Part shown: positions 1 to 64,000 of the stretch, one piece after another
Position numbering within the stretch: the stretch's first letter is position 1
Layout: every line of letters starts with the position of its first letter
NCBI RefSeq assembly: GCF_001953745.1
Contig: NZ_LWLN01000001.1
Location: forward strand, 124,001-188,000
Source of the DNA: Natrinema saccharevitans
Lineage (GTDB): Archaea; Halobacteriota; Halobacteria; Halobacteriales; Natrialbaceae
Direction of reading: 5' to 3'
Length of the DNA stretch: 64,000 nt
Notes under the pieces: generated by a model
What the model saw: only the letters and a program-made list of their open reading frames with translations
Database searches by the model: none
What the model was told of the DNA's origin: nothing
Made by a program: the position numbers and the translations under genes

Positions 1-406
1 CGTCCGCGTCGTTCGTGATGAACGTCTCGGTCGGCACCTCGTCGCGGACCGCTTCGATCCTGTCGGCGTACTCGTGGTCGGCGTAGATTGCATCCACACC
101 CGCGTCCGCGAGGATGTACTCGAAGTCCTCGGGCGTAAGCCGGTAGTTCAACGGCGTATGAACCGCCCCGATCTGCATGCTTCCGTACGCTGCCTCGAGG
201 TGGTAGTGGGTGTTCGGGTCCAACACCGCGACCCGATCACCCTTCTCGATCCCCCGTTCCTGCAGCGCCGCCGCGAACCGATCGGCGCGCTCGCCGAGGT
301 CGTCGTAGGTGAACCGTTCGCCCGTCGTCGCAACGACTGCCTCGTCGTCGCCGTAATGGGTTCGCGCCCGGTCTAAGAACTCCGGAACGAGCAGTGGTTT
401 GTGCAT
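1..406 (-). CDS. AMP-dependent acyl-CoA synthetase/ligase, N-terminal part
   Basis: Only the first 135 codons lie in the window; the gene runs off the left edge. From the ATG at 406 the reading frame begins MHKPLLVPEFLDRAR, followed by the typical opening of ANL-superfamily ligases (a GDDEAVVA strand, GERFTYDDL, then an ERGIEKGDRVAVLDPN stretch and IGAVHTPLNYRLTPEDFEYI). Family members activate a carboxylate with ATP to an acyl-adenylate and pass it to CoA. The ATP-binding loop and catalytic lysine would be off-window, so the substrate cannot be guessed. An upstream ATG at 422 is in another frame and gives a protein with no family match. Confidence 0.85.
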   Translation of the reverse strand, partial: MHKPLLVPEFLDRARTHYGDDEAVVATTGERFTYDDLGERADRFAAALQERGIEKGDRVAVLDPNTHYHLEAAYGSMQIGAVHTPLNYRLTPEDFEYILADAGVDAIYADHEYADRIEAVRDEVPTETFITNDAD

Positions 407-670
407 ACATATCGGGCTTCATCGACGATCCATACGATCCTTTCCCCCCGTTGCACGCAGTGACAGTCCGTGTATCGAACGGATCGGGGCCGGAATCTCT
501 CCGGCCCCTTGTGACGAGCTACGGCCACGGAGACAGCGCACCGACACGTCTGTGACGATACGGCCGATCGAACGCGGCGCACGCGTGCGCGCAAACAAAG
601 ATACGCAACACACCTGCCTCTTGTCGCTCGAGTTGCGAAACCGCAGCGGCGGCAAAAAGTGAGACGGTCG
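407..670. other. intergenic spacer between ATP synthase 3' end and acyl-CoA synthetase
   Basis: 264 bases without a convincing gene. Both flanking genes read leftwards, so the spacer holds the end of the ATP synthase transcript and the promoter of the synthetase gene. Short ORFs on both strands here have arginine-rich composition unlike haloarchaeal proteins. No strong inverted repeat was seen. Confidence 0.5.
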
Positions 671-2080
671 TCAGTCGGCCTGGACGGCTTCGGCCGATTC
701 GTCTTCGCGGTAGTGTTCCGCGATGAGTTCCTCGTCGATCCGGTTGAGTTCCTCCTTCGGCAGGTCCGAGAGGAGGTCCCAGCCGAGCTCGAGGGTGTCG
801 TCGATCGAGCGGTTGGTGTCGTACCCCTGCTGGACGAACTCCGCCTCGAAGCGGTCGGCGAAGTCGAGGAACTTGTTGTCGCGCTCGGACAGCGCCTCGC
901 GACCGACGATGTTCACGAGGTCGCGCAGGTCCTCACCCTCCGCGTAGGCGGCGTACATCTGGTCGGAGACGTCGCCGTGGTCCTCGCGGGTCAGGCCCTC
1001 GCCGATCCCGTCGTCCATCAGCCGCGAGAGGCTGGGCAGGACGTTGACCGGCGGTTCGATGCCCTGACTGTTTAAGTCCCGATCCATCATGATCTGGCCC
1101 TCGGTGATGTAGCCAGTCAGGTCCGGAATCGGGTGCGTGTCGTCGTCGCCGGGCATCGTCAGGATCGGAATCTGCGTGACCGACCCTTCCTTGCCCTCGA
1201 TTCGACCGGCGCGCTCGTAGAGCTGTGCCAGGTCGGTGTACATGTAGCCGGGGTAGCCACGTCGGCCCGGGACCTCCTCGCGTGCGGCACCGATCTCGCG
1301 CAGCGCCTCACAGTAGTTGGTCATGTCCGTCAGGATGACCAGCACGTGGTAGTCCTTCTCGAAGGCCAGGTACTCGGCCGTGGTCAGGGCGAGTCGCGGC
1401 GTGACCTGGCGTTCGACTGCCGGGTCGTCCGCGAGGTTCATGAAGACGACCGACCGCTCCAAGGCCCCGGTACGCTCGAAGTCGTCCATGAACTCGTTTG
1501 CCTCTTCCTGGGTGATCCCCATCGCGCCGAAGATGACGGCGAACTCGGAGCCTTCGCCTTCCTCGTCTTCCTCCGGCACCGTCGCCTGCCGGGCGATCTG
1601 CAGGGCGAGTTCGTTGTGTGGCAGCCCCGAGCCGGAGAAGATCGGCAGCTTCTGGCCCCGGACCAGCGTGTTCATGCCGTCGATGGCGGAGACGCCGGTC
1701 TGGATGAACTCCTCGGGGTACTCCCGGGAGAATGGGTTGATCGCCTTGCCGACGATGTCCTGTCGCTTGTCGGGGACGATCTCCGGGCCGCCGTCGATCG
1801 GGTTCCCGGAGCCGTCAAGCACCCGCCCGAGCAGATCCTCGGTGACGGGCATCTTCATCGTCTCGCCCAGGAAGCGAACGGAGGCGTTGCGGTCGATCCC
1901 GCCCGTGCCTTCGAACACCTGGATCGAGACGATACCCTCGCTCGATTCCAGCACCTGCCCGCGCAGCGTCCGCCCGTCCTCGGTCTCGATCTCGACGATC
2001 TCGTCGTACCCGACGGGCTCGTCGACCTCGGCGAACACCAGCGGACCGCTGATTTCCGTGATAGTCTGGTACTCTTTCAT
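671..2080 (-). CDS. atpB: A-type ATP synthase subunit B
   Basis: Non-catalytic nucleotide-binding subunit of the A1 head, alternating with subunit A in the hexamer that couples ATP synthesis to ion flow. From ATG 2080 ([20 protein letters not shown]) the product is 469 residues, the normal size. The barrel domain is followed by the conserved [10 protein letters not shown] and [16 protein letters not shown] segments, and the [10 protein letters not shown] loop stands where subunit A has its P-loop. The frame is open upstream to 2335 but the extra 85 residues are arginine-rich and overlap atpA, so they are rejected. The start is 2 bases after the atpA stop, consistent with co-translation. Confidence 0.97.
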
Positions 2081-2082
2081 CG

Positions 2083-3846
<1,764 letters not shown>

Positions 3847-3849
3847 AGT

Positions 3850-4182
3850 TTAGCTGTCTTCGTCCTCGTCCATCAGGTCGATACCGATCGCACGCTTGAT
3901 CTGGTCGCGCAGCCCCCCGCCACCGGTGCCGCTCCCGATGGTGACGACGACCGGCTCGACGCTCGTCTCGACCTCCTGGCGCACGTTTCGCGACAGGTAC
4001 TCGAGGTCGTCGTCGTGCATGACGACGATACCGACGCCCTCGTCTTCGAGGGCTGCCGTTGCAGCGTCGTCGAGTCGCTCGTCTTTCTCGTCGTCCGGGA
4101 CGTTCTCGAACCGACGGACGCCCGCGAGGCGGAAGCCGGTCGTAAACTCCGGGCTGCCGACGACTGCGATCTCCTGGCTCAT
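3850..4182 (-). CDS. atpF: A-type ATP synthase subunit F
   Basis: Central-stalk subunit of 110 residues. It opens MSQEIAVVGSPEFTTGFRLAGV, the characteristic Rossmann-like start of A/V-type subunit F, with a later GIVVMHDDDLEYL strand. Its ATG overlaps the atpC stop in an ATGA arrangement (4179-4182), a sign of translational coupling inside the operon. Confidence 0.95.
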   Translation of the reverse strand: MSQEIAVVGSPEFTTGFRLAGVRRFENVPDDEKDERLDDAATAALEDEGVGIVVMHDDDLEYLSRNVRQEVETSVEPVVVTIGSGTGGGGLRDQIKRAIGIDLMDEDEDS

Positions 4183-5246
4183 AGGATCACCAGCTCCTCT
4201 TCGATCTCGTTCTCGTCGAGTCCGACCTCGCGACCACGCGCGATCGCGCGGATGTTCTCGACCTCCCGTTCCTTCGCGAGGATGTACGACAACACGGCCG
4301 ATACCGAGGCCGGATAGATGCTCGAGAGCGTATCGGCGTACTCGAGCAACGCAGCGTCTAGTGCGTGTTCGAACTGGATAAGGCTGTCAGCCTCGCGGAG
4401 CTGCCCGAGCGCCGCGGAGAGTCGGTCACCGTAGCGACGGTTCTCGGCGATGTGATCGACCAGCGCGTCGTAATCGCCGACCAGTCGGCTCAGTTCCGAC
4501 TCGTCGAACAGGACGCCGCCGTCGATGTAGTAGGTCGCGGGGTCGAGATCGGCACCGCTGCGGGCGAGTCGCAGCGCGTTCCGGGCGTTCCGGAAGTCGA
4601 GCTCGGCCTGCAGGAACTCGATGTACTTCGCTTCCGGTCCCTCCTGTGGCTCGTCGCCCGGGCCGCCCGAGACGTCCGCCAACAGGTTCTCGTAGAACTC
4701 CCGATCGAGGGCGTTCTCGAGGGGGACGAGCGCGCCGGTCTCCTCGAACTCCTCGTAAGCGACGGTCAGCGGCTCGTAGTAGATCGTCCCGTACAGCACT
4801 TCGATCGCGTCCTCGATGTCGTCGGTCTCGAGGAGCCGATCGATCGTCCGCTCCTCGAGTTCGCCGGCGCGGATGAGGTCGGTCCGGATGTCCTCGGGGG
4901 CGGTGTCGGTGTAGATCCCGCGAATGATCGTCTTCAGGTTCCAGACGTCGAACTTCCGCAGGTAGCGGGCGATGAGGTCATAGAGGCGACCGTCGGCCCA
5001 GTCGATCAGGTCTTCGAAGTGCTTCGCGAGGTTGCGGTTCAGCGCGTACTCGATCAGGTCGACGCCCGAGAACCGCGCGCCGAGTTCGTTGATCTCGCGT
5101 TCGTACTCGGTCTCCTCCATGAACCGTGCGATCTCGCTCGGCCCCATCCGGATCAGCTTGCGGTAGTCTTCGTCCGAGAACAGCGAGGCTCGGCGCGACC
5201 GAACGCGAGCGTTCACGTATTCCGGATTCGAGGCACCTGCGCTCAC
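4179..5246 (-). CDS. atpC: A-type ATP synthase subunit C
   Basis: Subunit C (the homologue of V-ATPase subunit d) sits between the rotating proteolipid ring and the central stalk. The frame gives about 355 helical residues containing NPEYVNARVRSRRASLF near the start and the ENIRAIARGRE segment near the end, both typical of the family. I prefer the GTG at 5246 (SAGASNPEYV) because a GGGGTGG purine run lies 5 bases upstream; a GTG at 5255 in the same frame is the alternative. No ATG fits. The 3' end overlaps atpF by 4 bases. Confidence 0.93.
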   Translation of the reverse strand: MSAGASNPEYVNARVRSRRASLFSDEDYRKLIRMGPSEIARFMEETEYEREINELGARFSGVDLIEYALNRNLAKHFEDLIDWADGRLYDLIARYLRKFDVWNLKTIIRGIYTDTAPEDIRTDLIRAGELEERTIDRLLETDDIEDAIEVLYGTIYYEPLTVAYEEFEETGALVPLENALDREFYENLLADVSGGPGDEPQEGPEAKYIEFLQAELDFRNARNALRLARSGADLDPATYYIDGGVLFDESELSRLVGDYDALVDHIAENRRYGDRLSAALGQLREADSLIQFEHALDAALLEYADTLSSIYPASVSAVLSYILAKEREVENIRAIARGREVGLDENEIEEELVIL

Positions 5247-5316
5247 GCGAACCACCCCTGATGGTGAGTGTTTGCAGGGAGTGGCTCACGAGCCATGCGA
5301 GTGGGAACGACCGTGC

Positions 5317-5898
5317 TCATTGCTCGAAGAGTCGGTTGCTGATCCCCTGGAGGTTGTCTTCCCAGACGTCTTCCAGGACCGAGTCGAACGTGTTGTTGAC
5401 CCGGACCCGGGACTGGTCGCTCTCGACGACGACGCCGCCGAGACAGTCGACCTCGCCGGCGTAGGCGTAGCCGTCGTAGTCCGCGACGATCGACTCGAGT
5501 AACCCCTCGTCGTCGGCGCGACCGTAGACGTTGACGTCGTCGCCCTCGTCGAACTCCTCGCTCGCGGCCTCGAGCAGGTCGCGAGTGAGTTCCTCGCGGA
5601 CGTCTCCCTCGAGGGCGGCGAGTTCGTCCTCGACGGCCTCGCGGACTTCCCCGAGGACGTCGCGGCGGGCCTCCAGACGCTTCTGTTTCGCCTCCAGCTT
5701 CGCACTGGAGAGGCGCTGTTCGCGGAGCTGGTCGATCTCGCGTTCGACCTCGGCTTCCGCATCGGCGCGGATCTCCTCGGCGTCTTCCTCGGCCGCCGAT
5801 TCGATCTCCTCGGCGCGCGTCTCGCCCTCACTGCGGATGTCCTCCGCACGCGCGTTGGCCTCTTCTCGAATGTCTTTGACGACTGTGTCCAAACTCAT
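5317..5898 (-). CDS. atpE: A-type ATP synthase subunit E
   Basis: Peripheral-stalk subunit, 193 residues. The first half is a long charged coiled coil (EEANARAEDIRSEGETRAEE and following), which pairs with subunit H; the second half is the globular head that caps the A1 hexamer, ending FDSVLEDVWEDNLQGISNRLFEQ. It starts 21 bases after atpK and is separated from atpC by about 70 bases. Confidence 0.94.
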   Translation of the reverse strand: MSLDTVVKDIREEANARAEDIRSEGETRAEEIESAAEEDAEEIRADAEAEVEREIDQLREQRLSSAKLEAKQKRLEARRDVLGEVREAVEDELAALEGDVREELTRDLLEAASEEFDEGDDVNVYGRADDEGLLESIVADYDGYAYAGEVDCLGGVVVESDQSRVRVNNTFDSVLEDVWEDNLQGISNRLFEQ

Positions 5899-5919
5899 TG
5901 TGGGAGAAGGGGGAAGTGG

Positions 5920-6231
5920 TTATCCGAGGATGAAGACGACGACCAGGGCCAGGATCACGAGCGTCTCAGGAAGGACGGTCATGATCAGACCCGGGACGAA
6001 CATGTCGTCGTCCTCGGCGATCGCGCCGACTGCGGCGGCACCGATACCTCGCTCTGCGTATCCCGCTGCGAGCGCCGCCAGGCCGACTGCGAGCCCTGCT
6101 GCGGCGGCCCCATACCCGTTTGCGATGTTCTGGGCTGCTTCCGGGCCCATCGCGGCGGATCCGTTGTTCTGGAGTGCGATGCTTGCCGTCTCGACGAACG
6201 CCGGCAGTTCTGTGAGTGCGATTTCAGTCAT
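5920..6231 (-). CDS. atpK: A-type ATP synthase proteolipid subunit K (c ring)
   Basis: Rotor-ring subunit, 103 residues. Two hydrophobic helices are visible, about residues 40-72 and 78-102, with the ion-carrying glutamate in the LPETLVIL motif (Glu89). About 35 polar residues precede the first helix, longer than many c subunits; this may be a signal-like or processed segment. The start is 7 bases after the atpI stop. Confidence 0.95.
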   Translation of the reverse strand: MTEIALTELPAFVETASIALQNNGSAAMGPEAAQNIANGYGAAAAGLAVGLAALAAGYAERGIGAAAVGAIAEDDDMFVPGLIMTVLPETLVILALVVVFILG

Positions 6232-6238
6232 GGTTTAC

Positions 6239-8473
6239 TTAGTCCTCGATGTGATCTCGATCGGTTCCGAACGGTTCGTAGTTCTCCCCACCGCCTTCAT
6301 AAAACTTGTTAAAGAATTCGACGTACTCGAGGCGTACGCCCTGTAAGCCGGCGCTTGTCACGCCAAGAACTAACACGACGATGTGTCCGAGTACGAGAAT
6401 AACGAGTCCACCGAGCAGGGCCGCGGTCCCCGAGTGCATGAGGCCGTTGAAGATGACCTCGGCACCCTCGCCGTAGTGTTCGGCGACGTAGCTCGGTTCG
6501 TGATTCCGAAGGAAGTGGAACTCGCCGTCGGGGTCCTCGTAGGCCCCGAAGAACAGCAGGTTGACGACGAAGGCCATGCCGGCCTTCGCGAGCAACACTG
6601 CCCCCATCCGGGTGTACGAGAAGACGTTCACGACGACGTCGAGCGATTCGACTGCCTCGACGGGTTCGCTGACGATCAGCATGACGAGCCCGATCAGGAA
6701 GACCAGCAGCGGAGCCGACAGCGGGAACTCGATCCCGGGAACGGTAACGAGAACCCACTCGGGGAACCCGGTGAAGCCGATCGGGAACGGCCCGTCGCTG
6801 GCGAACGTCGTGAACAGGAAGTCGGGCTTCGAGCCCTCGGCCTGGGCCGAGAAGATCCAGACCCAGATCCCGTTGATCATGAGGATCCAGGAGCCGCTGT
6901 GGAAGAGGGCGTCCTTGAATCCGTGGCTGAGATTCTCGTAGAAGTCCAGGATGTACCCGATGTTCAGGTGGACGATCCCGGCCAGCACGCTCACGACCAT
7001 CCAGCCGAGCGCGAAGTCACCCGCAGCCGGCTCGAGGCCCTTGTTCAGCGGCAACAGCTCGACGCTGAACAGGTCGTGCCAGACGACCTCGCCGAGGATG
7101 TGCAGGCCGAATATCTCGCCGTACACGAACCCGAAGAGGGTCGTGAACAGCCCCGCCCAGATGGCGACGCCGCCGAGACTGGTGATCCCCTTGCTGTCGA
7201 ACTGGGTCGCCATGTACGCGCCGATGGCGATGTACAGGATCCCGTAGCCGGCGTCTCCGATCATGAACCCGAAGAACGCCGGGAACGTCAGGAACAGGAA
7301 GACTGTCGGATCCAGCTCGCTGTACTTCGGCCGGTTGACCGCCTGCACGAGCAGTTCGAACGGCTTGGCCGGACCCGGGTTGTCCTGTATCGTCGGCGGC
7401 TCGTCGCCCATCGTGACCGTCGAGCCGCCGTCCGTGACCGCCTTCTGTTGTTGGTCGTCCGCGTCGGCGGCTGCGTCGTCTTCGTCCGCTGCCGACGGCG
7501 CACCCTCCTGAACGTCTTCGGTGTGGCTGTGTGCGCCGTGGCGGTCGTAGTCCGCCCGCTCGAGTTCTTCGATCTCGACGCTGTCGCCGACGGCGTCGTC
7601 CAGCGCGGCGACGAGTCGATCGTACTCGTCGGTCGGGATCCAGCCCTCCGCGACGAAGGCGCGATCGGTCGTCGCGAACTGCAGCGGCGCTTCCGCCTGC
7701 TGAACCTCGACCGTCAGCTCCTCTTCGGCCCGCAGGAGGAAGCCGGCCTCCTCCCGCTTGATCGCTTCGAGTTCCGCGTCGATCTCCTCGAGTCGACCCT
7801 CGAGACCGGCCTTTTCGTCCTCGAGGTCGGCGACGTACGCCTCGGGACTCTGTTCGGTCTCGGGCACCGAGTGGCGCGTGACGTCGACGCCGACCAGGGC
7901 GTCGTCGATCGGCGCGTCGTCGGCGTCCGCGGTCGGCGCGGCGACGATCGCCACGACGTCTCCGCCGGTGAACGTCTCGAACGCCCGGACGTCGTCGGAC
8001 GCCGCGACGGCGTCCTCGATCGCACCGACGGGGCCTTCGACGACGGCCACGTCGACCGACTCGTACCCCGACAGCAGGTCGAGGTCGATCCCGAGCTCGG
8101 CGAAGGGCGCGACGCGGTCGATCTTCTCGTTGACCTGCCGCAGTTCGTCGGTGATCTCGCCGCGTCGGTCGTCGAGTTCGTTGACCCGCGTTCGGACCTC
8201 CTCGAGCCGATCCTCCCAGCCCTCGTCGAGTCGCCCCGGCTCGGCCTCGTCGGCCGATAGCTCGAGGGTACTCTCGAGGGCCCGGACGGTCACGAGCTTC
8301 TCGGAGGCCCGGTCGGCTCCCTCGATGGGGTTCCCGTTGTCGAACCCCTCCCACGAGCCGTCGTAGTCCGAGAGATGGACCAGATTCAGGTCGTGGACCG
8401 TCTCGATGACCGGAGCCATGACGGCTCTGGATCCGGTCACCGAGACCTTGCTCATCCGCTCAGGTCTGAGCAT
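6239..8473 (-). CDS. atpI: A-type ATP synthase subunit I (membrane stator)
   Basis: Stator subunit homologous to V-ATPase subunit a, 744 residues. The N-terminal half is cytoplasmic and coiled-coil rich, with an acidic low-complexity stretch around residues 320-350 (HSHTEDVQEGAPSAADEDD). The C-terminal half is membrane-embedded with about eight helices, including FPAFFGFMIGDAGYGILY and FSYTRMGAVLLAKAG, the region with the conserved arginine. The ATG at 8473 (MLRPERMSKVSV) has a GGAGG site 6-7 bases upstream and overlaps atpH by 14 bases; an internal ATG at 8455 is less likely. Confidence 0.96.
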   Translation of the reverse strand: MLRPERMSKVSVTGSRAVMAPVIETVHDLNLVHLSDYDGSWEGFDNGNPIEGADRASEKLVTVRALESTLELSADEAEPGRLDEGWEDRLEEVRTRVNELDDRRGEITDELRQVNEKIDRVAPFAELGIDLDLLSGYESVDVAVVEGPVGAIEDAVAASDDVRAFETFTGGDVVAIVAAPTADADDAPIDDALVGVDVTRHSVPETEQSPEAYVADLEDEKAGLEGRLEEIDAELEAIKREEAGFLLRAEEELTVEVQQAEAPLQFATTDRAFVAEGWIPTDEYDRLVAALDDAVGDSVEIEELERADYDRHGAHSHTEDVQEGAPSAADEDDAAADADDQQQKAVTDGGSTVTMGDEPPTIQDNPGPAKPFELLVQAVNRPKYSELDPTVFLFLTFPAFFGFMIGDAGYGILYIAIGAYMATQFDSKGITSLGGVAIWAGLFTTLFGFVYGEIFGLHILGEVVWHDLFSVELLPLNKGLEPAAGDFALGWMVVSVLAGIVHLNIGYILDFYENLSHGFKDALFHSGSWILMINGIWVWIFSAQAEGSKPDFLFTTFASDGPFPIGFTGFPEWVLVTVPGIEFPLSAPLLVFLIGLVMLIVSEPVEAVESLDVVVNVFSYTRMGAVLLAKAGMAFVVNLLFFGAYEDPDGEFHFLRNHEPSYVAEHYGEGAEVIFNGLMHSGTAALLGGLVILVLGHIVVLVLGVTSAGLQGVRLEYVEFFNKFYEGGGENYEPFGTDRDHIED

Positions 8474-8792
8474 GGACGTCCTCCTGGAACAGTTCGACGA
8501 CGTGGTCTGTCACTTCGTCGACCCGCTCCCGGGCGCGCTCGGCGAGTTCCTCGCGCTCCTGTTCGCCTTCTTCGAGGACCTGCTCACACTCCGCATCGAT
8601 CTCCTCGCGAGCTTCCTCCAGGCGGCGCTCCCGCAACTCCTGGGCCTCCTGTTCCGCTTTCGTGCGAATCTCCTCGGCACGTTCCCGGGCCTCGGCTATT
8701 CGCTCGTCGCGGTCGTTTGCTGCCAATGCGACGATCTCGTCGGCCTCCTCTTCCGCCGACTTAATTCGTTCGAGAACCTCTGGCCTCGGCAT
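8460..8792 (-). CDS. atpH: A-type ATP synthase subunit H
   Basis: First gene of the operon, 110 residues, almost wholly a charged heptad-type coiled coil (RAEEIRTKAEQEAQELRERR). Subunit H pairs with E to form the peripheral stalk. The TATA-like box at about 8820-8828 (read on the minus strand) puts the transcript start a few bases before the ATG at 8792. Confidence 0.9.
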   Translation of the reverse strand: MPRPEVLERIKSAEEEADEIVALAANDRDERIAEARERAEEIRTKAEQEAQELRERRLEEAREEIDAECEQVLEEGEQEREELAERARERVDEVTDHVVELFQEDVHAQT

Positions 8793-8949
8793 ACTCTAAG
8801 CAACCGGACGTTTGCCAGAGCGCGTATATGGTAGTTGCGAAAGTGCCTCAGCGAGAACCGGGACGATCGCCGGTAATAGCGGCTTACGTTCCGGCCGCGA
8901 GCCCCCGGGAACGGCAGACATATGCCGATCCGACCGAAACTCGATACTA
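8793..8949. promoter_or_regulatory. divergent promoter region for the ATP synthase operon and a methyltransferase
   Basis: 157-base divergent spacer. On the minus strand a CATATACGC box near 8820-8828 lies about 30 bases before the atpH start. On the plus strand an ACATATGCC box near 8916-8924 lies about 26 bases before the methyltransferase ATG at 8950. Both fit archaeal TATA spacing with very short leaders. This is inference from sequence only. Confidence 0.5.
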
Positions 8950-9573
8950 ATGGGACTTCTCGAGAACAAGGCCCGCGCTCGACTGTTCTATAAGTACCTC
9001 TCGCGGGTCTACGATCAGGTCAACCCGTTCGTCTGGACCGAAGAGATGCGCGCCGAGGCCCTGTCCCTGCTCGAGTTAGAGGCCGACATGACGGTACTCG
9101 ACGTCGGCTGTGGCACCGGGTTCGCCACCGAGGGACTGCTCGAACACGTCGACGAGGTGTACGCGCTCGACCAGAGCGAACACCAGCTCGAACAGGCCTA
9201 CGAGAAGTTCGGCAAACGCGGCCCGCCGGTCCACTTCCACCGCGGCGACGCCGAACGGTTGCCCTTTGCGACTGACACGTTCGACGTCGTCTGGTCGTCG
9301 GGTTCGATCGAGTACTGGCCGAACCCGATCCTCGCGCTCCGGGAGTTCCGCCGCGTCCTCAAACCCGGCGGACAGGTGCTGGTCGTCGGTCCGAACTACC
9401 CCGACAACGTCGTCAGTCAACTGCTCGCCGACTCGATCATGCTCTTTTACGACGAGTACGAGGCCGACCGGATGTTCAAAACTGCCGGCTTCGAGAACGT
9501 GAAACACGCCTTCATGGGGCCGTCCTACGAACCCGACGTCGCGATCACGACGATCGGTCGCGCGCCCGAGTAG
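8950..9573 (+). CDS. class I SAM-dependent methyltransferase, MPBQ/MSBQ-methyltransferase-like
   Basis: 207 residues from ATG 8950. Motif I VLDVGCGTG is at residues 49-57, the acidic end of strand 2 is in ALDQSEHQLEQA, and later motifs are GDAERLPF and GSIEYWPNP followed by FRRVLKPGGQVLVVGPNYP. The GSIEYWP segment, LDQSxHQL and the tail containing FKTAGFENVK and GPSYEPDV match, as I recall them, the plant chloroplast enzyme that methylates plastoquinone and tocopherol precursors (VTE3 type). In a haloarchaeon the likely substrate is a demethylmenaquinone or other prenylated quinol; this is inference. The frame is open upstream to 8812, but the TATA-like box supports the start used here. Confidence 0.8.
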   Translation: MGLLENKARARLFYKYLSRVYDQVNPFVWTEEMRAEALSLLELEADMTVLDVGCGTGFATEGLLEHVDEVYALDQSEHQLEQAYEKFGKRGPPVHFHRGDAERLPFATDTFDVVWSSGSIEYWPNPILALREFRRVLKPGGQVLVVGPNYPDNVVSQLLADSIMLFYDEYEADRMFKTAGFENVKHAFMGPSYEPDVAITTIGRAPE

Positions 9574-9579
9574 CCCGGT

Positions 9580-10089
9580 TCACGTCGCCGACGTCTCGAG
9601 AGTGGCTATCTGCCGGTCGTCGACAGCGAGCGTGACGGTAACGGAATCGCCCGGCGAAAGCTCCGGCTGGTTCGTCGTCGCGAGCGAGAGGCCGGCCCGT
9701 TCGCCACTCGTCCACTCGGACTCCGCCTCGGCGTTGAACGGTCCCGACGGCATGCCATCGAACCCGCTCGCACCGACGAACGGCACTGGCGGCTGGTCGT
9801 CGAGTTCCCGCCCGTCGATCGCGATCGTCACCGACAGTTCGTCAACGTCGATCGGGTCGCCGGCGACGTGTTCGATGTCGAGCGTCGACGCCGACCCGTT
9901 CGCCGCGAGGTCGAACGTCGCCGTCGGCCTCGGGGACGCGATCGACCACGCCCCGACGCCGACGACGAGGACCCCCGCCAGACAGACGGTCAAAGTGAGG
10001 AGCGTGAGGACGCCGAGAACCGGGCTGATACCGCGTCGACCCTCCGCTTCCGGCTGTCCTCGAACCCGACGGCCTCGTAGTGTACGCAT
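9580..10089 (-). CDS. archaeal type IV pilin (DUF1628-type N terminus)
   Basis: 169 residues. The N terminus is basic (MRTLRGRRVRGQPEAEGRRG), then ISPVLGVLTLLTLTVCLAGVLV forms the hydrophobic helix. RRG before ISPV is the archaeal prepilin peptidase site, with predicted cleavage after Gly20. The rest is a beta-rich extracellular domain. A TATATAAAT-like box near 10112-10119 on the minus strand implies a leaderless transcript. It probably forms a minor pilin or a surface protein anchored by a pilin-type helix; no other pilus genes are adjacent. Confidence 0.8.
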   Translation of the reverse strand: MRTLRGRRVRGQPEAEGRRGISPVLGVLTLLTLTVCLAGVLVVGVGAWSIASPRPTATFDLAANGSASTLDIEHVAGDPIDVDELSVTIAIDGRELDDQPPVPFVGASGFDGMPSGPFNAEAESEWTSGERAGLSLATTNQPELSPGDSVTVTLAVDDRQIATLETSAT

Positions 10090-10231
10090 TGCCGGTCTTG
10101 GGCGCGCTTTCCGATATAAATCCTCCCCGGTCGCCGCGCACCGTCTCGGCGACGAAATTCACCGGTCATCCGATCGCACGATGGCGTCGCGATCGGTACG
10201 CAACGCGGCCACAGCCGGGACCGTCCGTCGA

Positions 10232-11425
10232 TCAGTCGACGGTGATCGTAGCGTTGACCGTTCTGTCGTTCGACTCGACCGCTAGGTCGTACCCGTCGGC
10301 TGGTGGAACGAGCCACAGCGCTCCGTCTTCGCCCGTCGATCCGAGTTCGGCACCGTCGGCGGTGACCGTCGCGTCGACGGGTTCGCCGCTCTCCGAGTCG
10401 GTCACCTGGACCTCGATCGGCCCGTTGGCCGGCGTCTCGTTGATCGTCATCTCGAGGCCGTCCTCCGACCACGTGCCGCCGTCGGTCACGGGAAGCGAGT
10501 CGGTCGACAGCACTTGTATCTCATGGTAGACGTCTCCGGTATCGCCGTCGAAATAGAACTCGAGGCGACCCTGATCATGGGCCATCTCCGCCCAGTAGTA
10601 GTCGGGGCTGTTGTCCTGGAAGTGAGGGCCGAACTCGCTCGCCCACGGGTAGAGTTCGGAGACGTGGTCGTACGCCTCGCCGTCGTCGAACCGGTTTCGG
10701 TCCGTTTCGCCGCGCGCATCGAACCGGGTTGTTTCGACGACGTACTGGCTCCCGTCTATCATCGCGACGCTGTATCCGCTCTGCGAGGTCGAGACGACGA
10801 CCTCGTCACCCGCCGTCGTGACCTGCTGCTCGAGGTTCGATCGGAGGGGCGTCTGGTGCTTCTCGAGGGCCTTGTACGTCGCCCGAACCTGGCCCGATGA
10901 CAGGGAATACCCGGGCACCCGATCTGCGCGGTCCTCCAGCACGGCGATGTGTTCCGAGAGGACCTCCGCTTCGTGCTGGTTCCGTACCAACGTCCGTAGC
11001 AGTGCCGTCGACGAGCGATCGCCGGCGGCGTGCTCTCTCACCGCCCGCCGCTCGCGTTCTTCGAGGTCGTCGATGCGGTCGGTGAGCCGATCGTACGCCG
11101 CCTGAATCATCGCCGTTCGTTCGTCAGCGCTCGCAGCTTCGAACCCGTCGTCGACGACCGCGTACTGCGTGTGATCGACCCGAAGCTCGTCGTCCGCGCT
11201 CGCGAGTTCGGTACCGAGCCCGCCGCTGTACCCGGCGTGTTCGCTTCTGATCTCGCCCGAGAGTTCGAGGCGGTTCGTCGTGTTCTCGAGCTCGGTCGGC
11301 GATTGGAGCGCCGGCTCCCGTTGGAGGGCGTAGGAGTCGCCGTCAGCGGTCGCCGCTGTGGCCACCGTCGCGGGCACTGCGAGGACGAGAAGCACGGCGA
11401 GAAGGGCCGATGTCGCCTCGTTCAT
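10232..11425 (-). CDS. exported haloarchaeal coiled-coil protein with C-terminal Ig-like domain (unknown function)
   Basis: 397 residues. A signal peptide covers about residues 1-24 (ALLAVLLVLAVPATVATA). Residues 90-180 are helical and charged (TAMIQAAYDRLTDRIDDLEERERR), predicted coiled coil. The C-terminal 80 residues (IEVQVTDSESGEPVDATVT, ending AVESNDRTVNATITVD) resemble a carboxypeptidase-regulatory or Ig-like fold. No catalytic motif was seen. It may belong to the DUF7096/DUF7094 haloarchaeal families, but that is from memory. It diverges from the membrane regulator at 11595; a TTTTTGTATC box at about 11445-11455 on the minus strand serves this gene. Confidence 0.7.
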   Translation of the reverse strand: MNEATSALLAVLLVLAVPATVATAATADGDSYALQREPALQSPTELENTTNRLELSGEIRSEHAGYSGGLGTELASADDELRVDHTQYAVVDDGFEAASADERTAMIQAAYDRLTDRIDDLEERERRAVREHAAGDRSSTALLRTLVRNQHEAEVLSEHIAVLEDRADRVPGYSLSSGQVRATYKALEKHQTPLRSNLEQQVTTAGDEVVVSTSQSGYSVAMIDGSQYVVETTRFDARGETDRNRFDDGEAYDHVSELYPWASEFGPHFQDNSPDYYWAEMAHDQGRLEFYFDGDTGDVYHEIQVLSTDSLPVTDGGTWSEDGLEMTINETPANGPIEVQVTDSESGEPVDATVTADGAELGSTGEDGALWLVPPADGYDLAVESNDRTVNATITVD

Positions 11426-11594
11426 CGTACCACGATACGAACTCCTGATACAAAAACGGGTCGTCTGCCGTCGGACACCGAATCGTCTCGTTTTAGTAAC
11501 CGATTACGGGCGGCGAGACCCATCAGCGCCGGTAGTAACACTTTATTTTTCGATGGAAAGGGTTTTTTCCCCCGGCGGAACACCTGTTGTACGT

Positions 11595-12866
11595 ATGCGG
11601 ATTTCCACTGCCGCTGCGGTCGCCCTCACAGTCCTCCTCGCGATGGCCAGTTTCGGGGCAGTGGCTGCGATGCCGCCCGCCGATCGGTCCCCGTCAGCGT
11701 CGTCCCACTCGTTTCAGTCGGACGAACGCCCTCCGTCAGTCTCGTCGACGCAGGAGTCGCCCCCACCCCTCGAGAGTCCCGAACCCGGACAGGTCGTCCG
11801 GGTTCGGATCACCGACGACGGAGACGCGAGGTGGTCCGTCGAGACTCGATTTCTGATCACTAACGAGACGGAGGCCGATCTCTTCCGCGAATACGGCGGT
11901 GCGATCGTGTCCGGCCGGCGAGCGGCCCCGTACGATCCGCGACTGTTCCAACGGTACGCGGCCGACGCGTCGGAGTCGACCGGCCGCGAGATGTCGATCG
12001 AGAACGCCGGCTGGGACGATCAGCGGATCGAACGGGCCGAAACGGACGCGGAGTCCGAGAGCGGTTCCGACGCCCGAATCGGTATCGTCTCGTACTCGTT
12101 CACCTGGACGAACTTCGCCGAGATCGACGGCGACCGGATGTACGCCGGCGATACAGTCCCCGTTATCGGGACACTGTCGGAGGACCAGCGTCTCGTCGTC
12201 GACCCGCCGGAGAACTACGGCTTCGTGGACGCCCCGACCGGAACGGACGACGGAGCGCTCGTCTGGGACGGGCCGCACACGTTCCGGAGCGAGGGACTCG
12301 AGATCACCATGCTCCGCGGGGCCGGCGCCGGCGGCGGCGATCCCCCACTGCTCTCCGGGACAGGATGGCTGCTCGTCGCGCTCGTCGCGCTACTCGTCGG
12401 CGTAAGCGGGTACCTCGTTGTCCGACGGGACGACGTACACGTCCCGCGGTCGCCCGACAGGCTCGCGGCGCTCGTCGAATCGGTCGACGTTTCGAACCCG
12501 TTCGACCGCGACAAGTCCGACGTGGCCGCCACCGACGGGAACGGTGGAACCGACCCGGCGTCGCCGACGGCCGCGACCGACGATCCCGATGCCGAGCCCG
12601 ACACGCACCTCGAGTACGACGAGCGGTCGTCCGACGACGCGGTCGATCCCGAACTGCTGAGCGACGAGGAGCGCGTCCTCCGCTTGCTCAAACAAAACGG
12701 CGGCCGGATGAAGCAGGCCTCGATCGTCTCGGAGACCGGCTGGTCGAACGCCAAGGTCTCCCAACTCCTCTCGCAGATGGACGACGACGACGAGATAGAT
12801 AAACTCCGGATCGGTCGGGAGAACCTCATCACGCTACCGGGCGTCGATCCGACCGAACTCGACTGA
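11595..12866 (+). CDS. membrane-anchored winged-helix regulator with an extracytoplasmic sensor domain
   Basis: 423 residues from ATG 11595. A signal or anchor helix covers residues 5-26 (AAAVALTVLLAMASFGAVAA), then about 225 extracytoplasmic residues, a transmembrane helix at about 255-275 (GWLLVALVALLVGVSGYLVV), an acidic cytoplasmic linker and a C-terminal winged helix at about 354-415 (SDEERVLRLLKQNGGRMK, then SETGWSNAKVSQLLSQM). This architecture is a one-component sensor: an outside signal read by a membrane-tied DNA-binding domain. Similar haloarchaeal proteins carry DUF7345/DUF7343-type labels. The frame is open upstream to 11358, but a CTTTATTTTTC box at about 11540-11550 lies between, so the shorter start is used. 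Confidence 0.75.
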   Translation: MRISTAAAVALTVLLAMASFGAVAAMPPADRSPSASSHSFQSDERPPSVSSTQESPPPLESPEPGQVVRVRITDDGDARWSVETRFLITNETEADLFREYGGAIVSGRRAAPYDPRLFQRYAADASESTGREMSIENAGWDDQRIERAETDAESESGSDARIGIVSYSFTWTNFAEIDGDRMYAGDTVPVIGTLSEDQRLVVDPPENYGFVDAPTGTDDGALVWDGPHTFRSEGLEITMLRGAGAGGGDPPLLSGTGWLLVALVALLVGVSGYLVVRRDDVHVPRSPDRLAALVESVDVSNPFDRDKSDVAATDGNGGTDPASPTAATDDPDAEPDTHLEYDERSSDDAVDPELLSDEERVLRLLKQNGGRMKQASIVSETGWSNAKVSQLLSQMDDDDEIDKLRIGRENLITLPGVDPTELD

Positions 12867-12910
12867 CGACGGCTTTCTCATCGGGTCCGTTTGCGCTGCT
12901 CGCCCGCTCC

Positions 12911-12960
12911 TCGAAAAATCTCCATCAAAAAGCCGCTCACTCACGTCGCTCGTTCGCGGT
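12911..12960 (+). repeat. degenerate copy of the dispersed AAAA-CTC-TCGCGG intergenic repeat
   Basis: The spacer between two convergent genes contains TCGAAAAATCTCCATC followed by AAAAAGCCGCTCACTC and CGCTCGTTCGCGGT. The order (A-run, ATC, A-run, CNCTC, TCGTTCGCGG) matches the tails of the clearer copies after 50463 and 58571. No AT-armed hairpin precedes this copy, so it may be a truncated member or only similar by composition. Confidence 0.35.
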
Positions 12961-12962
12961 CG

Positions 12963-13958
12963 TTACGCCAGCGGCGTCCGCTCGACTACTTGTCCGTCGT
13001 AGGTCGGATACTGCTCGACGATTTCGCCGTCCTCGAGGTCCCCCTCCTCGATCATCTCCTCGAGAAGCCACCAGGCGACCTCGACGTGGTCGCTCTTGAC
13101 GGTGTAGAACTCCTCGGGGACGCCAAGCGCCTCGAACTCCTCGGGATCGGCGTAGGTCTTCCCGTAGACGAGGGTGCCGTCGTCGGTGACGTCGTCGAAC
13201 TCGCGGCGGATGTTGCGGGCCATGCGTTTGAGGCGGCGGCGATGTTGGGCGGCGTCTTTGAACACGGACGTACAGAAGTAGACCTTCTCGTGATCACCCA
13301 TGACGTCGAGGATCTCCTCGCGGGAGCCGTCGACGGCGCTCATGTGGTCGTCTTTGAGTTCGTAGCCTTGTTCCTGCATCCGGCGGTAGTTCCCGTCGCT
13401 CATCTCGAACTCGTTGACGTTACAGAACTCGGCCGCCCCCTCGTCGATCAGTTCGAGGAACTCCTCCTCGGGGCGGATGCCTGGGATTTCGAACGCGGGA
13501 GTTAACCCCTCTTCGCGGGCGGTGTAGAGGATCTCCTCCCACTCGGTGCCGTGGAGATCGCCCCACTGTTCGTACGGTGGGTGGAACCGAATCTCGTCGA
13601 GGCCGGCCTCGGAGAGGCGGCGCATGTTCTCCCGGCCGCCGGTGATGCCGGTGTAGAGGTGGGTGTGGTGATCCTCGCCGAACTCGTCTTCGAGCAACTC
13701 GAGATAGTGGCAGGTCCGGCCCAGTGCCTCTTGGGGTTCGCCGCCGGTAATCGACGTCCCGAGGGCGTCCATCCGATGGGCCTCGGTCAGGACGTCCTCG
13801 TCGCTCTCGACGAGTCGCTCGTTGGCGTAGACGTCGGTGACGTTCTTCCGGTTCTCGCCGAGCGGGCAGTAAAAGCAGTCGCGCTGGTCGCAGTAACCGT
13901 AGACGAACAGCACCATCTTGCCGCCTTTCGCGCACTGCTCACAGCCCTTCGAGATCAT
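12963..13958 (-). CDS. radical SAM protein (COG2108-like)
   Basis: 331 residues from ATG 13958 (MISKGCEQCAKGGKMVLF). The cluster motif is C23-DQRD-C28-FY-C31, that is CX4CX2C rather than the usual CX3CX2C, preceded by a CX2C pair (C6, C9). A glycine-rich SITGGEPQ segment, typical of SAM binding in the superfamily, follows. The KMVLFxxGxC-FYCPL context matches the uncharacterised archaeal radical SAM family COG2108 from memory. The reaction is unknown. The frame is open upstream to 14027, but family members start close to the CX2C pair. It converges on the gene ending at 12866. Confidence 0.8.
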   Translation of the reverse strand: MISKGCEQCAKGGKMVLFVYGYCDQRDCFYCPLGENRKNVTDVYANERLVESDEDVLTEAHRMDALGTSITGGEPQEALGRTCHYLELLEDEFGEDHHTHLYTGITGGRENMRRLSEAGLDEIRFHPPYEQWGDLHGTEWEEILYTAREEGLTPAFEIPGIRPEEEFLELIDEGAAEFCNVNEFEMSDGNYRRMQEQGYELKDDHMSAVDGSREEILDVMGDHEKVYFCTSVFKDAAQHRRRLKRMARNIRREFDDVTDDGTLVYGKTYADPEEFEALGVPEEFYTVKSDHVEVAWWLLEEMIEEGDLEDGEIVEQYPTYDGQVVERTPLA

Positions 13959-14027
13959 TCGAGGGTACGTACCCACCCGAGCCTCAAAAGCAGTGCGAAA
14001 CCGTCGGTCCGTGTGTCGTGCCAGCAC

Positions 14028-14071
14028 ATAGCCACACTATTATACGGTGGCGTCTGTATGTAACGTAACCC
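14028..14071 (+). promoter_or_regulatory. promoter of the hybrid histidine kinase
   Basis: CACTATTATACGG at about 14034-14046 resembles an archaeal TATA box and lies roughly 30 bases before the ATG at 14072, fitting a short or absent leader. Confidence 0.5.
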
Positions 14072-15658
14072 ATGTCCCCGGGGATCCGCGTCCTCTGTGT
14101 CGATGCCGACCCCCAATACCGCGAGCTGACCGCCACCGTTCTCGAGCGACGGAACGACGAGATCGACGTGACGACCGCGGCCAACGGCCGCGACGCGCTG
14201 GCGGTTTTCGACGGCGCGAGCGACGGTCCCGGCCGACCGATCGACTGCGTCGTCAGCGACTACGAGCTGCCGGACACGGACGGCCTCGAGCTGTTCGCGG
14301 CGGTACGGGAGCGCGATCCGGCAGTCCCGTTCGTCCTCTTCACCGGAACGGAGCCCGACGAGATTGCGAGCGAGGCGATCTCGGCCGGCGTTACCGACTA
14401 TCGCCGAAAGTGGTCGGGAACCGCTCAGTACACGGTACTCGCAAACCGGATCGAGAACGCCGTCGTGAACCGCCGTGCCGAACGGGTTCGCCGCGAGAGC
14501 GAACGGCAACTCGAGCGATACCGGACCCCCGTCGGGAACGATCGAATCCTCGAACTCGTACCGACCGCGCTGTTCACCCTCGACGCGGACGCCGTCATCG
14601 ACTGGTGTAACGACGAGTTCGCCGACCCCTTCCTCGAGGAGCGAACGGAACTGATCGGAACGCCGTTTCCGGCCCTCATCGATCGCGGCTACTACGGCGA
14701 GTCGGTAACGACCAAGTACGTCGAGGAAGTCCGCGATCTGCTCTCCTCGGCGACTGACCGCGAGCGGGCGAAGTATCAGGTTCGGTTTCAGTCGCCGGAC
14801 GGGGAGGAGCGGATCCACGACGTCCACACCAGACTTCTGCCGCTCGATAGTGGAGAGTTCACCGGGACGATACACGCGATTCGGGACGTCACGCGCCGGC
14901 GACGCTACCGACGCGAACTCGAGCGCCAGAACGAGCGGTTAGCGGAGTTCGCGACCCTCGTCAGTCACGACCTGCGGAACCCGCTGAACGTCGCACAGGG
15001 CAATCTCGATTTCATCGAGGGAGAGGCCGAGGACCACCGCGTCGAGAAATTGCAGCGGTCGCTCGCCCGGATCGAGGAACTCATCGATGGACTCCTCCAG
15101 CTGGCCCGGCAGGGGAAAGCGATCGGCGACGAGGAGCGGTTTCCGCTCGCGGCCACGGTCCGAGCGGCCTGGGCGACCGTCGACACCGGCGACGCCCGCC
15201 TCGAGATCGAAACCGACCTCGAACTGTACGGCGACGAGACCCGTGTTCGATCGCTGCTCGAGAACCTCTTTCGAAACACCGTCGAACACGGCTCGACGAG
15301 CCCTGCTTCGCACGCGCAGCAGGACGCCGTCGAACAGGGGTGCGACGACGATCGCCTGACCGTCACCGTCGGGCCGCTCGAGCGAAAGTCCCAGTCTACC
15401 GGCAGCGGCGACCGCTTCGACGGCTTCTACGTCGAGGATACGGGCGCGGGGCTGCCGGCGGATCGCGAATCGTTGTTCGAATTCGGTCACACGACCGCGG
15501 CGGAGGGGACCGGGTTCGGGCTGGCGATCGTCGAGGGGATCGCCGAGGCCCACGGCTGGACCGTCGCCGCGTGCGACGGCGACGACGGCGGTGCGCGGTT
15601 CGAGTTCCGGGACGTCGCCGTTCCGACCGACGGGACGAAATCGGCGCGATCGACGTAG
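14072..15658 (+). CDS. receiver-PAS-histidine kinase (haloarchaeal sensor kinase)
   Basis: 528 residues. The N-terminal receiver domain has the acidic pair D11/D13 and phosphoacceptor D63 in VVSDYELPDTDG. A PAS domain (about residues 155-275) carries LVPTALFTLDADAVIDW. The HisKA helix has H299 in VSHDLRNPLNVAQG, and the ATPase domain shows the N box NLFRNTVEH (about 396-404), DTGAGLP and GTGFGLAIVEGI. No transmembrane helix is seen, so it is a soluble kinase sensing a cytoplasmic signal. No separate response regulator is adjacent. The second kinase in this window (36203) shares almost the same H-box and linker. Confidence 0.92.
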   Translation: MSPGIRVLCVDADPQYRELTATVLERRNDEIDVTTAANGRDALAVFDGASDGPGRPIDCVVSDYELPDTDGLELFAAVRERDPAVPFVLFTGTEPDEIASEAISAGVTDYRRKWSGTAQYTVLANRIENAVVNRRAERVRRESERQLERYRTPVGNDRILELVPTALFTLDADAVIDWCNDEFADPFLEERTELIGTPFPALIDRGYYGESVTTKYVEEVRDLLSSATDRERAKYQVRFQSPDGEERIHDVHTRLLPLDSGEFTGTIHAIRDVTRRRRYRRELERQNERLAEFATLVSHDLRNPLNVAQGNLDFIEGEAEDHRVEKLQRSLARIEELIDGLLQLARQGKAIGDEERFPLAATVRAAWATVDTGDARLEIETDLELYGDETRVRSLLENLFRNTVEHGSTSPASHAQQDAVEQGCDDDRLTVTVGPLERKSQSTGSGDRFDGFYVEDTGAGLPADRESLFEFGHTTAAEGTGFGLAIVEGIAEAHGWTVAACDGDDGGARFEFRDVAVPTDGTKSARST

Positions 15659-15797
15659 CTGTGACGGCCAACGGGGCGTCAGTTCCCGACCCTCGAGCGG
15701 AGTCGCGGACCACGACAGCCGCGCCGCCCTCGAGTCCGCCGTGTGTCTTCTTCCGACCCCAGAAGATGGAAATACCCCGCCCTCGAACGTCCGCCTG

Positions 15798-16913
15798 ATG
15801 CTGCTGGTCCTCTGTGTCGATCTCGACGACGACCTCGGTCGTAAGACCGGCTTTTCGACGCCGGTCATCGGCCGCGAGCCCGTCGAGGAGGCGGCCGTCG
15901 CCCTCGCGACCGCGGACCCGGAGGACTCGGACGTCAACGTGATCTTTCAGGGGCTACACGTCTACGACGATCTGGCCGACCGCGACGAGAGCGTCGAGGT
16001 CGCCGTCGTCACCGGCAACGACGAGGGCGACGTCAGCGCCAACCGCGAGGTCGGTGACGAGGTCGACACCGTCCTCGCGAGCCTCTCGACCGGCGAGGAC
16101 GTCACCGCGCTGGTCGTCACCGACGGCGCACAGGACGAGTCCGTCATCCCGATCATCCGCTCGCGGGTGCCCATCGACGGCGTCCGCCGCGTCGTCGTCC
16201 GGCAGGCACAGAACCTCGAGTCGATGTACTACACGATCAAACAAGTGCTGGACGACCCCGAGACCCGCGGGACGGTCCTGATTCCGCTCGGTATCTTGCT
16301 GTTGATCTATCCGCTCGCCCTGATCGGGACCGTCCTCGACATGCCGGGGTTCGTCCTCGGGACGACCTCCGCCCTGCTTGGGCTCTATCTCATCTCGCGG
16401 GGACTGGGGCTCGGCGACCGCCTCGACGCGAGCGTCGAACGCGCTCGACGATCGCTGTACGCCGGTCGGACGACCCTGCTCGCCTACGTCGTCGCCGCCG
16501 CACTGTTCGTCCTCGGTGGCGTCAACGGGCTCGACACCCTCGAGGCGGTCCGGGAATCGACCGCCGGCGACCTCGAGGTCCCGGTCATGCTGGCCGCGCT
16601 CCTCAACGGCTCGATCCGCTGGTTCGCCGTCGCGGGGCTGACGACCAGCCTCGGCCAGATCACCGACGAGTACATCGCCGGCTCGCTCGAGTGGCGCTAC
16701 CTCAACGCCCCCTTCTACGTCCTCTCGATCGCCGTCGTTCTCCACGCGGTGAGTGCCTTCTTCCTCGACCGGGTCGAACTCACCTTCCTCGCGACGGCGC
16801 TGACGGCGGGGACGCTGCTCGGCATCGTCAGTACGCTCACCTTCGCCGTCGCGGAATCGCGCTTTTCGGACTCGGAGCGGGAGGACGACAGGCGGGGCGC
16901 GGAGCGGGTCTGA
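15798..16913 (+). CDS. DUF373 family membrane protein
   Basis: 371 residues from ATG 15798 (MLLVLCVDLDDDLGRKTG). The first 150 residues are a soluble alpha/beta domain containing the family signature CVDLDDD and TPVIGREPVEEAA; five to six transmembrane helices follow (IPLGILLLIYPLALIGTVL, FVLGTTSALLGLYLISRG, TLLAYVVAAALFVLGGV and others). This matches COG2237, found across archaea, with no established role. The gene ends 4 bases before the convergent polyprenyl synthase. Confidence 0.85.
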   Translation: MLLVLCVDLDDDLGRKTGFSTPVIGREPVEEAAVALATADPEDSDVNVIFQGLHVYDDLADRDESVEVAVVTGNDEGDVSANREVGDEVDTVLASLSTGEDVTALVVTDGAQDESVIPIIRSRVPIDGVRRVVVRQAQNLESMYYTIKQVLDDPETRGTVLIPLGILLLIYPLALIGTVLDMPGFVLGTTSALLGLYLISRGLGLGDRLDASVERARRSLYAGRTTLLAYVVAAALFVLGGVNGLDTLEAVRESTAGDLEVPVMLAALLNGSIRWFAVAGLTTSLGQITDEYIAGSLEWRYLNAPFYVLSIAVVLHAVSAFFLDRVELTFLATALTAGTLLGIVSTLTFAVAESRFSDSEREDDRRGAERV

Positions 16914-16917
16914 CCGC

Positions 16918-17760
16918 TCACCGCTCGCGCTCGACGACGAACTCCGCCAGCTCGAGCAGGTACCCCCGAGCCTCCGGGTCGGCGACCTCGACCCGCTCGA
17001 GGGCGTCGATCGCCCGATCGGCCTCGGTCTGAGCGCGGGCGTTGGCCGCTTCGGGCGTGAGATCGGTCACCTGGACGACCGACGGCCGCTCGAGGGCGGC
17101 GTCGTGGCCGGTCGGCTTGCCGAGTTCCTCGGGGTCGGCGACGGCGTCTAACACGTCGTCTCTGATCTGGAAGGCGACGCCGACGCGTTCGGCGTACTCG
17201 CCCAGCGCGTCGACGGTGACGGGATCGGAGTCGGCGGCGATCGCACCCAGTTCGGCCGCGGCCCGAAAGAGCGCGCCGGTCTTGCGCCGCGCCAGCGTCA
17301 TGTACTCGTCTTCGTTTTCCGGCTGGGCCGAGAGTTCGGTCGCCTCGCCGACGCCGAGTTCGACCATCGCGTCGGCGACGACGCGAGTGGCGTCGGGGTC
17401 CGCCGAAAACAGTGCGAACGCCTCGCCGAGCAGGCCGTCGCTCGTGATGATCGCCGGCCCGTGGCCGAACTCGGCCCACGCGCTGGTCGTCCCGCGTCGG
17501 AGTTCCGATCGATCGATGATGTCGTCGACGACCAGCGAGGCCGTGTGGACGAGTTCGATCCCGACACCGAACTCGACCGCGTCCTCGGCCCGCCCGCCGA
17601 CCGTCTCGCAGGCCAGCAGGGTCACCATCGGTCGAACGCGCTTTCCCCCGGAGAGCGCGACGTGGCGGACCTCATCGCTGAGCGTCTCGGGCTCGAGTCC
17701 TTCGACGACCTCCTCGAGACGCTCCTCGATTAGCGCCCGTCGCCGCTCCAGCAGTTCCAT
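16918..17760 (-). CDS. polyprenyl (geranylgeranyl-type) diphosphate synthase
   Basis: 280 residues. It condenses isopentenyl diphosphate with an allylic diphosphate to make the isoprenoid chains of archaeal lipids or quinones. Motifs: GGKRVRP (38-44), first aspartate-rich motif DDIID (79-83) followed by RRG, the K160-T161 pair, and second aspartate-rich motif DDVLD (201-205). It is shorter than many family members (about 300-350). Residues just before DDIID (HTASLVV) are small, which usually permits chains of C20 or longer; product length is inference. Confidence 0.9.
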   Translation of the reverse strand: MELLERRRALIEERLEEVVEGLEPETLSDEVRHVALSGGKRVRPMVTLLACETVGGRAEDAVEFGVGIELVHTASLVVDDIIDRSELRRGTTSAWAEFGHGPAIITSDGLLGEAFALFSADPDATRVVADAMVELGVGEATELSAQPENEDEYMTLARRKTGALFRAAAELGAIAADSDPVTVDALGEYAERVGVAFQIRDDVLDAVADPEELGKPTGHDAALERPSVVQVTDLTPEAANARAQTEADRAIDALERVEVADPEARGYLLELAEFVVERER

Positions 17761-17888
17761 TGGGAGCGTTTAGGAGGGGGACGAAAAGTACGTAACGGAT
17801 CGAACGTGGCTGCGGTCAGACGGGGTAGCAGGGTCGTATTCGCGAATCCAGCGGTCAACGCCGCTCGTGTGTCCCGGAGCCGCTACGA

Positions 17889-18404
17889 TCACCGGAAGAG
17901 AACGTGGGCACCTAACACGGTCGCAATCGGGACAGCGGCGAACACTGCGGCAATGGCGTACCGGCCGTCGGCGTACCCAATCGACGCGCCGATCGCACTG
18001 GTCGCCACGAACGAGACCGTCACCAGTCCGAACACGTCGTCTTTCACCAGCTACTCGAGAACACTTCGCTCGTCCGCGTTGGCCCGTTCGCGGAGGTCGG
18101 TGTCCAGGTAAAGGTCTTGAGGTCCGACGCGAGCTTTCCGTTGATCCGGTCGACCGCGTCTCGAGTTCGTCCGAGAGCGAACCGGGATCGTTCTTCAGCG
18201 ACTCGAGGTCGGCGATCCGGTCGTCGGTCGGTCGTCCGCGGCATTCGAAACGGTTCCACCGTCGGTCAGCACTCGTCGTAACCCGGATCCACCCGTCGTC
18301 GGAGAGCTTCCGTCCGGACGTGACCGATCGTGACTGGTTTCGTCTTCCCCGAGGTGGCTCGGCGTGATCCCAGTACCGACCGCCGTCCCCCTCGCCGATC
18401 CCAC
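17889..18404 (-). pseudogene. decayed gene: Zn/SAD-less N part, coiled coil and two-helix membrane tail in different frames
   Basis: Reading leftwards, protein-like segments follow each other in changing frames. About 18330-18170: GRKLSDDGWIRVTT, RRWNRFECRGRPTDDR and IADLESLKNDPGSLSDELE. Then, in another frame, DAVDRINGKLASDLKTF. Then, in a third, YLDTDLRERANADERSVLE, a TAG at 18051-18053, and in the same frame LVKDDVFGLVTVSFVATSAI through ATVLGAHVLFR to the stop at 17889. The pieces join naturally into one protein with a charged helical middle and two transmembrane helices, needing at least two frameshifts and one nonsense change. The last piece (GTG 18047 to 17889, 52 residues) could still be made. 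No family recognised. Confidence 0.55.
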
Positions 18405-18465
18405 GACGACGGCTCGTCTCCTGTCGCTGCCTCCCCCACGTGCGACGAGTTTCGATAGTCTTCGC

Positions 18466-18600
18466 CTATCAGATATATGTATGACTGAATAATATAACTA
18501 TACTTATGTTTACTAACATTTATAAGAGTCCAACACTTCGACGGCTCGAGCGCGTCCCGGTTTCGGCCGTGGGGATTTCAACTACGGTGTCTTATATCCG
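18466..18600. promoter_or_regulatory. AT-rich spacer upstream of the decayed gene
   Basis: About 100 bases here are far richer in A and T than the surroundings, with several overlapping TATA-like stretches (AGATATATGTATGAC, AATAATATAACTATAC, ACATTTATAAGAG). Both neighbours read leftwards, so it follows the transducer gene and precedes the pseudogene. It probably carried that gene's promoter. The sharp composition change also marks the edge of the accessory patch. Confidence 0.45.
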
Positions 18601-18650
18601 GAGTGATAGAAACGACCGTTCGTGGCGGAATCGGACGGCCGGCACCCCGT

Positions 18651-21086
18651 CTACTCGTCGTCGAGTCGGTCGAACGTGAACGAGCCGTTGAGTTCCTCGT
18701 GGTCGGTATCGTTCGCATCCGAATCAGGCCGGGTCGATGCACCGTCAGATTCACCGTCGCCGTCCGCGTCGTTCCCGCGACGTCGCTCGTCCTCGTTGCC
18801 GTCGACGATCGCTTTGTCGAACTCCAGAGCCGCCTCGCTATTGATGTCCGACTCGTCTCTCGGTTTCGTCTCGAAGTGATCGAGCGTCTCGCTCAGGCGA
18901 GTCGCCTGATCGGCGAGCGAACTCGCACTTTTCGACACTTCGGAGAGGGCGGACGTTTGCTCTTCCGCGGCTGCCGCGACGCGCTGGGATTCGGCTGCCG
19001 TTGATTCGGAGATCTCGGCAGCCGACGAGACCATTGCGACGACCTCCTGTGTCGAGGCCGCCTGTTCCTCGGTCGCCGCGGAAATCTCCTGTACGCCGTC
19101 GTTAGTTTTCTCGGCGTAATCGGCGATTTCGTCGAGCGCCTCGGCGGCGTTCTCCACGGAGCCGACGTGCTCCGCGATCCGATCTGCCGTCCGCTGGACC
19201 TCCGTCGCCGTCTCGGCCGTCTGTTCGTCGATCCGCTCGAGCCGTTGTTCGATGTCCTCTGCGGTCGATTTCGTGTCCGCGGCCAGCTCTTTGACCTGTT
19301 TCGCGACGGCACCGAACCCGGAGCCGTCCTCACCGCTGTCCCCTCGAGAGGCCTCGATGTTCGCGTTCAATGCGAGCATGTTCGTCTCTCGGGCGACCTC
19401 GGAGATGAATTCGACCAGTTCGTCGATCTGTGCCATCTCCGACTCGAGTTCTTTGATCGCGTCGACCGCTTCCGTCGATTCCGCCTCGATCTCGTGCATG
19501 CCGTCAATGGCTTCCTGCGCCGCTTCGCGACCGAGACGACCCGTCTCCGCCGTCCGTTCTGCGATGTCGGCGACGTTGTTCGAGGAAGCTGCGATCTCCT
19601 CGGTCGTCGTCGAGAGGCCGCTCATCTCCTGATTGACCGACTGTAAGTTCTGATTCTGTTGGTCCGCACCGTCAGAAATCGACTGGATCGATTCGGAGAC
19701 CTGTTGAGACGCCGACCGGACCTCTTCGGAACTGGCCGTCACCTGTTCACTCGCGGTCGCGACCTCGTTCGCGAAGGACTTGACCTCGGCGGTCGTCTCC
19801 TCGAGTTCCTCGACCATCTCGTTGAACGCGAGCGCGATATCGGTCATCGCGTCGCTCTCGCTTTCGGGATCGAGCCGTCGCGTCAGATCACCGTCGGCGC
19901 ACTCGTCCATAACTGCGCTGAACTCCTCGGCTTTGGTCTCGAGGTGGCGGTTTATCGACTCGGTTTCGGCACGGGCGGCTTCGGCTTCCTCGCGTGCGGA
20001 CTCGGCGTTCGTAATCTGCTCTCGCAGCGAGGTGCGCATGTCGTCGAACCCGTCGTACAGCCGCCCGATCTCGTCGATCCGGTTCGTCTCGAGGTCGACG
20101 TCGAGGTTGCCCGCTTGCATCTCGGTCGTCCGGTCGCGGAGCCGAGCCAGCGGAACGACGGTCTGGCGTCCCAGCACGACGCCCACGAGCCCGAGTGTGA
20201 TCAAACTCGCAAGCACCATTGCGATAACATTGTTCCCGACATCGCTCGCGACCCCGTAGGCCTGCTCTGTCGGGATACTGGTGACTGCTACCCACTGTGT
20301 GTTCCCGACGGGGACGTACGCCCGCACGGCGTCGTCGTCCTCTACACGCATTAGCCGGCCGCCGAGGGCAGCCTCCATTGCGTCCGTGTCGACCGAGTCG
20401 GCGTCGATCGCCGCCGACTCGGTTTGGAAGATCGCGGAGCCGTCACTATCGAGGATGATCGTGGAGGAAGATGCGTTCTCGTCCTGCAGTTGTCCGACCT
20501 GATACTCGAGCGTCCCGATGATGATGACCGCGCGATCGTCGCGTTCGGTCACCGGGCTGGCGAACGCCATCACCTGATCGCCGAGCGAGGGCGATTCGTA
20601 GGCAGCCGGCGAGTTCCAGACCGACTCGTCGAGGACGAACTCGTCGGTGAATTCGCCGTCTGCCCACGGCTCCTCGAGTGACGAGAACGACTCGCCGCGG
20701 TAGGCCGCGTTCGTACTCGTGACGATTTCGTTGTTTTCGGTGTCGACGTAGTGGATCGCCCGCACGTCGACGTCCATTCGAGCTTGTTCTTCGACGAGGT
20801 GTGCCTGTGCTTCCTGCGGGTTCCCCTCCTGTAGCACCTGCGATGCGGACGCCGTTCGCGTCTGAACGCGCATCGTTTCGACCCAGTTGCTAATCGCATC
20901 TGCCTGCATTTCGGAGGTCGATTCGAGCTGTTCGTTCGAGTCCGCTCGCACAGTCTGGTCGATCTGGGCGTAGCTGACGAACCCGACGGAACCGATCACC
21001 AGCACGACTACCAGGATCGAGATCACGAACTTGACGAGGTATCGGCGTCTGACGAACGCCGGCACGAGATTCGCGAGCGACGGCAT
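18651..21086 (-). CDS. methyl-accepting chemotaxis transducer, BasT-like
   Basis: 811 residues. TM1 is at about 20-42 (FVISILVVVLVIGSVGFVSY), followed by a 240-residue extracytoplasmic Cache-type sensor, TM2 (VIAMVLASLITLGLVGVVLG) and HAMP segments (VPLARLRDRTTEMQAGNLD, then a second near GDLTRRLDPE). The signalling domain is a long coiled coil with the conserved hairpin tip EVARETNMLALNANIEASRG. The C terminus is an acidic tail of about 60 residues. Its ATG overlaps the stop of the upstream binding-protein gene in a TAATG, so the two are probably translated together. In Halobacterium, BasB (binding lipoprotein) and BasT (transducer) form such a pair for branched-chain amino acids; the ligand here is unproven. 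Confidence 0.92.
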   Translation of the reverse strand: MPSLANLVPAFVRRRYLVKFVISILVVVLVIGSVGFVSYAQIDQTVRADSNEQLESTSEMQADAISNWVETMRVQTRTASASQVLQEGNPQEAQAHLVEEQARMDVDVRAIHYVDTENNEIVTSTNAAYRGESFSSLEEPWADGEFTDEFVLDESVWNSPAAYESPSLGDQVMAFASPVTERDDRAVIIIGTLEYQVGQLQDENASSSTIILDSDGSAIFQTESAAIDADSVDTDAMEAALGGRLMRVEDDDAVRAYVPVGNTQWVAVTSIPTEQAYGVASDVGNNVIAMVLASLITLGLVGVVLGRQTVVPLARLRDRTTEMQAGNLDVDLETNRIDEIGRLYDGFDDMRTSLREQITNAESAREEAEAARAETESINRHLETKAEEFSAVMDECADGDLTRRLDPESESDAMTDIALAFNEMVEELEETTAEVKSFANEVATASEQVTASSEEVRSASQQVSESIQSISDGADQQNQNLQSVNQEMSGLSTTTEEIAASSNNVADIAERTAETGRLGREAAQEAIDGMHEIEAESTEAVDAIKELESEMAQIDELVEFISEVARETNMLALNANIEASRGDSGEDGSGFGAVAKQVKELAADTKSTAEDIEQRLERIDEQTAETATEVQRTADRIAEHVGSVENAAEALDEIADYAEKTNDGVQEISAATEEQAASTQEVVAMVSSAAEISESTAAESQRVAAAAEEQTSALSEVSKSASSLADQATRLSETLDHFETKPRDESDINSEAALEFDKAIVDGNEDERRRGNDADGDGESDGASTRPDSDANDTDHEELNGSFTFDRLDDE

Positions 21087-22354
21087 TACGCACTCACCCG
21101 GTCTATTTCGCGGATCCCTCCGTCGGCATCCTGATCGAACTCCCAGTATTTGAAGACAGCGTCGACCACGTCCCCGTTCTCGTCGAATCCGACCGAACTC
21201 GAGGCTCCCTCGTACGCGATCGGCTCTCCTTCGGCCGCGAGTTCGAGGCCGTCGGCGAGGGTTTTCGGTGTGATGGTCTCGCCCTCGCCGGTGGTAACCG
21301 CCTGCATCGCGCTTCTGATCGCTGTACCGTCGTTTTGGCCCGCATAGGCGTTCGCGAGCAACAGGACGGCGGTCGCGTCGTACGAGTGAGACGTGAAGAC
21401 GCTCGGTTCGACGTCGTACTCGCTCTCGTACAGTTCGGTAAACGTCTCGGTTCCGGGCCCGGCGACCAGCGGTGCGGTTCCGCGAATGCCGTCCAGCGAG
21501 TAGTCGACCTCGTCCTGAAGCTCGCTGTCCTGCAGTCCGTCGGTAACGAGGATATCCTCCTCGGCGTCCCTGCCCAGGTCGGTGAGTACCTGGCCTCCCG
21601 TCTGTGGATAGCCGATCACGACGAGTAACTCCGGATCGTCGACTCGAGCGCGTTCGATGGCGTCGGTGTAGGTGCTTTGACCCTCCTCGAGCGGAACCTG
21701 CGCCGAGACCGTTCCCCCGTGGCTGGTCTGAAACGAACTGCTGAACGCCTGACTCAGCTGCCAGCCGTAGTCGTTGTTCACGTAGAGGGTCGCTGCGCGA
21801 TCGTGGTCGAGATCGTTCGCCGCCTGATCAGCGAGGACGACCGCCTGGAGTGAGTCCGAGAGCGCTGTACGGAAGACGAGGCCGGCGTCGTTGAGCGACG
21901 TGATCGTCGGAGAGGTCGCACCCGGCGAGCAACAGACGGTCCGATAGGGAATGAGAACCTGTTGGGTCGCCTGTAATGTCACGTCGGACGCGGCCGGTCC
22001 GTTGATCATCGGGTATCCCGCTGCGACGAGATCGGCGGCACCCTGCACGCCCGCTGCCGGTGACGTCTCTGTATCCATGACGTCGTACTCGATCTCGAGC
22101 GACACGCTGTCTTCGACCTGCCGGATCGGCAGCAACGCCGCGTCTCGAATCGGTCCACCCACAGAATCGAGATCGCCGCTCAGCGGCTGCATTACCCCGA
22201 GTTTGAGCGTCCTGTCCGTTCCCCCGATACTGCTCCCCTGCTCGACGTCACCCGAGCCAAGCCCCGGCACCGAACTGAGACAACCGGCCAGCCCGCTGAG
22301 ACCAGCGGTACAGAGCCCGGACAGTAGTCTTCGACGGTTCGATCGAACTGGCAT
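21086..22354 (-). CDS. ABC-type substrate-binding lipoprotein, BasB-like (branched-chain amino acid family)
   Basis: 422 residues from ATG 22354. The N terminus has a twin-arginine-like SNRRRLLSGL followed by a lipobox GLAGC (Cys25), so it is probably a Tat-exported lipoprotein on the outer face. The body is a Leu/Ile/Val-binding-type fold (LKLGVMQPLSGDLDSVGG, VLIPYRTVCCSPGATSPTIT, AATLYVNNDYGWQLSQAF). No permease or ATPase genes are nearby; the partner is the transducer directly downstream. That argues for chemotaxis rather than uptake. A TTATAT box at about 22377-22382 lies 25 bases before the start and supports it. Confidence 0.9.
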   Translation of the reverse strand: MPVRSNRRRLLSGLCTAGLSGLAGCLSSVPGLGSGDVEQGSSIGGTDRTLKLGVMQPLSGDLDSVGGPIRDAALLPIRQVEDSVSLEIEYDVMDTETSPAAGVQGAADLVAAGYPMINGPAASDVTLQATQQVLIPYRTVCCSPGATSPTITSLNDAGLVFRTALSDSLQAVVLADQAANDLDHDRAATLYVNNDYGWQLSQAFSSSFQTSHGGTVSAQVPLEEGQSTYTDAIERARVDDPELLVVIGYPQTGGQVLTDLGRDAEEDILVTDGLQDSELQDEVDYSLDGIRGTAPLVAGPGTETFTELYESEYDVEPSVFTSHSYDATAVLLLANAYAGQNDGTAIRSAMQAVTTGEGETITPKTLADGLELAAEGEPIAYEGASSSVGFDENGDVVDAVFKYWEFDQDADGGIREIDRVSA

Positions 22355-22548
22355 ATGTCCGAATCCAACGCATACCATATAACTTTACTGTTAATAAATT
22401 AGAGTATACGCGGAAAACTGAATGAATTAATACTGGCAGGTATATTCGATAGAATTCCCATTAACCGATGTTCGTCGGGTTGTATCGTGAAAATCGCGGA
22501 TCGATACGTCGGCTACTGGCGAGGTCGCAGCTCACAAAATACATACTA
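22355..22548 (-). promoter_or_regulatory. AT-rich promoter region of the BasB/BasT-like operon
   Basis: The first 110 bases upstream of 22354 are AT-rich, with a TTATAT box at about 22377-22382 at leaderless spacing and further AT tracts (TTTATTAACAG, AATATACCTG on the minus strand). The rest up to 22548 is ordinary spacer ending at the left inverted repeat of the insertion sequence. No gene is visible. Confidence 0.5.
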
Positions 22549-23549
22549 CGCTCATCCGTAGGAGATTGTTGATACTGCTGGGCGGTCGCTGTGAAGTCAA
22601 AGAGGACAAGGGCACCGCTGACGCGGTGCCCGACACGAATGATTCCACTCGATGTGTTTGGGTCGGAATCGGTCGAAGCGGACCTGTTGCAGCAGGTTCG
22701 CTGGCGTGACGGTGTTACCTGTCCCCGCTGCCGTTCTGACCGAACGGTCAGAAACGGCAGCTACAGAGAGTTCCAACGGTATCTCTGTAAGGATTGCGAC
22801 CGCACGTTCAACGACAAGACGGGCACGATTTTCGCTCACTCGAAGGTTGCACTCCGCCGGTGGCTGTTCTCGATCTACGCGTTTCTCCGGTTTAACACGA
22901 GCCTCCGACAACTCCAGTGCGAAATCGAGGTCACACACAAAACGATGCACCGGCGCATCGAGCGCTCTGGCGAAGCGCTCGATGCGCCCTCTCTCGATCT
23001 TGTCGGCCCAGTCGAAATCGATGAAGTGTACGTTTCTGCCGGGAAGAAAGGCCGCGAGCGCGACCAGGAGTCGCGCTCGCGTGGCCTGTCCACGCGTGGG
23101 CGCGGAACATATGATGGTGACAAGCCACCCGTGTTCATTCTCGCTGATCGCGGTACGGGACAGCGGTACGTGATTCCAGCGAAAGCCACGGATGAATCGA
23201 CGATTCGACTCCTCTTGGCAGACTGCCAAGAGGAGTCGTTGACTGTCTATACTGACGGCTTTCGAGCGTACGAGCCACTCGAAGCGGACGACGCATTCAC
23301 CCGTGAATACGTCGTCCACGGTGACGGTGAATACGCCGACGAAGAGGTCCACGTCAATACCCGCGAGAGCCACGCGTCGCTGACGCGACGGTGGCTCTCG
23401 CCGCATCGAGGAATCTCGAAAGATAAGCTGACACAGTATCTCAGAGCGTTCCAACTTCGCCGAGAACTATATCGAAAACCGGGACGAGACGCACTCAAAC
23501 ACGCTATTCGAGCAACACTCTGAAATCAACAATGAACTACGCAAGAGCG
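22549..23549 (+). mobile_element. IS1595-family insertion sequence (ISH4-like group)
   Basis: About 1.0 kb, bounded by imperfect inverted repeats at 22549-22573 and 23525-23549: 20 of 25 positions match (blocks CGCTC, CGTAG and ATTGTTGAT on the left; their complements on the right). It encodes one intact transposase. An 8-base target duplication, usual for the family, could not be identified next to these ends, so the true boundaries may differ by a few bases or the flanks have diverged. Confidence 0.75.
22639..23523 (+). CDS. IS1595-family transposase (ISXO2-like DDE)
   Basis: 294 residues from ATG 22639 (MIPLDVFGSE). An N-terminal zinc ribbon has C28-PR-C31 and C50-KD-C53. The catalytic domain shows D128 in VEIDEVYV, D206 in VYTDGFRAY and the N240-TRE243 motif that replaces the usual last glutamate context in this family, followed by SKDKLTQYLRAFQLRRE. 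The frame is complete without internal stops, so the element may still be active. Confidence 0.9.
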   Translation: MIPLDVFGSESVEADLLQQVRWRDGVTCPRCRSDRTVRNGSYREFQRYLCKDCDRTFNDKTGTIFAHSKVALRRWLFSIYAFLRFNTSLRQLQCEIEVTHKTMHRRIERSGEALDAPSLDLVGPVEIDEVYVSAGKKGRERDQESRSRGLSTRGRGTYDGDKPPVFILADRGTGQRYVIPAKATDESTIRLLLADCQEESLTVYTDGFRAYEPLEADDAFTREYVVHGDGEYADEEVHVNTRESHASLTRRWLSPHRGISKDKLTQYLRAFQLRRELYRKPGRDALKHAIRATL

Positions 23550-23554
23550 CACGC

Positions 23555-23601
23555 AAAAAATCCGGATCAAAAAAGCCCCCGAGCGTCCGTTCGCTCGCGG
23601 T
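23555..23601 (+). repeat. degenerate copy of the dispersed intergenic repeat
   Basis: AAAAAATCCGGATCAAAAAA, then GCCCCCGAGCGTCC and GTTCGCTCGCGGT, resembling the tail of the copies after 50463 and 58571. It sits between the right end of the IS and the 3' end of etfA. On the minus strand its T-runs could also end the etfBA transcript. Confidence 0.4.
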
Positions 23602-23609
23602 ACGACTGC

Positions 23610-24566
23610 TTACCCTTCGAACTCTTCGATGAGTTCGGGGACGACGTCGAAGAGGTCGTCGACGATCGCGTAGTCGGCGATGTCCATGATCGGGGCGTTG
23701 GGGTCCGTGTTGATCGCCACGATCGTGTCGGAGCCTTTCATGCCGGCGACGTGCTGGACCGCACCGGAGATCCCGATGGCGATGTAGACGTCGGGAGTGA
23801 CGACCTTCCCGGACTGGCCGACCTGACGGTTCTTGGGCAGCCAGCCGTTGTCGACGATCGGACGGGACGAGGACAGCGTCGCGTCGAGCGTGTCGGCCAG
23901 GTCCCGGATGAGGTCGAGGTTCTCCTCTTCCTCGATCCCGCGGCCGATCGAGACCAGCAGTTCGGCCTCGCTGATGTCGACGTCGCCGCCGCCGACTTCC
24001 TCGAAGCCGCTGACGGTCGACCCGACGGCGTCCTCGTCGATGTCGGCCTCGAAGGCCTCGATCGCGGCGTCGCCGGTGCCCTCGGCGGCGGGCCACTCGG
24101 CACCGCGGATCGTGACGATCGCATCGCCCTCGAGTTCGTTGGTCGTCTCGACCTTGCCGCCGTACATCTCGCGGGTCGCGATCAGGGTCTCGCCGTCGGT
24201 CTCTAAGTCGACCGTGTCGGTGACGATCGGCAGGTCGAGTTCGTTGGCGACGGCGGGGGCGTAGTCGAGCCCGTTGACGCTGTTGGGCGTCACGACGAAC
24301 TGCGGTGCGAGGTCGTCGTAGAGCTGCGTGATCGCCTGCGAGTAGACGTCGTGGTTGAACTCCTCACCGTGGGAAACGGTGTGGATGGCGTCGACGCCCT
24401 CGCGGTTGAGCTTCTCGGCGAACTCGTCGACGGTGCCGCTGATGACCGCCAGGTGGAGGTCGCCGCCGGTCTCGTCGGCGAGCTGGCGCCCGGCGGTGAT
24501 GATCTCGTAGCTGACGTCGCGCAGTTCGCCGCGGCGGTGGTCCGCGACTGCGAGGACGTCCGTCAT
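23610..24566 (-). CDS. etfA: electron transfer flavoprotein alpha subunit
   Basis: 318 residues. ETF is a soluble FAD heterodimer that collects electrons from acyl-CoA and other dehydrogenases. The C-terminal FAD domain carries [40 protein letters not shown] and [15 protein letters not shown], all family signatures. It overlaps etfB by 4 bases (ATGA at 24563-24566). Confidence 0.96.
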
Positions 24567-25354
24567 TGTGCCACCCCCTTGTCGCGGAGCAGGTCACCCA
24601 GCTCCGAGGCGGTCTCGTCGGCGCTTCCCTCCCAGGTTGTCACGTCGCTCTCGCTCTCGGGCTCGTACATGTCCGTCAGCTCGAGTTCGGTTTCGATCGT
24701 ACTCTCGTCGACGCCGATGTCGGCGAGCGCCTTGACGTCCATCGGTTTCTGCTGGGCCTGTCGGATGCCACGGAGGCTGGCGTAGCGGGGCTCGTTGATC
24801 CCGGTCTGGATCGTCAGCACGGCGGGGAGTTCGATGTCGGTCAGCTCCTCGACGCCGCCCTCGAGTTCGCGCCGCACGGAGGCGATCCCGTCGTCGAGAT
24901 CGTGCTCGAGGTGGTTGACGACGGCTCCCCACTGGAAGCCGATGTTCTCGGCGACTGAGACGCCGGTCGCGGCGAAGCTGTCGTCACCGGCCTGGACGCC
25001 CGAGAGGACGAGGTCGGGGTCTTCCTCCTCGATGACGGCACTGAGGATCTCGGTCTTGGCGTTGACGTCGAGCAGGTCGACGTCTTCCAGTGTGTCGTCC
25101 CAGACGCGGACGGCGCGGTCGGCGCCTTTCGCGAGTGCCTGACGGATAGTCTGTTCGCAGTCTTCCGGCCCGATCGTGACCGTCACGACCTCGTCGGCGA
25201 TGCCGTCTTCCTGGAGCTGGACGGCTTCCTCGATCGCGTAGTCGTCCCATTCGTTCAAGTCGGCACCGAGGTACTGCTCGGCGATTTCGGTTCCATCGAT
25301 TTCGAACTCGTCTTCGACGGTCGCCACCTCTTTGACCGTTACGAGAATTTTCAT
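24563..25354 (-). CDS. etfB: electron transfer flavoprotein beta subunit
   Basis: 263 residues, first gene of the etfBA pair. Typical features are MKILVTVKEVATVEDEF, the ETF-beta segment ALAKGADRAVRVWDD, LVLSGVQAGDDSFAATGV and the DIELPAVLTIQTGINEPRYASLRGI signature near residues 190-215. A GGTTTACGG box at about 25380-25390 on the minus strand is a plausible promoter. Confidence 0.96.
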   Translation of the reverse strand: MKILVTVKEVATVEDEFEIDGTEIAEQYLGADLNEWDDYAIEEAVQLQEDGIADEVVTVTIGPEDCEQTIRQALAKGADRAVRVWDDTLEDVDLLDVNAKTEILSAVIEEEDPDLVLSGVQAGDDSFAATGVSVAENIGFQWGAVVNHLEHDLDDGIASVRRELEGGVEELTDIELPAVLTIQTGINEPRYASLRGIRQAQQKPMDVKALADIGVDESTIETELELTDMYEPESESDVTTWEGSADETASELGDLLRDKGVAQ

Positions 25355-25555
25355 CGTTTGTCACTGCTACGTCCATACCGTAAACCTTTTCGAAACCGCA
25401 CGTCACCCAGGCGTCGTTTCGTTACCATGTTTTCGCTGTCCGTCGGTGACTGTTAGTGGTGCTGCCTCGTCCCCCGCTCTTCACTTCCAACGTTTCGCCC
25501 CGCTGTCGATCCACGAGACGGAAACGGTTTAACGCCACCGCTGGTAGTGGCGTGC

Positions 25556-26044
25556 ATGGCAGACTGTCCACTCGCCGACGACTGCCCCGAGTTCTCCGAG
25601 CGGATCTCGGGAATGGGGTGTCAACACTACGGTGACCGGGGTGGCAAGGAGTGGTGTAACCACTACAATCAGCCGATCGAGGACCTCAAGACCCAGCCGG
25701 TCAAGTCGGGCCAGGAAGTCGTCATCGACGTCGTCGACATGCACGAGAGCGGTGCCGGCGTCGGGCGGACCGAAGACGGTTTCATCGTCATGGTCGACGG
25801 CGTCCTGCCGGAGGCTCGCGCTCGCGTCGAGATCACCCGCGTCCACAGCAATCACGCCCGCGCGGAAGAACTCGAGTTACTGCCGATGGAACCCGACGAC
25901 GAGGAAGAAGAGGCGAAAACGGACGCCGACGACGGCGCCGCGGACGTCGACGACGGCGCCGCGGACGCCGACGAGGGTGACGACGCTGACGATGGCCCCG
26001 AACGCGAGCGACTCGGGAGCCGCGACAACTTCTGGGGTTCGTAA
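25556..26044 (+). CDS. TRAM domain protein with N-terminal cysteine cluster
   Basis: 162 residues from ATG 25556, which lies at leaderless distance from a GGTTTAACG box (25526-25534). Four cysteines (C4, C10, C22, C34, with H24 and H36 nearby) suggest a metal site. Residues 50-105 form a TRAM fold (VKSGQEVVIDVVDMHESGAG, DGFIVMVDGVLPEARARVEI), an RNA-binding beta barrel. Archaeal stand-alone TRAM proteins act as RNA chaperones. The tail is acidic and includes two copies of DDGAAD encoded by a 21-base tandem repeat at about 25927-25967. Confidence 0.85.
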   Translation: MADCPLADDCPEFSERISGMGCQHYGDRGGKEWCNHYNQPIEDLKTQPVKSGQEVVIDVVDMHESGAGVGRTEDGFIVMVDGVLPEARARVEITRVHSNHARAEELELLPMEPDDEEEEAKTDADDGAADVDDGAADADEGDDADDGPERERLGSRDNFWGS

Positions 26045-26168
26045 CGCCTCTCGAGTGGACAGTCGATCCGACGCGACGGTTTTGACGCGGCTTGGGCGGT
26101 ATCTCGGCCGTCCCTTCTAATGTGCCGCTTCAGGTAACGTTTTCTCGACCCCCGTGAGATATGGCCCC

Positions 26169-27161
26169 ATGGAACGCATCTCGTTATCGAACTCGGCGTT
26201 CGAAGGCGACAACAACGCGTACCTCTTCGCGGACGGCCCCGAAACGGCGCTCATCGACACCGGCGACTGGATGGCGACCACGCGCGAGCAACTCGAGGGG
26301 GCCCTGGCCGATCGCGGGCTCGCCTTTTCCGACGTCGATCGCATCTTCCTGACCCACTGGCACCACGACCACTGCGGGCTGGCCGGCGAGATTCAGGCCG
26401 AGAGCGGGGCCGAGGTGTACGTCCACGGGGCCGACGCGGCACTGGTCGGGGGCGACGAGGCGGCCTGGGACGCGATGTACGACCGCCAGCGGGGGTACTT
26501 CGAGGAGTGGGGGATGCCCGAGGAGCGACAGGAGGTCTTGCTCGAGCGGATGGCCGACGGCGGGACGACGGTCGAAACGCCGACCGTCACGGCATTCGAG
26601 GACGGGGATACCTTCTCGATCAACGGCACCGAACTCACGGTGGTCCACACCTCCGGCCACGCGGCCGGGCTCAGCATGTTCGAGGCCGACCTCGAGGGCG
26701 GCCGCGAGGTCTTCTCCGGCGACGCCTTGCTGCCGGTCTATACCCCGAACGTCGGCGGCGCGGACGTCCGCGTCGATCGGCCGCTCGAGCGCTATCTCCG
26801 GGCGCTGCAGGGAATCGTCGACGCGGACTACGACCGCGCGTGGCCGGGCCATCGCGATCCGATCGACGACCCCGCCGACCGCGCTCGACACATCATCGAT
26901 CACCACGAGGAGCGCTCCTGGCGGGTCCTCGACGCCCTCGACCGAAAGGGACCCTGCGACGTCTGGACGGTCAGCGCCGACCTGTTCGGCGACCTCGAGG
27001 GCATTCACATCCTCCACGGCCCCGGCGAGTCCTACGCGCATCTCGAACACCTGGAGCGGGCGGGTACCGTCGTCCGCGAGGGTGGGGACTACCGGCTCGC
27101 CGACGGCGTGAGCGAGCGACTCGCAGCCACCGACGCGGAGCGGTGGGACCTCGAGTACTGA
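26169..27161 (+). CDS. metallo-beta-lactamase fold hydrolase
   Basis: 330 residues from ATG 26169. The metal-binding signature HWHHDH is at residues 63-68 (H63, H65, D67, H68); further ligands are in HTSGHAAG and FSGDALLP, with PGHRDPI near residue 240. The family hydrolyses thioesters such as glyoxalase II substrates, among others. The C-terminal 80 residues look like a winged helix (DVWTVSADLFGDLEG, HLEHLERAGTVVREGGDYRL), as in LACTB2-type proteins. Substrate unknown. Confidence 0.88.
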   Translation: MERISLSNSAFEGDNNAYLFADGPETALIDTGDWMATTREQLEGALADRGLAFSDVDRIFLTHWHHDHCGLAGEIQAESGAEVYVHGADAALVGGDEAAWDAMYDRQRGYFEEWGMPEERQEVLLERMADGGTTVETPTVTAFEDGDTFSINGTELTVVHTSGHAAGLSMFEADLEGGREVFSGDALLPVYTPNVGGADVRVDRPLERYLRALQGIVDADYDRAWPGHRDPIDDPADRARHIIDHHEERSWRVLDALDRKGPCDVWTVSADLFGDLEGIHILHGPGESYAHLEHLERAGTVVREGGDYRLADGVSERLAATDAERWDLEY

Positions 27162-27244
27162 GTCGATCGGTCGGCTCGGTTTCCCCGTTCGACCGCCGTT
27201 GTAATACCGAGAAGTATTTACTCGGGACCGAGTTAGGAATGTGT

Positions 27245-27601
27245 ATGATGTGGCAAGACCTCGTGTTCCTCGCCGGCAGCGTCCTCTCGATCGTCTTTCT
27301 CGCACCGACCGTTCGGGACGTGACGGCGAAGATTCCGCTCGGCTCGAGCGTTCCCTCGATGACGATCGGGGCGATCTACGCGGTGACCTACGCGACGATG
27401 GGGATGCGCTTCTCCGCGCTCGGCTCGCTGGGCGTCGCGACGATGTGGTCGCTGATCGTCTGCTATCGCTCGCCCGGTCCCCGCGACGGGCCCGCGAACG
27501 TCGTTCGGTTCGGCCGCTCGCTGGCCCGTCAGGCCCGCGGTGTCGTCACCGGGACGCCGACCGACGACGGCCGCGCCGCGTCCGGACAGTCGGCCGACTG
27601 A
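27245..27601 (+). CDS. small haloarchaeal membrane protein, unknown function
   Basis: 118 residues. Two to three hydrophobic segments cover about residues 5-20, 33-55 and 58-75 (LVFLAGSVLSIVFLAPTV, SMTIGAIYAVTYATMG); the C terminus is basic and polar. TATTTA at 27215-27220 puts the transcript start at about 27243-27245, so the ATG pair at 27245/27248 is preferred over the in-frame ATG at 27239. No family recognised. Confidence 0.65.
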   Translation: MMWQDLVFLAGSVLSIVFLAPTVRDVTAKIPLGSSVPSMTIGAIYAVTYATMGMRFSALGSLGVATMWSLIVCYRSPGPRDGPANVVRFGRSLARQARGVVTGTPTDDGRAASGQSAD

Positions 27602-27718
27602 TTCCTCGCTCGTTCTCCCCGGCGATCCGGAACCCGCGCTGGGACCGTGGAAGCTTTGATCCTACCGCCGATTAGTACTCGGTATGTCCACGCGAGCCTG
27701 CGGCTCCCGCGGGAGGGG

Positions 27719-28183
27719 ATGGCCGTGATCGACGACGTCGAGGAACTCCTCGCGGAGATCGGCTTCGATCCCGAGACCAGCGTGTTGACCCACCGGCAGG
27801 CACAGGTACTCGCGTTGCGCGAGCGGGGTGTCTCGCAGGCCGACATCGCCGACGAACTCGGAACCTCGCGGGCGAACGTCTCTTCAGTCGAGTCCAGCGC
27901 CCGCGAGAACGTCGAGAAGGCCCGCGAGACGGTCGCGTTCGCGGAGGCGCTTCGCGCGCCGGTCCGGGTCCGCGTCGCCGCCGGAACGGATCTCTACGAC
28001 GTGCCCCAGATGGTCTACGACGCCTGCGACGAGGCCGGGGTCAAGGTCGACCACACCGCGCCGGACCTGATGAAGATCGTCAGCGACGCCGCGGGCTCGG
28101 CCGTCTCCGGCCGTCAGGTGTCGACGCCGCTGATCGTCGGCGTCACGTCGGAGGGGATGGTCCGCGTGCGCCATCAGGAGTGA
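27719..28183 (+). CDS. Tfx-family DNA-binding protein
   Basis: 154 residues from ATG 27719. The N-terminal helix-turn-helix (VLTHRQAQVLALRERGVSQADIADELGTSRANVSSVESSA) and the C-terminal domain (DLYDVPQMVYDACDEAGVKV, then TPLIVGVTSEGMVRVR) match Tfx, first described as a regulator near molybdenum formylmethanofuran dehydrogenase genes in Methanothermobacter. Size fits (about 145-155). The target here is unknown. The longer GTG start at 27647 adds a non-conserved segment. Confidence 0.85.
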   Translation: MAVIDDVEELLAEIGFDPETSVLTHRQAQVLALRERGVSQADIADELGTSRANVSSVESSARENVEKARETVAFAEALRAPVRVRVAAGTDLYDVPQMVYDACDEAGVKVDHTAPDLMKIVSDAAGSAVSGRQVSTPLIVGVTSEGMVRVRHQE

Positions 28184-28242
28184 CGGTGTCGTCCGCTGCC
28201 GGCTCCCCGACCCATTTGTAGGCCGCTCTCGTGTCGTCGGGT

Positions 28243-29028
28243 ATGGACTTCGATCTCGACGGCAATTCGGCACTGGTGACCGCCTCCTCGAGCGGCCTCG
28301 GCTTCGCGAGCGCGCAGGCGCTCGCCGAGGAGGGCGCGAACGTGGCGATCTGTGGCCGCGACGCCGAGCGGCTCGACGCGGCCCGCGAGCAACTCGAAGA
28401 GGCGGGAACGGGTGACGTACTCGCAGTTCAGACCGACCTCACGGACCCCGACGACGTCTCCCGGCTCGTGAGCGAAACGGTCGACGCCTTCGGCGGGCTC
28501 GACCACCTCGTCACCTCCTCGGGCGGTCCGCCGAGTACGACCTTCCGCGAGACCGACGAACAGGACTGGTACCGGGCCTACGACCTGCTGGTGATGAGCG
28601 TCGTCTGGACGCTCGAGGAGGCCTACGAGCCCCTCCTCGAGTCCGACTACGGATCGATCACCTGCATCACCTCCCGGACCGTCCGGGAGGTCGCGGACGG
28701 CCTCTTGCTGTCGAACTCGGTCCGTCGGGGCGTGATCGGCCTCGTCAAGACGGTGTCGCGGGAGTTCGCGCCCGACATCCGGGCCAACGCCGTCCTCCCG
28801 GGGACGATCGAGACGCCCCGGATCGAGGAACTCATCGAGGCCGGCGTCGATCGCGGCACCTACGACGACTACGAGCAAGGACTGGCGGCGATGGCCGACG
28901 ACATCCCGGCGGATCGCATCGGCGACCCGCGGGAACTCGGCGACGTCGTCGCCTTCCTCTCGAGCCCGCGGGCGAGTTTCGTCAACGGGGCCGAGATCCC
29001 GATCGACGGCGGATTATTGCGGAGTTGA
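28243..29028 (+). CDS. short-chain dehydrogenase/reductase family protein with altered catalytic motif
   Basis: 261 residues from ATG 28243. The cofactor loop TASSSGLG is at 13-20, CGRD (37-40) suggests NADP(H), and the tail FVNGAEIPIDGGLLRS is typical of SDRs. The usual YxxxK catalytic motif is replaced by N158-SVR-R162 after S144. A set of bacterial and archaeal SDRs with SN-x2-R at this point exists, so this is probably a subfamily trait rather than damage. Substrate unknown. Confidence 0.88.
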   Translation: MDFDLDGNSALVTASSSGLGFASAQALAEEGANVAICGRDAERLDAAREQLEEAGTGDVLAVQTDLTDPDDVSRLVSETVDAFGGLDHLVTSSGGPPSTTFRETDEQDWYRAYDLLVMSVVWTLEEAYEPLLESDYGSITCITSRTVREVADGLLLSNSVRRGVIGLVKTVSREFAPDIRANAVLPGTIETPRIEELIEAGVDRGTYDDYEQGLAAMADDIPADRIGDPRELGDVVAFLSSPRASFVNGAEIPIDGGLLRS

Positions 29029-29136
29029 GGCCGACTCGCGCGGCCGGATCGACCGATCGCCGTGCCCGGGACCCGACAGCCGGCTCCCGATTTTCCGAAT
29101 CGTAACCCTCTCGGGCCCCCTCGGGAGAGTGGGAGT

Positions 29137-30108
29137 GTGTACGGTCCGATTCGACTCGCCGGCTACCTCGCGCTGCTGGTGACGCCGGCCGCGTTGCTCC
29201 TCGGTGCCGTCCGTGCGCCGCCCGAACTCCACGTCGGCGCGGTCTGGGTGCCGCTCGGCGTCGGGCTCGCCGGGACCGTCGTCGCCGCGACGGAGCGACG
29301 GCGACTCGCGAACCTCGACGGGAGCGGGCTCGCTCGAGCGGACGCCGTCGACGCGCTCGCGGTCGCCGTCGCAGCGCTCGTCACGTACGGTTTGAGCGTT
29401 CACGCCGGCCTCGGTCCGGTCGTGGCCGCTGCCGCCGTCGGCCTGCTCGTCGGGGTCGGACTCCCCCGGATCGATGGCCCGGCCTACTGCGGGACGTTCG
29501 TCGGAATGGCCTCGCCGGCCGTCTTTCCGTCGCTCGAGTCGGTCGCGGTCGCCGGTGTGATCGCCGGCCTCGCGTTCGTCGCGACGACCGGCTCGTTCGA
29601 CGGCTTCGGCGGCAAGTACGGGACCATCGCCCTCTTCGGCTGCATCGCGACGGTCGCCGTGTTCGACGTCGACTACGCCGCCGCCAGCGCGCTCGAACCG
29701 CGACTCGCCCCGCCGGTGGTCGCCGTCGCCGTCGTCGCGGCGGTCGCGACCGTCGCGCTCCGGACCCGCGGCGAGGTCAGTTCCGTCGTCGCCTCCGCCG
29801 CGGTCGGGCTCGTCGCCGGCGTCGCCGTCCCCCCACTCTTCCCGTCGCTCGGATCGACGCTGGCCGCGGTCGCCTTCTGTGCCTCGTTCGTCGGGATGTC
29901 GGGCGACGAGCGGCTGGGGACCACGGGCCAGGTCGCGGCCGCCGGCTGCCTCTGTGGCCTCGTCTACCTCGCCGTCGCGCCGTCTCTCTCCGGGGCGGGC
30001 GGCAAACTCGGGACGACCGCATTCGCCTCCTGTCTCGCCGTCGCCGGCGCCGTGCGACTGCCCGCCGTCGTCCGCTCGAGGCTCGGACGCACCGCCTCGA
30101 GCGGGTAA
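29137..30108 (+). CDS. polytopic membrane protein, unknown function
   Basis: 323 residues from GTG 29137; GGGAG just upstream may serve as a ribosome site. About ten hydrophobic helices rich in Ala, Val and Gly run along the whole length. Two similar segments, TTGSFDGFGGKYGTIALFGC and SLSGAGGKLGTTAFASCLAV, and paired VGMASPAVFPSLESVAV / VGVAVPPLFPSLGSTLAAV, suggest an internal duplication of an approximately 150-residue unit. No catalytic motif recognised. Confidence 0.7.
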   Translation: MYGPIRLAGYLALLVTPAALLLGAVRAPPELHVGAVWVPLGVGLAGTVVAATERRRLANLDGSGLARADAVDALAVAVAALVTYGLSVHAGLGPVVAAAAVGLLVGVGLPRIDGPAYCGTFVGMASPAVFPSLESVAVAGVIAGLAFVATTGSFDGFGGKYGTIALFGCIATVAVFDVDYAAASALEPRLAPPVVAVAVVAAVATVALRTRGEVSSVVASAAVGLVAGVAVPPLFPSLGSTLAAVAFCASFVGMSGDERLGTTGQVAAAGCLCGLVYLAVAPSLSGAGGKLGTTAFASCLAVAGAVRLPAVVRSRLGRTASSG

Positions 30109-30201
30109 CGGCGACGCCGGTCCGCACCCCTGCGACCGGGTCTCGATCGGACGCGAAAAGTACTTCCAAGGGCCGCCACTCCTGACAGATAGTTAACTGC
30201 A

Positions 30202-31104
30202 ATGCCTCCGCTTCGCAACACCCTCGCGGACCTGACCGACGAACGGTTCCGAACGGCGGTCCTCCTCGGTCTCGCCTCGATCCCGTTCACCGTCGTCCTC
30301 TCGTGGGAGTCCGCGCCGACGTCGTTTTCGGGCGAAGCCGTCGTCGTCGCCGGCTTGTTCGCTGGCCTCCACTACACCGATCGTGCGGCCGGAAACGGCG
30401 ACGTCGGTCTGCTCGAGGCGGTTCGATACGGCAAACGACCGGCCGTGAGCCGTCGGGCCGGTGTAGTCGCCGGCGTCGTCGGCTCCGCGCCGGCGATCGG
30501 CTGGGAAATCGCTTCCACGGCCGAACTCGTGTGGACGCTTTCGGGCTGGCAGAAGGCGGTCGCCGTCGTCGCGCTCCCGATCGTCGTCCCGTTTCTCGTC
30601 GCGCTCTTCGGGCTCGGCGGCGGCGTCGGCGCGGCCGTCGGCGACTGGCTGGGCGGTCGGATCGACCGGAATCGAGACGGAGCCAGTTCGCGGGCGGTTC
30701 CGGACGCGGCGGCCGACGACTCCCGCTGGTGGTGGCTGATCGCCGCGTACGTCGTCGTCGCGCCGGCGGTGTTGCTGTACGTGTTCGGCGTGCGTCCGGA
30801 CAGTGATGCCGGGCTCTTGGTCGCGATTTTGTCGTTGCTCGCACTGGTTCCGTTCGCCGCTCTCGTCGTCGGTGCGCTGTTCAAGGACGCGGCCTCCCAC
30901 GGTGGGGCGGGCCGAGGCTGGATGCTCAACTACTGGACGTACCTCGGTGCGTCGCTCGGGACCTACGCGGTCGCGTACCTGGCGGCACGGGTCGTCCGGT
31001 CGACGAATCCGTCGGGGGTCGGTGCCTACGCCTTCCTGATCGCGCTCTGGATCTCGTCGGTCGTCTATCTCGATCACCGGCGTCGGTACGGAAGCGCCTC
31101 GTAA
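30202..31104 (+). CDS. polytopic membrane protein, unknown function
   Basis: 300 residues with about seven predicted helices (AVLLGLASIPFTVVLSW, AVVVAGLFAGLHYTD, VAVVALPIVVPFLVALFGLGGGVGAAVGDW, WLIAAYVVVAPAVLLYVFG and three more). The middle loop (about 150-175) is arginine and aspartate rich. It looks haloarchaeal-specific. It lies convergent to ubaA. Confidence 0.65.
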   Translation: MPPLRNTLADLTDERFRTAVLLGLASIPFTVVLSWESAPTSFSGEAVVVAGLFAGLHYTDRAAGNGDVGLLEAVRYGKRPAVSRRAGVVAGVVGSAPAIGWEIASTAELVWTLSGWQKAVAVVALPIVVPFLVALFGLGGGVGAAVGDWLGGRIDRNRDGASSRAVPDAAADDSRWWWLIAAYVVVAPAVLLYVFGVRPDSDAGLLVAILSLLALVPFAALVVGALFKDAASHGGAGRGWMLNYWTYLGASLGTYAVAYLAARVVRSTNPSGVGAYAFLIALWISSVVYLDHRRRYGSAS

Positions 31105-31139
31105 TCGGTGCCGTTTCGGGTCGATCGTCCCGCCGTCGG

Positions 31140-31976
31140 TCAGTCGGCCGAGATCTCGCAGGTCCCCTCGTAGGCCACGTCCGAGACCGACTCGATCTCG
31201 GGGTCGTCGCCACAGACGGGACAGGCCGGGTTCGGCTGGACGGGGACCTCCTCGAAGCTCATATCCATCGCGTCGTACATCAGGAGCCGGCCCTCGAGCA
31301 GTTCGCCCTTCCCGAGCAGGTACTTGACGACCTCGGTGGCCTGGATGCAGCCGACGGTCCCTGGCAGGACGCCGAGGACGCCGGTCGTCGCGCAGTCGGG
31401 GACGGTGCCGGGTTCGGGCGCTTCGGGGAAGAGACACCGGTAGCACGGCCGCGGCTCGTCGCCGCCGCGTTCGTTCGTGAAGGACGTTATCTGGCCCTCG
31501 AAGCGGTAGATCGCGCCGTGGAACAGCGGCGTCTCGGTGAGGACGCAGTGGTCGTTGAGCAGGTAGCGGGTGGCGAAGTTGTCGCTGGCGTCTAACACGA
31601 CGTCGTAGTCGGCGACGAGGTCCTCGACGGTGTCGGCCGTGACGCGGGTCTCGTGGGTCTCGACCTCGATGTCGGGGTTCAGTGCCGCGACGTAGTCGGC
31701 CGCGCTGTCGACCTTCGGTCGCCCCACGTCGTCGTCGCCGTGGACGATCTGGCGCTGCAGGTTCGAGCGCTCGACGACGTCGTCGTCGACGATTCCGAGC
31801 CGGCCGATGCCGGCCGCGGCGAGGTACTGGATCGCCGGCGACCCCAGCCCGCCGGCACCGACGACCAGCACCGACCCCTCGAGCAGCCGCCCCTGTCCCT
31901 CGGGGCCGATCTCGTCCATGATGACGTGTCTCGAGTAGCGATCGAGTTGGGTCGCGTTCAGACGCAGGTCGCTCAT
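31140..31976 (-). CDS. ubaA: E1-like SAMP-activating enzyme
   Basis: 278 residues, full length. It adenylates the C-terminal Gly-Gly of ubiquitin-like SAMP proteins for protein conjugation and for sulfur transfer to molybdopterin and tRNA. GAGGLGS (40-46) binds nucleotide, R75 and D133 are the adenylation residues, C195 in PDCATTGVLG is the catalytic cysteine, and two CX2C pairs (C178/C181, C252/C255) bind zinc. MoeB/ThiF homologues share this plan, but haloarchaea usually have a single such gene. Confidence 0.93.
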   Translation of the reverse strand: MSDLRLNATQLDRYSRHVIMDEIGPEGQGRLLEGSVLVVGAGGLGSPAIQYLAAAGIGRLGIVDDDVVERSNLQRQIVHGDDDVGRPKVDSAADYVAALNPDIEVETHETRVTADTVEDLVADYDVVLDASDNFATRYLLNDHCVLTETPLFHGAIYRFEGQITSFTNERGGDEPRPCYRCLFPEAPEPGTVPDCATTGVLGVLPGTVGCIQATEVVKYLLGKGELLEGRLLMYDAMDMSFEEVPVQPNPACPVCGDDPEIESVSDVAYEGTCEISAD

Positions 31977-32119
31977 ACGTCGTCGTAGGCTCGAGAGCGA
32001 GAAAAGTTCGCGGGTCGACTCGAGGCGGGGCGGCGGCCGGTCGAGTCGGTCGCGGCCGGTTCCGTGGTCGCGGGGCCGACGCGTGGGGTCGCGAAGGAGG
32101 CAGGATTGTCATCGACCAC

Positions 32120-32153
32120 ACGATTTAATACTGTGGCATATCTTCACACACAT
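32120..32153 (+). promoter_or_regulatory. leaderless promoter of a zinc-finger microprotein
   Basis: TTTAATA at about 32124-32131 lies about 26 bases before the ATG at 32154, so transcription should start at or next to the start codon. Confidence 0.5.
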
Positions 32154-32339
32154 ATGGCAACCTCACCCAATGACGCCGGTGACGACGTCATCGACCAATT
32201 CCTGTCCGACCGCGGTCATTCGGTCGAACGAGTAGGGTGGGAGCAGGAGTATAACAAGAAGCAGTGTCCCGACTGCGGCGGCCTTCACGAGACGTCCGCC
32301 AACTCCTGTAGCGTCTGTGGGTGGGAGCCAGCGCCGTAG
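32154..32339 (+). CDS. zinc-finger microprotein (HVO_0416-like)
   Basis: 61 residues from ATG 32154 (MATSPNDAGDDVIDQFLSDR). Two CPxCG-type knuckles, CPDCG and CSVCG, stand 15 residues apart near the C terminus (about residues 39-57) and would bind one zinc. Small CPxCG proteins are common in haloarchaea, and some affect motility or biofilm formation. The resemblance to the HVO_0416 family is from memory. Confidence 0.8.
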   Translation: MATSPNDAGDDVIDQFLSDRGHSVERVGWEQEYNKKQCPDCGGLHETSANSCSVCGWEPAP

Positions 32340-32468
32340 GTTCGGGCGCTGACTCGAGTCCGTTGCGAGCCGTACCGCCGACAGGTTCGCGATCCGTGCA
32401 TCGTTTTTATCACGCCCTATCCGACACAATTATAATGGGTCACAGCTGATAGCGTATTGAAGAGAACT

Positions 32469-32627
32469 ATGCCGGAATGCCAGAACTGCGGTGCGTTCGT
32501 CACGGAGACGTACGCCCGGGTGTTCACGCCCCGTGGCGTCGAGGATCCCCGCGTCTGTCCGGACTGCCAGGACAAGATACGCGACGGTGCCGACGTTCGA
32601 GACGCCCGTTCCCCCCGCGATCCCTGA
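32469..32627 (+). CDS. DUF7563-like zinc-ribbon microprotein
   Basis: 52 residues. ATG 32469 gives MPECQNCGAFVTETYARVF, then a CPDC knuckle and a basic/acidic tail KIRDGADVRDARSPRDP to TGA 32627. C4/C7 and C31/C34 form a CX2C pair set for one zinc. TTATAATGG at about 32431-32439 is the likely promoter, leaving a leader of several bases. It lies between another zinc microprotein and a helicase gene. Function unknown. Confidence 0.8.
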   Translation: MPECQNCGAFVTETYARVFTPRGVEDPRVCPDCQDKIRDGADVRDARSPRDP

Positions 32628-32701
32628 TCGTCGCGTCGTCGTCGGTTTCTGCCGCCGAAAACCCACGTCACTTATGGGTGTCGCGCTCCTGTACAGCTAC
32701 A

Positions 32702-34579
32702 ATGACTACGACGGACACGACGGTTACCCGCCTGTTCGGTGGTCCGGGAAGCGGCAAGACGACCGCCTTGCTGGACCACGTCGAGGAGATCCTCGAGCAG
32801 GACGGAGTCACTTTTCGGGATATTCTCGTCGTCTCGTATACGCGAGCGGCGGCTCAGGAGGTTCGCGAGCGGTTGGCCGAGCGACTCGACGAGAGTCCGC
32901 GTGCGCTGCAGGGCAACGTCTGTACGATGCACGCGAAGGCCTACGAACTACTGGATCTCTCCCGTAGCGACGTCATCGGCGAGTCCGACAAGGAGGAGTT
33001 CTGCGAGGAGTACGGCATCGAGTACGAGGACGAGTACTCCGGTGCGGGGCGACGCACCGCCCGTTCGACGACGATCGGCAACAAGGTCATCGCGACGAGC
33101 CAGTGGCTCCAGCGGACCGGCCGCGACGTCTCGGACTGGTACGATGTCCCCTTCCAGTGGGACGACGAGGAGGTCCGACTCCCGCCCGAAATCGACCCGA
33201 ACGCTCAGGAAGGAAACAAGTATACCCCGACCTGGCCCAGCGACGACGATCGAATCGACGTTCCCGAAGCGATCCGCGGCTGGCGCTCCTACAAGGGCGA
33301 GGAGGGCAAGATCGGTTTCGCGGACATGCTAGAGCGTGTCAAGCAGCGCTCCCTGCTCCCCAACGTCGACTACCTGGTCATCGACGAGTTCCAGGACATC
33401 ACCACCCTCCAGTACGACGTCTACGAGGAGTGGAAACCCCACATGAAGCAGGTGCTGATCGCCGGCGATGACGACCAGGTCGTCTACTCCTGGCAGGGTG
33501 CCGACCCCGCACTCCTGCTCGAGGAAGACGTCGACGAAGATGTCATTCTTCCGAACTCCTATCGACTCCCCTCGAACGTTCTCAACGTGGTCAACAGGGA
33601 GATCCGCCACATCGAGACCCGACAGGACAAGGACCTCAAGCCCCGCAAGGAGGGCGGCGCGGTCGAGGCCCGCACCAACGCCTCGATGCTCGATGTCGTA
33701 CGGAACATCCGCCGAACCCTCGTCGAGGGCGACGGCACCATCATGGTGCTTTTCCGGGCTCGCTACCAGATGTTCCAGTTCATCGACGAGTTCATCACCG
33801 AAGGGGTGCCCTTCACCTCGCTGACCGACCAGCGGATGTGGACCGATCGGCTCACCCAGTACGTTCGGGCGGTCGAGGCTATCGACGCCGGCGAGGACGT
33901 CACCGGCTTGCAGGCCCGCCGACTCGCCGACATGCTACAGGAGTCGGCCTTCGGCACTAACGAGCGCGACGCCCTCTTCGACGAGATCGACGAGCGTCAG
34001 GAGGAAGCCGGCGTCGACGACCTCGAGGACCTCACCATACCCGCCGACGTCGTCGAGGACCACGCGCCGTTCATGCCCGGTCCCGGCTCGGCGGCGGACA
34101 TGCTCCGGAAGGTCACCAACTTCCAGAAGAAAAGCGTCCGCTCGTACTTCGCCATCGGCGAGTACCAGGGGATGGACACCGACCGCGTCCGCGTCGGCAC
34201 GATCCACTCCGCGAAGGGTCGCGAGGCCGACCACGTCTTCGTCGGCACCGACCTCACCGAGAAGGTCGTCGAGCAGATGGTCGCCACCGTCGACGACCCC
34301 ACCGACGTCCCCGGCTGCGAGGAGTTCACCAAGACGACCTCGCCCGTGCCCGTGCTGACCGACAACGAGCGCCGCGTCTTCTACGTCGGGATGTCCCGGG
34401 CCCGCGAGCGGCTCGTCCTCCTCGAGAACCTCGTCGACGGCGCGCCGACGCTGCCGGTCGACGTCCTCCTCGAGAACGAGCTGACCGACATGACCCTCGA
34501 GGAACTCATCGAGCAGGCCCAACAGCCCGATCCCGACCGCGAGACCGACGGCCTCGAGGCCGAAGCCGAAGCGCCGTGA
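32702..34579 (+). CDS. UvrD/Rep-type superfamily 1 DNA helicase
   Basis: 625 residues from ATG 32702. Walker A GGPGSGKTT at 13-21, motif Ia VSYTRAAAQEV, motif II VDYLVIDEFQD, motif III AGDDDQVVYSWQGAD, motif IV NSYRLPSNV, motif V RVGTIHSAKGREADHVFVG and motif VI VFYVGMSRARERLVLLE are all visible, so it should be an active ATP-driven helicase of replication or repair. ACTTATGGG at about 32669-32677 suggests a leaderless transcript. The stop overlaps the GTG of the next gene (GTGA at 34576-34579). Confidence 0.93.
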   Translation: MTTTDTTVTRLFGGPGSGKTTALLDHVEEILEQDGVTFRDILVVSYTRAAAQEVRERLAERLDESPRALQGNVCTMHAKAYELLDLSRSDVIGESDKEEFCEEYGIEYEDEYSGAGRRTARSTTIGNKVIATSQWLQRTGRDVSDWYDVPFQWDDEEVRLPPEIDPNAQEGNKYTPTWPSDDDRIDVPEAIRGWRSYKGEEGKIGFADMLERVKQRSLLPNVDYLVIDEFQDITTLQYDVYEEWKPHMKQVLIAGDDDQVVYSWQGADPALLLEEDVDEDVILPNSYRLPSNVLNVVNREIRHIETRQDKDLKPRKEGGAVEARTNASMLDVVRNIRRTLVEGDGTIMVLFRARYQMFQFIDEFITEGVPFTSLTDQRMWTDRLTQYVRAVEAIDAGEDVTGLQARRLADMLQESAFGTNERDALFDEIDERQEEAGVDDLEDLTIPADVVEDHAPFMPGPGSAADMLRKVTNFQKKSVRSYFAIGEYQGMDTDRVRVGTIHSAKGREADHVFVGTDLTEKVVEQMVATVDDPTDVPGCEEFTKTTSPVPVLTDNERRVFYVGMSRARERLVLLENLVDGAPTLPVDVLLENELTDMTLEELIEQAQQPDPDRETDGLEAEAEAP

Positions 34580-35733
34580 CCGGTGGGACCGCTAACGGCG
34601 CGAGCGCCGGCGGCGATCCCGAGGACGGCATCCCGTTCGGCGACGAGCGCCGGCAACGTGCGGCCGACGTCGTCTCGGCTGCGCTGACCGACCGCTGCGC
34701 CGCCGCGTTCGTCCACGCCGGCTCCGACCGCGATCCGGGGCTTCGGTACTGCGTTCCGACGCCACCCTCGGGACCGACGGCCGTGGCCTACGACGGCACC
34801 GCCGACGAGTGGCTCGTCCGCTCGAGCGCCGACGGGATCGGCGGCCACCCCGCGGACCGGCTGGCGTCGGCGCTGGCCGACCGCGGGCTCGAGGGGACCG
34901 TTCTGACGCCGCCGCGACTCCCCCACGACGCCGCGATCTACCTCGAGCGGGCGGGGTTCGACCTCGCCTCGACGGAGGCCCTCGAGCGGGCGCGAGCGAC
35001 GAAAACGGCCGGCGAGCGCGAGCGCATCGCGTCGGCACAGCAGGCGGCTGCGACCGGGATTCGACGGGCGGCGTCGCTGTTGGCCGAGTCGGCGGTGGAC
35101 GACGGCCGGCTCGCACTGGCTGAGGGCGACGGAACCGAATCCGTACCGCTGACGGCCGCCCACTTGCGGACCGCCATCGACGAGGCGATCGTCGGCGCGG
35201 GAGGGTTTCCGGCCGGCAACACCGCGGTCGATCCCGACTCGAGTCGCAATCCCGACGAACCGCTCCGGCCCGGTGAGCCGATCGTTCTCGCGACCGCGCC
35301 CCGCGATCGGACGGGCTACTACGGCGGGCTCGTCCGGACGCTAGTCGTCGACAGCGACGGCGGCCGGGAGCGGCGGGTCCACGTCGCCGTCACGCAGTCG
35401 TTTCGCTCGGCGCGGTCGATGCTGACCGCCGGCCCGGAGTCGGTGACCGCCGTCGAAGCCGACCTCGAGGCCGAAGTTCGGTCGTTCGGCTTCGACACCG
35501 ATCGGACGGTCGCGACCGAGGTCGCCGGCGTGGGACTCGAGCCCCGCGAGCGCCCCTTCGCGGGCGGCGACGAGGTCGGTCCCGGCGCCGTGGTCCGACT
35601 CGACGTGGCCGGCGCGGTCGACTCGGACAGTCGGATCCGGATCGCCGACGTGCTGGTCGTCTCCGACGAGGGCGAGCGGCCCGAGTGGCTCGTCGCGCCG
35701 TCCCAGTCGCTGTCGCCCGCGTCGTCACTGTAG
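34576..35733 (+). CDS. M24 (Xaa-Pro aminopeptidase-like) family protein lacking the metal ligands
   Basis: 385 residues from GTG 34576. The overall order fits the creatinase/Xaa-Pro aminopeptidase fold, but positions aligned by eye with the five metal ligands are changed: the first Asp (in VLxDIG) is replaced in PIVLATAPRD, the second Asp in YYGGLVRT, the His in EVAGVGLE, and both Glu in VVRLDVAG and IRIADVLVV. It is therefore likely a non-catalytic member. It is translationally coupled to the helicase upstream. Whether they work together is unknown. Confidence 0.75.
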   Translation: MTGGTANGASAGGDPEDGIPFGDERRQRAADVVSAALTDRCAAAFVHAGSDRDPGLRYCVPTPPSGPTAVAYDGTADEWLVRSSADGIGGHPADRLASALADRGLEGTVLTPPRLPHDAAIYLERAGFDLASTEALERARATKTAGERERIASAQQAAATGIRRAASLLAESAVDDGRLALAEGDGTESVPLTAAHLRTAIDEAIVGAGGFPAGNTAVDPDSSRNPDEPLRPGEPIVLATAPRDRTGYYGGLVRTLVVDSDGGRERRVHVAVTQSFRSARSMLTAGPESVTAVEADLEAEVRSFGFDTDRTVATEVAGVGLEPRERPFAGGDEVGPGAVVRLDVAGAVDSDSRIRIADVLVVSDEGERPEWLVAPSQSLSPASSL

Positions 35734-35773
35734 GTCGAACGAGAGCAGTGGCTCACGTCGACGCTCGCCCGGC

Positions 35774-36028
35774 CTACGGCTCGTCGTCGCTCTCCGAGTC
35801 GGACTCTTTCGCGACTGTCCCCACGACCCGCTCGGCCAGTAGCTCGGGGACGTCGGTCGGCGTCGTCAGCCAGTGTTGGACGACCACGAGGCCGACGGCG
35901 AGTCCGAGCAGCGCGACGCCGAACCCCGTCTGGCCGCGAAGTACCAGCAACTCGAGTCCGGCGAGGGCCGCGGGCAAGGCGAGAACGAGCGTTCCCGCGA
36001 ATTTGATCGTCTCGATGATGCCAGCCAT
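35774..36028 (-). CDS. small two-helix membrane protein
   Basis: 84 residues with two hydrophobic segments (about 9-30 TLVLALPAALAGLELLVLRG and 33-52 GFGVALLGLAVGLVVVQHW), then an acidic C terminus ending ESDSESDDEP. The segment DVPELLAERVVGTVAK between them looks amphipathic. Probably a conserved haloarchaeal protein (a DUF7533 label comes to mind, unverified). Confidence 0.65.
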   Translation of the reverse strand: MAGIIETIKFAGTLVLALPAALAGLELLVLRGQTGFGVALLGLAVGLVVVQHWLTTPTDVPELLAERVVGTVAKESDSESDDEP

Positions 36029-36202
36029 CGATGCGAGATAGCGCGGCGACTGTCAAAAGCACGGCGACGAGGCGACGCCGCCGGTGCCGTGGTCGCTCCC
36101 CTCGAACGGTTTCGTTTGCCCGGTACATCACTGGTTATTTACTAAAAGATTGAAACCTGTCGGGGATCGAGGTGTCCGTATCGACTCCGAGCCCGAGCTA
36201 CC

Positions 36203-38089
36203 ATGGATCAGGACCTGCGACAACGATACGAAGCGATCTGCGAAGCCTCGCCCGACGCGATTGTCGTCGTCGACCACGACGGATGGATCACCTACGCGAA
36301 CGACCGCGTTACCGATCTATTCGGCTACGATCCGTCCGAACTCGTCGGCGAACCGATCGAGATCCTCGTTCCCGAGGCCGCTCGAGACGACCACGTCGCC
36401 GATCGCGACGCCTACCTCGCCGATCCCGAGACCCGTCCGATGGGTGCCGGACTGGACCTCTCGGGCCGGCGGAAGGACGGCTCGGAGATCCCGGTCGACA
36501 TCAGTCTGAGCCCGATCGAGAGCGGCGGCCGACGCGAGGTCATGGCCGCCGTTCGGGACGTTCGCGACCGGGAAGCGCTCCGCGCGAAGTACCAGACGAT
36601 CCTCGAGGCGGTCCCCGACCCGGTCGTCGTCGCGGACGCGGTCACGGGCGAGATCGTCGAGGTGAACGAACGGGCCGGGGACCTGCTCGGGTACGATCCT
36701 CACGAACTCGTCGGGCGTAGCCAGACCGACCTTCACCCGCCGGACGAGCGCGAGCGGTACCGGGCGCTCTTCGAGGAGTACGTCGCCAGCACACGTTCCG
36801 ATCGGTCGATCTTACACGCGTTTCCGGATGGCTCCGATGTTCACGTCGAGACCAGCGCCGGCGAGCGGATCCCGGTCGAGATCAACGCCCACGTCTTCGA
36901 CCTGTACGACCGCCGCTTGATCGCGGGCGTCTTCCGCGACATGACCGACCGGAAGGAGTACCAGCGCCAGCTCCGAGCGCTCCATTCGGCGACCCGACAG
37001 CTGCTCGCCGCCGACGACCGCGAGGAGATCGCCACCCTCGTCGCCGACGCTGCGCGGACGATTCTCGGCTACGAGTACAACGTCGTCCGGCTCGCCGACG
37101 ACGACCGATTGCGGCCGGCCGCCGTGACCGACGGGGCCGAAACGGAACTGGGCGATCGCCCGACGTACCCGATCGACGGAGCGACTCCGGTCAGTCGCGC
37201 CTACGACAGCGGCGACTCGCTTCGGTTCGACGACGTTCGATCCCTCGAGGACGGGTACGATCGCGGCGACGCACGGTCCGCGATGTACCACCCGATGGGC
37301 GACCACGGCGTGGTCAGCGTCGTCGATCCCGCGGTGGGGACGTTCGATCCGTCCGACGAGGAACTCGCGTCGGTGCTGTCGGTCAACGCCGAGATCGCGC
37401 TCAATCGGCTGGCCTACGAACGGGACCTCGAGCGCCAGAACGAGCGGTTGGACGAGTTCGCGAGCATCGTGGCCCACGACCTCCGGAACCCGCTCAACGT
37501 CGCACAGGGTCTGCTCGAGGACGATCTGGCCGAGAGCGAGACAGCCAATGGCGACGAGATCGAAGCCGTCCTCGATCGGATGGAAGGGATCGTCGACGAC
37601 GTGTTGACGATGGTCCGGGGCGGGTACGAGGTCGACGACGTGGAGCCGCTCGAGTTCGACGCGATCGTCACCGACTGCTGGGACTGCGTGGCGACCGCCG
37701 ACGCGGCGCTTCGGATCGACTCGAACGGGCTCTTCTACGCCGACTCGAGTCGGGTCCGCAACCTGTTCGAGAACCTCTTTCGCAACGCGGTAGAACACGG
37801 TGGCCCGGACGTCACCGTCACGGTCGCGCTCTCGGAGACGGGATTCGCCGTGGCTGACGACGGGCCGGGTATCCCGCCGGCCGACCGCGACTGCGTCCTC
37901 GAGCCGGGGTGGACGACCGACGAGAACGGGACGGGGCTGGGGCTGAACATCGTCCGCGAGATCGCACGGGCTCACGACTGGGGGATCGCCGTGACCGAGA
38001 GCGCGGCCGGCGGGGCGCGGTTCGAGTTCACCGGGGTCCGGACCGTTCCCTACGACGACGCCTTCGAGGCGGACCCGGAACGGCTTTGA
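36203..38089 (+). CDS. PAS-PAS-GAF sensor histidine kinase
   Basis: 628 residues. PAS 1 (about 5-120: CEASPDAIVVVDHDGWITYAN), PAS 2 (about 128-250: LEAVPDPVVVADAVTGEIVE), a GAF-like domain (about 265-405), HisKA with H425 in VAHDLRNPLNVAQG, and an ATPase domain with NLFRNAVEHG, DDGPGIP and GTGLGLNIVREI. No membrane helix. ATTTACTAA at about 36134-36142 may be the promoter. It may share a transcript with riboflavin synthase 23 bases downstream. No adjacent response regulator. Confidence 0.92.
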   Translation: MDQDLRQRYEAICEASPDAIVVVDHDGWITYANDRVTDLFGYDPSELVGEPIEILVPEAARDDHVADRDAYLADPETRPMGAGLDLSGRRKDGSEIPVDISLSPIESGGRREVMAAVRDVRDREALRAKYQTILEAVPDPVVVADAVTGEIVEVNERAGDLLGYDPHELVGRSQTDLHPPDERERYRALFEEYVASTRSDRSILHAFPDGSDVHVETSAGERIPVEINAHVFDLYDRRLIAGVFRDMTDRKEYQRQLRALHSATRQLLAADDREEIATLVADAARTILGYEYNVVRLADDDRLRPAAVTDGAETELGDRPTYPIDGATPVSRAYDSGDSLRFDDVRSLEDGYDRGDARSAMYHPMGDHGVVSVVDPAVGTFDPSDEELASVLSVNAEIALNRLAYERDLERQNERLDEFASIVAHDLRNPLNVAQGLLEDDLAESETANGDEIEAVLDRMEGIVDDVLTMVRGGYEVDDVEPLEFDAIVTDCWDCVATADAALRIDSNGLFYADSSRVRNLFENLFRNAVEHGGPDVTVTVALSETGFAVADDGPGIPPADRDCVLEPGWTTDENGTGLGLNIVREIARAHDWGIAVTESAAGGARFEFTGVRTVPYDDAFEADPERL

Positions 38090-38112
38090 CGCGTCGCCCG
38101 TCAGTTGCGGCT

Positions 38113-38718
38113 ATGTTCACGGGGATCGTCGAGGAGACCGGCGAGATCGTCGCGCGAGAACGCACCGACGACGGCCTCCGGCTCCGGATCGGCGCCGACG
38201 AGGTCGCGACGGGGCTCGAACACGGCCAGAGCATCAGCATCAGCGGCGCGTGTCTCACCGTCGAGGAGTTCCGCGACGGCGAGTGGTTCGAGGTCTTCCT
38301 CGCGACCGAGACGGTCGCACGGACCTATCTGGGGGACCTCGAGACCGGTGAGACGGTCAACCTCGAGCGGGCGATGCCGGCCGACGGCCGGTTCGACGGC
38401 CACGTCGTGCAGGGCCACGTCGACGCGGTCGCAACCGTCACCGACATCGAGTCCGTCGACGAGGACTGGTTCTTCGAGTTCGACCTCCCCGAGAGCTACG
38501 AGCGCTACGTCGTCGAGAAGGGGTCGATCACGCTCGACGGCATCAGCCTGACCGTCGCGGACGTAGACGAGGAACGCGGACGGGTCACCGTCGCGATCAT
38601 CCCGACGACCTACGACCTGACGACGCTCGCCGAGAAGGAGCCGGGCGATCCCGTCCACCTCGAGGTCGACGTTCTCTCGAAGTACGTCGAGCGCCTGCTG
38701 GAAGCGCGGTTCGACTGA
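38113..38718 (+). CDS. ribE: riboflavin synthase (alpha-type, two lumazine-binding repeats)
   Basis: 201 residues from ATG 38113 (MFTGIVEETGEIV). It dismutates two 6,7-dimethyl-8-ribityllumazine molecules into riboflavin. The two homologous halves carry SISGACLTVEEF and TLDGISLTVADV, and the first half starts with the family MFTGIVE. This is the bacterial-type enzyme, as is usual in haloarchaea, not the RibC type of methanogens. Confidence 0.95.
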   Translation: MFTGIVEETGEIVARERTDDGLRLRIGADEVATGLEHGQSISISGACLTVEEFRDGEWFEVFLATETVARTYLGDLETGETVNLERAMPADGRFDGHVVQGHVDAVATVTDIESVDEDWFFEFDLPESYERYVVEKGSITLDGISLTVADVDEERGRVTVAIIPTTYDLTTLAEKEPGDPVHLEVDVLSKYVERLLEARFD

Positions 38719-38758
38719 GCGGCGCTTCGGGGCTGTTTTCCGCGCTATCCCGGCTCGA

Positions 38759-39781
38759 TCACCGCTGGGGCGGCTCGAACTCGGTCAGTTCCGGCCGCGA
38801 GTCGCCGACGCCGTCGTTCGTGAGGGCCCGGTAGGTCCGGCGGTAGCGCGCGAGCTTCCGGTAGAGGTAGTAGCCGATCGCGAGGTCGTAGAAAACGACG
38901 TAGCCGACGAAGGCAACCCCGTCGCCGATCGGGAGCGCGCCGGCCACCTGCCCGGGGACGATCCCGACGGTCACGTTGTACGTGCCGTGGACGAACGCGG
39001 CGATGAGCAGTCCCTTGAGGACGATCGGACCGGCGTACTCGCGGTTGAACTTCGCCAGTCCGAGGTAGTAGCCCGCGATCGCCGAGTAGATGACGTGGCC
39101 GGGGCCGGCCAGTGCCCGGACGGTCGCGATTCCGCCCGCAGTCGCGAGGAGGCCGGCCTCGGGATCGGCCTCGCCGACGACGCGTCCGATGTAGATCGCG
39201 TTCTCGATGGCGGCGAAGCCCAGTCCCGCCACGGCCCCGTAGACCGCGCCGTCGATGACGGCGTCGAAACTGCTGCTCCGGTAGGCGAACACCTGCACGG
39301 CGAGCAGTTTGACCGTCTCTTCGATCGGGCCGACGATCAGGTAGAAAAAGAGCAGGGTTCCGACGGCGCTGACACCGAACAGCGGTCGCATGACGGAGTT
39401 GACGACCGCGGCGAACGTCGCGAACAGGATCGACAGCAGAAATGTCGCGACGAGCAATCGCAACGGTTCGCTCGTCGTGATATCGGCGTACCAGATATAG
39501 GCCGCGAGCAGTCCCGCGGGGACGATCGAGAGCGCGAAAAAGCCCGCCAGAAACGGGTCCTCGAGGACGAGCGCGGCCGGCGAGACGAGCAGGGAGAGCG
39601 TGATCGCGACCGCGATCAGCAACACGATCGCTCGAAATCCGTAGCTGACCGCGTTGTAGAGCGTGTACGCGAGCAGGTCCGCGACCGACCGCGGTTCCCA
39701 CGTCGAGACGTCGTAGAGGTCCGTCGACTCGTCGTCGGTTCGCTCGTCGGCCCGTTCGACCGGGTCTCGCCTGCGCTCCAT
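38759..39781 (-). CDS. PrsW-family intramembrane metalloprotease
   Basis: 340 residues from ATG 39781, with about eight transmembrane helices. Family motifs are GPIEETVKLLAV (EExxK), GLGFAAIENAIYI, a histidine in AGPGHVIYSAIAGYYLG and AAFVHGTYNV. These glutamates and histidines form the proposed metal site. Bacterial PrsW cleaves an anti-sigma factor; haloarchaeal substrates are unknown. The frame is open upstream to 39874 but the added residues are not conserved-looking. Confidence 0.87.
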   Translation of the reverse strand: MERRRDPVERADERTDDESTDLYDVSTWEPRSVADLLAYTLYNAVSYGFRAIVLLIAVAITLSLLVSPAALVLEDPFLAGFFALSIVPAGLLAAYIWYADITTSEPLRLLVATFLLSILFATFAAVVNSVMRPLFGVSAVGTLLFFYLIVGPIEETVKLLAVQVFAYRSSSFDAVIDGAVYGAVAGLGFAAIENAIYIGRVVGEADPEAGLLATAGGIATVRALAGPGHVIYSAIAGYYLGLAKFNREYAGPIVLKGLLIAAFVHGTYNVTVGIVPGQVAGALPIGDGVAFVGYVVFYDLAIGYYLYRKLARYRRTYRALTNDGVGDSRPELTEFEPPQR

Positions 39782-40026
39782 GGCCGTCCGTACGGGTGCC
39801 GGCCCGGTATAGGTTCGGCAACCGGCGACTCGACGGCCGGTGTCGCTGCGCGAGGAACGCTCGACCGAGCGCATCGGCCGGCGAGGATACGCTCCTTTGT
39901 TGTCACGACATCGCAGGGGAAGGTGCGGCGTACGACGGCGCGCGACGGCTCCGCGTGGCAGTCACGAACCGCGACGGACGACGCGAACTCGGAATCCACA
40001 AAGGCTTCCCGTCCGAACCGACTCCC

Positions 40027-40404
40027 ATGCACTTCGACCAGCGAACCCAGCGGGCGCTTCGGGACGCCGGCCTCGAGACCGACGACCTCCGGGCTGCCTC
40101 GGAGGCGGTCGTCGAGGCCGTCGCCGCGGACGCGGCGGCGCTCGAGGACTTTTTCGACGAGTACGACACCGTCTACTCCGATATGGACATGGCCCACTCG
40201 AGTTCCGCGTATCCGGAACACGCGGTCGAATACGCCGACATCACGACCCACGGCGACGAGATGCGGGGCTGGCTCCGGTTCGACACCTGGGGCGTCTACG
40301 TCGAGGGCGGGCGGCTCCTCGAGGACGGCTCGGTCGAACTCTCCCTGGGACCGACGATCCACGACCGGGTGCGGTTCGCGGCCGACCGCGAGATGCTCCA
40401 ATGA
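40027..40404 (+). CDS. haloarchaeal protein of unknown function, coupled to FAU-1
   Basis: 125 residues from ATG 40027 (MHFDQRTQRALRDAGL). Acidic, with a helical first half (AASEAVVEAVAADAAALEDFF) and a beta-rich second half (RGWLRFDTWGVYVEGGRLLEDGSVELSLG). No membrane helix or cysteine. It overlaps the RNase gene by 4 bases (ATGA at 40401-40404), so the two are probably made together. Possibly the DUF7532 family (unverified). Confidence 0.7.
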   Translation: MHFDQRTQRALRDAGLETDDLRAASEAVVEAVAADAAALEDFFDEYDTVYSDMDMAHSSSAYPEHAVEYADITTHGDEMRGWLRFDTWGVYVEGGRLLEDGSVELSLGPTIHDRVRFAADREMLQ

Positions 40405-41837
40405 CGCGGGCTCGAGTGCGGGGGATCTACACGACGGCAGTCACCCGACTCCTGCGCGAGGGCGACCACGAGGTCGTGCAGGCGTCCGACCCGATCCGGG
40501 AGCGCTTCGAGGGCTCGTTCGAGACCGCGCCCGCCGACGTGACGGTCGAGACGACCCGGGAGCGGCAGGGCGTCGAGATCTCCGGCGAACCCGACGCGGT
40601 CGAGACGGTCGCGGCCGACCTCGAGGCGCTGGCGATCGACGCCTTCCGCTGGGAGAGCGACGTTTCCCGCGGCGCGGTCTTCGACGCCGAGGTCCTCGAG
40701 ACCGGCGGCGGGGGCGGCGCGGCCGTCGACCTGGGCGAGGGCCGGCGGGGCTACCTCGCGTACGACGCCGTCGACGGCTACGTCGACGCGGGCGACCGCT
40801 ATCGCGTGCAGGTCAGCGAGCCCGCGCCGCCGTGGGACGACGACCGCCCGCGCGTGGACCCGGCCCTCGAGGTCGCGGGCGGGCTCTGTACGCTCTCGCG
40901 GGATCGCAGCGGCGTCTCGGCGGCGCTGCGGGGCGAACGCGCCGAGGAACTGGTCGGCATGACCGACCTGCTCTCGGTTGCGGTCCCCGACGGCTGGGGG
41001 CTGCGCTGGCAGGGTTCGGCCGCGGACGCCGACCTCGAGGCGATGGGGACTGCCCTCGAGGACGCCGCGAACCGGGTCCGGGCGCTCGAGGACGCGCTTT
41101 CTGATGCACCGGCCGAGCCCGGTGAGCCGTCGCTGCTGGCCGCGCCTCGGCGGACCGAGTGGATCTGGTTCGGTCGCGAGTCGCGGTTCGAACTGGACGG
41201 CGTCCGCCGCCGGGTGGAGACGACGATGCCAGGCCACCACCGGACGAAGGCGGCCGATCGGGCCGCGAGCGCCGCGGTCGACTTCGCGGAGGCGGTCTGT
41301 GGCTCGATGGGTGCCGACACCACCGACGACGACCCCTTCCCGTTCGACGCGGTTGCCCGCCAGTTCGGTCCCGAACGGGGCGACCGCCTCGAGATCGGCC
41401 ACGGCAAGCCCGACGGCAGACTGATCTCGCTGGGCCGGGGCGAGGTCACCCACTGGGACCCAGAGGGGAAACTCACCCTCGAGCGCTCGATGAGCGCCGG
41501 CGGCAGCTACGACGCGCTCGGCGCGCCGAAGGAGTCGGGCGACGTGGCCGTGACGAAGTTCCGCGAGGGTCGGTGGTGGTATCCGACGACCTACAAAGCC
41601 GCCGACGGCACGGTGAAAGGGACCTACGTCAACGTCTGTACGCCGGTCGAACTCTTCCCGGACACCGCGCGGTACGTCGACCTCTACGTCGACGTGATCC
41701 GGCGGCGTGACGGGACCGTCGAGATCGTCGACGCCGACGACCTCGAGGCGGCCGTCGCCGACGGACTCGTCGCCGACGAACTCGCCGAGAAAGCCATGGA
41801 CGTGGCGGAAGCCGTCGAGCGGGCGCTCTCGAACTAG
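40401..41837 (+). CDS. FAU-1 family RNA-binding protein / ribonuclease
   Basis: 478 residues from ATG 40401. The N-terminal 90 residues resemble the RNase E/G start (ARVRGIYTTAVTRLLREGDH, VVQASDPIRERF), followed by an S1-like section (RRGYLAYDAVDGYVDAGDRYRVQV). The C-terminal half carries a DUF402-type domain (HGKPDGRLISLGRGEVTHWD, GTYVNVCTPVELF, RYVDLYVDVIRR). FAU-1 of Pyrococcus binds AU-rich RNA and processes 5S rRNA precursors. Assignment is from these domain signatures. Confidence 0.85.
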   Translation: MTRARVRGIYTTAVTRLLREGDHEVVQASDPIRERFEGSFETAPADVTVETTRERQGVEISGEPDAVETVAADLEALAIDAFRWESDVSRGAVFDAEVLETGGGGGAAVDLGEGRRGYLAYDAVDGYVDAGDRYRVQVSEPAPPWDDDRPRVDPALEVAGGLCTLSRDRSGVSAALRGERAEELVGMTDLLSVAVPDGWGLRWQGSAADADLEAMGTALEDAANRVRALEDALSDAPAEPGEPSLLAAPRRTEWIWFGRESRFELDGVRRRVETTMPGHHRTKAADRAASAAVDFAEAVCGSMGADTTDDDPFPFDAVARQFGPERGDRLEIGHGKPDGRLISLGRGEVTHWDPEGKLTLERSMSAGGSYDALGAPKESGDVAVTKFREGRWWYPTTYKAADGTVKGTYVNVCTPVELFPDTARYVDLYVDVIRRRDGTVEIVDADDLEAAVADGLVADELAEKAMDVAEAVERALSN

Positions 41838-41925
41838 ACGGGTAGTTGGTTTCCCGTCCGTCGGACTCGCTCGAGAGCGAGCCACGGCGCGGGACGATCC
41901 CGGCCCGCGTCGCCGCGACCGGCGA

Positions 41926-42384
41926 TCAGTCCGAGGCGCTCGAGGCTGGTCCGGTCCCCGCGGCGACCGGCAGCAGATCGACGTACTCGTCCAACTCGAG
42001 CGCGAACTCCCCCGCCGTCGCCGGTCGGACCCAGCGGAACTCGAACTCGGCGCCGTGTTCGGCCCCGCCATCGGTGACGGCGTGTGTCCACCGGTCCCGG
42101 GGTTCGTAGACCGTCGCGTGGAAGAAATGCCGGACGTAGCGTTTCGGCGGCGATTCGCGGCGCGTCCAGACGTCCGTCGTCAGGTGCTGCGCGCCGTTCA
42201 GCGTTCCCAGCCCGCTCTCTTCCCGGACTTCCCTGAACAGCGCTTCTTGCGGGGACTCCCCCGGCTCGAGGGTACCTTTGGGGATCTGGAGCCCGTCGTG
42301 GCCCGGCCCCTCGAAGACCAGCAGTTCGCTCGAGCCGCGGGTGATGTAGGCACACGCCTTCCGGACGTACGTGACGTCGTCCAT
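41926..42384 (-). CDS. Nudix hydrolase
   Basis: 152 residues from ATG 42384. The Nudix box is complete: G37-x5-E43-x7-R51-EVREESGLG. It hydrolyses nucleoside diphosphate derivatives; a possible diadenosine-polyphosphate-type preference is not decidable. GTTTTTACG at about 42408-42416 on the minus strand sits 25 bases before the start, so a leaderless transcript is likely and the longer open frame to 42552 is rejected. Confidence 0.88.
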   Translation of the reverse strand: MDDVTYVRKACAYITRGSSELLVFEGPGHDGLQIPKGTLEPGESPQEALFREVREESGLGTLNGAQHLTTDVWTRRESPPKRYVRHFFHATVYEPRDRWTHAVTDGGAEHGAEFEFRWVRPATAGEFALELDEYVDLLPVAAGTGPASSASD

Positions 42385-42512
42385 GGTGCTATGTGCCACA
42401 CTGTTCTGACGTAAAAACCTGTCATGGATGCAATTCAAGGACCTTAAGGGAATTTCTCGGTCGGATCGGGGACGAAGCCCGGCGGCTTCAGACGGTTTAC
42501 TGTCAGTCATTG

Positions 42513-42547
42513 CCGGCGCAACCGCGACCCGGAGGCGGTTGCGCCGG
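42513..42547 (-). terminator. 13-bp hairpin downstream of the symporter gene
   Basis: CCGGCGCAACCGC at 42513-42525 pairs perfectly with GCGGTTGCGCCGG at 42535-42547 around a 9-base loop, 22 bases past the symporter stop. A second smaller hairpin, GAAGCC-CGGC-GGCTTC, follows at about 42474-42489. Neither is followed by a T-run, so termination or 3' end protection is a guess. Confidence 0.5.
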
Positions 42548-42568
42548 GACATCGGGACAGCATCCGTA

Positions 42569-43555
42569 TCAGTCGGCGGCGACCGGTTCCTCGTCGGCGA
42601 CGGGGGCGTCCCCGTCGAGGTAGGTGAACAACGTCGCCAGCGCCGGGCCGGAGACGTTGTGCCAGACGCTAAAGAGCGCCGGAATCAGCGCGGCGCTCGC
42701 GCTGAAGTGGGCCGTCGCGAGCGCGACGGCCAGTCCGCTGTTCTGGAGGCCGACCTCGAACGCGCACGCTCGCGCTCGATCCTCGGCCATGTCGGCCGCG
42801 CGACCGACCGCGTAGCCGGCCCCGAGCCCGAGGCCGTTGTGTAACACGACCGCGAGGAAGACCAGCGCGCTCGCGCCGAGGATCGTCTCGACGTTGAGGC
42901 CGACGACCGCCGCCACGATGGCGACGATGGCGATTACGCTGATGGCGGGGAAGATGGAGAGTCCCGCCTGTGCGACCGCCGGCGCGTACTCGTCGAGTAC
43001 GTACCGCAGTATCAGACCCCCGACGACCGGGAGCAAAACGACCTGCACGATCGACGTCGCCATGTCGATGAACGTGACGGTGATCGACTCGCCGGCCAGC
43101 AGGACGATCCACGCCGGCATCACCAGCGGCGCGGCGATCGTCGTCACCGACGTGATCGACACCGACAGCGCGACGTCACCGCGACCGAGGTAGGTCATCA
43201 CGTTCGACGCGGTCCCGCCCGGGGCCGCACCGACGAGGATCAATCCGACGCCGATCTCTTCCGGCAGTCCGAGCGCGAAGACGAGGACGTACGCGATCGT
43301 CGGCATCAGGAGCCACTGGCTCGCCGCGCCGATGAAGACGTCCCGCGGCCGCTCGAGGATGCGACGGAAGTCCGCGGGGGTCAGCGTCAGCCCCATCCCG
43401 AGCATGATGATGCCAAGCAGCGGCGTGATGTAGGGCGCGATCGGGGTGAACGTCTCGGGGGAGTAGAGCGCGAGCGGGGAGACGACCAGCACCCAGACGA
43501 CGAAATACTTGCTCGTCACTGCGCCGATTCGCTCCAGAGAACGCTGCAAACTCAT
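42569..43555 (-). CDS. bile acid:sodium symporter family transporter
   Basis: 328 residues from ATG 43555, with nine to ten membrane helices (YITPLLGIIMLGMGLTLTPADF, VGLILVGAAPGGTASNVMTYL, FEVGLQNSGLAVALATAHF). The GxxPGGxxSN and ExGxQNxxLA motifs are the sodium-site signatures of this family. Family members carry bile acids, pantoate or other organic anions; substrate unknown. AGTATTAAT near 43604-43613 on the minus strand is a TATA-like box. Between it and the start lies a repeated CTGTG/CACAG motif that could be an operator. Confidence 0.9.
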   Translation of the reverse strand: MSLQRSLERIGAVTSKYFVVWVLVVSPLALYSPETFTPIAPYITPLLGIIMLGMGLTLTPADFRRILERPRDVFIGAASQWLLMPTIAYVLVFALGLPEEIGVGLILVGAAPGGTASNVMTYLGRGDVALSVSITSVTTIAAPLVMPAWIVLLAGESITVTFIDMATSIVQVVLLPVVGGLILRYVLDEYAPAVAQAGLSIFPAISVIAIVAIVAAVVGLNVETILGASALVFLAVVLHNGLGLGAGYAVGRAADMAEDRARACAFEVGLQNSGLAVALATAHFSASAALIPALFSVWHNVSGPALATLFTYLDGDAPVADEEPVAAD

Positions 43556-43570
43556 TCGGCTCTCACCGCG

Positions 43571-43596
43571 CTGTGAAACATGCACAGCCGTCTGTG
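43571..43596. promoter_or_regulatory. possible operator: CTGTG-N7-CACAG-N4-CTGTG
   Basis: CTGTG at 43571-43575, CACAG at 43583-43587 and CTGTG at 43592-43596 form overlapping inverted repeats between the symporter's TATA-like box and its start codon. Position suits repressor binding. No regulator gene is adjacent, so this is speculative. Confidence 0.35.
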
Positions 43597-43752
43597 AGTC
43601 TGCTACATTAATACTACGGCTTACGTGTGCGTTTGTCACAGCAACAGCTCACGTGGAACGCGAGTCGAGACGCGGTGGGACGAGCGACTCCCGATCGGGT
43701 CAGTAATACAGGCGGGGGCTCGAGACGTTCGGTCGGCGCATCGGTGGTCGGG

Positions 43753-43920
43753 CTATGCGGGATCGGCGCGTTCGGTCCGGTCGGCGACTGGTGTGAAATG
43801 GTCGTCGGCGACGGGCCGCCCACAAACGGGGCAGCCGTTGGCCAACGTCGCCTCTCGCATGGGATCGGTCACCGCCATTTCCTGGCGACAGTCGGGGCAG
43901 GTGAATTCGTACGGTGTCAT
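43753..43920 (-). CDS. DUF7560-like zinc-ribbon microprotein
   Basis: 55 residues from ATG 43920 to TAG at 43753. It begins MTPYEFTCPDCRQEMAV, has a DPMREATLANGCPVCGRPV segment, and ends PVADRTERADPA. Two knuckles, CPDC (C8/C11) and CPVC (C30/C33), form one zinc site. The MTPYEFTCP and MREATLANGCPVCG segments match a haloarchaeal zinc-ribbon family as I recall it. A TATATATGAC tract at about 43992-44002 on the minus strand could be the promoter, with a leader near 50 bases. Confidence 0.75.
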   Translation of the reverse strand: MTPYEFTCPDCRQEMAVTDPMREATLANGCPVCGRPVADDHFTPVADRTERADPA

Positions 43921-44258
43921 GGTGAGTGGTGTTCTCGACGACTGGATCTACAGTACCGTCCTCGATAGGGAGACGACCCAGATATAGAGGGTCATATATA
44001 CGTGGTTCCGTTGCACGCCTCGAACTCGGCCGTCCGGCGGTGTTCGGCGGCCGGACGCGGGGCCAGCTGTCGGGCGGTCTTCGGGCTTTGGCCCGCGGTG
44101 GGTGCTGTCCGAGTCGGGGAAAGCGAGACGACTCGAGGGCGGTTCCGTACGCCCCGAACCCGTGGTGCAGTAGCTGTTGAAACGAGTCAGACGCCGGGCC
44201 CGTCCGGACTCCGGATGGCGGCCTGATCTTCGAGACGTCGAAAAAACCCCGCTCCCGA
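43921..44258. other. intergenic region between a zinc-ribbon microprotein and an aldo/keto reductase
   Basis: 338 bases. It holds the probable promoter of the 43753-43920 gene (TATATA around 43995) and the tail region of the aldo/keto reductase transcript. From about 44005 to 44258 I see no gene, repeat or hairpin with support. Confidence 0.4.
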
Positions 44259-45314
44259 TCAGTCGGCGGCGAGCTTGTCCAGTCCGGCCGACTCGATGTC
44301 CGCGCCGTCGACGGACGAACGCAGCGCGTCCATCCCGTCGTCGCGGTCGATGTCGAAGTCGTTCGCGTAGAGTTCGCCGACGCGGTTCATCTCCTCGTCG
44401 GTGAGCTTCGGCACGTCGCTCGCAGCCGCCCACTCGTCGATGTCGCCTTTCGTGCGGAACGTCGGCGTCACGGTCGCGACGGGGTCGTGGGAGAGCAGCC
44501 ACGCGATCGCGGCCTGGCCCATCGTCCGCTCGCCGTCCCGTTCGAGGAAGCGCAGTTGCTCGAGTTTCTCCCAGCCGGTCTCGTACCACTCGTCGGGGCG
44601 GAAGCCTCGGTGGTCGCCCTCGCCGAGTTCGGTGTCGGGCGTGACCTGCTCGTTGAGGATGCCCGAGGAGTGGGGCACGCGGGGGATGAGGCTGGTCGAC
44701 GACCCCGTCCGTTCGATCGTCTCGAGGAAATGATTCCCGACCTCCTGTTCGAGGACGTTCCAGACCAACTGCACGGAGTCGAACTCCTCCTCGATGGCCA
44801 GATCGCCCTCTGCGAGCCAGCCGATCGAGGGGCCGAGCGCGAGGCCGGTCGCGTCGATCAGGCCCTCCTCCTCGAGTTCGTCCAGTAGCTCGAGGACGTC
44901 GGGTGTGATCTCGTCGACGTCGGCGTTGTGCAGCTGGAGGACGTCGACGGAGTCCATATCGAGCCGCTCGAGGCTCCGTTCGACGGCCTCCCGCAGGTAG
45001 TCGGGTTCCATCTCCTTCGGGAGTTCGCCGTGGCCGGCCTGGGGGTTGTCGTAGAAGTCGTAGCCGACCTTGGTGGCGACGGTGACTTCGTCGCGGACCT
45101 CGGCCAGGGCCCGGCCGAGCAGTTTCTCGCTGTCGCCGTGGCCGTAGACATCGCCCGTGTCGAAGTAGGTGATCCCCTGATCGACGGCGTACCGGACCAT
45201 CTCGATGGCGTCGTCCTCGGAGCGGTCGCCCCACCAATCGGTCCCGACGACCCACGCACCGAAGCCGACCTCGCTGACCTCGACGCCGGAGTCGCCCAGT
45301 TCGCTGTGTTGCAT
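44259..45314 (-). CDS. aldo/keto reductase
   Basis: 351 residues, full length. It reduces aldehydes or ketones with NADPH. The catalytic tetrad is visible: D52 and Y57 in FDTGDVYG, K82 in TKVGYD and H129 in LQLHNAD. A TIM-barrel pattern follows, with AIAWLLSHDPVATVTPTF near residue 280, the cofactor-binding region. Substrate not predictable. Confidence 0.92.
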   Translation of the reverse strand: MQHSELGDSGVEVSEVGFGAWVVGTDWWGDRSEDDAIEMVRYAVDQGITYFDTGDVYGHGDSEKLLGRALAEVRDEVTVATKVGYDFYDNPQAGHGELPKEMEPDYLREAVERSLERLDMDSVDVLQLHNADVDEITPDVLELLDELEEEGLIDATGLALGPSIGWLAEGDLAIEEEFDSVQLVWNVLEQEVGNHFLETIERTGSSTSLIPRVPHSSGILNEQVTPDTELGEGDHRGFRPDEWYETGWEKLEQLRFLERDGERTMGQAAIAWLLSHDPVATVTPTFRTKGDIDEWAAASDVPKLTDEEMNRVGELYANDFDIDRDDGMDALRSSVDGADIESAGLDKLAAD

Positions 45315-45439
45315 ATCGACCCCTTGGTAGCGGGGGAACTTATGGCGTGCGGAACGCTCGAGCGCCCCGTCCGAACCGGTTCGGGCGGGACCGCGTCGGC
45401 GAGGCGAACCGTTATCCGGCGCGGCCGAGAGCTACCGGT

Positions 45440-45655
45440 ATGGTCGCCGCTCGCCTCCGTGACCCCCGGTTGCTCCTGTCCGGGATCGTCCTCGCATCGA
45501 TCCCGCTCGGACTGTTCGCCGGTCGCTCCCTCGAGCTCGCGACCGACCGACTGACGATAGGCGGGGTCGTCGTCGGTCTCCTGCTGGTCGTCGTCGCGCT
45601 CGCGGTCCCCGCCCTGTTGCTCGCCGGCTGGCAGGCCGAAGACGAGTCGCGGTGA
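45440..45655 (+). CDS. small two-helix membrane protein
   Basis: 71 residues from ATG 45440 (MVAARLRDPRLLLSG). Two hydrophobic segments, about 12-28 (LLSGIVLASIPLGLFAG) and 40-63 (IGGVVVGLLLVVVALAVPALLLAGW), with a short polar end. The frame is open upstream to 45347 but the added part is arginine-rich. No family recognised. Confidence 0.6.
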   Translation: MVAARLRDPRLLLSGIVLASIPLGLFAGRSLELATDRLTIGGVVVGLLLVVVALAVPALLLAGWQAEDESR

Positions 45656-45731
45656 CAGGCGTGCCAGCAGGTCCGGCAACCGGGACCGGACAACCGAACC
45701 CCTATGAACGCGGCGAGCAATACTTCGGGGT

Positions 45732-46631
45732 ATGACAAAGCGGTACGTGTCGCTCCCCGACGAGGCCGAATCGGGGATGCGCGAGTTCATCGACGAGGTC
45801 GACCGACGGCTTGCGAGCGACGAGGACACCTGTTCGGTCGTCGAAGACGTCCTGATCGACCTCTCGGGCGACCGCCAGGCCTACGAGCGCTGGCAGCGCG
45901 GCGAGTCGGTGTCGGCGGCCGAGCGCGTCCGCCTGCAGAGCTACGATCCCTGTAACACCACCCTCGAGAGCGAGTACTACGCCGAGAAGGACGAGGAGCG
46001 GTTTCGTCACTCGAAGCACCTCCAGTGGCTCTGGCGACAGTTCGACAGCCTCCCGATCGCGGACAACGTCGAGTTCGCACTGCGATTCCGGCGGATGCTC
46101 GCGGACCACCTCTTCGAGGACTGTGGCGACGACTGCCGGTTCTTCAAGGGGATCACCTTCACCTACGGTCACAACATCACGATCGGGGACAACACGGTCG
46201 TCCACGACGACGTCCACCTGGACGACCGCGGAAAGCTCACCATCGGCGACCGCGTCTCGATCTCCGACGGCGTTCACGTCTACAGCCACGACCACGACGT
46301 CGTCGACCAGACCGAGGTCCGCAACTACCACACCATCGTCGAGGACGACGTGCGGCTCACCTACGACGCGATGGTCCGGGCCGGCTGCAAGGTCGGCGAG
46401 AACGCCATCGTCGGCGCGCGCGGCATCGTCCAGAACGACGTCCCCGCTCACCACATCGCGATCGGAGCGCCCGCCACGAGCGTCAAGATCAAGCCCGGCT
46501 GGGAGGACGTCGCCACGCCCGTCGACGAGGCCGGCACGAACCGTCAGGAGCAACGGCGGATCGAGTACGACGTCCCCGACGACCTCGAGGTCTTCGACGA
46601 GTTCGGCCGCGACCTCCAGCCGCCCGAGTAG
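45732..46631 (+). CDS. left-handed beta-helix acyltransferase (maltose O-acetyltransferase-like)
   Basis: 299 residues. An N-terminal helical part of about 125 residues (ending FRRMLADHLFEDCGDDC) is followed by hexapeptide repeats (ITFTYGHNITIGDNTVVHDDVHLDD, KLTIGDRVSISDGVHVYSHDH) with the catalytic-type histidine in this last segment, and ENAIVGARGIVQNDVPAHHIAIGAPA closing the coil. Such enzymes move acetyl or other acyl groups from CoA to sugars or amines. Substrate unknown. The ATG at 45732 follows a short spacer after the membrane protein. Confidence 0.85.
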   Translation: MTKRYVSLPDEAESGMREFIDEVDRRLASDEDTCSVVEDVLIDLSGDRQAYERWQRGESVSAAERVRLQSYDPCNTTLESEYYAEKDEERFRHSKHLQWLWRQFDSLPIADNVEFALRFRRMLADHLFEDCGDDCRFFKGITFTYGHNITIGDNTVVHDDVHLDDRGKLTIGDRVSISDGVHVYSHDHDVVDQTEVRNYHTIVEDDVRLTYDAMVRAGCKVGENAIVGARGIVQNDVPAHHIAIGAPATSVKIKPGWEDVATPVDEAGTNRQEQRRIEYDVPDDLEVFDEFGRDLQPPE

Positions 46632-46705
46632 TTCTCGTTTCTCGGACTGTCTTCAGTTCGAACGGCGGGGAATAGCCAAGTGCCTAGAGAACGTATGTTA
46701 CGGTG

Positions 46706-47032
46706 ATGGAGCTATGGGGCTGGCTCATCGGGTACATCGCGCTGTTTGCCCTGTTACACCTGTTACTGTACTATCTCTACGCCCGGCGAGACGACGGCGA
46801 TGGCGAACGGACGCCGTCGCTGGCCGATCCGAACCGCGCGAGCGTCCGTTCCTCGCCGGGGCCCGACCGCTACCCGCGGGCGTCCGACGACGTCGACGCC
46901 GAGTCGGTCGACCACGACCGAACGGCGGCAGTCGAGGGCGAGTCGACCCGCTGTCCGCACTGCGGCGCGCTCAACGAGGGCGATCAGGCCTTTACGTACT
47001 GCTGGAACTGCGTGTCCGCGCTGCGGCGGTAA
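46706..47032 (+). CDS. membrane-anchored zinc-ribbon protein
   Basis: 108 residues from ATG 46706 (a GTG directly before, at 46703, is possible). One N-terminal transmembrane helix (about 3-24, LWGWLIGYIALFALLHLLLYYL), a disordered acidic linker, then a zinc ribbon CPHC at about residue 83 and CWNC at about 100. Likely a DUF7577-type haloarchaeal protein (unverified). Topology suggests the ribbon is cytoplasmic. Function unknown. Confidence 0.75.
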   Translation: MELWGWLIGYIALFALLHLLLYYLYARRDDGDGERTPSLADPNRASVRSSPGPDRYPRASDDVDAESVDHDRTAAVEGESTRCPHCGALNEGDQAFTYCWNCVSALRR

Positions 47033-47246
47033 CGCGCCCGGAGCGACGACGGCTGCCCTCGACCGATCGTTCGTCGGTCCCGTCGTCGCCGTTCGTTCCG
47101 TCGCGGTAGAGTTTACGATTCGTTTCGAATGAGGGGAATTTCAGTAACTCCGATGGCCGACAGTCGGTCGATCCGTTTGGTCGATGGCGTAATAAACGAT
47201 TACGCTTTTGGTCATCAGGTCCGGAACGGGGAGCAGACGAACCGCA

Positions 47247-47561
47247 ATGAACGATTACACCGCTCCTGCCCCCCGGTCTCGCTCTCCGTCCCTGTATCGC
47301 GTCTCGCACGATCCCACTGGCCCGGCGACGCTCAGCACGACCGTGGTCCACGCGCTGGCCGACTGCATGGACGTCGACGTCACCGACGGTCGCGTCGCGC
47401 TGTACGATGCCGTCGATCCCGCCGCGCTAGACGAACTGTTCCGCCCGCGCCACGACGGCCGCCCCCGAACCGGCGGGGCGCTCTCGTTCGTCGTGAACGG
47501 CTACCACGTCACGGTCAGTGGCGACGGCGAGATCCTGATCGAACCGCCGATGCGCCGCTGA
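47247..47561 (+). CDS. HalOD1 domain protein
   Basis: 104 residues from ATG 47247. The domain signature is STTVVHALADCMDVDVTD, then LYDAVDPAALDELF, then GGALSFVVNGYHVTVSGDGEILI. HalOD1 is a haloarchaeal output domain found alone or in signal-transduction proteins; its biochemical role is not established. The gene stands alone, with an AATAAACGATTA tract upstream that may contain the promoter. Confidence 0.85.
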   Translation: MNDYTAPAPRSRSPSLYRVSHDPTGPATLSTTVVHALADCMDVDVTDGRVALYDAVDPAALDELFRPRHDGRPRTGGALSFVVNGYHVTVSGDGEILIEPPMRR

Positions 47562-47600
47562 CCGGACGAGAGCAAGAGAACGGCCGCGTTTCGACCGCCG

Positions 47601-48350
47601 TCAGCTCGAGAGATCGGTCGCGAGTCGCTCGAGGTGATCGACGCCGACGACGGCGACGACGTCGCCCGGCTCGGCCCGGAGTTCCTCGAGGCGATCGATC
47701 ATACACCGCTCGCGCGTGTCGTCGCGATAGGATAGCGCCGTTCCCTCGGTGTCGACGCTGCCCAGCAGCGCCTGGACGCCGGCCACGTGGGCGCGCTCGT
47801 GTTCGGCCTGTCGCTCCGGCGGGTCGTCGCGGACGCAATCGTATTCGGCCTGCGTTCCGGGGACGACCGTCATCGAGGTCGCGTGAGTCAGCGTAGCGGC
47901 GACGCGACAGGCGAGTGCTTCGCGGGTCGCGCCGCCGACGCTCGCGAGGACGCGCCGGGCGGTCCCGGGTGAGACGCGATCGGCGACCAGCCGCCGGACG
48001 AGCCGTCGGAGAAACGACCAGTTCGGGGCGTCGATCCCGACGGGATCGGCGTCGGGCGCGGCCCGAATCGCGGCGCTCATCTCGCCGCCGAACCGCGGCG
48101 ACGTCGCGTCGTCGGCGCGGTCGCGAGCATAGACGCGATACAGCGGGACGGCGACGGGCGGTAATTCGAGGGCGACCGTCTCGGGATCGACCCGCTCGAG
48201 GACCCGCTCGACGCGGGCGACGCTCGCGGGGTGGTCGTGGACGACGCCGACGAGTACGAGGTTGCCGTCCGGGCCGGGGAGCCGGCGACAGAACTGGTGG
48301 GTGATCCGGGGATCGTCGAACGATTCGGGAACGGACGGGGACTCGTCCAT
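47601..48350 (-). CDS. TraB/GumN-like family protein
   Basis: 249 residues from ATG 48350 (MDESPSVPESFDDP). Shared family features are the start strand LVLVGVVHDHPASVARVERVL, VALELPPVAVPLY and the end ERCMIDRLEEL followed by VVAVVGVDHLERL, which carry the conserved His, Glu and Arg of the TraB/PrgY/GumN fold. Unlike the TraB of other archaea there is no membrane tail. An in-frame ATG at 48380 is an alternative, with GCATAAATCC at about 48415-48424 as its possible promoter. Function unknown. Confidence 0.7.
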   Translation of the reverse strand: MDESPSVPESFDDPRITHQFCRRLPGPDGNLVLVGVVHDHPASVARVERVLERVDPETVALELPPVAVPLYRVYARDRADDATSPRFGGEMSAAIRAAPDADPVGIDAPNWSFLRRLVRRLVADRVSPGTARRVLASVGGATREALACRVAATLTHATSMTVVPGTQAEYDCVRDDPPERQAEHERAHVAGVQALLGSVDTEGTALSYRDDTRERCMIDRLEELRAEPGDVVAVVGVDHLERLATDLSS

Positions 48351-48795
48351 GCTCGAGTGGTAATACGTGACTACCGGCATAACCCTTCCGTTGTGTTGAC
48401 TCGCACTCGAGTCAGGATTTATGCGCCGAACGACGCCGGGTCGGGAACCGTTGCAGCGGTGAAACCGCGCCTTTCCGAATCGGATCGGGACGGTGGTCCC
48501 GCCGCCGTCGACTCCCGTCGAGAGTCCCAAGAGGACTTTCCAGCGGCGTCCGCGAGGGGGCGGTCAGCGGCAGGCTCGAACGCGAACCCCGCCGGCCGCA
48601 CGGTATCACAATATAAAAGCGCCGCGTTGACCCCCGACTGGGAACCGTTCACGAGCCGATCCGACCGTCGAAATCGGTCGTCAATCCCGCACACTGTGGC
48701 GGTTTTCGTCGCCATATCCGCCGCCGAACCGTCACGACGGACTGCGACGATTGAGAAAGTTTTATGTAGAATCACAATCAATCGATCGAGTGACT
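48351..48795. other. intergenic region between the TraB-like gene and the thermosome
   Basis: 445 bases between divergent genes. Nearest the thermosome is its promoter. A second TATA-like stretch, AATATAAAAG at about 48608-48617 (TTTTATATT on the other strand), has no gene at suitable distance on either strand; ORFs across the region have arginine- and serine-rich composition. A small RNA or an older promoter is possible but not supported further. Confidence 0.4.
48755..48795 (+). promoter_or_regulatory. thermosome promoter
   Basis: AAGTTTTATGTAG at about 48757-48769 is a TATA-like box some 30 bases before the ATG at 48796, leaving a leader of only a few bases. The sequence on to the start (CACAATCAATCGATCGAGTG) is AT-richer than the surroundings. 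Thermosome genes are often heat-inducible in haloarchaea; that is not tested here. Confidence 0.55.
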
Positions 48796-50463
48796 ATGAG
48801 TCAGCGAATGCAGCAGGGGCAGCCGATGATCGTAATGAGCGAGGACTCCCAGCGCGTCAAGGACAAGGACGCGCAGGATTACAACATCAGCGCCGCCCGT
48901 GCGGTCGCTGAAGCCGTTCGCTCCACGCTCGGCCCGAAGGGCATGGACAAGATGCTCGTCGACTCCATGGGATCGGTGACGATCACCAACGACGGCGTCA
49001 CCATCCTCAAGGAGATGGACATCGACAACCCGACGGCCGAGATGATCATCGAGGTCGCCGAAACGCAAGAAGACGAGGCCGGCGACGGCACCACGACGGC
49101 CGTCGCGATCGCCGGCGAACTCCTCAAAAACGCCGAGGACCTCCTCGAGCAGGACATCCACCCGACGGCGATCATCAAGGGCTTCCACCTCGCCAGCGAG
49201 CAGGCCCGCGAGGAGATCGACGACATCGCGACCGACATCGACACCGACGACGAGGAACTGCTGCGCAAAACGGCGGAAACCTCGATGACCGGCAAGGGGA
49301 CCGAGGTCAACAAGGAGTACCTCGCCGAACTCATCGTCGAGGCCGTCCGCCAGGTCACCGTCGAGGACGAGAACGGCGACAACGTCGTCGACCTCGAGTT
49401 CCTCAACATCGAGACCCAGACCGGCCGCAGCGCCGGCGAGTCCGACCTCCTCGAGGGTGGAATCGTCGACAAGGATCCCGTCCACGACAACATGCCCCGC
49501 TCGGCGGAAGACGCCGACATCCTCCTGCTCGACGAGGCGATCGAAGTCGAAGAGACCGACGTCGACACCGAGGTCTCGGTCACCGACCCCGACCAGCTCC
49601 AGAAGTTCCTCGACCGCGAGGAGAAACAGCTCCAGGAGAAAGTCGACACGATCGCCGACCTCGGCGCTGACGTCGTCTTCTGCCAGAAGGGCATCGACGA
49701 CCTCGCCCAGCACTACCTCGCCAAGGAAGGCATCCTCGCGGTGCGACGCGCCAAGAAGTCCGACCTCGAGTTCCTCCAGGAAGTCGTCGGCGCGGCGATC
49801 GTCTCCGACCTCGAGAGCGCGACCGAGGAAGACCTCGGCTTCGGCGACGTCACCCGCGACGAGGAAGACGAACTCTTCTACGTCGAGGGCGAGGACGCCC
49901 ACGGCGTCACCCTCCTGCTGCGTGGCTCGACCGACCACGTCGTCGACGAACTCGAGCGCGGCGTCAACGACGCGCTCGACGTCGTCGCACAGACCGTCTC
50001 CGACGGCCGCGTCCTCGCGGGCGGCGGCGCCATCGAAGTCGAACTCGCCGGCCGCCTGCGCGACTACGCCGACTCCGTCTCCGGTCGCGAACAGCTGGCC
50101 GTCGAGGCCTTCGCCGACTCGCTCGAACTCGTCCCCCGCGTCCTCGCCGAGAACGCGGGCCTCGATTCGATCGACACGCTGGTCGACCTGCGCGCGGCTC
50201 ACGACGACGGCGACGTCGAGGCCGGCCTGAACGTCTTCACGGGCGACGTCGAGGACACCTTCGAGGCCGGTGTCGTCGAACCCGCCCACGCCAAGGAACA
50301 GGCCGTCACCTCCGCCGCCGAGGCCGCGAACCTCGTGCTCAAGATCGACGACATCATTTCCGCCGGCGACCTCTCCACCGACAAGGGCGACGACGAAGAG
50401 GGCGGCCCCGGCGGTGCCGGCGGCATGGGCGGCATGGGCGGCGGCATGGGCGGCATGATGTGA
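48796..50463 (+). CDS. thsA: thermosome subunit (group II chaperonin)
   Basis: 555 residues from ATG 48796. Full-length CCT-type chaperonin subunit: equatorial ATP-binding segments [43 protein letters not shown] and [15 protein letters not shown]; an apical domain; and [10 protein letters not shown]. The tail is a GGM repeat ([17 protein letters not shown]), as in other haloarchaeal subunits. It refolds proteins in a double-ring complex. Haloarchaea usually have two or three paralogues, so the exact paralogue name is uncertain. Confidence 0.97.
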
Positions 50464-50863
50464 GACTAAATTTTGCTCTGCGAGCGCGGCGAAGCCGCGC
50501 TCTCGGCAAAATTTAGTATAAAAGCACTCCTCCTTCCGTTCCGACCCGCTACGCGGGTCTCCACATCAGTCGTCGGCCCGCTCGCTCACTGCGTTCGCTC
50601 GCGGTGAAGGCGTCGTTCGGGTTCTTCGAACGCTCACGGGTCGCTCCGCTCCCCGTCTGCTCACGGGCACGGAGTGCCCGTTCGCACGGTTCGCGAGATC
50701 TTCGATCTCGCGCTATTCGCATTTTCGCGGTTCGAAACGAGCGGAGCGAGTGAGAACCGCGCACCGCTCACCCGCCGACATTTGCGGGTGGGTGATGACG
50801 CGTTTAACAGACGACGCGGAGTCGCCACTACTCGAGCGAACTCCGCGGAAAGGGGTCGTTCGA
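50464..50863. other. 400-base intergenic region made of successive hairpins
   Basis: Lies between the convergent thermosome and lrp genes. After the leading AT-armed hairpin (annotated separately) come perfect inverted repeats: GACCCGC-TAC-GCGGGTC (50543-50559), ACGGGCAC-GGA-GTGCCCGT (50663-50681), CGCGAGATC-TTC-GATCTCGCG (50692-50712), CGCGGTTC/GAACCGCG (50726-50733 with 50754-50761) and CACCCGC/GCGGGTG (50769-50775 with 50784-50790), plus CGTTCG/CGAACG (50614-50632). Minus-strand ORFs across it have arginine-rich composition and look like artefacts of this structure. Confidence 0.6.
50465..50610 (+). repeat. dispersed intergenic repeat, copy A (hairpin plus conserved tail)
   Basis: Arms ACTAAATTTTGC (50465-50476) and GCAAAATTTAGT (50506-50517) are perfectly complementary and enclose GAGCGCGGC-GAA-GCCGCGCTC (50482-50502). 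The tail then reads AAAAGCACTCCTCCTTCCGT..., CACATCAGTCGTCGGCCCG and TTCGCTCGCGGT. The same plan and words recur after 58571. It starts 1 base after the thermosome stop, so it may also end transcription. Confidence 0.65.
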
Positions 50864-51328
50864 TTACTCCTCGTCGTCGACCTCGAGTTCGAACTGCTCG
50901 TTCTCGGAGACGGCGTTGAGAACGACGCTCGTGTTCGAGGCCTTGATGTCGGGATCGGTCAGCAACTGCTTGATCTGGTCGTTCATCCCGTCGGTGTCCT
51001 CGAACTTGCCGATGGCGATCACGTCGTAGTCGCCAGTGACCTCGTAGACGCTGGTCATCTGGCGGTGATCGCGCAGTGTGTCCGTGACGTCCGGCAGGGC
51101 GTTCCCCTCGACCTGCAGTTGAATCACGGCGGTCACGTCGTAGCCGACCGCGTCGTAATCCACCCGCGGGGTATAGCCCTCGATCACGCCCTGTTCCTCG
51201 AGATCGGAGAGGTGATTCGAGACGGTCGTCACGGAGACGTCGAGTTCCTCTGCGAGGCTGCGCAGGCTCGCCCGACCGTCGCCGAGAAGTGCATTCACTA
51301 GTTTTGCATCGAGATTTTCGTACGTCAT
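50864..51328 (-). CDS. lrp: Lrp/AsnC-family transcriptional regulator
   Basis: 154 residues from ATG 51328 ([15 protein letters not shown]). The N-terminal helix-turn-helix ([29 protein letters not shown]) is followed by a RAM ligand-binding domain ([37 protein letters not shown]). It is divergent from glnA across about 120 bases, an arrangement known in haloarchaea and suggesting control of glutamine synthetase by nitrogen or amino-acid status. An in-frame ATG lies at 51337. Confidence 0.92.
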
Positions 51329-51451
51329 CAGGTACACCCACTCACTGCGCCCTTTAGAAATTTACGAATATGCAGTTTCGAGTAGAAGAGCGAAGATTTG
51401 CACGGAACGGTAGTGCTTTAGTATACTGGTTACGAGGATACGACGAGAAAG
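51329..51451. promoter_or_regulatory. divergent lrp-glnA promoter region
   Basis: For glnA, CTTTAGTATACTGG (about 51415-51428) is a TATA-like box some 30 bases before the ATG at 51452. For lrp, the AT-rich stretch around 51355-51370 (CGTAAATTTCTAAAG on the minus strand) sits about 30 bases before its start. An Lrp site is expected between or over these boxes, but I could not define one. Confidence 0.5.
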
Positions 51452-52807
51452 ATGACAAGCGGAAACCTCTCTGAAACCGAACAGGCGGTCTTGGACGAGA
51501 TCGAGGAACAAGACGTCGACTTCCTCCGACTACAGTTTACCGACATTCTGGGGACGGTCAAGAACGTCTCCGTGCCGGCCCGGCAGGCCGAGAAGGCCTT
51601 CACCGAGGGGATCTACTTCGACGGTTCTTCTATCGAAGGCTTCGTTCGCATTCAGGAGTCGGACATGCGGCTCAAACCCGACCCCGAGACGTTCGCGATT
51701 CTCCCGTGGCGCCAGAAAGACGAAAGCGCCGCCGCCCGAATGATCTGTGACGTCTACGACACGACCACGGACGAGCCCTTCGAGGGCGATCCGCGTCGCG
51801 TCCTCAAGAACGCGCTCGACCGCGCCGAGGAGATGGGCTACATGGTCAACGCGGCCCCCGAGCCGGAGTTTTTCCTGTTCGAGGAGGACGAGGACGGCCG
51901 CGCCACGACCAAGACGAACGACGCTGGCGGCTACTTCGACCTCGCGCCGAAGGACCTCGCCAGCGACGTCCGCCGCGACATCATCTACGGCCTCGAGGAG
52001 ATGGGCTTCGAGGTCGAGGCCAGCCACCACGAGGTCGCCGAGGGCCAACACGAGATCAACTTCACCTACGACGACGCGCTTACCACGGCCGACAACGTCG
52101 GCACCTTCCGTACCGTCGTTCGTGCGATCGCCGCCCAGCACGACCTGCACGCCACGTTCATGCCCAAGCCGATCCCGCGCATCAACGGCTCGGGGATGCA
52201 CACGCACCTCTCGCTGTTCACCGAGGACGGCGAGAACGCCTTCCACGACGAGGACGACGAGTTCAACCTGAGTGACGAGGCCCACGCCTTCACCGCCGGG
52301 ATCCTCGAGCACGCGCCGGCGATCACGGCGATCGCGAACCCGACGGTCAACAGCTACAAGCGCCTGGTGCCCGGCTACGAGGCTCCCGTCTACATCGCCT
52401 GGTCCGACCGCAACCGCTCGGCGCTGATCCGAAAACCGGCGGCCCGAACGCCGGCGGCCTCGCGGGTCGAACTGCGCTCGCCCGACCCGTCCTGTAATCC
52501 CTACCTCGCGCTCGCCGTCATGATCCACGCCGGTCTCGACGGCATCGAGAACGACCTCGAGTGTCCCGACCCGGTCCGCGAGAACATCTACGAGTTCGAC
52601 GAAGCGAAACGCGAGGAGTACGGCATCGACACGCTGCCCTCGAACCTCGGCGAGGCCGTCGAGGCCCTCGAGGAGGACGAAGCCATCTACGACGCGCTGG
52701 GCGATCACGTCGCGCCGAAGTTCATCGAAGCCAAAGAGCAGGAGTTCGAGGACTACCTCGTCGACGTCTCCGACTGGGAACTCGACCGCTACCTCGAGAC
52801 GTTCTAG
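51452..52807 (+). CDS. glnA: glutamine synthetase type I
   Basis: 451 residues. It makes glutamine from glutamate, ammonia and ATP as a dodecamer. Signatures: [58 protein letters not shown] (metal ligands), [22 protein letters not shown] (ATP site) and [17 protein letters not shown]. It is the size of the GSI-alpha type, which lacks the adenylylation insertion; no such tyrosine site was identified. Confidence 0.97.
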
Positions 52808-52956
52808 ACGCCGCCGGCCGGTCCGTTCTTTCCTTCTCCGCTTTGGTCACTAACCCCTCGTTCGTGGTCGCGACTCGAGCCCCGTCGACAACGCGGCGAC
52901 GACTGTCACGATGACCGTGATCCGGTATTATGCGTTCGATCGTGGTACAGTCAGAT

Positions 52957-53475
52957 ATGGTCGACAGCAGGACCTACGCGTTCGAGGACGACCGACCCAC
53001 GATCGACGACGCGGCCCGCGTCAGCAGCGAGGCGACCCTCGTCGGCGACGTCGCGGTCGCGGCGGACGCGAGCGTCTGGCCCGGCGTCGTGCTTCGTGGC
53101 GACGTTGGTCCCGTCCGGATCGGCCGGGAAACGCACGTCGGGGACAACGCGACGATTCACGCCTCGCGACTCGGCGACCAAGTCATGGTCGGTCACGGGG
53201 CCGTCCTCAACGAGACGACCGTCGACGAGCGGTCGCTGATCGGGTTCAACGCGACGATAAACACCGGCGTGACGATCGGCACCGGTAGCATCGTCGCCGC
53301 CGGCACCGTCGTCCCCGACGGGTACACGATCCCGCCGGACTCGTTCGTCCGCGGCGTCCCCGCGGAGATCACGCCGCTCGGGGAAACGGGGATCGACGCG
53401 ACCGACATCCTCGAGGCGTACTCCTCCGGGGAGTACACGGACCTGGCCCAGCGCCACGCGGAACTGTTCGATTGA
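52957..53475 (+). CDS. gamma-carbonic-anhydrase-like protein
   Basis: 172 residues from ATG 52957, fixed by GGTATTATG at about 52923-52931 at leaderless distance. Hexapeptide repeats form a left-handed beta-helix (VSSEATLVGDVAVAADASVW, RIGRETHVGDNATIH, IGFNATINTGVTIGTGSIVAAG). Two of the zinc histidines are present (H68 in TIHAS, H80 in VGHGAVL), but the third (LHGC in the family) is N85 in VLNETTV. Activity as a carbonic anhydrase is therefore doubtful; a scaffolding or transferase-like role is possible. Confidence 0.82.
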   Translation: MVDSRTYAFEDDRPTIDDAARVSSEATLVGDVAVAADASVWPGVVLRGDVGPVRIGRETHVGDNATIHASRLGDQVMVGHGAVLNETTVDERSLIGFNATINTGVTIGTGSIVAAGTVVPDGYTIPPDSFVRGVPAEITPLGETGIDATDILEAYSSGEYTDLAQRHAELFD

Positions 53476-53517
53476 AAAACCGGCCGGCGGCCCCTCGAGC
53501 GGTCGTACGGGATCGCG

Positions 53518-54015
53518 CTACGACCGCTGGCTCGCGGACCCGAGTTCGAAGATCTCCCTGTAGAGACTCTCGGCGAGGCTGTCGATCCGTTCCTCGGCCT
53601 CGCTGGCGGCCATCGTGTCGGCGATGCCGCGCCACTCCACGCAGAGGCGAGCGATCGGGACCAGCGCGACCCCGCCGATGACGATGTCGCCCTCGGGTGT
53701 GTGGACGCGCCACTCGGTCCGCGTTCCCGTCGCCGAGCGGGTGACTCCCTCGATCTCGCCGCCGGCCGCGACCCACCGCTCGACCAGGTCGTCGGTGATC
53801 CGGCGGAGCTTTCGTTCGCCGAGCAGGTGACAGCCGAGGCCGAGGCCGGTCACGATCGCGAACGCCGCGGCCGCCATCGCGAGGCCGCCGTAGGGAACGT
53901 TGATCGACGCCGCGAGGCCGGCCGTCACGACGACCAGGCCGACGACCCGCCCGTCGACCGCGTTCGGCACCGTGCCCTCCCAACTCGCCTCCCGGGGCGA
54001 CTGCTCGAGTTGCAT
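53518..54015 (-). CDS. membrane protein of unknown function
   Basis: 165 residues. Two adjacent hydrophobic segments at about 24-66 (VVGLVVVTAGLAASINVPYGGLAMAAAAF...) are followed by a soluble C-terminal domain (DLVERWVAAGGEIEGVTR, EWRVHTPEGDIVIGGVALVPI, EAEERIDSLAESLYREIFEL). No motif recognised. It is convergent with the gamma-carbonic-anhydrase-like gene. Confidence 0.65.
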   Translation of the reverse strand: MQLEQSPREASWEGTVPNAVDGRVVGLVVVTAGLAASINVPYGGLAMAAAAFAIVTGLGLGCHLLGERKLRRITDDLVERWVAAGGEIEGVTRSATGTRTEWRVHTPEGDIVIGGVALVPIARLCVEWRGIADTMAASEAEERIDSLAESLYREIFELGSASQRS

Positions 54016-54092
54016 ATCGACTGGGGGTTGCGACGACGTTCGGGTAGCCGTTGGCCTGTCCCACTGCGGTCTTTAAACGCACTCTTCGATAT

Positions 54093-55220
54093 TCACTCGT
54101 CCTCGAGTAACGCGTCGTCTCCGTGGCGGTCCCGCAGGTCGGCGAGGTACTCGTGCTGTTCCTCGAGTCGCGGCGTCGGCTCCGCGTAGGTGTACTCGAA
54201 CATCTCGCCGGGATTGCCCGCGGCGGCTTCGGCCTGCTCGATCAGCGCCGCGAGCGTCTCCTCGATCTCGCTCTCGATCGTCTCGATCCGGTCGTCGTCG
54301 AGGACGCCCGCGTCCCGCAGGTAGGCCTCGAACCGATCGATCGGGTCCTTCTCGCGCCACTGCTTGACCTCCGACTCGTCGCGGTAGACGTCGGGGTCGT
54401 CGGCCGTCGTGTGCGCGCCGTAGCGGTACTGGACCGCCTCGATCAGCGTCGATCGTAACCGCTCGTCGCCGGACTCGAGGGCTTTCTCCCGGGCGGCCCT
54501 GGTGACGACGTAGGTCGCGAGCGGGTCCATCCCATCGACCTGGACGCCCGCGAAGCCGTAGGCGGTGGCCTTCTCCGCGATGGTCGCGCTCGCGGTCTGG
54601 CGCTCGCGGGGGACCGAGATGGCCCACTGGTTGTTGTTACAGACGAAGACGGTCGGCGTGTCGAACACGCCGGCGAAGTTCAGCGCCTCGTGGAAGTCCC
54701 CCTCCGAAGTCGAACCGTCGCCGAAGTGGGCGACGCCGACTCGTTCGTCGCCGTTCAGCTTCGCGGCCCACGACCAGCCGACGATGTGGGGCAGGTGGGC
54801 GGCGATCGAGATGTTCAGCGGGAAGACGTCGATCTCGGCCAGCGCGGCGTTGCCGTCCTCGTGGCCCATCCAGTACAGCAGATACTCCCAGGGCAGGTCC
54901 CGCGCGACCAGCGCTCCGTGTTCCCGATACTGAAAGGAGAGCATGTCGTCGTCGGCCAGCGCGTACGTCGACCCGATCTGGGACCCCTCCTGACCGGCCA
55001 GCGAGGAGTAGGTCCCCAGCCGGCCCTGCCGCTGGAGGCTGATCATCCGCTCGTCGAACCGGCGGGAAAACCGCATGTCACGGTACATCGACCGCAGCGT
55101 CTCAGCCTCGAGAGCCGGCTCGAGCTCGGGCGCGACGACGGTTCCGTCCGCGTCGAGGACGCGGATCCGATCGTCCGGCTCCCGGTCGAAGAGGTCCCGC
55201 TCGAGGGCGTCTCCGGACAT
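54093..55220 (-). CDS. pdhA: thiamine-diphosphate-dependent dehydrogenase E1 alpha subunit (pyruvate/2-oxoacid type)
   Basis: 375 residues. It decarboxylates a 2-oxoacid with thiamine diphosphate. The ThDP motif runs from GDG (167-169) in FGDGSTSEGDFHEALNF to the NNN at 195-197. Also typical: GTYSSLAGQEGSQIGSTYAL, FQYREHGALVARD and YRYGAHTTADDP. The usual E1-beta, E2 and E3 genes are absent on both sides, so it is an orphan here, paired elsewhere or specialised for a branched-chain 2-oxoacid. Confidence 0.88.
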   Translation of the reverse strand: MSGDALERDLFDREPDDRIRVLDADGTVVAPELEPALEAETLRSMYRDMRFSRRFDERMISLQRQGRLGTYSSLAGQEGSQIGSTYALADDDMLSFQYREHGALVARDLPWEYLLYWMGHEDGNAALAEIDVFPLNISIAAHLPHIVGWSWAAKLNGDERVGVAHFGDGSTSEGDFHEALNFAGVFDTPTVFVCNNNQWAISVPRERQTASATIAEKATAYGFAGVQVDGMDPLATYVVTRAAREKALESGDERLRSTLIEAVQYRYGAHTTADDPDVYRDESEVKQWREKDPIDRFEAYLRDAGVLDDDRIETIESEIEETLAALIEQAEAAAGNPGEMFEYTYAEPTPRLEEQHEYLADLRDRHGDDALLEDE

Positions 55221-55282
55221 GCGTCGTTCCTCGAGTCCGCGGTATATAACAGTGGCTCCGAACGCGGGATCCGTCGTCCCGC

Positions 55283-56374
55283 CTACTGGTACTCGGGGAG
55301 CCGAGCCGACCGATTCGAGCCCTCGACGAACGGCAGGTCGGTCCGGGTCGCGGCGACCTCCTCGCCGTCGACGCGAACCGTCAACTCGTTGCTCTCGAGG
55401 CCGTAGTCGACGACGGCGAGCGCGATGACGTCCTCGAGCATCGGGCTCTCTCCCGCGCGGGTCACCTCGCCGACCGAGGCGTCGCCGTCGAAGACGGCCG
55501 CGCCGTCATCGGGGACGGCCTCGCCCTCGAGCGTGAGCCCCACGAGCCGCCGACTCGGCTGACCGCGGTTCTCGACGCGGGAGACCACTTCCTGACCGAC
55601 GTAACAGCCCTTCTCGAAGTCCAGGGCGTTACGGAGACCGAGGACGTTCGGCAACTCTCCCTCGAGTTCGGTGTGAAACAGGGGGGTGCCGGCCTCGAGC
55701 GCGAGGCTCTCGAAGGTCCGGTAGCCGAAGGGGGCGGCGTTGAGGCCGTGGTTGAGCAGCGTGTCGTAGACAGCTTCGGCGTCGTCGGCCGCACAGATCG
55801 CGTCGAAACTCTCCTCGCCGGTCGGCGCGTCGGTCCGGACGACCGTGACGCCCTCGTCGCCCATCGTCCCGCGGACGAACGAAAGCGGCCGGTCGGGCGA
55901 GGCGGCCCCGTTGAGAACGCTGGCGATCTTCTCCGTCGCTTGCGGGCCGTGGACGCCGAAGATTCCGTACTCGTCGTTTGCCGTCCGAATCTCGACGTCC
56001 TGAATGAACACCTTCTCCGACCACTCCTCGGCCAGCGGTTCTGCGGTCTCGGGCTGGGTGAAAAGCAGCAGTCGCTCGCCCGCGTTGTAGACGTAGAGTT
56101 CGACCTCGATCCCGCCCTGGGGATCGAGGACGAGGGCGTAACAGCCCTCGCCGTCCTCGGCGGGGACCCGGTTCGAGACCACGTTGTCGACGTACTCGAT
56201 TCGATCGTCGCCCTCCACGACGATCACGCCGTAGGCCGGTTCGAACAGCCCGACGCCGTTGCGGACCGCGCGATGGGTCCGTTCGGGCCGCCCGAAGTGG
56301 TCGACGATCGTCCGGTCGGCGCGCTCGCCGAACGTGGCCCCGTGATCCTCGTGTACGGACTCGATGACGCTCAT
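55283..56374 (-). CDS. YgfZ/GcvT-domain folate-binding protein
   Basis: 363 residues. GcvT-fold halves with the YgfZ signature KGCYVGQE, followed by VVSRVENRGQPSRRLVG. YgfZ/IBA57 proteins use folate to help maturation or repair of [4Fe-4S] enzymes; aminomethyltransferases of the glycine cleavage system share the fold but lack KGCYxGQE. No gcvH or gcvP gene is nearby, supporting the YgfZ reading. Confidence 0.85.
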   Translation of the reverse strand: MSVIESVHEDHGATFGERADRTIVDHFGRPERTHRAVRNGVGLFEPAYGVIVVEGDDRIEYVDNVVSNRVPAEDGEGCYALVLDPQGGIEVELYVYNAGERLLLFTQPETAEPLAEEWSEKVFIQDVEIRTANDEYGIFGVHGPQATEKIASVLNGAASPDRPLSFVRGTMGDEGVTVVRTDAPTGEESFDAICAADDAEAVYDTLLNHGLNAAPFGYRTFESLALEAGTPLFHTELEGELPNVLGLRNALDFEKGCYVGQEVVSRVENRGQPSRRLVGLTLEGEAVPDDGAAVFDGDASVGEVTRAGESPMLEDVIALAVVDYGLESNELTVRVDGEEVAATRTDLPFVEGSNRSARLPEYQ

Positions 56375-56413
56375 GGATACTCTCTGGGGCCTGACCGTAT
56401 CAGGCGTTTCGAT

Positions 56414-56710
56414 TCAAAAAGGCAGCCGGTCGCGAAGCCACTCGCCGAACGACTGGTCGTCGTCCTCGTCGGCCGGTTCGTCGGGGACGACGCGGTCGGC
56501 GGGCTTGATCACCGTCTCCGAACCCGAGTCGACGACGATCAGATCGTCGTCTTTGAGCGTCGCCAGGGCGTCCTCGAGTTCGTCGATATCGACCTCGACG
56601 GCTGCCCGGAGTTCGAAGACGGTCATCCCGTCCTCGGCGCGGTCGACCAGGGCGTCGAGTACCGCCACCTCCGTCCTCTCCCGGTTCCGGTACTCCCGCT
56701 TTGCTCTCAT
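56414..56710 (-). CDS. DUF6432-like winged-helix protein
   Basis: 98 residues from ATG 56710 (MRAKREYRNRERTEVAVLDA). A compact helix-turn-helix (GMTVFELRAAVEVDIDELEDALATLKDDDLIVVD) is followed by an acidic tail ending FGEWLRDRLPF. It looks like a DNA-binding MarR-type wing without a ligand domain. In-frame ATG at 56722 is an alternative; the open frame to 56908 adds a basic, non-conserved segment. Confidence 0.7.
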   Translation of the reverse strand: MRAKREYRNRERTEVAVLDALVDRAEDGMTVFELRAAVEVDIDELEDALATLKDDDLIVVDSGSETVIKPADRVVPDEPADEDDDQSFGEWLRDRLPF

Positions 56711-56907
56711 CCGTGTGTCCATTCGACGACCCGGGATTTGACGTTTGTCGTTCCGACGGCCTCGAACGCCGCCGCCGAACTCGTCCCCTCGAGCCGACTC
56801 GAGCGCACGCTCCGACCCACCCCCGCGAGCGGTATTCAACGCGCTGTCACGACCGAAAATTCGCTTAGCAGCACGTTTTTTATGGGACCGGTCGGTACGG
56901 TGGGACA

Positions 56908-57888
56908 ATGGTCCTGCGATGTTCGTTGCTCGGACACGACTTCGGGGAGGCCGAAGTCGAACGCGAGCGCGAAGAACGGGGCAGCGAGGTCGTCGTAACC
57001 GTCCAGGAGTACGAGGAGTGTGCCCGCTGTGGTGAGCGCAACGTCATCAGCGAGAACACCGAAGTAACGAGCCTCTCCGCCGAGACGGACGCCGACGCGC
57101 CCCCCGCCGAACCCGATACCGAACCGCCCGAACCAGCACTCGCGTCCGACCCCGACCCGACCGACGGGCCCGACGACGCCGAGTTCATCGACGCCGACGA
57201 ACCCGCGACGGCGGCCGCCGACCCCACGGCCGCCGAGCCCGCCGACGCGGACGCCGACGATCCGGCCGCTCCCGACCTCGAGGAGGCCGAGCCCGACCCG
57301 GGTACGCTCGATCTCCCGACCGACGAGAACGGCGAGCCGGTCACCGACGACGGCGAGATCCTCGAAGACGACGAGCCGGCCGCCGATCCCGACCGCGACC
57401 GCGAACGCGGCGAGTGGCCCGACTCCGACGACGTCGGGCCGCCGGCGGACGAACCGAGTGAACCGGCCGACTGGCCCGACGACGGCTCCGCCGATGCCGA
57501 CGACGCAGCCGACGCCGGTACCGGGGTCGATCCGGCCGCGATCGAGGACGACGCCGTCCTTCTCGACGACGAGCCGGCCGACCCCGTCGACGGCCCTGAA
57601 ACCGGCGAGGCTGCTGCCGACGCCCGCTCCGTGACTGCCGAGCCGCCGACGCAGGACGCGACCGAGCCCGCCGCCGACGTCGCGTCGGAACCGGGGACCG
57701 GCATCGAGCGAGCCGAGTCGGTTCCGACGCCCGTCGAGGGCGACAGCGGTCCCGGCGAGGACGTCCCGACCGAGTTCTACTGCCCCCGGTGTGAGTACGT
57801 CGCCGCCGGTGATCGGGGCTCGCTGCGGGCCGGCGACATCTGTCCCGACTGCCGGAAGGGGTATCTCAGCGAACGCGAGCGGCGCTGA
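56908..57888 (+). CDS. two-zinc-ribbon protein with long acidic linker (DUF7093-like)
   Basis: 326 residues. Residues 1-50 form one zinc ribbon (MVLRCSLLGHDF, then YEECARCGERN with a CX2C), residues about 60-285 are a low-complexity Asp/Glu/Pro/Ala linker (over 220 residues), and the end is a second ribbon (YCPRCEYVAAG, ICPDCRKGYL). TTTTTTATGGG at about 56876-56886 lies 28 bases before the ATG, a leaderless promoter. Function unknown; the bipartite plan suggests a protein or nucleic-acid bridge. Confidence 0.75.
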   Translation: MVLRCSLLGHDFGEAEVEREREERGSEVVVTVQEYEECARCGERNVISENTEVTSLSAETDADAPPAEPDTEPPEPALASDPDPTDGPDDAEFIDADEPATAAADPTAAEPADADADDPAAPDLEEAEPDPGTLDLPTDENGEPVTDDGEILEDDEPAADPDRDRERGEWPDSDDVGPPADEPSEPADWPDDGSADADDAADAGTGVDPAAIEDDAVLLDDEPADPVDGPETGEAAADARSVTAEPPTQDATEPAADVASEPGTGIERAESVPTPVEGDSGPGEDVPTEFYCPRCEYVAAGDRGSLRAGDICPDCRKGYLSERERR

Positions 57889-58184
57889 TACGGACCGTTG
57901 TAACGATTTTCCGGTGTAACCGCCGACGGTCGCGGTTGCACCGGAACACAACTCCAACGGGCCGTATGACCCGATTTCGCGTACGATTCCGTCGCTCGAC
58001 GCTCGTTTTCCGCGCCGACTCGACTGTCCGACCACCGGCCGCTGTCGGGCCGTCAGACCGGCGACGGTCGAACGGGCCCGGTGGACGCGCCTCTTACCGT
58101 CGCTCGACTCGTCTCTGACAGGTCAGCGGATCGAATCGTTGGCTATGAAAAGAGGTAAACGCGCCGCCGTGTTTCTCCCAATTC
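57889..58184. other. spacer with no recognised gene
   Basis: 296 bases between two plus-strand genes. Apart from the promoter expected just upstream of 58185 (GGCTATGAAAAGAGG at about 58141-58155), I see nothing: no supported ORF, repeat or strong hairpin. Confidence 0.4.
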
Positions 58185-58571
58185 ATGAAGGAGTACAAGA
58201 TGCGTCGCGGTGAATATCTCGAGGAGCGCATTCCGGACATGGAGTCGACGGTCGAGGAGTACTTCGGTCCGATCACGGGCACCGAGGAGTACAAGGGAAG
58301 CGACCTCTTTCTCATCGAGGAGCCGGACAATCCGGTCTTCGAGAAGATCGTCGTCGGTGCCGTCGAGTACTCCGGCAAGAAGGACAAACTCGGCGTCGAG
58401 TTCAACGAGCGCGACCCCACCGAACTCGGTCCCGACGAACTCGAGGCCGCGGCCGACGCCGTCGACATCAAGAACGACTTCCTGCTCGAGGCGACCGGCC
58501 GGGACGCGAAGGCCCGACGCGACTCGATGAAGCGGAAAGTCGAGGACGACCCGGACCACGATTTCGACTAA
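58185..58571 (+). CDS. DUF5611 family protein
   Basis: 128 residues (MKEYKMRRGEYLEERIPDME). Small acidic alpha/beta protein with FGPITGTEEYKGSDLFLIEE, VFEKIVVGAVEYSGKKDKLGV and a helical acidic tail ending DDPDHDFD. Matches the archaeal DUF5611 family as I recall it; no established role. It is followed directly by a large hairpin. Confidence 0.75.
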   Translation: MKEYKMRRGEYLEERIPDMESTVEEYFGPITGTEEYKGSDLFLIEEPDNPVFEKIVVGAVEYSGKKDKLGVEFNERDPTELGPDELEAAADAVDIKNDFLLEATGRDAKARRDSMKRKVEDDPDHDFD

Positions 58572-58572
58572 C

Positions 58573-58750
58573 GAAATTTTACGCTGCGGTCTATCGCGAG
58601 CGAGGCGAACAGCGCCTCGCTCGCGATGTCCCTCGGTAAAATTTCGATCAAAAACACTCCTCTTTCCGTTCGCTCGTCCGTCCAGTCCTCGCTCACATCA
58701 GTCGTCGGTCCGCTCGTTCGTGCCGTCGACACTCACTCGCGGTCGGTATC
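58573..58750 (+). repeat. dispersed intergenic repeat, copy B (hairpin plus conserved tail)
   Basis: Arms GAAATTTTAC (58573-58582) and GTAAAATTTC (58636-58645) enclose a perfect 15-bp inner hairpin (58593-58607 with 58613-58627, 5-base loop). The tail reads ATCAAAAACACTCCTCTTTC, CACATCAGTCGTCGG and ACTCACTCGCGGT, matching the copy after the thermosome in order and wording. Begins 1 base after the DUF5611 stop codon. Confidence 0.65.
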
Positions 58751-58891
58751 GGGCGGCGGCCTGCCCTCCCCCGAGTCGGGCGACTCACCGCGAGTGCGGT
58801 GAGCCGCCCTCCCGGCCACGGCACCGCCCTTGACGTGGCCGTTCCTGTTGCTTCGTAACGGCTTTGACCGCCGCGTCGAATATTCCGGGTA
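58751..58891. other. rest of the spacer before the small membrane protein
   Basis: Contains one further perfect hairpin, CTCACCGC-GAGT-GCGGTGAG (about 58785-58804), and no supported gene. The end must hold the promoter of 58892. Confidence 0.4.
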
Positions 58892-59077
58892 ATGGAACCA
58901 CAGGCGTTTCTCGCGGCGACGCTGGTCGCTCACGTCGGCTTCGCGATCTTCGTGACCGCCCACGGTCACCTGACCGGCCGCGATCCCGGGAAGTGGCCGT
59001 TCGTGACGCTGGCGTTCGGCCTGGCCGGGATCGCCGCCTACTTCTTCTACGACGAGTCGTCGGACTCGAGTCCCTGA
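58892..59077 (+). CDS. small two-helix membrane protein
   Basis: 61 residues. Two hydrophobic segments: FLAATLVAHVGFAIFVTAHG (about 5-24) and WPFVTLAFGLAGIAAYFFYD (about 35-54), connected by HLTGRDPGK, with a short acidic/serine tail. The stop is one base from the stop of the convergent symporter. No family recognised. Confidence 0.65.
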   Translation: MEPQAFLAATLVAHVGFAIFVTAHGHLTGRDPGKWPFVTLAFGLAGIAAYFFYDESSDSSP

Positions 59078-60409
59078 TCAGTCTCCCGCTGCGACGCCGT
59101 CCTCGCCGTCGCCACCGGCGTGCGAGCCGTCGGCCCAGACACCCTCCGTGAGATCGATCCCGTCGGTCCACTTGCCGACGACCGACGCGACGGCGAGGTC
59201 GCCGGTGACGTTGTTCGTCGTCGCGATCCGGCCGAGGATCGGGTCGACGCCCGCGACGAAGCCGACGATCTCGAGGGGGAGTCCGACGGCGTTCAGAATG
59301 ACGGTCAGCATGATGAGCCCGGCACCGGGGACCCCGGCAGTACCGATACTGATCAGGATCACGGTCGCGAGGACGATCAACTGATCGCCGAGGCCGAGCG
59401 ACACGCCGACCATGTTCGCGGCAAAGACCACCGTGACGGCCTGCCTGATCGCCGCCCCGTCCATGTTGATCGTCGCCCCGAGCGGGAGGGCAAAGCCGTA
59501 GACCGACTCGTCGATCCGCAGGTTCGTTTCGGCGCCAGTGATCGTCACTGGCAGCGTCCCGCTCGAGGAGCGGATGGTAAAGGCCGTCAGCATCGCGTCT
59601 TTCGCCCCGTCGAGAAACGACAGCGGGGACTGGCCGAGGATGCCGACGGTTATCACGCCAAGATAGGTGACAGTCATGTGGATCGCGATGCCGATCGCGA
59701 TGACGCCGACGAGCGCGCCCAGTTGCACGATCGCGCCGACCCCCTCGGTCCCGATCGCGGCGGCCATGAGCGCGAAGACGCCGACGACGCCGTACTCCAT
59801 GACGCCCCAGACGATCTTGAACAGCGCCTGCGTGCCGGCGTCGATAAACGCGAAGAAGCCGTCGATCGCGTCCTCGATCGGCTCTTCGGTCGTCGACTCG
59901 CGGACGATCGTCAACGCCAACCCGAAGACGACGACGACGAAGATCGTCGCCAGAATCTCGCCGTCGACCATCGCGGCCAGCGGATTCTCGGGGACGATCC
60001 CGAGGACGACCTCGGAGACCGACGGCGGTTCGGCCTGCTGAGCCTCACCACCGGTGAACTCCACGGCCGTTCCGGGATCGAACAGGTTCGCGACTGCCAG
60101 CCCGATCAGGGCTGCGATCGTCGTCGTCGCGGCGTAGAGTGCGACCGTCAGTCCGCCGACTTTCCCGAGTTTCGACGGCGTCAGCTTGCGCATCCCACCG
60201 AGCAGGGTAAAGACGATCAACGGGATGATCAGCATCTCGAGCAGCCGTAAGAAGAGGTCGCCGAGCGGGCTCAAAACGGCGGCGCGTTCGCCGACGATGG
60301 CCCCGAGTGCGGTCCCGAGGGCGAACGCGACCGCGATACGGTAGATGATCGGAATCGAGCGATACTGCCTCCACGTTCGTCGCGGCAACGACTCCTGCGT
60401 CGTGCTCAT
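59078..60409 (-). CDS. dicarboxylate/amino acid:cation symporter (DAACS family)
   Basis: 443 residues, eight helices plus two hairpins. Family motifs: AFTIRSSSGTLPVT (serine-rich hairpin), LPLGATINMDGAAI (NMDG helix), GTAGVPGAGLIMLTVIL and DPILGRIATTNNVTGD. These transporters take up glutamate, aspartate or C4 dicarboxylates with sodium or protons. Haloarchaeal substrate unknown. Confidence 0.93.
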   Translation of the reverse strand: MSTTQESLPRRTWRQYRSIPIIYRIAVAFALGTALGAIVGERAAVLSPLGDLFLRLLEMLIIPLIVFTLLGGMRKLTPSKLGKVGGLTVALYAATTTIAALIGLAVANLFDPGTAVEFTGGEAQQAEPPSVSEVVLGIVPENPLAAMVDGEILATIFVVVVFGLALTIVRESTTEEPIEDAIDGFFAFIDAGTQALFKIVWGVMEYGVVGVFALMAAAIGTEGVGAIVQLGALVGVIAIGIAIHMTVTYLGVITVGILGQSPLSFLDGAKDAMLTAFTIRSSSGTLPVTITGAETNLRIDESVYGFALPLGATINMDGAAIRQAVTVVFAANMVGVSLGLGDQLIVLATVILISIGTAGVPGAGLIMLTVILNAVGLPLEIVGFVAGVDPILGRIATTNNVTGDLAVASVVGKWTDGIDLTEGVWADGSHAGGDGEDGVAAGD

Positions 60410-60512
60410 CGCTTCTCCCTATGAACGGGACCGATCAACCCGTGTCGTTACCGGTGAGACTGTCCCACACCTGTGACGGTCCGTCGTGGTGGGAAGAAGA
60501 CGGACCCCGCCC

Positions 60513-62000
60513 TCAGGCGAGGAAGACGTGTCGCGGCCGGTCCGCGAGGATGTCCCGCCCGAACTCGACGGTCTCCGAGAAGGCGTCGCTCCGGAAGAAC
60601 GTCATAGCGTCGTCCCGGGAGTCCCAGCGGCTGGCGATGAACATGTCGTTTTCGTCCTCGCGGTTGACCAGCAGGTCGGTCTTGCGGTGGCCGTCCATGT
60701 CGGCGAGGACGTCACCGACGTCGTCGAAGGTCCCGACGAAGTCTCCGCGGTGTTCGGGCTCGACCGTGTAGAACATCCCCATCGTCCCCCACGAGTCGTC
60801 CTCGTCGTCGCCGGCCTGTCGGACGACCTCGGGCAGTTCGGCGAGGAACCCGGCGGCCGTGTTGGCGGCCCGGTCGGTGTCCCAGAGGCTGACGACTGCG
60901 GTTTCGCTGTCCGCGTCCTGGGCCTCGTAGACCGCCGTCTTCACGTGGGTGTCGTAGTGGTCGAAGTTCTCCCGGTAGCCGTCGACCTCCTCGAACAGCT
61001 CGTCGGGGTCGGCCGTCGAGTAGAGGACGACCGCGTGGACGTCCTCGCCGTGGGGCTGGCCCGCGTAGATGCCCTCGTCCTCGAGTTCGTCGCGGACGCC
61101 CCCGCTCTCGTCGCCGTGGCTCGATCCCGAATCGTCGCCGTGGTGGTGCCCGCCGGAGCCGCCGTGGTGGCCCTCGGCGTCACCGCTGGCGTGGGGGTGT
61201 GACTCCTCGCCTTCGGCCGGCACGCGTTCGCCGGCCAGGAAGGTCCCGAGGTCTTCCGGCGGAAACCGTCGCGCCGAGAGGAACCGGCCGAACTCGGCGA
61301 AGCGGGAACTCGAGGGGTCAAAGCGCATCTCGTAGAGCAGATCCTTGACGTCGGTCGGGTCGTCGCCGAACAGGGTCACACCCCACTCGAAGTCGTCGAG
61401 TCCGACGCTGCCGGTGATGATCTGGGTGACACGGCCCGCGTAGTCCTTGCCGATCTCGCCGTGGTTCGAGAGGTAGTCCGCCCGCTCGTCGAAGGGGAGT
61501 TCGTACCAGTTGTGGTCCGGCCCGCGGCGCTTGCTCATCGGGTAGAAGCTCAGGAACTCGCCGTCGGGAATCTCGGGTTTGAGCCGGGACTCGATGTAGC
61601 GCTCGAGGCCGGCGTCCTCGACCTCGCTGTCCTCGTCGAAGTAGTCCTCGGACATGTAGCCCGAGACCTCCGTGACCGACACGTAGGAGTCGGCTCGTTC
61701 GGTGAACTCCGCGAGCGCGGTGTGTTCGAACCGCCGCTCGAGGGCGTCGATGTCGCCGAGGGTGGGTCGGAGGTGGAGGACGAGCAGGTCGGCCTTGTGA
61801 CCGAGAACGGCAAACGTTGCCGAATCGCCCTCGTCGGCGTCGCCGACGGCCTCGCTGGCTTCGAGGTAGTCGACGCCCTCCTCGATGGCCCGCTCGCGTC
61901 GCCGCTCCGGAGCCGCTCGCCAGGCGTCCCAGTCGATCGACCGGAAATCGTGGAGCACGTACCAGCCTTCTTCGGTCTGTGGTGGTCGCCGTCGTTCCAT
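60513..62000 (-). CDS. pitA: heme-binding Cld-ABM fusion protein PitA (HemQ-like)
   Basis: 495 residues from ATG 62000 (MERRRPPQTEEGWYVLHDFR). Residues 1-250 are a chlorite-dismutase-like/HemQ domain (FLSFYPMSKRRG, WYELPFDERADYLSNHGEIG with the likely heme histidine in SNHG, ITGSVGLDDFEWGVTLF). A His-rich linker follows at about 255-300 (HPHASGDAEGHHGG, GHHHGDDSGSSHG). Residues 310-495 are two ABM-type ferredoxin-like units. This Cld-ABM fusion is known in haloarchaea as PitA. HemQ-type domains finish heme synthesis; that role here is inferred. Divergent from padR. Confidence 0.9.
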   Translation of the reverse strand: MERRRPPQTEEGWYVLHDFRSIDWDAWRAAPERRRERAIEEGVDYLEASEAVGDADEGDSATFAVLGHKADLLVLHLRPTLGDIDALERRFEHTALAEFTERADSYVSVTEVSGYMSEDYFDEDSEVEDAGLERYIESRLKPEIPDGEFLSFYPMSKRRGPDHNWYELPFDERADYLSNHGEIGKDYAGRVTQIITGSVGLDDFEWGVTLFGDDPTDVKDLLYEMRFDPSSSRFAEFGRFLSARRFPPEDLGTFLAGERVPAEGEESHPHASGDAEGHHGGSGGHHHGDDSGSSHGDESGGVRDELEDEGIYAGQPHGEDVHAVVLYSTADPDELFEEVDGYRENFDHYDTHVKTAVYEAQDADSETAVVSLWDTDRAANTAAGFLAELPEVVRQAGDDEDDSWGTMGMFYTVEPEHRGDFVGTFDDVGDVLADMDGHRKTDLLVNREDENDMFIASRWDSRDDAMTFFRSDAFSETVEFGRDILADRPRHVFLA

Positions 62001-62158
62001 AGTTGCGGGTTGGAACCGGGCGCTCAAGAAGGGCCGGGTTTCCGTTGACAGTTCCGACCCCGGCCCGTCGTCGGTAGATCCACCGGTACCGAACCTGCAC
62101 CGTCGGTTCTCGACGTGACCGAAACCCTTTACCGCCGTCCGTTTTATCCCCGAGACAC

Positions 62159-62683
62159 ATGCGGAAAAGTGGCCCGCCGAAAGGACTCATCGCCTATCTC
62201 GTCCTCGAGCTGCTCGCGGAAAAACCGCGGTACGGCTACGAGATCTTGAAGGAGATCTGTGAGATCAGCGGCGGTCACTGGGAGCCGTCCTACGGTTCGG
62301 TCTACCCCATCCTCTACAAGTTCGAGGAGAAGGGGTGGGCCGAGCGCATCGAACGTGCGGACGAACCCGATCGGAAGTACTTCGAACTGACCGCCGAGGG
62401 GCAGGCGGAACTCGAGGAACGCCGCGAAACGGGCGCGGAGAAGGCTCGGGACTTCGCGGACGTCATCCTCGGCTTTTTCCACGTCTATGCTGCCTTCTCG
62501 ACGGACGACCGGTTCGAGATCCCCCCGATGGACGGCGAGTGGCACTTCGACGAGGCGTTCAGCCGCTGGGTCGTCGAACAGGTCGTCCGCCACTACGAAC
62601 ACTACTTCGATACCGAGTTCGAACGCCTCGAGGCGACCCCGGAAGAGTTCTACGAGCGCCACGGCGTCGAGCCGGAGGAGTGA
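62159..62683 (+). CDS. PadR-family transcriptional regulator
   Basis: 174 residues. A winged helix of about 85 residues (GLIAYLVLELLAEKPRYGYEIL, GSVYPILYKFEEKGWAERIE, RKYFELTAEGQAEL) is followed by a helical C-terminal dimer domain. It diverges from pitA across 158 bases, so control of pitA is plausible. Ligand unknown. Confidence 0.9.
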   Translation: MRKSGPPKGLIAYLVLELLAEKPRYGYEILKEICEISGGHWEPSYGSVYPILYKFEEKGWAERIERADEPDRKYFELTAEGQAELEERRETGAEKARDFADVILGFFHVYAAFSTDDRFEIPPMDGEWHFDEAFSRWVVEQVVRHYEHYFDTEFERLEATPEEFYERHGVEPEE

Positions 62684-62699
62684 GAAAGCGGGCCGCCCA

Positions 62700-64000
62700 C
62701 TATCCCGAGACCAACTGCGGCCCGAACAGTAACAGGAGGAAACTCACGAGCATCGTCACGCCGACCGTGGTCGTCACGACCCGGACCATCCCGCGGGTCG
62801 CGTCGACCGGCAGCCGCGAGATGACCGCTTCGGTACTCGTCCGGAGGATGTGGCCACCGTCCAGCGGGAACGCCGGGATGCAGTTGAAAAAGCCCAGCTG
62901 GACGTTGATCCAGCCGGTCCAGAACAACAGGTTCGCCACCAGGAAGACGGTCCCGTCGCCGAACGCCCCGAGGAGACCCTGTGCCTCGTAGAAGTTCTGA
63001 ATCCCGCCGGTGAACCCGGCGAAGTTAAACGGCAGCGCGCCGCTGACGCCCATCACCGGCAACAAGATTGCGAGCCCCATCTTCCCGAGGAACGTGTCGG
63101 TAATCGGTCCGAACCGCGTGTCCCCGTCGCCGCCGAGCAGCCCCAGGTACTCGTCGGCGGGGTAGAGCTGCACCCCGATGTCACTGACCGCCACGCCGGA
63201 CGTTCCCTGGAACGGCTGAATGCCGAGGAACCCGCTGTCGGATCGCGGATGCTCGTCGAGGGTTACCTCGTAGCTCTCCCGTTCGTCGCCGAGATAGCCC
63301 GCGACCGCGACCGCCTGTCCGGGCTCGGTGTCCTCGAGCAGGTCGGCCAGCTCCGCGTAGTCGTGGACACGTTCGCCGTCGAATCGGGTGATGACCATCG
63401 TCTCGTCGGTCGGTCCGGTCTCGGCCTCGAGCGGCTCGTCCTCGACGACCGAGACGGCGGCTCCGATGGGGACCTCGCGCTCGACGCGGTCGTCGCCGCT
63501 GGCGGGGTCGACCGTCAGCGTCACGCGCTCGCTCTCGCCGACGGCGTCGAAGAAGCCGCGTTCGGTCGCGACCGTTTGCCCGTCCACGGCGCGGATCTCG
63601 TCACCGGTCGAGAGGCCAGTCGGTCCGTCGTCGACCGCCGCGGTCACGAGCAGCGATCGGTCGACGGTCTTCGTCTCCTCGCCGTCGAGTTCGACGGCGA
63701 CCTGCTCGCCGCTCGTGGCCTCGAGACGGTCCGCGAGGTCGTCGTTGCCCTCGACGGCGGTGCCGTTGATCGCCGTGATGCGGTCGTTGGGTTCGATTCC
63801 GGCGTCGGCGGCGGGGGAGTCGGGTGCGACGCCGCCGACGGCGGCCCCGGAGGCGACGCCGATCGAGCCGACGACGGGGCCGAAAAGCAAGGCGAAAGCA
63901 AGCAGCGTAATCGCGAAGTTGTTGGTGACGCCGGCGGCGAACATTCGGGTCTGGCCGCCGCGGGAGGCCGACTTGCTGCTCTCCTGATCGGGCTCGACGA
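62700..64000 (-). CDS. site-2 protease family (M50) membrane metalloprotease with PDZ domains, C-terminal part
   Basis: The frame is open from the stop at 62700 to the right edge, so the N terminus lies outside; the ATG at 63944 is internal (VEPDQESSKSASRGGQTR precedes it). Visible: a membrane helix (FAITLLAFALLFGPVVGSIG), two PDZ domains (GGVAPDSPAADAGIEPNDRI; DDGPTGLSTGDEIRAVDGQT), then membrane helices with the second metal-binding motif NCIPAFPLDGGHILR. The HExxH helix would be off-window. S2P proteases cut membrane-bound regulators. Confidence 0.9.
   Translation of the reverse strand, partial: VEPDQESSKSASRGGQTRMFAAGVTNNFAITLLAFALLFGPVVGSIGVASGAAVGGVAPDSPAADAGIEPNDRITAINGTAVEGNDDLADRLEATSGEQVAVELDGEETKTVDRSLLVTAAVDDGPTGLSTGDEIRAVDGQTVATERGFFDAVGESERVTLTVDPASGDDRVEREVPIGAAVSVVEDEPLEAETGPTDETMVITRFDGERVHDYAELADLLEDTEPGQAVAVAGYLGDERESYEVTLDEHPRSDSGFLGIQPFQGTSGVAVSDIGVQLYPADEYLGLLGGDGDTRFGPITDTFLGKMGLAILLPVMGVSGALPFNFAGFTGGIQNFYEAQGLLGAFGDGTVFLVANLLFWTGWINVQLGFFNCIPAFPLDGGHILRTSTEAVISRLPVDATRGMVRVVTTTVGVTMLVSFLLLLFGPQLVSG

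Follow-up and report, generated by a model that had tools for sequence, protein, structure and literature searches.

Transmembrane transcription regulators (TTRs) combine a predicted membrane region and a DNA-binding domain in one chain, and single-pass proteins are their commonest kind (Demey et al. 2023, PMC10269533). Some TTRs have a partner encoded next to them, with ToxS, TcpH and VtrC given in Table 1 of that paper; in the ToxR/ToxS and TcpP/TcpH pairs, a membrane transcription factor is encoded alongside its cognate outside partner. No word beginning with 'halo' occurs in the main text of PMC10269533. Among Archaea, ArnR and ArnR1 of Sulfolobus are described as membrane-bound one-component regulators with a helix-turn-helix in the N-terminal region and phosphorylation by a Ser/Thr kinase, and ArnR binds the promoters of archaellum and pilus genes (PMC6396743, PMC13286277). 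The passages of these two sources on ArnR and ArnR1 mention no exported partner gene, unlike what we describe here for a haloarchaeal regulator.

The locus lies in a 64,000-nucleotide stretch of the Natrinema saccharevitans genome (hereafter the window). We consider it probable, at roughly 0.6, that it encodes a one-component transmembrane signalling pair, in which a membrane-anchored transcription regulator is served by a dedicated exported partner, the DUF7096 protein. The original prediction had placed three open reading frames here, with about 170 bases between the divergent starts; all three are present and the spacer measures 169 bp. The features are as follows.

8950..9573, + strand: menG-like methyltransferase gene, convergent with the pilin gene; a conserved neighbour, used as anchor
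9580..10089, - strand: pilin-type protein, 169 aa; Pilin_N, with an R-R-G-I-S-P motif ahead of a hydrophobic stretch
10232..11425, - strand: putative exported partner, 397 aa; DUF7096 (1-203), DUF7094 (209-312), Fn3_arc (318-392)
11426..11594, no strand: divergent promoter region, 169 bp between the two divergent ATGs
11447..11456, - strand: TATA-like box TTTTTGTATC, some 22-31 nt ahead of the start codon of the DUF7096 gene
11552..11567, + strand: conserved box GATGGAAAGGGTTTTT, a probable BRE/TATA core promoter lying 43 nt ahead of the regulator start codon
11595..12866, + strand: membrane-anchored regulator, 423 aa; signal peptide (residues ~1-20), DUF7345 ectodomain, membrane helix, linker, DUF7343 winged helix
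11799..12218, + strand: DUF7345 sensor-side domain of the regulator, residues 69-208 (Pfam and AlphaFold2 model)
12363..12434, + strand: membrane helix of the regulator, residues 257-280 (AlphaFold2 model and hydrophobic sequence)
12654..12839, + strand: DUF7343 winged helix of the regulator, residues 354-415 (Pfam and fold matches)

The regulator had been predicted to possess an outside domain, one membrane helix and a cytoplasmic winged helix, and this topology is borne out by Pfam and the AlphaFold2 model. DUF7345 (6.5e-36) and DUF7343 (4.4e-31) are both detected, as they are in 47/47 aligned orthologues. The model comprises a helix (3-20), a folded domain (~61-245), a helix at the membrane position (257-280), a disordered linker of low confidence (281-350) and a winged helix (357-413). 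As in the TTRs of PMC10269533, the predicted transmembrane region and the predicted DNA-binding domain (DUF7343) share one chain, but the window regulator runs sensor first and DNA-binding domain last, using DUF7345 and DUF7343. Where the ArnR family has an N-terminal helix-turn-helix (PMC13286277), its winged helix is C-terminal. Foldseek with the whole regulator model returned the FMO protein in the top rows at a TM-score of ~0.13, which is meaningless, and sequence searches for solved relatives of the regulator or exported-protein family gave none that was convincing.

All three domains of the exported protein scored above their Pfam cut-offs, namely DUF7096 (1.8e-60, 204.8 bits), DUF7094 (8.3e-27, 94 bits) and Fn3_arc (7.1e-28, 96.9 bits), and all three occur in 46/46 aligned orthologues (E 0.001). 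The earlier description of a coiled-coil protein fits the helical domain at ~70-203, whereas the rest of the model consists of an alpha/beta domain and an Fn3-like domain. STAT coiled coils were considered as kin of the helical domain and set aside, since helical bundles are expected to reach a Z of ~10. The middle domain of a paralogue matched PepSY just under the cut-off (22.2 versus 24 bits), and the fold comparison of the exported protein contained a YpeB row (Z 7.8); DUF7094 itself gave no PepSY match. A PepSY-like nature of DUF7094 is possible, but unproven.

Conservation of the arrangement was assessed at 80 named haloarchaeal loci, collected via a fourth gene, that for the menG-like methyltransferase, which probably stands outside the system. 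The regulator and exported-protein genes are adjacent and divergent in 25/25 genomes of the genus and divergent at 72 of the 80 loci. Among the eight exceptions, five genomes keep the pair elsewhere and the pair is split in three (L082, L085, L124). Because the arrangement holds throughout the genus and at most loci fetched via another gene, it is not due to chance. The proposed grouping thus withstood the check for whether the families are neighbours in other genomes. The pairing also recurs at further loci: in 100 genomes, 27 of 29 DUF7096 matches have a DUF7345 match no more than 2 kb away, including 3/3 in this genome, and the second-locus pair is present in 30/30 loci read. Conversely, 13 of 41 DUF7345 matches in 15 genomes of the order have no DUF7096 neighbour, so DUF7345 can work without DUF7096.

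A partner encoded beside the regulator, as in ToxR/ToxS, is therefore found at the 72/80 loci, in the five genomes with the pair elsewhere and for the 27/29 DUF7096 matches. The DNA-binding domain of ToxR is N-terminal and cytoplasmic; that of the window regulator is C-terminal (residues 354-415) and belongs to another family. ToxS is a membrane protein. TcpH is likewise a membrane protein (PMC11323476), whereas the DUF7096 protein has just a signal peptide. The regulator/DUF7096 pair follows a logic like that of ToxR/ToxS without belonging to that group.

The pilin-type protein carries a Pilin_N domain (1.5e-11, 45.4 bits against a cut-off of 25.2) and a class III signal motif, and a separate TATA-like box precedes its gene in the window. 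A pilin was detected at 67 of the 72 loci with the divergent pair. It was sought between the DUF7096 gene and menG but not found at L083, L086, L090 and L111, and at L070 its frame is interrupted by a stop. Taking the 80 loci together with the window, 30 detected pilins match the class III motif in its strict form and 41 others lack it, in some cases because of misplaced ORF starts. The pilin is less fixed than the regulator and DUF7096 core; of the system as originally grouped, that core stands, and the pilin is its looser member.

The divergent spacer was compared across 73 loci, window included, with four spacers of uncertain starts (L068, L096, L101, L104) omitted from motif scoring. The regulator box GATGGAAAGNRTTTTY reached 24.1 bits over 16 positions (69 upstream regions), the most conserved of four promoters, the others being those of the DUF7096 gene (motif TTTTTGTA at -31, 13.5 bits, 69 genes), the methyltransferase (15.0 bits) and the pilin (12.9 bits). 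An imperfect dyad, GGAAA...TTTCC, was noticed by eye within the regulator box. With no mismatch allowed, the box occurs just once in this genome. The pattern ATGGAAAGNRTTTTY, searched in 79 genomes of the class, hit 35 sites spread over 28 of them, and its reversed control hit none; the genome count is a lower bound because the pattern omits sites ending in G, which are found in many spacers. Downstream of the site in 30 loci read lay the regulator gene (21) or a DRG-type GTPase gene (9; eight assigned by ORF or start sequence, L225 by start sequence), with the box at the same distance from either gene, and the GTPase gene of this genome carries it with one mismatch. Since the box recurs before this unrelated gene, we dropped the idea of a dedicated autoregulatory operator; the likeliest role of GATGGAAAGGGTTTTT is that of a strong core promoter.

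Haloferax volcanii provides apparent counterparts. In a glycoproteomics source, a 'probable transmembrane glycoprotein/HTH domain protein' stands next to a secreted N-glycoprotein twice, as HVO_0306/HVO_0307 and HVO_1944/HVO_1945, with HVO_0306 entered among O-glycopeptide candidates and HVO_0307 among N-glycoproteins, which speaks for export; its entries for these genes give no function (PMC8241124). Matched by annotation and gene order alone, the former is very likely the orthologous and the latter a paralogous pair. A CdrS motif has been placed upstream of HVO_1944 (PMC8406309). In the open-licence PMC literature, we found no paper on DUF7343, DUF7345, DUF7096, DUF7094 or HVO_0308.

In the signalling-pair reading, the regulator would span the membrane once, with DUF7345 outside and, at the end of a long flexible linker, DUF7343 inside. 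The exported DUF7096-DUF7094-Fn3 protein would be the outside partner of DUF7345, whether as co-sensor, ligand or stabiliser. A change at the cell surface would alter the contact between the two, and the membrane-tied winged helix would then change transcription. The divergent partner gene is the probable target, with the pilin gene and the regulator's own gene as further possible ones. The genes, their domains, the pairing across the class and its recurrence at other loci are observed; physical contact of the partners, the signal, and the direction and targets of regulation are what we infer here. Distance correlation is weak evidence on this reading.

Divergent genes across a short spacer, as seen at the 72/80 loci, are a common layout for a regulator with the gene it controls, and the pairing might reflect just such linkage, with an ordinary local regulator controlling the exported-protein and pilin genes and the exported protein making no contact with the sensor. 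Another DUF7343 protein of this genome adjoins an unrelated exported DUF7282 protein (L158), in keeping with this. Promoter linkage alone, however, would not require the families to recur together on the same strand (11 of the 27 pairs) as well as on opposite strands (16), and we regard a purely local regulator as rather unlikely. It is very unlikely that the genes are neighbours merely through the conserved haloarchaeal A-ATPase/menG region. That region is partly syntenic anyway, atpH being retained at 60 and GGPP synthase at 35 of the same 80 loci, but genes closer by are kept less often (radical SAM at 12, histidine kinase at 3), the pair is still together away from menG at L097, L125 and L137, and the families also form pairs at loci that have nothing to do with menG. 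Frozen synteny is thereby largely refuted for the regulator/DUF7096 pair.

The winged helix could also be a protein-protein or membrane-linked chromosome-contact module in place of a transcription factor domain. No operator for the regulator was identified in the 169-bp spacer, and the fold rows include winged helices with other roles, such as those of DsrD and ESCRT-II. Yet the best VIA-align rows of the regulator model, which cover the winged helix, include MarR/ArsR-type DNA-binding repressors (Z ~10), and the winged helix is nearly invariant across orthologues, recognition-helix and wing positions included, with a mean pairwise difference of 0.23 versus 0.67 for the ectodomain. We consider a role outside transcription very improbable.

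Returning to the signalling pair, the recognition helix differs between regulator paralogues. More tentatively, the pairs might form a haloarchaeal family of kinase-free surface-to-gene systems, each with a DUF7345-helix-DUF7343 receptor that is also the transcription factor, and a secreted DUF7096 co-receptor dedicated to it. Besides an ancestral pair near menG, each genome would hold one or two more whose recognition helices have diverged, and every pair would read its own surface state and drive its own genes.

Little is known of how haloarchaea sense the state of the S-layer, the glycan coat and the pili. The locus offers an outside-to-DNA regulator in a single chain, accompanied by the same secreted partner class-wide and paired with it at further loci as well. 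The system is small and open to deletion, tagging and assay in Haloferax volcanii, a species in which the apparent products have already been listed by glycoproteomics. If the proposed reading is true, it would give functions to several Pfam domains of unknown function.

The three-gene layout in the original prediction (a regulator, a divergent exported protein and a pilin-type protein) was recovered in the window (G000:C1:124001-188000) of the 3.98 Mb haloarchaeal source genome, and is flanked on the left by a menG-like methyltransferase gene:

8950-9573, plus strand, menG-like methyltransferase, left of the block and convergent with the pilin-type gene (domain search)
9580-10089, minus strand, pilin-type gene (ORF with Pilin_N)
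10232-11425, minus strand, exported-protein gene, divergent from the regulator (ORF with DUF7096, DUF7094 and Fn3_arc)
11552-11567, conserved promoter box of 15 bases upstream of the regulator (69 upstream regions)
11595-12866, plus strand, regulator gene (ORF with DUF7345 and DUF7343)

Genes beyond the methyltransferase on the left were read as A-type ATPase subunits, and a radical SAM gene lies to the right of the block.

A survey took in the source genome and 40 relatives. In 25 of 25 genus genomes, and in a single distant one (G039), the top-scoring regulator match lay next to the top-scoring exported-protein match and was divergent from it; because the regulator cut-off was strict (1e-45), the survey is uninformative on the remaining distant genomes. 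Among five loci from other families, three (L037, L040, L041) carried the complete four-gene order, as judged by eye, and two (L038, L039) showed parts of this order within 1.5-kb flanks. As an independent anchor, contigs were scanned with the methyltransferase, and the best 80 of 504 relatives, a subset picked by methyltransferase similarity, were compared. Single-sequence searches of these 80 loci plus the window detected the regulator in 75, the DUF7096 protein in 74 and the pilin in 71. With second-round profiles made from the first single-sequence matches, all four genes were found in 67 of the 80 loci and all except a recognised pilin in five; two loci lacked the DUF7096 gene, one lacked the regulator and five had the methyltransferase alone. 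The regulator and DUF7096 genes were divergent in all 72 loci that had both. Neighbour controls, run as single-sequence searches, recurred in 12 (radical SAM), 3 (histidine kinase), 35 (GGPP synthase) and 60 (atpH) of the 80 loci. The receiver and histidine-kinase-like protein encoded close to the block (14072-15658) is not part of the system, since a relative was found in only those three loci.

Searching the eight exception genomes with both profiles revealed the pair, adjacent, in five. In three of these (L097, L125, L137) it was divergent and distant from the methyltransferase; in two (L081, L105) the methyltransferase contigs were too short to exclude an assembly gap. In the remaining three (L082, L085, L124), both genes were present but separated. 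Thus, all 80 genomes carry both genes and 77 have them adjacent somewhere, which bears out the proposed co-occurrence of the regulator and exported-protein families. Four order-level genomes (G032, G033, G034, G038) gave regulator-like matches and, in the profile search, no strong DUF7096 match.

The pairing also recurs at other loci. Across 100 genomes sampled from the phylum, all 15 that belong to this order have DUF7096 matches, one further genome (G153) has a weak match, and DUF7345 is present in 28. A DUF7345 match lay within 2 kb of 27 of the 29 DUF7096 matches, on the opposite strand in 16 and on the same strand in 11; the two unpaired matches were both weak. Conversely, 28 of the 41 DUF7345 matches in the 15 order genomes had a DUF7096 neighbour and 13 had none. 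As G153, which belongs to the same phylum outside the order, holds five DUF7345 matches (contigs C4, C15, C16) and, at a distance of 1 kb from one of these, a weak match to DUF7096, the pairing may predate the haloarchaeal order.

Each of the three DUF7096 matches of the source genome (window, L155, L156) adjoins a regulator. The L155 copy is a 666-aa protein with a long, very acidic Asp/Glu-rich tail; scanned whole it gave no DUF7096 call, with the tail removed it scored 33.2 bits, and it aligned to the family over 317 columns (probability 98.7). At this locus (L155:6677-10669) a third regulator gene diverges from that of the 666-aa protein; next comes a protein that has DUF7345 alone and carries a PGF-CTERM anchor motif. 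The L156 copy (L156:4165-4863) fell under the cut-off (22.7 vs 27 bits); in a small set of ORFs, its relatives reached 1e-8 to 1e-15 against the family profile. They were found in 50 of 61 genomes, and a same-strand regulator paralogue adjoins this type of gene in 30 of 30 loci among the best-scoring matches. At a further locus (L158:2283-4993), a gene for an exported acidic DUF7282 protein is preceded on the same strand by one for a short winged-helix protein that has DUF7343 and apparent membrane segments but no DUF7345; this is perhaps another exported-partner arrangement.

Haloferax volcanii was the only one of 14 control genomes with either family. Its genes HVO_0306-0309 are apparently the block seen here; the match relies on how they are annotated and ordered and on the occurrence of both families in this species, rather than on sequence. 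In one study (PMC8241124), HVO_0306 is a 'probable transmembrane glycoprotein/HTH domain protein' and O-glycopeptide candidate (13 spectra), HVO_0307 an N-glycoprotein (three sites, 201 spectra), HVO_1944, described as HVO_0306 is, an N-glycoprotein with one site, and HVO_1945 an N-glycoprotein with four. Other reports name HVO_0309 as a menG candidate (PMC8305020) and place a CdrS motif at -72 of HVO_1944 (PMC8406309). Our literature searches, which covered open-licence PMC papers, turned up no study on the function of HVO_0306.

The regulator and the DUF7096 gene form the core of the proposed three-gene unit, and the pilin belongs to it more loosely; five of the 72 loci lacked a recognised one. 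No pilin was seen in L083, L086, L090 and L111, and in Haladaptatus halobius (L070, 7633-8135) the pilin-type frame contains an in-frame stop, with intact copies in relatives. Pilin_N scored above cut-off in the window's protein; a strict signal-motif pattern fitted 30 detected pilins and left 41 outside, many of the latter having R-A or R-G ahead of the hydrophobic stretch and some having misplaced ORF starts. The gap between the DUF7096 gene and the pilin had a median of 56 bp (≤60 bp in 37 of 69), so that the two could share a transcript in many species; in the window it is 142 bp, with a TATA-like box at 10113-10120 on the minus strand.

The box upstream of the regulator reached 24.1 bits at about -42 in 69 orthologous upstream regions, far above neighbours' promoters. 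It was taken as a putative core promoter because in several haloarchaea (L225, L230, L232, L235, L242, L243, L244, L248, L254) a DRG-type GTPase gene has it at an equal distance upstream; the 15-base box, at about -41, is thus common to two unrelated genes. A second, lineage-limited box, TGACGTTTTAT, was noticed by eye further upstream in the spacer. Natrialba and Natronosalvus loci (L096, L098, L100, L138) have spacers of 332-351 bp, against the usual ~170.

Domain searches placed DUF7345 at residues 69-208 and the C-terminal DUF7343 at residues 354-415 of the regulator, and both domains were present in 47 of 47 aligned orthologues. Its model, built on a 47-sequence alignment (mean pLDDT 76.6), opens with an N-terminal hydrophobic helix, followed by an ectodomain predicted with confidence, a single helix at residues 257-280, a linker of low confidence and a winged helix resembling MarR/ArsR-type structures (Z about 10). 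The exported protein was modelled with helical, alpha/beta and Fn3-like domains (mean pLDDT 87.6), the Fn3-like domain having a best structural match of Z 11.5 (rmsd 1.4, 73 residues); DUF7096, DUF7094 and Fn3_arc were all present in 46 of 46 aligned orthologues. The regulator shows both sequence features of the broad kind of transmembrane transcription regulators as described in PMC10269533, and is set apart by the position of its DNA-binding domain from ToxR and from ArnR (PMC6396743), whose helix-turn-helix is placed N-terminally in the CsmR paper PMC13286277.

With the methyltransferase accounted for, ectodomain distances correlated with those of the three DUF7096-protein domains across 46 species (partial r 0.59, 0.55, 0.53) and with those of the regulator's own winged helix at 0.31; saturation and the near invariance of the winged helix make this weak evidence. 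Recognition helices are nearly fixed in orthologues and different between paralogues, which fits separate targets for the paralogous regulators. The regulator has the features required for phosphorylation-free signalling from outside to DNA, and would probably by this route pass the outside state to the genome. The exported protein may take part in the sensing step, beyond being a target; the strongest hint is that the families recur together in both orientations. The earlier interpretation is partly supported and sharpened, and the mechanism that we infer is open to direct testing.
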